This document shows, piece by piece, positions 1-20,233 of a stretch of 20,233 bases of DNA. This DNA is from a virus. Each line of letters starts with the position of its first letter. Position 1 is the stretch's first letter. A program made the translations under genes and the position numbers. The notes beneath the pieces are model-generated. The model searched no databases and was not told the origin of the DNA. It was given only the letters and a program-made list of their open reading frames with translations. The stretch is from the IMG/VR virus record IMGVR_UViG_3300025030_000473, positions 1 to 20,233 of that record; one strand, 5' to 3'.

Positions 1-1275
1 GAGTCTGTAGAGAGGTTAAGAGGAGAAGGTATCAGTCGGGTTACTGACGTAGATATACTGGATCTGCTTTCTGACGATCCCGATGCCGAGGATGCTGGAG
101 CATTTGCTAGACGTTATATAGAGGATTGTTTGGGCTGTTCTTTAAGACTGCGAGCTGACTGGCAATTACAGCCGCTTTCTTTGATGGGGCCTATTGATGC
201 TTTTCTCGATCAGCTCAATGCTACTCTTGACGGATTGGCTGCTAGAATTAATCCATTCGATACTCTAAAAGATATTTGTCAGGCGATGAACTTCTTTAGT
301 AGTTGGTGTATACAGGACCTTATTATGCTCCTGATGTCACTTAAATTACTGTTGAAGAAGTATCTGAACAATACACTGAAGATTAAGCTAGACTGGACTA
401 CGATTATTGGTCCTATTCTAAATGCTATCGTTCAAGGACTCTCTACGTTGGTAGAGAATATCTTCAATATTGCTGCTGCTCCATTGGATTGTGCTCTGTC
501 TGGAATGCGCACAGCTAATGCTTTAGAGAGAGAGTTGAGAGCCTTTCCGCACACTATTAAAGAAGACATTAGCGTTTTCAAGAGTCAGGTCAAAGATGGA
601 ACTAGCCTAGACTGGTTGATAAAAGACATTAGTTGGGATACTGAGTCTATCTCTGCTGGCAGCCTCAGTCCTACTCATGGAGCTAGCATTGGAGAGCTTG
701 AGACGTCTCAGCGTACAAGTTCTCAGGATCGCCGTGAGGGTTCTACGCCTATTCTTTCTGGTTTCGTTCTTACTGAGAACATAGACTTGTCTGAGGCTCT
801 TCGTGATCCTAATTTTCCACACTCTACTTTTCTAGAAAAGTTAATTATTCCAGTTGGTGAAGCTTTTAGGTGGTTGAAGGAGACTATGGAGAATATTCTC
901 CGGGCGCTAGACTCTCTTAAGGATTTAGTGGGTGGAGGATTGTCGCTGAATATCAATAATCTGGGCGTGATGCTCTTCATTACGGATATGATTAGTTTTG
1001 TAATGATGATAATCAGAATGCTTCGGCTTAACCCTGATGTTACCGATTGGTGTACAATGCTAGAAGAGAATCCCGAGGTGCTTGAGCAGCAATTAAGGAC
1101 TCGTTTTGGGGATCGACTGACTGTTGAGGCGCCTCCGGCTCTGCCTTCAGAACTTTTGATTAGGAATGGACCTGATGTAATTGGTCGAATTAGAACTTGT
1201 ACTTCAAACAGAAGTAATTTAGACTCTCAGTTAATAGATCAGTGGATTTCAGATCTACAGAGTAAGGGAAGCTAA
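1..1275 (+). CDS. Unidentified protein with hydrophobic helices, 5' truncated
   Basis: The frame is open from the first base, so the start lies upstream of the window; 424 residues are visible. An internal TTG at 130 is a possible start but has no convincing Shine-Dalgarno sequence, and the frame upstream reads as ordinary protein. I do not recognise the family. Visible residues about 97-122, 135-165 and 321-343 are strongly hydrophobic and probably helical, enough for two or three membrane-associated segments or a buried helical bundle. A CLGC motif lies near visible residue 42. The middle (about 215-250) is polar and Ser/Thr/Arg rich. The stop is one base before the portal start, so the two are probably co-transcribed and coupled. 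The large terminase subunit often precedes portal, but no Walker or nuclease motif is visible here. A virion or membrane-active role is possible but is inference only. Confidence 0.75.
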   Translation, partial: ESVERLRGEGISRVTDVDILDLLSDDPDAEDAGAFARRYIEDCLGCSLRLRADWQLQPLSLMGPIDAFLDQLNATLDGLAARINPFDTLKDICQAMNFFSSWCIQDLIMLLMSLKLLLKKYLNNTLKIKLDWTTIIGPILNAIVQGLSTLVENIFNIAAAPLDCALSGMRTANALERELRAFPHTIKEDISVFKSQVKDGTSLDWLIKDISWDTESISAGSLSPTHGASIGELETSQRTSSQDRREGSTPILSGFVLTENIDLSEALRDPNFPHSTFLEKLIIPVGEAFRWLKETMENILRALDSLKDLVGGGLSLNINNLGVMLFITDMISFVMMIIRMLRLNPDVTDWCTMLEENPEVLEQQLRTRFGDRLTVEAPPALPSELLIRNGPDVIGRIRTCTSNRSNLDSQLIDQWISDLQSKGS

Positions 1276-1276
1276 T

Positions 1277-3034
1277 ATGTTAGATGGCTTCGAAAAAGCT
1301 TTAGATAGGATCTTTGCGCCGAAGGATGCTCCAAGGAGCAAACCTCTAGACGTTTCTCCTAAGAAGAGGGTTCTAGACAAGACCATCCACTATACTAAGC
1401 ATCATAGAGGTAATTGGTTTCGTCCTGAATATGACTTCAAGGAGATTCAGGTTGCGCAAGGCGTAGACACCTTCTTAGGAAAGGCAATACGTAAGAAAGT
1501 TGATCGCTTTATGCTTGCAGGTTACGAATGGGTCTGCAAGACAGATGAACCCTTACAGTATATTAAGCGTCGCCTGGGAGAGATGGAGATTGCAACCAAC
1601 ACTCCGTTTGACATCGTTTTAGAAAGAACAGTACATGATTTAACTCGTTTCAATAACTGTATGTGGGCCAAGGTTCGTGGCTCTGAGTTGAGTTCTGGTA
1701 AAGTCAGAACAGATATCAGTGGCGTACTGTTAGAACCAGTAGCTGGTTATTTCGTTATGCCGTTCGAGACCTTGGAGTTGAAGCATACGGTTGGTGGTGA
1801 GATCAAGAAGGTTCGGCAAAAACTTGAAGACGGGGAACGTAGAGAGTGGAAGCCGGTCGATATCATTCACTTTTATACAAATCGTCTTCCTGGTTTCTCT
1901 GTTGGTACTCCTGAGTTATGGGCAGCTTTAGATGATATAGCTTTACTCAGAAGAATCGAAGATAACGTTGAAGAGTTAATAGAAACGAATCTATTTCCTG
2001 TTTTCCATTACACAGTCGGAACTGATCAGTTTCCAGAGCGTTTTGCTCCTGACGGTTCTAAAGAAACAGACTTCGTAAAAAAGACAGTTGAGTACATGCC
2101 TGCTGGCGGTATATACGTTTCAGACCATCGTCATAAGATTGAGGCAGTTGGCTCTGAGTCTAAGGCTCTCCGTATTGAGGCTTACCTAGAGTATTTCAAG
2201 AAGCGTGTCTTTGCTGCAATTGGAGTCTCTCCCATTGACATGGGTGATGGTGGGGACTCCAACAGGAGTACGGCCAGCACGTTATCGAAGGGACTCATGA
2301 TGGATGTTGAGTTCCTCCAGCATACGATGAAGATATTCCTTGATTTCTATGTGGTAAACGAACTCCTTTTGGAAGGAGGTTTTGATCCACTTGATCCAGA
2401 GCAGAAAGTCTCTATCAGGTTTGGTATTATCGATAAAGGCGAGCGTTTAGCTTTCGAGAATAATCAAATACAGTTGTTTGCTAATAAGGTTTTAACCCAT
2501 ACAGAAGTACGTAAGGCTCTTGGGTATGCTCCGATGACTGATGAAGATGAGGAGGATACGTATTATAAGAAATACGAAGAACCTCTTGCGCTTCTTAAGT
2601 CTATGGTACCTGGATCGGCGGCTGGAGAGACGCTTGCTGCGTCTCCTACCTCTGCAGTTACTCCGGAAGCCATTAATAAAGAGAAGACGTTTGCTAAGCA
2701 GCAAGCAGCGGCTGCTGCTAAGGCTAAATCTACTGGGAGACCTTCAAACTCAGCTTCTACGGGGAGTCGGAGAAGTAGTGCTTCTAAAGCACGGCCTTCG
2801 AATCAAAGCGGTACGAGGCCTGGTCCGAAACTAACTAGAGACGTTAACTTGACCTATGGCGACTGTACTATTATTATCAAGGTAGACTCTAAGATAGATT
2901 CTAGGGACATTCTACAGTGGACTGAGACGGTTCTGTCTCAGTATAAAGAGCTGCAATCCTACGGAATCTCACTTAATACTTTAGCAAATACATTGCTACC
3001 CAAATTAAATACTTCTAGAGGTTCTGATGAGTGA
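1277..3034 (+). CDS. Portal protein (HK97/SPP1-like fold)
   Basis: The portal forms the dodecameric ring at one capsid vertex through which DNA is packaged and ejected and to which the tail attaches. The 585-residue protein shows the usual order: an N-terminal wing region (about 50-235), with the typical DIIHFYTNRLPGFSVGTPEL stretch at 195-214; an amphipathic segment at 219-240; and the stem/crown region with the FAAIGVSPIDMGDGG motif at 312-326, which matches the phage portal pattern of a Gly-Val-Pro turn followed by a Ser/Thr-rich loop. An acidic patch lies at 422-427 (DEDEED). Residues 466-518 are an unusual Ala/Lys/Ser/Arg-rich linker leading to a small C-terminal domain (519-585). The ATG at 1277 has AAGGGAAG upstream. 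The last 8 nt overlap the protease gene. Neighbouring protease and capsid genes confirm the assignment. Confidence 0.95.
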   Translation: MLDGFEKALDRIFAPKDAPRSKPLDVSPKKRVLDKTIHYTKHHRGNWFRPEYDFKEIQVAQGVDTFLGKAIRKKVDRFMLAGYEWVCKTDEPLQYIKRRLGEMEIATNTPFDIVLERTVHDLTRFNNCMWAKVRGSELSSGKVRTDISGVLLEPVAGYFVMPFETLELKHTVGGEIKKVRQKLEDGERREWKPVDIIHFYTNRLPGFSVGTPELWAALDDIALLRRIEDNVEELIETNLFPVFHYTVGTDQFPERFAPDGSKETDFVKKTVEYMPAGGIYVSDHRHKIEAVGSESKALRIEAYLEYFKKRVFAAIGVSPIDMGDGGDSNRSTASTLSKGLMMDVEFLQHTMKIFLDFYVVNELLLEGGFDPLDPEQKVSIRFGIIDKGERLAFENNQIQLFANKVLTHTEVRKALGYAPMTDEDEEDTYYKKYEEPLALLKSMVPGSAAGETLAASPTSAVTPEAINKEKTFAKQQAAAAAKAKSTGRPSNSASTGSRRSSASKARPSNQSGTRPGPKLTRDVNLTYGDCTIIIKVDSKIDSRDILQWTETVLSQYKELQSYGISLNTLANTLLPKLNTSRGSDE

Positions 3035-5282
3035 CAATATTCTTTTGCATGACTTCATTAAGGTAAGCCATGACCCTGCTATACAAGTAGATGCTCAAGG
3101 CAAGGATCTTAAGAGCAGTAAGAGCTTGCTGATTACTTTTGATTTAAGCGCGGGCGGGAAGCGTATCAATAATCGTATCTATCAGCCAAAGAGTCAGGAA
3201 GCTGGGGTATCTTCGTGGACGCAGCCCTATCCAAAACCTATTCTCGTATATCATGATCAGGGAAAGGATCCTATTGGTCGTATAGTCGATATGAAGTGGG
3301 TTTCTTTAGAAAGAGAAGCTCTTGATCATTTAGGTAGTCCTGCTGCGCTTATTGATGTTAAGCGCGCTTTTGATTCTCGTAGTGCTAAAAATATTTACAA
3401 GACGATGAAGAAGTATGACCTCCTTGCTGACAAGAAGTGGCCTGGACTTTCTAAGCTTGTCGCTACAGCGAAGATCACTGATGCCGATGCACAAGAAAAG
3501 TTTATGAATCAATCTTATATGACTTTTAGTGCAGGCTCAGTAACCGACCAGCTTATCTGCATGGTGGATGGTTCTGAGTGGCACAAGGGCGAAATCTGTG
3601 AACATCGACCTGGTTCGATGGATGAAGAGGGTAACCTAGCGGTTTTCATGACTGGTATCTTTGAAGGTCAGGAGGCTTCTGTCGTTAATACTCCTGCTTA
3701 TGATAATAGTATTGTTCGTCATATGCAGTTAGCTACTGCCGACTCCTTAGAGGAAGGGTGGAATACTCTTACTCTAACTGATGAAGCTTATTCCTGTACT
3801 GATTCGGTTGTGAGTTCGGGAGATGGAATGTTAAAACTAGAAGACTTACAAACACTTGATGTTGAAACACTTATTAAGGCTTACCGTGAGAACCTTCTTG
3901 GCCTCGACTTGATAGATGCACTTAATGGCACAACTCAAGTTGAGACAATGTGGCTTATTAGAATTCATGATGCGCTGCATCATGAATACGACTGGTCGCT
4001 ACCTTACGATGAGAAAGAGCAGCCGATGCATTCGATCCCAACAGATATCTTTAAGCTTCATGGAGCTTTACATGATATTGCGATGGCGAAGGACTTTAGA
4101 GGTTCTTTGATTAATGGTCGAATGGACCATTTTGATAGCAAGGGAATGATGAGCGAAGAGTACAAACACAAGTCTATGGACTCACAGGAGGCTCCTGTTG
4201 TTCTTGAGGAGACTGTTGTCCAGGTAGAAGAGGTTCCGATAGTTGTCTCTACTGATGCAGAGACTGAAGTCATTACTCAAGTTGACACTGTAGTTGAGAC
4301 AGAAGTGAAGACTGATGCTGTTTCGTTCTTTAGTTCGTTAAATGCGATGTTCTTAGCAATGGGTGGGACTCCTTGGACTGATGGAGTTGATTCAGGAGTT
4401 TGTTGCGCCGAGAAGTCTTTCTGTCTTGTTACTGACGAAGACGTTGTAATCACCCGTAGTCTAATCGACTCTATTAAGCTTGGAGACGCTGTGAAAGAGC
4501 AGTTATCTGCTGTAGTAGATGCAATTGTCGAGAAGTTTCAGCCTGAAGTTGAAGTCGACTGGTATTTACTCGATCTAGCTCTAGAGGCATTAGTGCCAGA
4601 AGATGCCAAACTTTCTACCGAGAAGCGGGAGAATTTAGAGGGTTCCGCTTTCTGTGGACCGGAAAGAAGTTTTCCGGTGCCTGATTGTGCTCACTATACG
4701 GCAGCAAAGAAACTTATAGGTCGTTATAAGGGGCCTGGCGATAAGGGTCGAATAATGGCTTGTATCGAGCGCAAGGGAAAGTCGATGAAATGTGACGGGG
4801 CAATGATGGAAAAGGATTCCGCTAAGCCCTGTTCATGTAAAGATAAACCTATTGTAAGTACGGAGGATTATGCTTTAGCGTTACAACGAGCAGAACAGCT
4901 TTCGGATAAACTTGCAGAAGTGCTTGGCTACTGTGTTACCATGAAAAAGGTAGAATTAAATATCAGTGATGATAGTCAGAAACTTGATTTACTGTTAGCT
5001 TGGTTTGATAATAGGGATGAAGAGAGTGTAGCTTCTACGGTTGTAGATACTACAGAATCTGCAAAGGAGCCTTTAGAGCACATAAAACCTGTAGAGAATC
5101 CTTCGGTCGATTCTTCGGAAGGCAAGCCAGTGGCGAGCCAACTTGACGGCTTCACGAAGGCAGTATTAGAATCATATCAATCTATTCTTGATACTGAAGG
5201 AAAAGCATCAGCAAATAGATATCTTCAAGTTAATAAAAGATACTTACCGCCAAGCTTAGATCTCAGTCAGTTACTTAATTAA
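3027..5282 (+). CDS. Prohead protease fused to scaffold-like region
   Basis: Probable capsid maturation protease that cuts scaffold and capsid proteins during head assembly. In the N-terminal 230 residues, YHDQGKDPIGR (75-85) matches the His-Asp...Ile-Gly-Arg motif of S78-type prohead proteases, making H76 the likely catalytic His. MTFSAGS (165-171) offers S168 as the likely nucleophile, and EASVVNTPAY (216-225) matches the conserved strand after it. C178, D181, C191 and H193 form a possible metal site. Residues 270-530 are mostly helical and acidic, with a Val/Thr/Glu-rich stretch at 390-432, and probably act as scaffold. Residues 538-590 hold a Cys-containing module seen in many phage head proteins: AFCGPERSFPVPDCAH, then LIGRYKGPGDKGRI and C589. 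The ATG overlaps the portal end, with AGAGG five bases upstream. At 751 residues it is much longer than a lone S78 protease. Catalytic residues are assigned by motif only. Confidence 0.82.
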   Translation: MSDNILLHDFIKVSHDPAIQVDAQGKDLKSSKSLLITFDLSAGGKRINNRIYQPKSQEAGVSSWTQPYPKPILVYHDQGKDPIGRIVDMKWVSLEREALDHLGSPAALIDVKRAFDSRSAKNIYKTMKKYDLLADKKWPGLSKLVATAKITDADAQEKFMNQSYMTFSAGSVTDQLICMVDGSEWHKGEICEHRPGSMDEEGNLAVFMTGIFEGQEASVVNTPAYDNSIVRHMQLATADSLEEGWNTLTLTDEAYSCTDSVVSSGDGMLKLEDLQTLDVETLIKAYRENLLGLDLIDALNGTTQVETMWLIRIHDALHHEYDWSLPYDEKEQPMHSIPTDIFKLHGALHDIAMAKDFRGSLINGRMDHFDSKGMMSEEYKHKSMDSQEAPVVLEETVVQVEEVPIVVSTDAETEVITQVDTVVETEVKTDAVSFFSSLNAMFLAMGGTPWTDGVDSGVCCAEKSFCLVTDEDVVITRSLIDSIKLGDAVKEQLSAVVDAIVEKFQPEVEVDWYLLDLALEALVPEDAKLSTEKRENLEGSAFCGPERSFPVPDCAHYTAAKKLIGRYKGPGDKGRIMACIERKGKSMKCDGAMMEKDSAKPCSCKDKPIVSTEDYALALQRAEQLSDKLAEVLGYCVTMKKVELNISDDSQKLDLLLAWFDNRDEESVASTVVDTTESAKEPLEHIKPVENPSVDSSEGKPVASQLDGFTKAVLESYQSILDTEGKASANRYLQVNKRYLPPSLDLSQLLN

Positions 5283-5293
5283 GGAGTTTACAA

Positions 5294-6649
5294 ATGACTA
5301 TACGGCGCTTCGGTTCGAATTTGAATCTGCGCGAAGACATTCTAGATTCCGTCACTCCTAATGTACTTGTGCAGAAAGAGGTACGCGCTCCTGCTGGTGA
5401 ATGGAAGCCAGCTGCGTGGCTCCCGATCGCCTTCACAAAGACAAATCAAGAGGCCGGAACAGATGCTTTTGTTATCTCTAAGGGAAAGGCCGTCGCCTTT
5501 GACCGTCAGGGACGTATTGTTCCTGCAGGTATGCGGCTTGCTCTTGGTGGTACTGGTACTTCGCTTACTTTGATCAACAGTGTTTGTCTTACCTACACTT
5601 CTACGGATGTTTCTTGGGGAGTTACAGATATAACGACAGGTGAGCGTGTTACAGCGGCTGTCACCTATACGATTAATGACGTAGCCGATGCTCTCTTAGA
5701 GCGTGGACTTGTTCTTGATCAAGAAGTTTCGACTGTTCCTCCTGATACACTTGCTCGTTGTCAGGAAGTTATCGATGCTTGGATTAGTCGTCCAATCGGT
5801 TTCTCTCATGATGATGTCTATGTATGGTCGGGACGTCCTGAGGATGGTGATCAGTTCTACACCAACTATAGCAAGCAGCATCTGATTTCCTTCTGGACGG
5901 AAGGTCAGCTAAAGGTGCCTCATGCTACTGCTGGTTCGACGGTAGATACGTTTGATGCTGGCGCTCTGGTTACGGAGGCCTATGCTGCTGGAGAGTCGGT
6001 TGGCCCAGGCGAGTTCTGGAATGCAACAAACGTTTCTCAGTTGGCACGTTATAGTGGAATTCTTACTGCTGCTTCTCCGGTTGTAGCTCTTGGTTTCTCC
6101 GAGCAGGATGTTGCTCCCGAAACTGAACGTACTCCACTTTCTCACGACCACCTGACTATCGATATTCTGACTCGCAAGCGCTCTGGTCCCGATAAGATCA
6201 CTACGGCTGGTGATTACTACTTAGACCATGAGGTCGGGGTTCTGTTCCTCCATAGTACGACTTGGGCCTCTCTGGCGGTTGATGCTGATACAGATGTTGC
6301 TGTGACTTTCTATAACTACGATACTGGTCTTGCAACAACTCAGCGTTATCCTCATTTCATGGGCGATGTTGTGAAGCCTGGCGATTTCGTTGCTGTAGAT
6401 GAGCGAAGCAACTATATTGTGGCTTCTACAGCACAGATTTCGGCTGGCCAAGAAATCGTAGGTCGCGTTCTTGAACTTCAGAATGAGCCTCGCGGCCTTC
6501 TGGCTAGTGTGAAGACGGCATGGAATATTTCCGGTGCTGCGGCGGCGATGAAGATGCCTGGTTCGGCTACTCTGGGTTATTCGGATGCGATTACCCTCTC
6601 TGGCGAGACAGTGGCAGATGAACTTGTTGTGTTTAACTTTAGAGTTTAA
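5294..6649 (+). CDS. Putative capsid accessory / virion structural protein
   Basis: A 451-residue protein between the protease and the major capsid protein, a position often held by decoration or head-fibre proteins. It looks beta-rich and soluble, with no signal peptide or membrane segment. Residues 56-79 contain TDAFVISKGKAVAFD followed by GRIVPAG, a pattern I recognise from phage structural proteins next to capsid genes. Residues 354-392 (a GDVVKPGDFVAVDERSNY stretch, then AGQEIVGRVL) suggest a beta-barrel-like surface module. The start has a strong AAGGAG at 5281-5286, and codon choice resembles the capsid gene, consistent with high expression. The stop TAA overlaps an ATG at 6649 by one base. 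The role in the virion is inferred from position and composition. It could also be a minor capsid or vertex protein. Confidence 0.6.
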   Translation: MTIRRFGSNLNLREDILDSVTPNVLVQKEVRAPAGEWKPAAWLPIAFTKTNQEAGTDAFVISKGKAVAFDRQGRIVPAGMRLALGGTGTSLTLINSVCLTYTSTDVSWGVTDITTGERVTAAVTYTINDVADALLERGLVLDQEVSTVPPDTLARCQEVIDAWISRPIGFSHDDVYVWSGRPEDGDQFYTNYSKQHLISFWTEGQLKVPHATAGSTVDTFDAGALVTEAYAAGESVGPGEFWNATNVSQLARYSGILTAASPVVALGFSEQDVAPETERTPLSHDHLTIDILTRKRSGPDKITTAGDYYLDHEVGVLFLHSTTWASLAVDADTDVAVTFYNYDTGLATTQRYPHFMGDVVKPGDFVAVDERSNYIVASTAQISAGQEIVGRVLELQNEPRGLLASVKTAWNISGAAAAMKMPGSATLGYSDAITLSGETVADELVVFNFRV

Positions 6650-6650
6650 T

Positions 6651-6655
6651 GGAGA
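6651..6655 (+). promoter_or_regulatory. Ribosome binding site that sets the capsid gene start
   Basis: GGAGA sits five bases upstream of the ATG at 6661. The in-frame ATG at 6649 has only weak purine sequence before it and overlaps the previous stop. The downstream ATG is therefore the better start. Confidence 0.6.
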
Positions 6656-6660
6656 CTACT

Positions 6661-7968
6661 ATGAAACTAAGATTAACAGATGGTAGCGAAGTAGTTCTCC
6701 CTGATTCCAAGCGGGAAGCCGGACAGTATTTGGCCGATCTCATCAGAAGTGGTGGGCGCGTTCCAGGTAAGAGCCAGAATCTTGATTGGCAGACTTTCGT
6801 TGAGAGTGCGCTGAAGCCTCGTGATGCCGTAACGGCTAGTGAGATTCGTCCGTTCCTACAAGCTTCGATGGAGATAATCCTTCGTGAGCCTGTAGAGCCT
6901 CTCATGACTATCACTCCGCTCTTCACTCGTATTATGGCTAAGGGCCTTGATACTCGCATCCTCGTTGGTGCGATGGGTGCAGTGACGGCTGGTGATGTTC
7001 AGGAAGGTCAGACCTATCCAGAAGTGAATTTCCAGGTGGGTTCTGGTATGCAGGTTGCTCAGATTGGAAAGTCTGGTATTGCTGCCAGCTTTACTGATGA
7101 AGCTCTCCGCTACAGTACCTGGGATATCATGGCGATGAACCTAAACCTTATGCGTAAGGCTCTGATTCGTCATAAGGAGCAGAAGGCTGTTTCTTTCCTC
7201 AAGGAATTGGGAGTTGAGCTATTCAATAACGTGACGCCTGCGACTTCGGCATTCGGTGTATGCACCGGACGTGGCCTTGATATGGCTGCGAACGGTTCGC
7301 CTACGATGGATGACCTCTTCAAGGGTATGGCTTTTATGAATGAGGAAGGTTTCCCGGCGGATACTCTTCTTATCAACCCTCTATTCTTCTACCTATGGCT
7401 ACAAGATCCTGTTCTTCGTAACATGATGCTAGCTCATGGTGGTGGAGCGTACTTCCAGAAGTGGGGCGGGCAGGCTGGTCCTCTTGATCCCTGGAGCAAC
7501 GGCTCGATGGGCGCGCAGGGGCCAACTCGTGGTAACACGATCGTTCCTGGTGGAACTCCTTCGGGAGAGACGCCGACTGGTGTCGAGGGTCGTGAGCATG
7601 GCATGACTGCCACGCCTGCTATTCCCGGATACTTCCCATGGCCGTTCCAGATCCTTGTCTCTCCTCTAGTTCCTTACGATCCCGAGACTCAGCTTGGAGA
7701 TATCTTCATGCTCAGTTCTGGTAACGTTGGGTTCCTCCTGGTGGATGAAGATCCCGTTCAGGTCGAGTGGCGTGACGAAGTCGATGAGACCGTAAAGGTC
7801 AAGATTCGTGAGCGTTATGCATTCGCGGTAGCGAATGAGGGTCAGGGCGTTGGCGTGATGAAGAATGTGAAGTTGGCCCGAAACTATTGGGACGGGACTG
7901 TGAAGGCCGCGACGCTAGACGTCGACGAAGAGATCGCAGCAGATGCCGACCTGTCGGCTGTGCTCTAA
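6661..7968 (+). CDS. Major capsid protein (HK97 fold)
   Basis: The main shell protein; many copies build the icosahedral head. From the ATG at 6661 it has 435 residues, against 439 from the ATG at 6649, which lacks a good ribosome site. Residues 61-100 (EIRPFLQASMEIILREPVEP, then a TRIMAKGL stretch) fit the N-arm leading into the E-loop region. EGQTYPEVNF (115-124), then IGKSGIAASFTDEALRYSTW (135-154), leads into the spine helix at 155-190, as in HK97-type capsid proteins. DTLLINPLFFYLWLQDP (234-250) matches the conserved strand-turn of the P/A-domain. Residues 257-322 form a Gly/Pro-rich insertion that could be a surface loop. No long N-terminal delta domain is present, consistent with scaffold being supplied by the preceding gene. 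A terminator follows 43 bases after the stop. Confidence 0.93.
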   Translation: MKLRLTDGSEVVLPDSKREAGQYLADLIRSGGRVPGKSQNLDWQTFVESALKPRDAVTASEIRPFLQASMEIILREPVEPLMTITPLFTRIMAKGLDTRILVGAMGAVTAGDVQEGQTYPEVNFQVGSGMQVAQIGKSGIAASFTDEALRYSTWDIMAMNLNLMRKALIRHKEQKAVSFLKELGVELFNNVTPATSAFGVCTGRGLDMAANGSPTMDDLFKGMAFMNEEGFPADTLLINPLFFYLWLQDPVLRNMMLAHGGGAYFQKWGGQAGPLDPWSNGSMGAQGPTRGNTIVPGGTPSGETPTGVEGREHGMTATPAIPGYFPWPFQILVSPLVPYDPETQLGDIFMLSSGNVGFLLVDEDPVQVEWRDEVDETVKVKIRERYAFAVANEGQGVGVMKNVKLARNYWDGTVKAATLDVDEEIAADADLSAVL

Positions 7969-7970
7969 TA

Positions 7971-8010
7971 GTCTCGATGTTGATATTCTAATCAGTCTTG
8001 ATGTATGATA
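7971..8010 (+). repeat. Imperfect direct repeat after the capsid gene
   Basis: GTCTCGATGTTGATA (7971-7985) is repeated as GTCTTGATGTATGATA (7995-8010), with one substitution and one inserted base. The copies start 24 bp apart and lie immediately before the terminator hairpin. This could be an operator pair, a duplicated protein-binding site or chance. Confidence 0.5.
7980..8009 (+). promoter_or_regulatory. Sigma70-like promoter candidate
   Basis: TTGATA (7980-7985) and TATGAT (8004-8009) are separated by 18 bp, close to the bacterial housekeeping consensus. The predicted start, about 8015-8017, falls inside the left arm of the terminator hairpin. Such a transcript would carry the endonuclease gene but not a complete terminator stem. 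It is a sequence match only. Confidence 0.35.
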
Positions 8011-8011
8011 A

Positions 8012-8031
8012 GGGGCGCCTTCGGGCGCCCC
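8012..8031 (+). terminator. Intrinsic terminator after the capsid gene
   Basis: A perfect 8-bp GC stem, GGGGCGCC / GGCGCCCC, encloses a TTCG tetraloop closed by C-G, which is an exceptionally stable RNA hairpin. The following sequence, TACTTATAT, is T-rich but has no long uninterrupted T run, so termination may be partial. This would give abundant capsid mRNA with some read-through to the neck genes. Confidence 0.8.
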
Positions 8032-8057
8032 TACTTATATCTGGAGATAAATGTCTA

Positions 8058-8843
8058 ATGAAAAGAATAGAAGTTGCTATAGGACAACAGTTTGGAGACT
8101 GGACTGTTGTTGAGGAGATTGAACCTGAGGTTTGGTATGGTGTCAAAGGGTCTAAGTTTATTCGTAAAGCATTGTGTAGGTGCAGTTGTGGTTTCTTGTT
8201 TGAAGTTCGTTTATGTGAGTTGAGAAATGGCGCTTCAACATGTTGCTTATGCTGCTCTTACAGAAAGAGGGGACATCAAGACCTAGACTTTCTAGGAAAG
8301 AGATTCTCGAAACTAACTGTTCTTCGGCGTGCCGATAGGACAGAGAAGGGCAGTCAGCCTGGGTCTTATTGGTGTTGTCAGTGCGATTGTGGAAATACCA
8401 AGATAGTGCCTGCTAGCCACTTGCTATCTGACTATAATGTTAAGTCGTGTGGTTGTGCTCGCTATCAAACTGGGCTCGACTCTTTGCAGTGGGGAGGCTA
8501 TAATGAAATCTCTGGCACCAGATTCGCTAATATCAAAAGAAATGCCACTAGAAGGTTGATAGAATTTGATTTGACAATTGAACAATTGTGGGACCTCTTT
8601 TTATTGCAAGAAAGGAAGTGCGCTTTGACGAATGCTGAACTCTACTTCGCTGTATCTCAAAAAACAGAGACATCAGCGACTGCATCTTTAGATCGCATTG
8701 ATTCTACCAAGCCATATACTCTCGGCAATGTCCAGTGGGTTCACAAGGAAATTAATTTAATGAAAGGGCACTTATCAGAAGATAGTTTTCTAAACTGGTG
8801 TAAGTTAGTTGTTGCTCATTCAGCTAGCATTGTGGAGGAATAA
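8058..8843 (+). CDS. HNH homing-type endonuclease with two zinc ribbons
   Basis: A free-standing nuclease of the kind that spreads through phage genomes by cutting alleles lacking it. From the ATG at 8058 it has 261 residues. Two related DNA-binding zinc ribbons come first: IGQQFGDWTV at 8-17 with C40, C42, C44 and C62/C63/C65/C66, and LGKRFSKLTV at 79-88 with C106/C107, C109, C111, C131 and C133. The nuclease domain follows: FANIKRNATRRLIEFDLT (156-173), CALTNAEL (188-195), then SLDRIDSTKPYTLGNVQWVH (210-229) and NLMKG, the pattern of phage HNH enzymes, with D212, D215, N224, H229 and N233 likely at the active site. GGAG at 8043-8046 is 11 nt upstream. A longer frame from a TTG at 7998 would cross the terminator and is unlikely. 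It separates the capsid gene from the neck genes. All key residues appear intact. Confidence 0.92.
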   Translation: MKRIEVAIGQQFGDWTVVEEIEPEVWYGVKGSKFIRKALCRCSCGFLFEVRLCELRNGASTCCLCCSYRKRGHQDLDFLGKRFSKLTVLRRADRTEKGSQPGSYWCCQCDCGNTKIVPASHLLSDYNVKSCGCARYQTGLDSLQWGGYNEISGTRFANIKRNATRRLIEFDLTIEQLWDLFLLQERKCALTNAELYFAVSQKTETSATASLDRIDSTKPYTLGNVQWVHKEINLMKGHLSEDSFLNWCKLVVAHSASIVEE

Positions 8844-9034
8844 TGAGTTGGTTTGTTGAAAAACTGGATATCTATGAGATTCCTTCTGTATTCTCTAAGA
8901 AGGATCGTATAGAGAATCCTTACTTAAGTCAGGTTAAGGATGAAGAGTGGAAGAAAGTAATTATCGAGCCATCGCTTCGGAAAGAGGACACTATTAATGG
9001 CAGCTCCAACAGTTCTTCAGACGTATCCTGCTGA
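8843..9034 (+). CDS. Small unidentified protein, 63 aa
   Basis: I do not recognise this protein. Its ATG shares one base with the endonuclease stop (TAATG), and GGAGG at 8834-8838, inside the end of the endonuclease gene, provides a strong ribosome site four bases upstream. The protein is hydrophilic, with charged and aromatic residues (MSWFVEKLDIYEIPSVFSKK at the start), no membrane segment and a Ser-rich tail. Its last 38 nt overlap the next gene in another frame. The position between capsid and neck genes would suit a small capsid or head-completion protein, but that is a guess. The strong ribosome site and coupling favour a real gene. Confidence 0.6.
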   Translation: MSWFVEKLDIYEIPSVFSKKDRIENPYLSQVKDEEWKKVIIEPSLRKEDTINGSSNSSSDVSC

Positions 9035-10142
9035 TGCTGATACTGGAATTCCTATTGGAATTACTTTAGAAGTAGTTTTTGATAAAGGAATAGATATAAC
9101 TACAGCTAAGGATGTAGTATTATTTGGTCGCGACTTCGATCTTACTTCTGGTCCCGATTCTGCTATGTGGATTGATGCAGATACAGGTAATAATCCCTAT
9201 TTTCTTACTAGCCCCGGTTTTCAGGGAATAGTTGAATTACAAGCCGAGGTCGTCTATGTAGACCTAGATATTGGTTCTTCATATACTACATATACAGAAG
9301 TAGATGCTGGGACTATTACCTCTGAAGTAGACGAAGCAACATATGGAACTGCTGGTTGCGGTCATAAGCTGAAGTTAACTCCAGCAAATCAGCTTGCTGC
9401 TGATTTGCTCTATACCTGGCACGTTCTAGGAGACCCAGATACTGTTGGCAGAGGAATCTCTGCTAGGACGGTGTTTGATGTTGAACCAGATCCGGGTAAT
9501 GCCAGTACCACTGGAGAACTAGTCAACTATGGGGGATATTCTGGAAGTTCCTCAGATACTGTAGTAGTCCAGATAACGACAAGTGGAAGTATTGGTACTG
9601 CTAAGTATAAATGGTATTACAATTCGTTAGGTTCTGGATCGGCTACTACTGGTAGGGTTACTAATAGACGCTTTAGGAAGTTAGAGAATGGTCTTCAGGT
9701 AAGGTTTACTGGTTCGGGTTTTGTTTCCGGGGATATCTATCGGTTCAATGTAGAGCCTGTAGAGCGGTTGGCTAGTAATTACAAAGTACGTTTTACGACT
9801 AATGATGGTAGTTATTCTACAGCTCCAGCTAGCCCGAGTACGCCAGCGACTTCCTCTCCTCCTGGAAGTGTGTTCCCCGCTGCTCCAGGTTCAAGTGCCT
9901 CGGCAGATGACTATTTGCTTATTGAGGGAATGAGTCCGGTTAATGGCTCTTACCATGTAGACCCTAATCTGAGAACTATCGTTGTTACCTTCAGTGAATC
10001 TGTTAAGTCGGATACAATTACTCAGTCAAGCGTACGGGTATGGAAGTATCCTGTATCTGGACGTTTTACTGATCAGCCTGAATTAGTTGAATTACAAAAA
10101 GTGCTTACCTTATCAGGCAGCACTCTTACAATTGAGATTTAG
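8997..10142 (+). CDS. Virion protein with Ig-like (Big_5-type) domains
   Basis: A 381-residue beta-rich protein, probably on the virion surface at head or neck. The N-terminus, APTVLQTYPADADTGIPIGI (3-22), followed by TLEVVFDKGID is the classic start of a bacterial Ig-like domain of the Big_5 type, ending with LTPANQLAADLLYTWHVLGD (127-146). A second beta module spans about 170-255 (GGYSGSSSDTVVVQITTSG, then NGLQVRFTGSGFVSGDIY). A Ser/Pro/Thr/Ala linker (272-302) leads to another Ig-like start, SPVNGSYHVDPNLRTIVVTF (313-332). That last domain ends abruptly at STLTIEI, where more strands would be expected. AGAGG upstream supports the ATG at 8997, inside the preceding small gene. Decoration, neck or adhesin roles are all possible. 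The Ig-like domains are the firm part of the call. Confidence 0.7.
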   Translation: MAAPTVLQTYPADADTGIPIGITLEVVFDKGIDITTAKDVVLFGRDFDLTSGPDSAMWIDADTGNNPYFLTSPGFQGIVELQAEVVYVDLDIGSSYTTYTEVDAGTITSEVDEATYGTAGCGHKLKLTPANQLAADLLYTWHVLGDPDTVGRGISARTVFDVEPDPGNASTTGELVNYGGYSGSSSDTVVVQITTSGSIGTAKYKWYYNSLGSGSATTGRVTNRRFRKLENGLQVRFTGSGFVSGDIYRFNVEPVERLASNYKVRFTTNDGSYSTAPASPSTPATSSPPGSVFPAAPGSSASADDYLLIEGMSPVNGSYHVDPNLRTIVVTFSESVKSDTITQSSVRVWKYPVSGRFTDQPELVELQKVLTLSGSTLTIEI

Positions 10143-10150
10143 GAGTTAAC

Positions 10151-11275
10151 ATGGCATACGGTAGAAATTCTGTATTGTCTGGAGAGACTATAGATCTCAG
10201 AGTAGTATTTACAGATGATGCGGGGAACTTAGTAGATCCGGATGCGGGAGCAATTCCTGTTCCTCCTCCTACGTTACCTGCTCCTGTACTAATTCAGGTT
10301 TATATCTATGATGAATCTGTAGATACAGATGTTATTGAAGCTGAGATAGCTGCATCTACGTTCACTAGTGCTTTGGACGGTCCTTTTACACCCACCAGAA
10401 TAGCAACTGGTTTCTACGAATATTCTTATACTGTTCCGACTAGTAGTGACGAAGGTCTTTGGCACGACGTTTGGGTCTCCCAAGTCGACGGAGTCGATAG
10501 TAATCAACTCTTTGAGTTTACTGTTGATGTAGGCGCTGACTTAACCATTCAGCAGTTGCTTAACAATGAACTAATACTTATTGAGTTAGCTGATTCAATT
10601 ACTAATACAGCGGGAGATAAATCTCTAGCGAGTACGATAACGCTGTCTTTCATGACAGTGCTGAGTCCTTTCTATGCTTCTCCTGATCTAGTTAGGATGG
10701 AAGCTGGTCTTTGGTTAGACTTTGTTCCGGATTCTACTTTAGCGTTAATGATTCATTGGTCTAGTAAGGAGGTTGACTTTATTGCCAAGACTCCGACGAA
10801 TTCAAGTGACTTCCAGTTTGCACGTACGAAGTTTGTAGTAGCCGATACAGTGCTGAGAGCGCTGACACTTCCAGGAGGCTCTAATGGGTTGGGGATAGGG
10901 TCTGGTGGGGTGGGCATTGGTGGCCGGAAGACCCTTGGCGATCTAACGATCGACAATAAAGACTCTAGATCTAATGTTGCTGTTATGAGTTCTGGGGTGG
11001 ATGTTGAGACTATGAAGTACTATCGTACTCAAAGAGACGAATGGTGGAGGGTTGTAAATGCCGGAGGTACGATTGTTCCGGGACAAAGTTTTGAACCAAG
11101 CTATGCTATAAAGGGTAAATATAACCCTGATAGACGAAATGCTGGTCGTGCATGGATAAGCCCAGATGAGACGTATTACTTGCAGCCAGGTGTGAACACC
11201 AAGATTAGGGAAATCGGTCGGGATAGAGGCAGGTTTACTTTTGACCCATATAGAACCTATACTCGGGGGCGTTAA
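10151..11275 (+). CDS. Putative head-tail connector or neck protein
   Basis: I do not recognise a named family for this 374-residue protein. Residues 8-127 look like one beta-sandwich (ETIDLRVVFTDDAGNLVDPD, then ATGFYEYSYTVP and EGLWHDVWVSQVDG), similar in style to Ig-like modules of phage neck and baseplate proteins, with a Pro-rich loop at 37-45. Residues 130-240 look mixed alpha/beta. Residues 242-258 are a flexible Gly-rich hinge, followed by a basic, Tyr/Arg-rich C-terminus (from about 285), compatible with contact to nucleic acid or an acidic partner. AGGAG lies five bases before the ATG. The gene shares a base with the next (TAATG). The connector role is inferred from its place between capsid and sheath genes. 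Confidence 0.5.
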   Translation: MAYGRNSVLSGETIDLRVVFTDDAGNLVDPDAGAIPVPPPTLPAPVLIQVYIYDESVDTDVIEAEIAASTFTSALDGPFTPTRIATGFYEYSYTVPTSSDEGLWHDVWVSQVDGVDSNQLFEFTVDVGADLTIQQLLNNELILIELADSITNTAGDKSLASTITLSFMTVLSPFYASPDLVRMEAGLWLDFVPDSTLALMIHWSSKEVDFIAKTPTNSSDFQFARTKFVVADTVLRALTLPGGSNGLGIGSGGVGIGGRKTLGDLTIDNKDSRSNVAVMSSGVDVETMKYYRTQRDEWWRVVNAGGTIVPGQSFEPSYAIKGKYNPDRRNAGRAWISPDETYYLQPGVNTKIREIGRDRGRFTFDPYRTYTRGR

Positions 11276-11883
11276 TGCCTAATAGACCCTCTTTATTCGG
11301 AGCAAATAGTTCTAGAGACTTGTTTGCTGTTTCTGCTAGTGGCTCTTCTGTAGGTGCGACCTATGGAGAAGTGAAACTTAGAGAAGAGTTCGATGATCTT
11401 TTATTTGGTTTTACTTCTGGTATTCGTCATGGGCATCTAATCGTTGTGCGCAATATGCGAAGGGACAGTGAGGGAGAGCCAGTAGTCTGTACTTGCAAGC
11501 AGGAACTGTCTACTGATGCTGATCCTGATTGTGTATATTGCCAGGGTGAAGGTTTCCTTTGGGACGAATCATGGCATTGGACCTACAGTATGTATTCTGG
11601 TTCAGATACTGGCTTAGCTAATCGAGTAGTTCGTATGCCTTATGGGTTAATGAGGATCGACTATCGAGTTTTCTATGTTAGATTCGACACTGATATCAAG
11701 TATGGAGACAAAATCATAGAGATGAAACTTGATGATGAGGGGAGTCCGGTAGTACCATACATTAGAGAAAGTATTTATATGCCCCAGACGATACAGAAAT
11801 ATCGTTCAGATAACGGCCGAGTTGAATATATAGCTGTAGCCTGTCGAGAAGATAGTGCTATTAGATCGGATACCCCAGTATGA
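11275..11883 (+). CDS. Putative head-closure/connector protein with zinc-knuckle motif
   Basis: A 202-residue protein that starts on the last base of the previous stop, with only a G-rich run (GGGGGC) as ribosome site, so translation is probably coupled. The notable motif is CTCKQELSTDADPDCVYCQG (72-91): C72, C74, C86 and C89 resemble a four-cysteine zinc site. Cys motifs of this kind recur in phage neck proteins encoded between capsid and tail genes. The C-terminal half (118-190) is predicted beta-rich (MRIDYRVFYVRFDTDIKYGD), as in small barrel-like head-closure proteins. Its last bases overlap the next start (ATGA). The specific role is inferred from context. Confidence 0.55.
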   Translation: MPNRPSLFGANSSRDLFAVSASGSSVGATYGEVKLREEFDDLLFGFTSGIRHGHLIVVRNMRRDSEGEPVVCTCKQELSTDADPDCVYCQGEGFLWDESWHWTYSMYSGSDTGLANRVVRMPYGLMRIDYRVFYVRFDTDIKYGDKIIEMKLDDEGSPVVPYIRESIYMPQTIQKYRSDNGRVEYIAVACREDSAIRSDTPV

Positions 11884-12623
11884 GTTCAGATTCTCTTATT
11901 CAAGAAACAATAGATCCTACTCTATTAGATACTACTAATAGGTGGAGTGTTGTTTTCGTGGATAACGCTGGACGATCGTTTACTAACGAGACGCCTATAG
12001 AGCTGAATAATCCTTTTAGTATCTTTGATCCAAATCACTTTCTTCCAGATAATGGGCTGATGGATATACAGAGGTTCTTCGTAGTAGCTTCTCAACTTAT
12101 TAATTATGCTCAAGAGAGCGAAGGTACAGTTGAGAAGGAAAGGGTTCGGCTTGTAGAGTGGTATCCAGTAGATCACTTATATACTTATGGTGATGAGGTT
12201 ATTACTTATCGGATATTGAGACGTATTCCAGCTAACATGGATACGAAGGCTCAAGGAAGGCCGCAGAGAAAGGCAAGGTTTTCGTACGACTTGCAAACTC
12301 CGGCACATCCGAATAAAGTGATTGTGGTGAATACAAGACCTATCGACCATAAGATAGAATTCTCTTGTTGGGCTCGTACTCCGTCGCTTGCCGATAGAAG
12401 AGCCCTTTGGTTAGAAAGACTTTTTATTACACACTCTTGGGCTTTTAAGGTTCAAGGTGTAGATCGATTCTTCTGGGAAGGAAGAGGAGCAGATACTACT
12501 TGGAAGCATGGCGAACATTCTCTTTATCAGAGACCATTAGAATTTATGGTTCGTTTGTTTGATATCGAAGTAGAAGCTCATTCAGTTCTCAGAGAGATGG
12601 GTATTACAATTTCAATTGATTAG
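11880..12623 (+). CDS. Putative tail completion / tail terminator protein
   Basis: A 247-residue protein whose ATGA start overlaps the preceding stop by four bases; there is no good Shine-Dalgarno sequence, so coupling is likely. It is soluble and mixed alpha/beta, with many aromatic residues. Around 145-185, KVIVVNTRPIDHKIEFSCWA is followed by ADRRALWLERLF. Alternating strand and helix of this kind occurs in tail terminator and neck-to-sheath proteins, but I see no diagnostic motif. It is the last gene before the tail sheath, where a tail-completion protein is expected. Another connector role is equally compatible. Confidence 0.5.
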   Translation: MSSDSLIQETIDPTLLDTTNRWSVVFVDNAGRSFTNETPIELNNPFSIFDPNHFLPDNGLMDIQRFFVVASQLINYAQESEGTVEKERVRLVEWYPVDHLYTYGDEVITYRILRRIPANMDTKAQGRPQRKARFSYDLQTPAHPNKVIVVNTRPIDHKIEFSCWARTPSLADRRALWLERLFITHSWAFKVQGVDRFFWEGRGADTTWKHGEHSLYQRPLEFMVRLFDIEVEAHSVLREMGITISID

Positions 12624-12632
12624 GAGGTTTCC

Positions 12633-14939
12633 ATGCCTTATGACAATATTCCACATGTCGGGGCAGCCTATAATGATGGTGGCCTAAGGGACATCACCTC
12701 AAGTGCACAACCTCGTATTCTGGCTATTGGTCCAGCTAGTAGTGGTATGACCTACGAACTGTGGAGAGTAAACAATATCCGGTCTGCTGAGGTTGAGTTT
12801 GGGGCGGCTACGCCTGTTTTAAAGTCATTGCATGAAGTTGCTGCTCAAGGAGCAGACAATCTTGCAGTGATGAGAATTGGTGGTCGTCAGGGCTCATTCG
12901 TAGTTACTGATAGCGCTGCGGCTACACTTACCATTGTTCCTGAATATAGGGACGATGAGATTATGGATCGTTATGCTCTTGCAATGGATGGTACTGGTAC
13001 CGCAAATCGCATTGCTGTCTACGATCTAATTGATCAGTCTTGGGTTTATGATAGTGACGAGATTCTGGTTATTAATCAGGGTATTGTCGATGTTGCCGAT
13101 ACAGGTGTAGACCTCTTCTCGGTTGGATCGTTTACTCTGCCTGATACAATGACCTCTTTTGCTGATCAGGTCACCGGTGACTTTACGGTTGAGAACGTTG
13201 CTACGATTACGTCTGTAGTAGATACTGCTGGTACTGACGGGACTAGCATGAGTCTGGTAGAGCACTATGCTGCGCTCAATACTGCGTATCATGTTCTAGA
13301 CTTCAAGGACGCCGATCTTGTTACTGCTCCGGGTGCGTATATTGATGCTGCAAACGTAGCCGATGGCGACTCACTTAATCTCTGGGCTGGGATGCCACTT
13401 GCTGGCACTTCTGATGCTCTTGGTTATGTGTGGCAGTACATCTACAGAGGTAAGATTTATACTTACTTTGTTGATAGCCTTACGTACTTCACTACTTTAG
13501 GTGCGGCTGTTCAGTCAAGTGTGACTCTTGCAATTTCGCTAACCTTAGAGGCAGTCAATGCTGGCGCCGGAGCGAATACGAAGTTTGACCTAGAAATTAC
13601 GGTTGGCGGTGGAAACACTGCTGTTGTTACTGAAGCTGCCGGTGTCGTTAGCGTGGTGGTAGATGTCACTGCTGCTGTGACTACTACTCTAGTTGCCGCT
13701 GGATATATTAATACAGCATTAGCTGCTTTTGCTCTAAGTAATGGTCTGTCTGCAAATAGTGTTCTGATTGCTTCTGGGGCTGCGGATGTTATTGCTGGAA
13801 TAGCTGGACCAACGCTTTCGGCGGCTGGAGCTGGCGGTAACGTTGTTACGCATACGATGCTGACTGGGGATACAACTCCGGCTGCAGTATCGACTAAGTT
13901 TGCAGCTGGTTCTGATGCCGAGCTTCGTGAGGTTAACTTTGCTCATCAGTTAGCCAGTTTCTGTAAACTCGCTTCAACGACTTGGAAGTCAATGATTGGA
14001 GCAGTAAGTTTTGCTTCTCCAACTAGTTGGAGTCGGTTAGATATTGCTGATTGGGCAGGTCAGCTTCCAGAGTTTACTTATGCTGGTTCTCAGCTTGTTA
14101 TTGATGCGCCAGCCGATAACGGGGTTGGTGTACTTGGTAACAAGTTCTTAGCAGGGTTCTCAGATACTGCTGGTTATCGTAATGCTCAGATTACTGATCC
14201 TGGTTCTGCTAATGATTCGCTCGCATATGGTGGTTTAATTACCACTGTTGGCGCATCTCTGCCAAATGGGTCTGACTGGCCTTATGGTATTGATGATGAT
14301 GATGAGGCAATCGATGGAGCCGGTGCTCCGGTTGATCTGGGTAAGCATTTGCTAGTTACTTACGATTGGCCAATTCATCGTAATTCATATAGTGGAGGTA
14401 CTTCTTATAGAGGTTCTCTTGAGGCTTCTGTACTAGGCAGACTCGCTGTAATGCCAGTGAACGAAGAGCCAATTGGTTTCAATGGCGTTATGCTAAAGGT
14501 TACTTCTCCTCCGCGTATTCATAGTACACAGCTGGACGATCTAGCTGAAGTACGTGCTTTGGGTCTGCGCTTTGAAGAGGGTCTTGGCTATGTCATGGTT
14601 ACTTCGAAGACTGCTGCTCATCCATCTAGTGACTATACTGAGGTGAGTACGATTCGTTGTGCTAACAGACTTCTTTCTGGTATCCGTGATATTGGCAAGA
14701 AGTATCTTGGTAAAGCTTTTACACCTGAGCGAGTTATTTCTCTTCAGGCGGCTTTAGATAGTTATCTGCTTGAGGAAGGTAAGGCTAAGATTCATCAGGG
14801 CGCTGGTGCAAAGATTACTTATACTCCTGCCGATCGTATAATTGGTAAGATTGATGTTCAATTGAGATTCGTGCCTCCGTTCTCAATTAGGTTAATTAAC
14901 GTAACTCTGTCGCTCGCAGCTGACGAGACCGAACTCTAA
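12633..14939 (+). CDS. Contractile tail sheath protein
   Basis: Forms the outer cylinder of the tail, which contracts to drive the tube through the host envelope. At 768 residues it is a long member of the family. The N-terminus (4-45), with a NIPHVGAAYND stretch and then PRILAIGPASSGMTYELWRV, is a typical sheath start. The C-terminal domain is diagnostic: DDLAEVRALGLRFEEGLGYV (635-654), VSTIRCANRLLSGIRDIGKK (671-690), AFTPERVISLQAALDSYL (695-712), then a final strand segment (734-762, ending in RLINVTLSLA), the arm that links neighbouring subunits. Residues 291-430 look like an inserted Ala/Gly/Val-rich domain, with AVNAGAGANTKF and a VSVVVDVTAAVTTTL stretch, probably exposed on the tail surface. 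A full AGGAGGT precedes the ATG. The tail tube gene follows. Confidence 0.9.
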   Translation: MPYDNIPHVGAAYNDGGLRDITSSAQPRILAIGPASSGMTYELWRVNNIRSAEVEFGAATPVLKSLHEVAAQGADNLAVMRIGGRQGSFVVTDSAAATLTIVPEYRDDEIMDRYALAMDGTGTANRIAVYDLIDQSWVYDSDEILVINQGIVDVADTGVDLFSVGSFTLPDTMTSFADQVTGDFTVENVATITSVVDTAGTDGTSMSLVEHYAALNTAYHVLDFKDADLVTAPGAYIDAANVADGDSLNLWAGMPLAGTSDALGYVWQYIYRGKIYTYFVDSLTYFTTLGAAVQSSVTLAISLTLEAVNAGAGANTKFDLEITVGGGNTAVVTEAAGVVSVVVDVTAAVTTTLVAAGYINTALAAFALSNGLSANSVLIASGAADVIAGIAGPTLSAAGAGGNVVTHTMLTGDTTPAAVSTKFAAGSDAELREVNFAHQLASFCKLASTTWKSMIGAVSFASPTSWSRLDIADWAGQLPEFTYAGSQLVIDAPADNGVGVLGNKFLAGFSDTAGYRNAQITDPGSANDSLAYGGLITTVGASLPNGSDWPYGIDDDDEAIDGAGAPVDLGKHLLVTYDWPIHRNSYSGGTSYRGSLEASVLGRLAVMPVNEEPIGFNGVMLKVTSPPRIHSTQLDDLAEVRALGLRFEEGLGYVMVTSKTAAHPSSDYTEVSTIRCANRLLSGIRDIGKKYLGKAFTPERVISLQAALDSYLLEEGKAKIHQGAGAKITYTPADRIIGKIDVQLRFVPPFSIRLINVTLSLAADETEL

Positions 14940-14951
14940 TAGGAGATAGGA

Positions 14952-15605
14952 ATGCCTACAACTACGTCCCTTGAGCTAAGTAAGAAATTCGCCAGCTTCT
15001 CTGGTGTAGATATCCGAGTTGTTATCGAGGGTCAGACTCTCGGCTCGCTCCAGGCTATCTCTTACGCTGTACAGCGTGAGAAGGCGCCAATTTATGTAAT
15101 GGGGCGAGTTGATCCTCTGTCCTTCTCTAGAGGTAAGCGCGGTGTTGCTGGAACAATTATCACGCTTATGCTAGACGAACACATTCTATTGCAGTCACCC
15201 TTTAAGGACATCAAGTTCGTTGCGGACAATGATGAGATTTATGCAATAGATGGAAACGTTCAGTCTGCAGGTTCAACTGCAGATCTAGAAGAGCTTGGTA
15301 ACGTAGACTTCACTGCAGGAGATCTGAGCGATAACTACACCATTGCAGCGGCTTGGTATGTTGATCAGATTCCGCCATTTGATGCAGTTGTGGTTGCGGC
15401 CAATGAGTACGGCAATGCAGCTACAATGCGTATCTATGGTATTGAGATACTGAATGAGGGTAGTGGCTTTAGTATTGATGATATTGTTATCGAGAACCAG
15501 ATGACGTACGTTTGTCGTACGATTCTACCCTGGCGTAAGCTTGGGTCCTGGGACTTTACGACAGGACTCTTCGATCCTGCAAGACAACAGAATCCTCTAC
15601 CGTAA
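14952..15605 (+). CDS. Tail tube protein
   Basis: Forms the inner tube through which DNA passes. The 217-residue protein has the expected motif order: FSGVDIRVVIEGQTLGSLQA (16-35), then QREKAPIYVMGRVDPLSFSR (41-60) and GKRGVAGTIITLMLDEH (61-77), a pattern I recognise from myovirus tube proteins. A later pair of strands follows, ATMRIYGIEILNEGSGFSID (157-176), then NQMTYVCRTILPW. It follows the sheath gene, the standard order, with AGGAGA upstream of the ATG. A strong terminator lies 28 bases beyond the stop. Two downstream genes share its motifs; this one is preferred as the main tube because it is adjacent to sheath, shortest and closest to the consensus. Confidence 0.87.
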   Translation: MPTTTSLELSKKFASFSGVDIRVVIEGQTLGSLQAISYAVQREKAPIYVMGRVDPLSFSRGKRGVAGTIITLMLDEHILLQSPFKDIKFVADNDEIYAIDGNVQSAGSTADLEELGNVDFTAGDLSDNYTIAAAWYVDQIPPFDAVVVAANEYGNAATMRIYGIEILNEGSGFSIDDIVIENQMTYVCRTILPWRKLGSWDFTTGLFDPARQQNPLP

Positions 15606-15606
15606 T

Positions 15607-15635
15607 TTCAGGTTATAGCAGCTTGCTGTTATAAT
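15607..15635 (+). promoter_or_regulatory. Extended -10 promoter candidate
   Basis: TGTTATAAT at 15627-15635 is a perfect extended -10 element. A weak -35 (TTCAGG, 15607-15612) lies 17 bp upstream. The expected start, about 15642, is inside the terminator's left arm. It would drive the two tube-like genes and the chaperone-like pair. It overlaps the right arm of a hairpin, so it could be structural rather than a promoter. Confidence 0.4.
15613..15634 (+). other. Upstream hairpin adjoining the terminator
   Basis: TTATAGCAG and CTGTTATAA pair over nine positions, including one G-U, around a CTTG loop. The last two bases are shared with the terminator stem, so the two hairpins compete at their bases. 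It has no T run of its own. It may stall polymerase or protect the 3' end of the tail tube message. Confidence 0.5.
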
Positions 15636-15657
15636 GAGGGGGCCAAGCCCCCTCATT
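15633..15657 (+). terminator. Intrinsic terminator after the tail tube gene
   Basis: An 11-bp stem, AATGAGGGGGC / GCCCCCTCATT, with a CAA loop, ends in TTTT. The stem is GC-rich at the top and AT at the base, a classic rho-independent terminator. It sits between the abundant tube protein and the less abundant genes downstream. Confidence 0.85.
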
Positions 15658-15664
15658 TTGCTTC

Positions 15665-15669
15665 GAGGA
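15665..15669 (+). promoter_or_regulatory. Ribosome binding site that sets the 15676 start
   Basis: GAGGA lies six bases before the ATG at 15676. A longer frame beginning at 15634 would put its start inside the terminator stem and has no ribosome site. Confidence 0.6.
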
Positions 15670-15675
15670 TCTAAT

Positions 15676-16494
15676 ATGTCTTTCAAAGATGTCACTAGGC
15701 AGTATAGATATTCATTTTCTGGTTCTGATGCTAAGGCCTGGATTTATTATCCAGGAGCCGAGGATATAGTCAAATCTCTTGAATCTCTCCATACAATTTC
15801 TGTCTCTATTCACGAGGCGAAAGGACAGGCAAGAGCACTGGGTTTTAAAGGCATCCGTGGCCTGTCTAGGGGGGTGAGGACCATAGGGGGGAGTATGATC
15901 TTCCTGGTAGTGGAGGACAATCCCTTGAGGGCTGCTATGGATGCTTTACAGGAGCTTTCGGCAAGACAAGTTTTTGATTGGCCAGGATGGTCTATAGATA
16001 GACACGAGGTAGGTACTGGTACTGCTATTGATAGTACCAATTTTAATAACCGAATGGCGACATTGCTACCGCCAATGAACATACTCATTCAGTATGTATC
16101 TGAAGGAGCTTATTGGTCGCATAGAACAGTTGCGCGTTCTGCAGAGAAGGATCCCGTTCCCGAAGGAGGAGAGGTTGTTTGGAAAGAGAACTTTAGTGTC
16201 TATGATATCGAAGGCGCTGCTGCATTGATTAGAAATGTTGAGTTTCTAGACGAAGGTATAGTAACGTCTATTAATGACGTAGCTACTGAAGTAACTTTTT
16301 CTTTCATTGCAACTGATTATAAACCTTTGTCTGCTCAAGTGTTTTCTAGTGGAGACAGAGCCTTCTTAAGAGCTACTGAAGACGAGCAGAAGGATTTGGC
16401 TCTTCGTGGTAAGCTGTTCTCTCAACGGGCTGCTTTGAGAGTTAGGGAAGAAAAGAATGCAATTGATACAGTTAGCAGGAACAGTACTATCTAG
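15676..16494 (+). CDS. Tail-tube-like protein, second copy
   Basis: A 272-residue protein whose motif order follows the tail tube protein. SLESLHTISVSIHEAKGQAR (34-53) aligns with the tube's SLQAISYAVQREKAP region. LSRGVRTIGGSMIFLVVEDN (63-82) aligns with FSRGKRGVAGTIITLMLDEH. IEGAAALIRNVEFLDEG (178-194), then TEVTFSFIATDYKPL, aligns with the tube's last strands. The middle (95-165) is an insertion not seen in the tube, and the C-terminus (230-265) is a charged helix. It probably forms a special ring, such as the tube initiator in the baseplate or the tube end, or a protein bound to the tube lumen. It is preceded by its own ribosome site and possibly a promoter within the terminator region. 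The homology is read by eye; the exact role is inference. Confidence 0.65.
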   Translation: MSFKDVTRQYRYSFSGSDAKAWIYYPGAEDIVKSLESLHTISVSIHEAKGQARALGFKGIRGLSRGVRTIGGSMIFLVVEDNPLRAAMDALQELSARQVFDWPGWSIDRHEVGTGTAIDSTNFNNRMATLLPPMNILIQYVSEGAYWSHRTVARSAEKDPVPEGGEVVWKENFSVYDIEGAAALIRNVEFLDEGIVTSINDVATEVTFSFIATDYKPLSAQVFSSGDRAFLRATEDEQKDLALRGKLFSQRAALRVREEKNAIDTVSRNSTI

Positions 16495-16505
16495 AGGAGA
16501 ATTAT

Positions 16506-17255
16506 ATGGCGCGATTATCCTATGAGTACTTCTGTGGCGCAAACGTTGTCGTTGAAATCGAAGGTATGCCGATCTTAGAAGCAGCAGGTCTTTCTTGTAA
16601 TATCTCTGAGTCTAAGAGGCCTATCTATGGTTATAGTAGTAGACACTTCGACGCTGTCGCTAGAGGGCAGGTAATCGTCCAAGGTTCTTTGGTAGTGAAC
16701 TACGTGCACCAAGACTATTTGTTTAGAGCTATTGAATTAGGACTACAAGAGAGAGGACTGCTATCTAGTACAGAACTCTCTACGTTACCTGTATTAGATT
16801 CTGCTTCGAAAGAGTTTCTAGATCTTATGGAGGATGCTAAACAACGAGATGCGATGGCAACGGAGATGCTAAGCAATTATCCAGAAAGTGTTAGATTAGC
16901 TCAGGCATTTAAGGAGCGATACTGGAATCCTCCAATTAGCCAGGGAGGGTTACAGCCCCTTTTCCCTAATCCGCATGATTCTTTTGGTGGCCTTGACATT
17001 CAGATTACTTTTGGGGAAAGATCTGTCAGTAATCAGAACAAAGGTGTTACTGGTTTACTTATTGCCGATGCTTACATTACTGGCAGAGGACTGCCGATTA
17101 GAATAGACGAAGAAACAATAGTAGAGGAGTATCCGTTTTTTGCGAGGAATATCTATAGTGTTAGTCCTAAGTATTTTGAAGTTCAGTCACTGACTGAACC
17201 GGGTACTGATATTATTTTGGATAGTCCGTTCACTACGATACTTCCAGTTGGTTAA
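16506..17255 (+). CDS. Tail-tube-like protein, third copy
   Basis: A 249-residue protein that lines up with the tube protein at the N-terminus: GANVVVEIEGMPILEAAGLS (11-30) matches GVDIRVVIEGQTLGSLQAIS, ISESKRPIYGYSSRHFDAVA (33-52) matches the QREKAPIYVMGRVDPLSFSR region, and RGQVIVQGSLVVNYVHQDYL (53-72) matches the next strand. A charged helical insertion covers about 80-140. The C-terminal strands (163-217; LDIQITFGERSV, then GLLIADAYITGRGLPIRID) align with the tube's last sheet. Strong GAGGAGA precedes the ATG. It lies between the second copy and the chaperone-like genes. A baseplate hub, tube-initiator or tube-tip role is plausible. Only the family relationship is supported by sequence. 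Confidence 0.65.
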   Translation: MARLSYEYFCGANVVVEIEGMPILEAAGLSCNISESKRPIYGYSSRHFDAVARGQVIVQGSLVVNYVHQDYLFRAIELGLQERGLLSSTELSTLPVLDSASKEFLDLMEDAKQRDAMATEMLSNYPESVRLAQAFKERYWNPPISQGGLQPLFPNPHDSFGGLDIQITFGERSVSNQNKGVTGLLIADAYITGRGLPIRIDEETIVEEYPFFARNIYSVSPKYFEVQSLTEPGTDIILDSPFTTILPVG

Positions 17256-17264
17256 GGAGAGAAA

Positions 17265-17807
17265 ATGAACTTAAAAGATAACTTAACATCCGAGTCAAAG
17301 TTAATGTTGGAGCCTGACGAGGAGGTAAGTTTAGATGATGCGCTTAATATGTTCTTACATGAGGGCTCGGAAGAAAAAGAAGAAGAGTCAGTATTAGATC
17401 AAGGGCAAGCAATTCGGGCAGAGATACTCTCTCTGTTTCTCGGCAGAGCAGATGCTCCTGAGCAAGGAACGATTGATGCTTGGAAGGCTAAGCATGATGG
17501 GGCCGTGTATGTCTTCGCAGCAGATGCAAGAAATGTTTTTGTTTATACGCATTTGACTGTTTCACAGTGGGAAAAAATACAACAGGTTCTGCAGCAGAAG
17601 TCTCAGGCTGCGCCCGAAGCGCAGCAAGCTATCGAAGCTTTTCTAAAGGAAAAGGTTCTCAGAGAGGTTATTCTTTGGCCAGAACTTTCAAAGACATTCT
17701 TTAAGACATGTCCTGCAGGACTTCCGAATACGCTGTATGAGCTTATTATGCTGCAATCATATTTCCTAAATCCTCAGCAAGCGATTTCATTAACTACGCA
17801 GCTCTAA
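17265..17807 (+). CDS. Putative tail assembly chaperone 1
   Basis: A 180-residue soluble protein in the place where tail assembly chaperones are encoded, just before the large protein in the tape-measure position. The N-terminal 45 residues are acidic and probably disordered. The folded part contains APEQGTIDAWKAKHDGAVYV (64-83), LTVSQWEKIQQVL (97-109), a helical segment around 120-137 (VLREVILWPEL) and CPAGLPNTLYELIMLQSYF (149-167). I recognise the WKxK...PAGLP...LYExI pattern from large-phage proteins next to tape-measure genes. AAGGAGAG precedes the ATG. The stop overlaps the next ATG by one base (TAATG). No clear slippery heptamer was found in the 67-bp overlap of open frames, so frameshifting as in lambda G/GT is not supported. 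Confidence 0.55.
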   Translation: MNLKDNLTSESKLMLEPDEEVSLDDALNMFLHEGSEEKEEESVLDQGQAIRAEILSLFLGRADAPEQGTIDAWKAKHDGAVYVFAADARNVFVYTHLTVSQWEKIQQVLQQKSQAAPEAQQAIEAFLKEKVLREVILWPELSKTFFKTCPAGLPNTLYELIMLQSYFLNPQQAISLTTQL

Positions 17808-18490
17808 TGGTTGATCTTTCGACTCTATTGAAGAGCAGTGCAATCTTTAAGACTGTATTCCCCAATGGGAATACAGTTGAGTGGAGATTGCTAACTCTAA
17901 AAGAGTATCGAATCTTTAGTGGATTGCGTTCTTTAGAAACGTTATCTGAAGAGTATATTGCATTTAGTGTATTCAAACACTGTTATCAGGGAAGTTTTGA
18001 TTTACTTAATAAAAGAATGCCTGCTGGTATTCCTATTACTATAGGTAGGTTGATTCTGTATCTTTCTGGAGATTGTGAAAAAGAAACAATTAAGAGTGAC
18101 ATCACGATAGCTAGGGCAATGTATCAGGGGGCAGCAGTAAACGAACACATGAAACGTGTTGTCTTTACTGCGTTCCCTGTATATAAAATTGAAGATGCTG
18201 ATTCTTGGACTCGACAGGAATTGCTGGAGAAGTTTGCTATTTCTGAAGTTCTGCTAATTGAAAGAGGTATTGTCGAGAAGCCTTTTGATGTCGATAGTAT
18301 TACTTTTGGAGGAGAGCAAGTCCAAGAGGATTCTATTGTTCCGATAAATTTCGAAACTGATTCCCAAGCTCTTACAAAGGAATTGGGCCCGTGGGCTCAG
18401 AGTGATATTATAGAAGAAGAAGTGAACCAGAAGAAGAGAGTCCTTAGCAAGAAGCAAAGTGCTCAATTAGATAAAATCCGTAGAGGTTAA
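17807..18490 (+). CDS. Putative tail assembly chaperone 2
   Basis: A 227-residue protein started by the overlapping TAATG, with no Shine-Dalgarno sequence in the preceding 15 bases, so its translation probably depends on ribosomes finishing the gene before it. It repeats features of its neighbour: WRLLTLKEYRIF (26-37) resembles the neighbour's LTVSQWEKI, and MPAGIPITIGRLILYLSGD (71-89) resembles CPAGLPNTLYELIMLQSYF. The part after residue 95 is additional, with helical EDADSWTRQELLEKFAISEV (129-148) and a highly charged, basic C-terminus. Position and coupling suggest that it works with the preceding protein in folding or loading the next gene's product. A tail-structural role cannot be excluded. 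Confidence 0.55.
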   Translation: MVDLSTLLKSSAIFKTVFPNGNTVEWRLLTLKEYRIFSGLRSLETLSEEYIAFSVFKHCYQGSFDLLNKRMPAGIPITIGRLILYLSGDCEKETIKSDITIARAMYQGAAVNEHMKRVVFTAFPVYKIEDADSWTRQELLEKFAISEVLLIERGIVEKPFDVDSITFGGEQVQEDSIVPINFETDSQALTKELGPWAQSDIIEEEVNQKKRVLSKKQSAQLDKIRRG

Positions 18491-18492
18491 CT

Positions 18493-20233
18493 ATGGCTGA
18501 TCAACCATACGGTAGTACAGTATGGACGAGTCAAGATAGACCTCCGGAAAGAGACTGGAAGGCTCAAGGAGTTGCTTTAGGCGCTGCTGTGGGTGCTGGG
18601 GTTGTCGGTGCTCGCTGGGCGACGACTCCTGGTGCTTCAGGTGCCAGACCCCTTGATACAATGCTCAGGGTGGCTAGGACGGCAGGTAACCTGGCTCCGT
18701 TTCAGATACTTAATACTTTCCGAGCACCAGAGATACTCAGCCCCTATGCCTCTCCGCTTTACCAACAACTGGAAGCGGTAGGAGACGTATTTGAGGGTTC
18801 TATTGGCGCTGAGTATCTGAAGGAAGCAGATACATTTGAGTACCTTCGGAAGCTTACCGGTTTAGATACTGCTGAATTAGCTAAACGGGGAATAACTCCA
18901 GGGTTGGTTGGAGCTTCTGATGAGGTTGCTAGTCGTCTTGTATTCCAGAGAACAGCTAAAAGTGCTACTGGAAGTTTGTTTACTGAAGTAAATGGTAAAA
19001 GGCATTTATTAAATGACAAGGTGATGTTGCAGCAGTTCACTGGTGAGAACCTAGACTATGCAGCAATAATCGATAAGAAGTCTTCTATTAATAGAGGAGT
19101 CCATGCAACTCTGCAAGCTATGGGTTTCATGGAAGAGGGGAACGATCCCAAGAGTTTATTTAAGTTTGCGGGGAAGAGACCTGAGGGAGTTGCTAAGAGA
19201 CCGGGTTTCATTCCTGTACCAGCCCTAAGAGCCGGTTTTGGTTCGGTAGATGAATTCTTGCAGGGCTCGACTCTTGCTAGAGCATTACCAGCGTTCTCAA
19301 TGGAGCGCTTTAATAGGCTCCTGGGAGGGTTTTCCGATCAGGTACTAGGAAAGACTACGGGTGGTATGCTCAAGCGCCTAGGGCTAGGTTTAAATGTCAC
19401 TAGTGGGCCTGCTTCATCTATGTTCTTCCGTTTTGGTGGAAAGGCTGCGCTAGTTGGCGGAGCAATTATAGGAGGTTCTCAAGTAGATTGGGTTCGACGG
19501 CAGTTTGGAGATACAGGGCAACTCGCTGCTTCTGGAGTTTTCGCAGCGGGTGCTTCTTATCTAACTCACAAAGCTGGGCTTGGTGGACGTGCTTCGCTGT
19601 TCGCTGGGGTTGCTAGTTTCTTTGGGCAGATGGTTTTGCCTGGTTTCGATCAAGGAGTAGTCCCAGGGTTAGCTACGGTTTATACAAGATCCCAGGAATT
19701 GCGTGGAGCTGCGGTAAATCCTTTTAATTACTATAGAAGGACTGGAGAGGGTTTTCTACCAGGTATTAGTTCTTGGCAAACAGGTGCCTTACTTGGAGTT
19801 GGAGTTCTTACTGCTGCTTACGGAAAGATGTCTCGAACTCAAGGGGGTATGCCCTATCCCAGTCTAATGTCAGGAAGGGGAATTCCCCAAGCTATTATGG
19901 ATAGATGGGGAGGTGAGTTAAGTCAATATGGGTTAGCTCCTCAGTCTCTTGGAAGTGTTCTCAAGCAGCCGTTAGACACAAGGGAGATATTCTGGCAGAA
20001 GATGCTTGTTCATAAAGAGGCTAAGCAACGCATCCCAGCTAGTGTTCTTAAGCAATTACAGCAAGAGTATATTCAGGGTGGAAGGTATACTACTGGAAGC
20101 ATTCGAAGAAGATTGATGAGTCAGTATTCTAAGGTATTTGGTGCTGATGAGTTAGCTACGCATATGAATGGTTTATGGTCTGCGTCTGAAAAGATGTTTG
20201 ATGACCTACAACCTCGTAATGCAATCAATAAGT
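18493..20233 (+). CDS. Large virion protein, possible tape measure, 3' truncated
   Basis: An open frame runs from the ATG at 18493, with AGAGG six bases upstream, through 580 codons to the edge of the window without a stop. Position after the chaperone-like pair suggests a tape measure or another internal tail protein. A glycine zipper, GVALGAAVGAGVVGARW (26-42), with G26, G30 and G34 spaced by four, looks membrane-active. Further small-residue hydrophobic stretches occur at 314-330 (GGKAALVGGAIIGGS), 343-358, 365-385 and 430-443. The rest alternates basic helices with Gly/Pro-rich links, e.g. NPFNYYRRTGEGFLPG (409-424). No long coiled coil, typical of tape measures, appears in this part, and no lytic domain is seen. 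Membrane-inserting segments would fit a pore for DNA entry, but this is inference. Confidence 0.7.
   Translation, partial: MADQPYGSTVWTSQDRPPERDWKAQGVALGAAVGAGVVGARWATTPGASGARPLDTMLRVARTAGNLAPFQILNTFRAPEILSPYASPLYQQLEAVGDVFEGSIGAEYLKEADTFEYLRKLTGLDTAELAKRGITPGLVGASDEVASRLVFQRTAKSATGSLFTEVNGKRHLLNDKVMLQQFTGENLDYAAIIDKKSSINRGVHATLQAMGFMEEGNDPKSLFKFAGKRPEGVAKRPGFIPVPALRAGFGSVDEFLQGSTLARALPAFSMERFNRLLGGFSDQVLGKTTGGMLKRLGLGLNVTSGPASSMFFRFGGKAALVGGAIIGGSQVDWVRRQFGDTGQLAASGVFAAGASYLTHKAGLGGRASLFAGVASFFGQMVLPGFDQGVVPGLATVYTRSQELRGAAVNPFNYYRRTGEGFLPGISSWQTGALLGVGVLTAAYGKMSRTQGGMPYPSLMSGRGIPQAIMDRWGGELSQYGLAPQSLGSVLKQPLDTREIFWQKMLVHKEAKQRIPASVLKQLQQEYIQGGRYTTGSIRRRLMSQYSKVFGADELATHMNGLWSASEKMFDDLQPRNAINK

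Follow-up and report, generated by a model that had tools for sequence, protein, structure and literature searches.

The window, meaning here the whole stretch of DNA analysed (20,233 nucleotides; positions 1 to 20,233 of IMG/VR virus record IMGVR_UViG_3300025030_000473), is by its genes a structural module of a contractile-tailed phage. Its landmarks are as follows.

1277-3034: portal
6649-7968: major capsid
12633-14939: sheath
Starts at 14952, about 15676 and 16506: three tube-like proteins
18493-20232, + strand: tape-measure-like ORF, extending past the end of the window

Two small genes, referred to below as A and B, sit between the third tail-tube-like gene and the tape-measure-like ORF. 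Two small genes also lie between the tubes and the long ORF in KLEB27-3, MTATph1 and ME3, whose homologues of the first tube protein are 40%, 39% and 31% identical to that of the window, respectively. The annotation of ME3 follows similarity to Bacillus phage 0305phi8-36 throughout, and its gp033 is named 'putative tail chaperonin'. Across the other loci introduced below, the tape-measure-like ORF at the equivalent site is complete in 15 of 33 (1345-1474 amino acids); the others stop before the ORF does and truncate it.

Directly after the first tube gene, at 15634-15656, lies a terminator-like hairpin (GAGGGGG/CCCCCTC) with a T-rich tail; the mechanically called ORF start at 15634 falls inside it, so the second tube gene likely begins at 15676. 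Counting the window, 34 of 60 loci have a terminator-like hairpin behind the first tube gene. Downstream of the capsid gene and before the gene that follows it, a TTG-start ORF (7998-8843), for which a Pfam search gave no match, presumably resembles an HNH homing endonuclease. In MTATph1 and ME3 (loci L063 and L064), tube-like proteins after the sheath gene are labelled 'major head protein', a label that looks wrong because KLEB27-3 names the homologue tail tube.

Phage lambda makes a short and a long tail assembly chaperone, G and GT, from one gene by ribosomal slippage. With names taken from that system, the pair in the window is laid out as follows.

17254-17259, + strand: Shine-Dalgarno sequence AAGGAG of gene A, from the sequence and its duplex energy
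17265-17807, + strand: gene A, short (G-like) tail assembly chaperone of 180 amino acids, from the ORF, relatives adjacent to B in 33 other distinct loci and the fold match
17469-17801, + strand: predicted chaperone (G-like) domain of A, residues 69-179, common to B, from VIA-align matches to 3fgx, 3klu, 2ob9 and 5ir0
17805-17809, + strand: TAATG stop/start overlap, B lacking a Shine-Dalgarno sequence
17807-18490, + strand: gene B, long (GT-like) tail assembly chaperone of 227 amino acids, from the ORF, relatives and model
17810-18115, + strand: predicted chaperone domain of B, residues 2-103, from VIA-align matches to the same four solved structures as A
18116-18487, + strand: T-like C-terminal extension of B, helical and then a low-confidence tail, from model pLDDT and secondary structure

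Both ORFs are as the initial annotation placed them, and the junction it described reads ctc-TAATG-gtt, the stop of A (17805-17807) sharing a base with the start of B (17807-17809). Its further statement that the second gene has no ribosome site agrees with the best anti-Shine-Dalgarno duplex energies in the window, +1.1 kcal/mol for B and -9.2 kcal/mol for A. The A protein of the window, whose N-terminal part is encoded at 17265-17468, and that of locus L003 (190 amino acids) are missing most of a long N-terminal region; other A proteins of the window clade have it and reach 240-330 amino acids in total.

We examined the proposed duplication by profile-profile comparison, using hhalign with profiles of 38 A-type and 34 B-type sequences. 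Residues 80-172 of A aligned with residues 13-94 of B (probability 88, E 3.1e-6) at a score of 47.5, compared with 28.9 for the best of 100 column-shuffled controls and 16.1 for the reversed control. BLASTP of window A against window B alone gave nothing (E 1.7), so the kinship of these two proteins is visible only with profiles. The sequence motif on which the claim of relatedness had been based is real, with LTVSQW...PAGLPNTLYELIMLQS in A and LTLKEY...PAGIPITIGRLILYLS in B falling in the same hhalign columns, although the consensus as first written runs about one position off after T-(L/I)-x2, where both proteins read L-I. Homology within a single phage is clear for MTATph1 CDS24/25 (42% identity over 95 amino acids, E 4e-28) and KLEB27-3 gp029/gp030 (E 9e-15), and only borderline for ME3 gp033/gp034 (E 0.018). 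The layout is plainest in MTATph1, where a 98-residue domain stands alone in one protein and is followed by an extension of about 70 residues in the next; likewise, the hhalign alignment and the model of B present the long form as the short-form domain plus a helical extension. On these comparisons, A and B are paralogues with one domain in common.

Structure prediction, proposed as a check of the chaperone-like assignment, favoured it. AlphaFold2 models of A (pLDDT 83.3) and B (pLDDT 83.8) contain a domain with the same order of elements, namely a helix, two strands and helices, and VIA-align returned an identical set of top four structures for both: 3fgx, 3klu (YqbN), 2ob9 (the HK97 tail assembly chaperone) and 5ir0. 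We take 3fgx, 3klu and 5ir0 to be tail chaperones as well, although of the four only 2ob9 carries that title. For the A model, the four Z scores were 8.0, 7.6, 7.5 and 6.1, with 7.5-8.0 for 3fgx, 3klu and 2ob9, and the next match scored 2.4. For the B model, Z was 8.8 for 3fgx, 5.9 for 5ir0, 4.7 for 3klu and 4.5 for 2ob9, the last two being weak matches next to unrelated helices at 4.4. With Foldseek, neither model reached E 0.001 against any PDB entry, and PHROGs and Pfam returned no meaningful family for either protein. The models support a predicted chaperone fold for both A (69-179) and B (2-103), in the case of B mainly through the match to 3fgx.

Viral-contig scans using A and B as queries found no close relatives. 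Among phage records, tblastn with window A returned one relative, KLEB27-3 gp029 (E 9e-5), plus three further rows at E 8 that are chance, and tblastn with window B returned none. Relatives were therefore collected by scanning with the tube protein. The short-gap set, or window clade, consists of 34 distinct loci, the window and 33 from the tube-protein scan, after removal of exact duplicates (L010, L015, L021, L035, L044). Near-copies of L089 (L090, L092, L093, L114) were also removed, as were L101, L131 and L193, whose contigs are those of L047 and L062. Five loci that have a short gap but fall outside the window clade were kept apart (L063, L064, L085, L086, L089). The long-gap set comprises 13 loci with an A-B gap of at least 19 nt, the near-copies L071 and L075 both counted. 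The remaining tube-scan loci, in which the pair could not be recognised for reasons of length or divergence, were left out, and nine metagenome-assembled loci from a genome-contig scan stand outside all counts. The start of B in L059 was mis-called mechanically; 12413 was used instead, except in the scan for slippery heptamers.

The gap between A and B is -4 to +14 nt in all 34 loci of the window clade. In reporter experiments on stop-start reinitiation, output fell by 40-80% at +14 nt and was nearly lost at +38 nt (available text of PMC10666635), and by that measure the gaps of the 34 loci are within the range where reinitiation works. At a duplex-energy threshold of -4.4, chosen in this analysis, a good Shine-Dalgarno sequence precedes A in 28 of 34 loci and B in 11 of 34 (weak in the other 23); some bacteria rely little on Shine-Dalgarno sequences. 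The sequence is weaker for B than for A across the 34 loci (Wilcoxon p 7.6e-5).

We compared folding energies of coding windows with those of shuffles in which the protein and its codon usage are preserved. Across the window clade, folding was strongest over nt 1-300 of B (mean z -2.2, -2.6, -1.9 and -1.6 in successive windows), with no such peak towards the 3' end of A (-0.5 to -1.2) or at the start of the tape-measure-like ORF (-0.7 to -1.1). Over the first 180 nt of B, mean z was -3.3, with z below -2 in 29 of 34 loci and structure absent in five (L024, L030, L034, L036, L056); the long-gap relatives gave a mean of -0.46, with 2 of 13 below -2, and among the short-gap loci outside the window clade one of five passed the same cut-off. 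A stricter local null, which also preserves dinucleotides along with codons, gave a mean of -2.49 for B codons 1-80 (21 of 34 below -2), -0.59 for B codons 81-160 (2 of 34), -0.45 for the last 80 codons of A (3 of 34) and -0.55 for B of the long-gap loci (1 of 13); the window itself reached only -1.43. We conclude that the 5' region of B is under synonymous constraint for RNA structure, shown statistically at the level of the clade. In the window, two features belong to this region.

17807-18076, + strand: region of B (first ~270 nt) under synonymous constraint for RNA structure, as a group signal
17841-17890, + strand: mRNA hairpin of 21 bp near the 5' end of B, with a folding energy of -25.5 kcal/mol and without a T-run; its fold z of -6.9 is for a segment picked after being seen

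The first 120 nt of window B rank first of 208 coding windows (z -4.85); when seven further loci were scanned over their full length, the most structured window of B ranked between first and ninth. Hairpin positions vary among loci, with maxima near nt 60, 140 and 230, and six of the 34 window-clade loci (L023, L026, L033, L038, L039, L055) have a hairpin with a T-rich tail in the first ~130 nt of B. An Rfam scan of 17200-18500 had no match at E 1 or better. Folding of the antisense strand is likewise below its shuffles (mean z -2.55, compared with -3.3 for sense, p 0.004), and part of the B signal could therefore be symmetric. Sequestration of the start codon was considered and found unsupported: the B start is no less accessible than in shuffles (mean z -0.13), so the structure does not act by simple start sequestration.

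Among the long-gap relatives, a terminator-like hairpin with a T-run lies in the A-B gap of 11 of 13 loci, compared with 0.01 expected from dinucleotide shuffles; the count becomes 12 of 13 if L073, where the terminator extends past the called start of B, is included. The element is located in one locus as follows.

L001, 15337-15370: intrinsic-terminator-like hairpin between the chaperone genes

Further loci with a terminator in this gap are L049, L054, L059, L060, L061, L070, L071, L072, L075 and L136, and in KLEB27-3 the gap holds a 10-bp stem and T6. Where only A was found, a terminator follows it in L069, L137, L139, L144 and L047 and is absent in L140 and L062; L005 ends at that point. 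At the A-B junction of the window, an intrinsic terminator was looked for and not found. On a tree of tube proteins, the loci with terminators are largely separated from those with structured B (5 and 8 label changes needed, versus 15 and 20 with shuffled labels). They form mostly two clades, so the locus counts are not independent events. Intrinsic transcription stops have been measured by sequencing after the tube and tail chaperone genes of Listeria phage CKA15 (available text of PMC12282133), which makes the terminator reading plausible for the long-gap relatives. CKA15 resembles them in having terminators directly after tube and chaperone genes, but its stops were measured, whereas those described here are predicted.

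Profile, fold and synteny show A and B to be a tail assembly chaperone of the lambda G/GT type encoded by two genes, of the kind carried by 0305phi8-36-like myophages. The best overall explanation, to which we give a probability of about 0.72, is a 0305phi8-36-like two-gene G/GT chaperone with coupled genes and B held below A. An ancestral G-like gene was duplicated, A keeping the chaperone domain with a variable N-terminal part and B carrying the same domain at its N terminus fused to a T-like helical extension; with its own domain and extension, B needs no frameshift. A would be translated from its own good ribosome site, and most B would come from ribosomes that finish A at its UAA and start again at the AUG overlapping it, the route that the initial annotation had suggested for setting the ratio; the 11 of 34 loci with a good Shine-Dalgarno sequence for B count against this route. 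Hairpins in the first ~180-270 nt of the B mRNA may keep B below A, making RNA structure a second candidate control beside reinitiation, and a terminator in the A-B gap of the sister clade, if leaky, would have the same effect. Against the explanation as a whole also stand the five loci without structure in B, the -1.43 of the window under the strictest null, the accessible start of B, the varying hairpin positions and the weak matches of the B model to 3klu and 2ob9. By analogy with the known biology of G and GT, A and B would coat the tape measure during tail assembly.

The strongest competing account grants the known two-gene chaperone and has B expressed independently, near-equimolar to A, with the short gap as ordinary operon packing. 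The RNA structure would then serve another role; for instance, it could protect the 3' end of the mRNA that carries the tube and A genes upstream, be processed by RNase III, or slow elongation so that B assembles with A during translation. In prokaryotes, gaps of -4 and -1 occur more often than any others, and subunits of complexes are over-represented among the genes they join (available text of PMC10666635), and the 11 loci with a good B site, the unchanged accessibility of the B start and a window hairpin of 21 pairs with no T-run all suit this account. Yet a good Shine-Dalgarno sequence stands before A in 28 of 34 loci and is lacking before B in 23 of them, and the alternation with terminators in the sister clade points to control that sets A above B. 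We regard independent expression as a serious but rather doubtful alternative to coupled genes with B held low.

In the window, no stop codon interrupts the frame of B over the 22 codons that precede its start, which would leave room for a hidden programmed frameshift or stop readthrough that fuses A to B as in lambda GT. We consider this very improbable. Among the 34 loci the open stretch ranges from 0 to 22 codons and is 0 in four, and B stands in frame 0, 1 or 2 relative to A in 9, 14 and 11 loci; no conserved frameshift joins the two genes, since the gaps of -4 to +14 fall in all three frames. In-frame slippery heptamers (XXXYYYZ) occurred in 3 of 35 loci scanned, L059 included, and are absent from the window. 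An A-B frameshift is thus unsupported, and the subtype in which the long form arises by programmed frameshifting does not describe a pair whose frames vary and whose B is a complete ORF with its own copy of the chaperone domain. The proposal that the pair stands in place of a frameshift pair fits the lack of a conserved frameshift arrangement together with the shared chaperone fold and profile match. A last reading, in which the two small tail proteins are not related and their motif is alike by chance, could appeal to the empty BLASTP of the window pair and the E of 0.018 in ME3, and is extremely improbable given a profile match far above shuffles, clear within-phage homology in the MTATph1 and KLEB27-3 pairs and the same fold matches.

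We infer that, in place of frameshifting, one clade uses coupling together with RNA structure and the other a leaky terminator. The wider proposition is tentative, and we would rate its chances somewhat short of even: that the long chaperone is kept scarce, in exchange for frameshifting, by stop-start coupling plus coding hairpins in one clade or a leaky intrinsic terminator in its sister, and that stoichiometry is kept by three unrelated mechanisms, namely recoding, RNA structure with coupling, and transcription attenuation. The ratio of short to long chaperone is thought to explain the strong conservation of frameshifting in phage tail genes. A lineage without frameshifting, and with terminators or structured coding RNA instead, makes it testable whether selection preserves the ratio itself, and B is an example, conserved among loci, of a phage gene whose synonymous sites are constrained by RNA structure.

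Measured against known systems, the pair resembles G/GT-type chaperones in position, lying between tail tube and tape measure in the window, KLEB27-3, MTATph1 and ME3, and in fold, through the matches to 2ob9, 3klu and 3fgx. Phage G retains a frameshift tail assembly chaperone, gp181/gp182 (available text of PMC8570332). Like A and B, the chaperones of lambda and phage G are a short and a long form with one common domain made beside the tape measure, but they come from one gene with programmed slippage and those of the window from two genes. T4-like phages, a different lineage, also have two genes and no frameshifting, with separate short and long fused chaperone genes (PRFect paper, citing Vladimirov 2022; available text of PMC10885494).

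The closest precedent is gp143/gp144 of 0305phi8-36, described by Hardies et al. 2007 as a two-gene tail chaperonin with a paralogous domain, no frameshift and, for gp144, no recognisable ribosome site (available text of PMC2147016). A and B are likewise two paralogous genes without a frameshift, and the second, at +1.1 kcal/mol, lacks a ribosome site. According to the same portion of that paper, the paralogous domain lies at the C-terminal end of the first protein and the N-terminal end of the second, the first protein has an extra N-terminal domain, and the pair stands just before the tape measure region, as in the window; the published pair is one gene away from the tape measure, whereas window B directly precedes the tape-measure-like ORF. 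The link between the window and 0305phi8-36 runs via the annotation of ME3 gp033 as similar to YP_001429634, with gp143/gp144 compared by their published description, and the A profile matches ME3 and KLEB27-3, both already members of that profile. The core finding, a two-gene chaperone whose second gene is missing a ribosome site, has thus been known since 2007. The description of 0305phi8-36 in the available text of PMC2147016 mentions neither structured RNA within the second gene nor terminators ahead of it, and a limited search of open-licence literature found no report of a terminator in the chaperone gene gap or of RNA structure in the second gene. As far as these limited searches show, what is new is the folding of B RNA in the window clade and the terminators in the A-B gap of its long-gap relatives.
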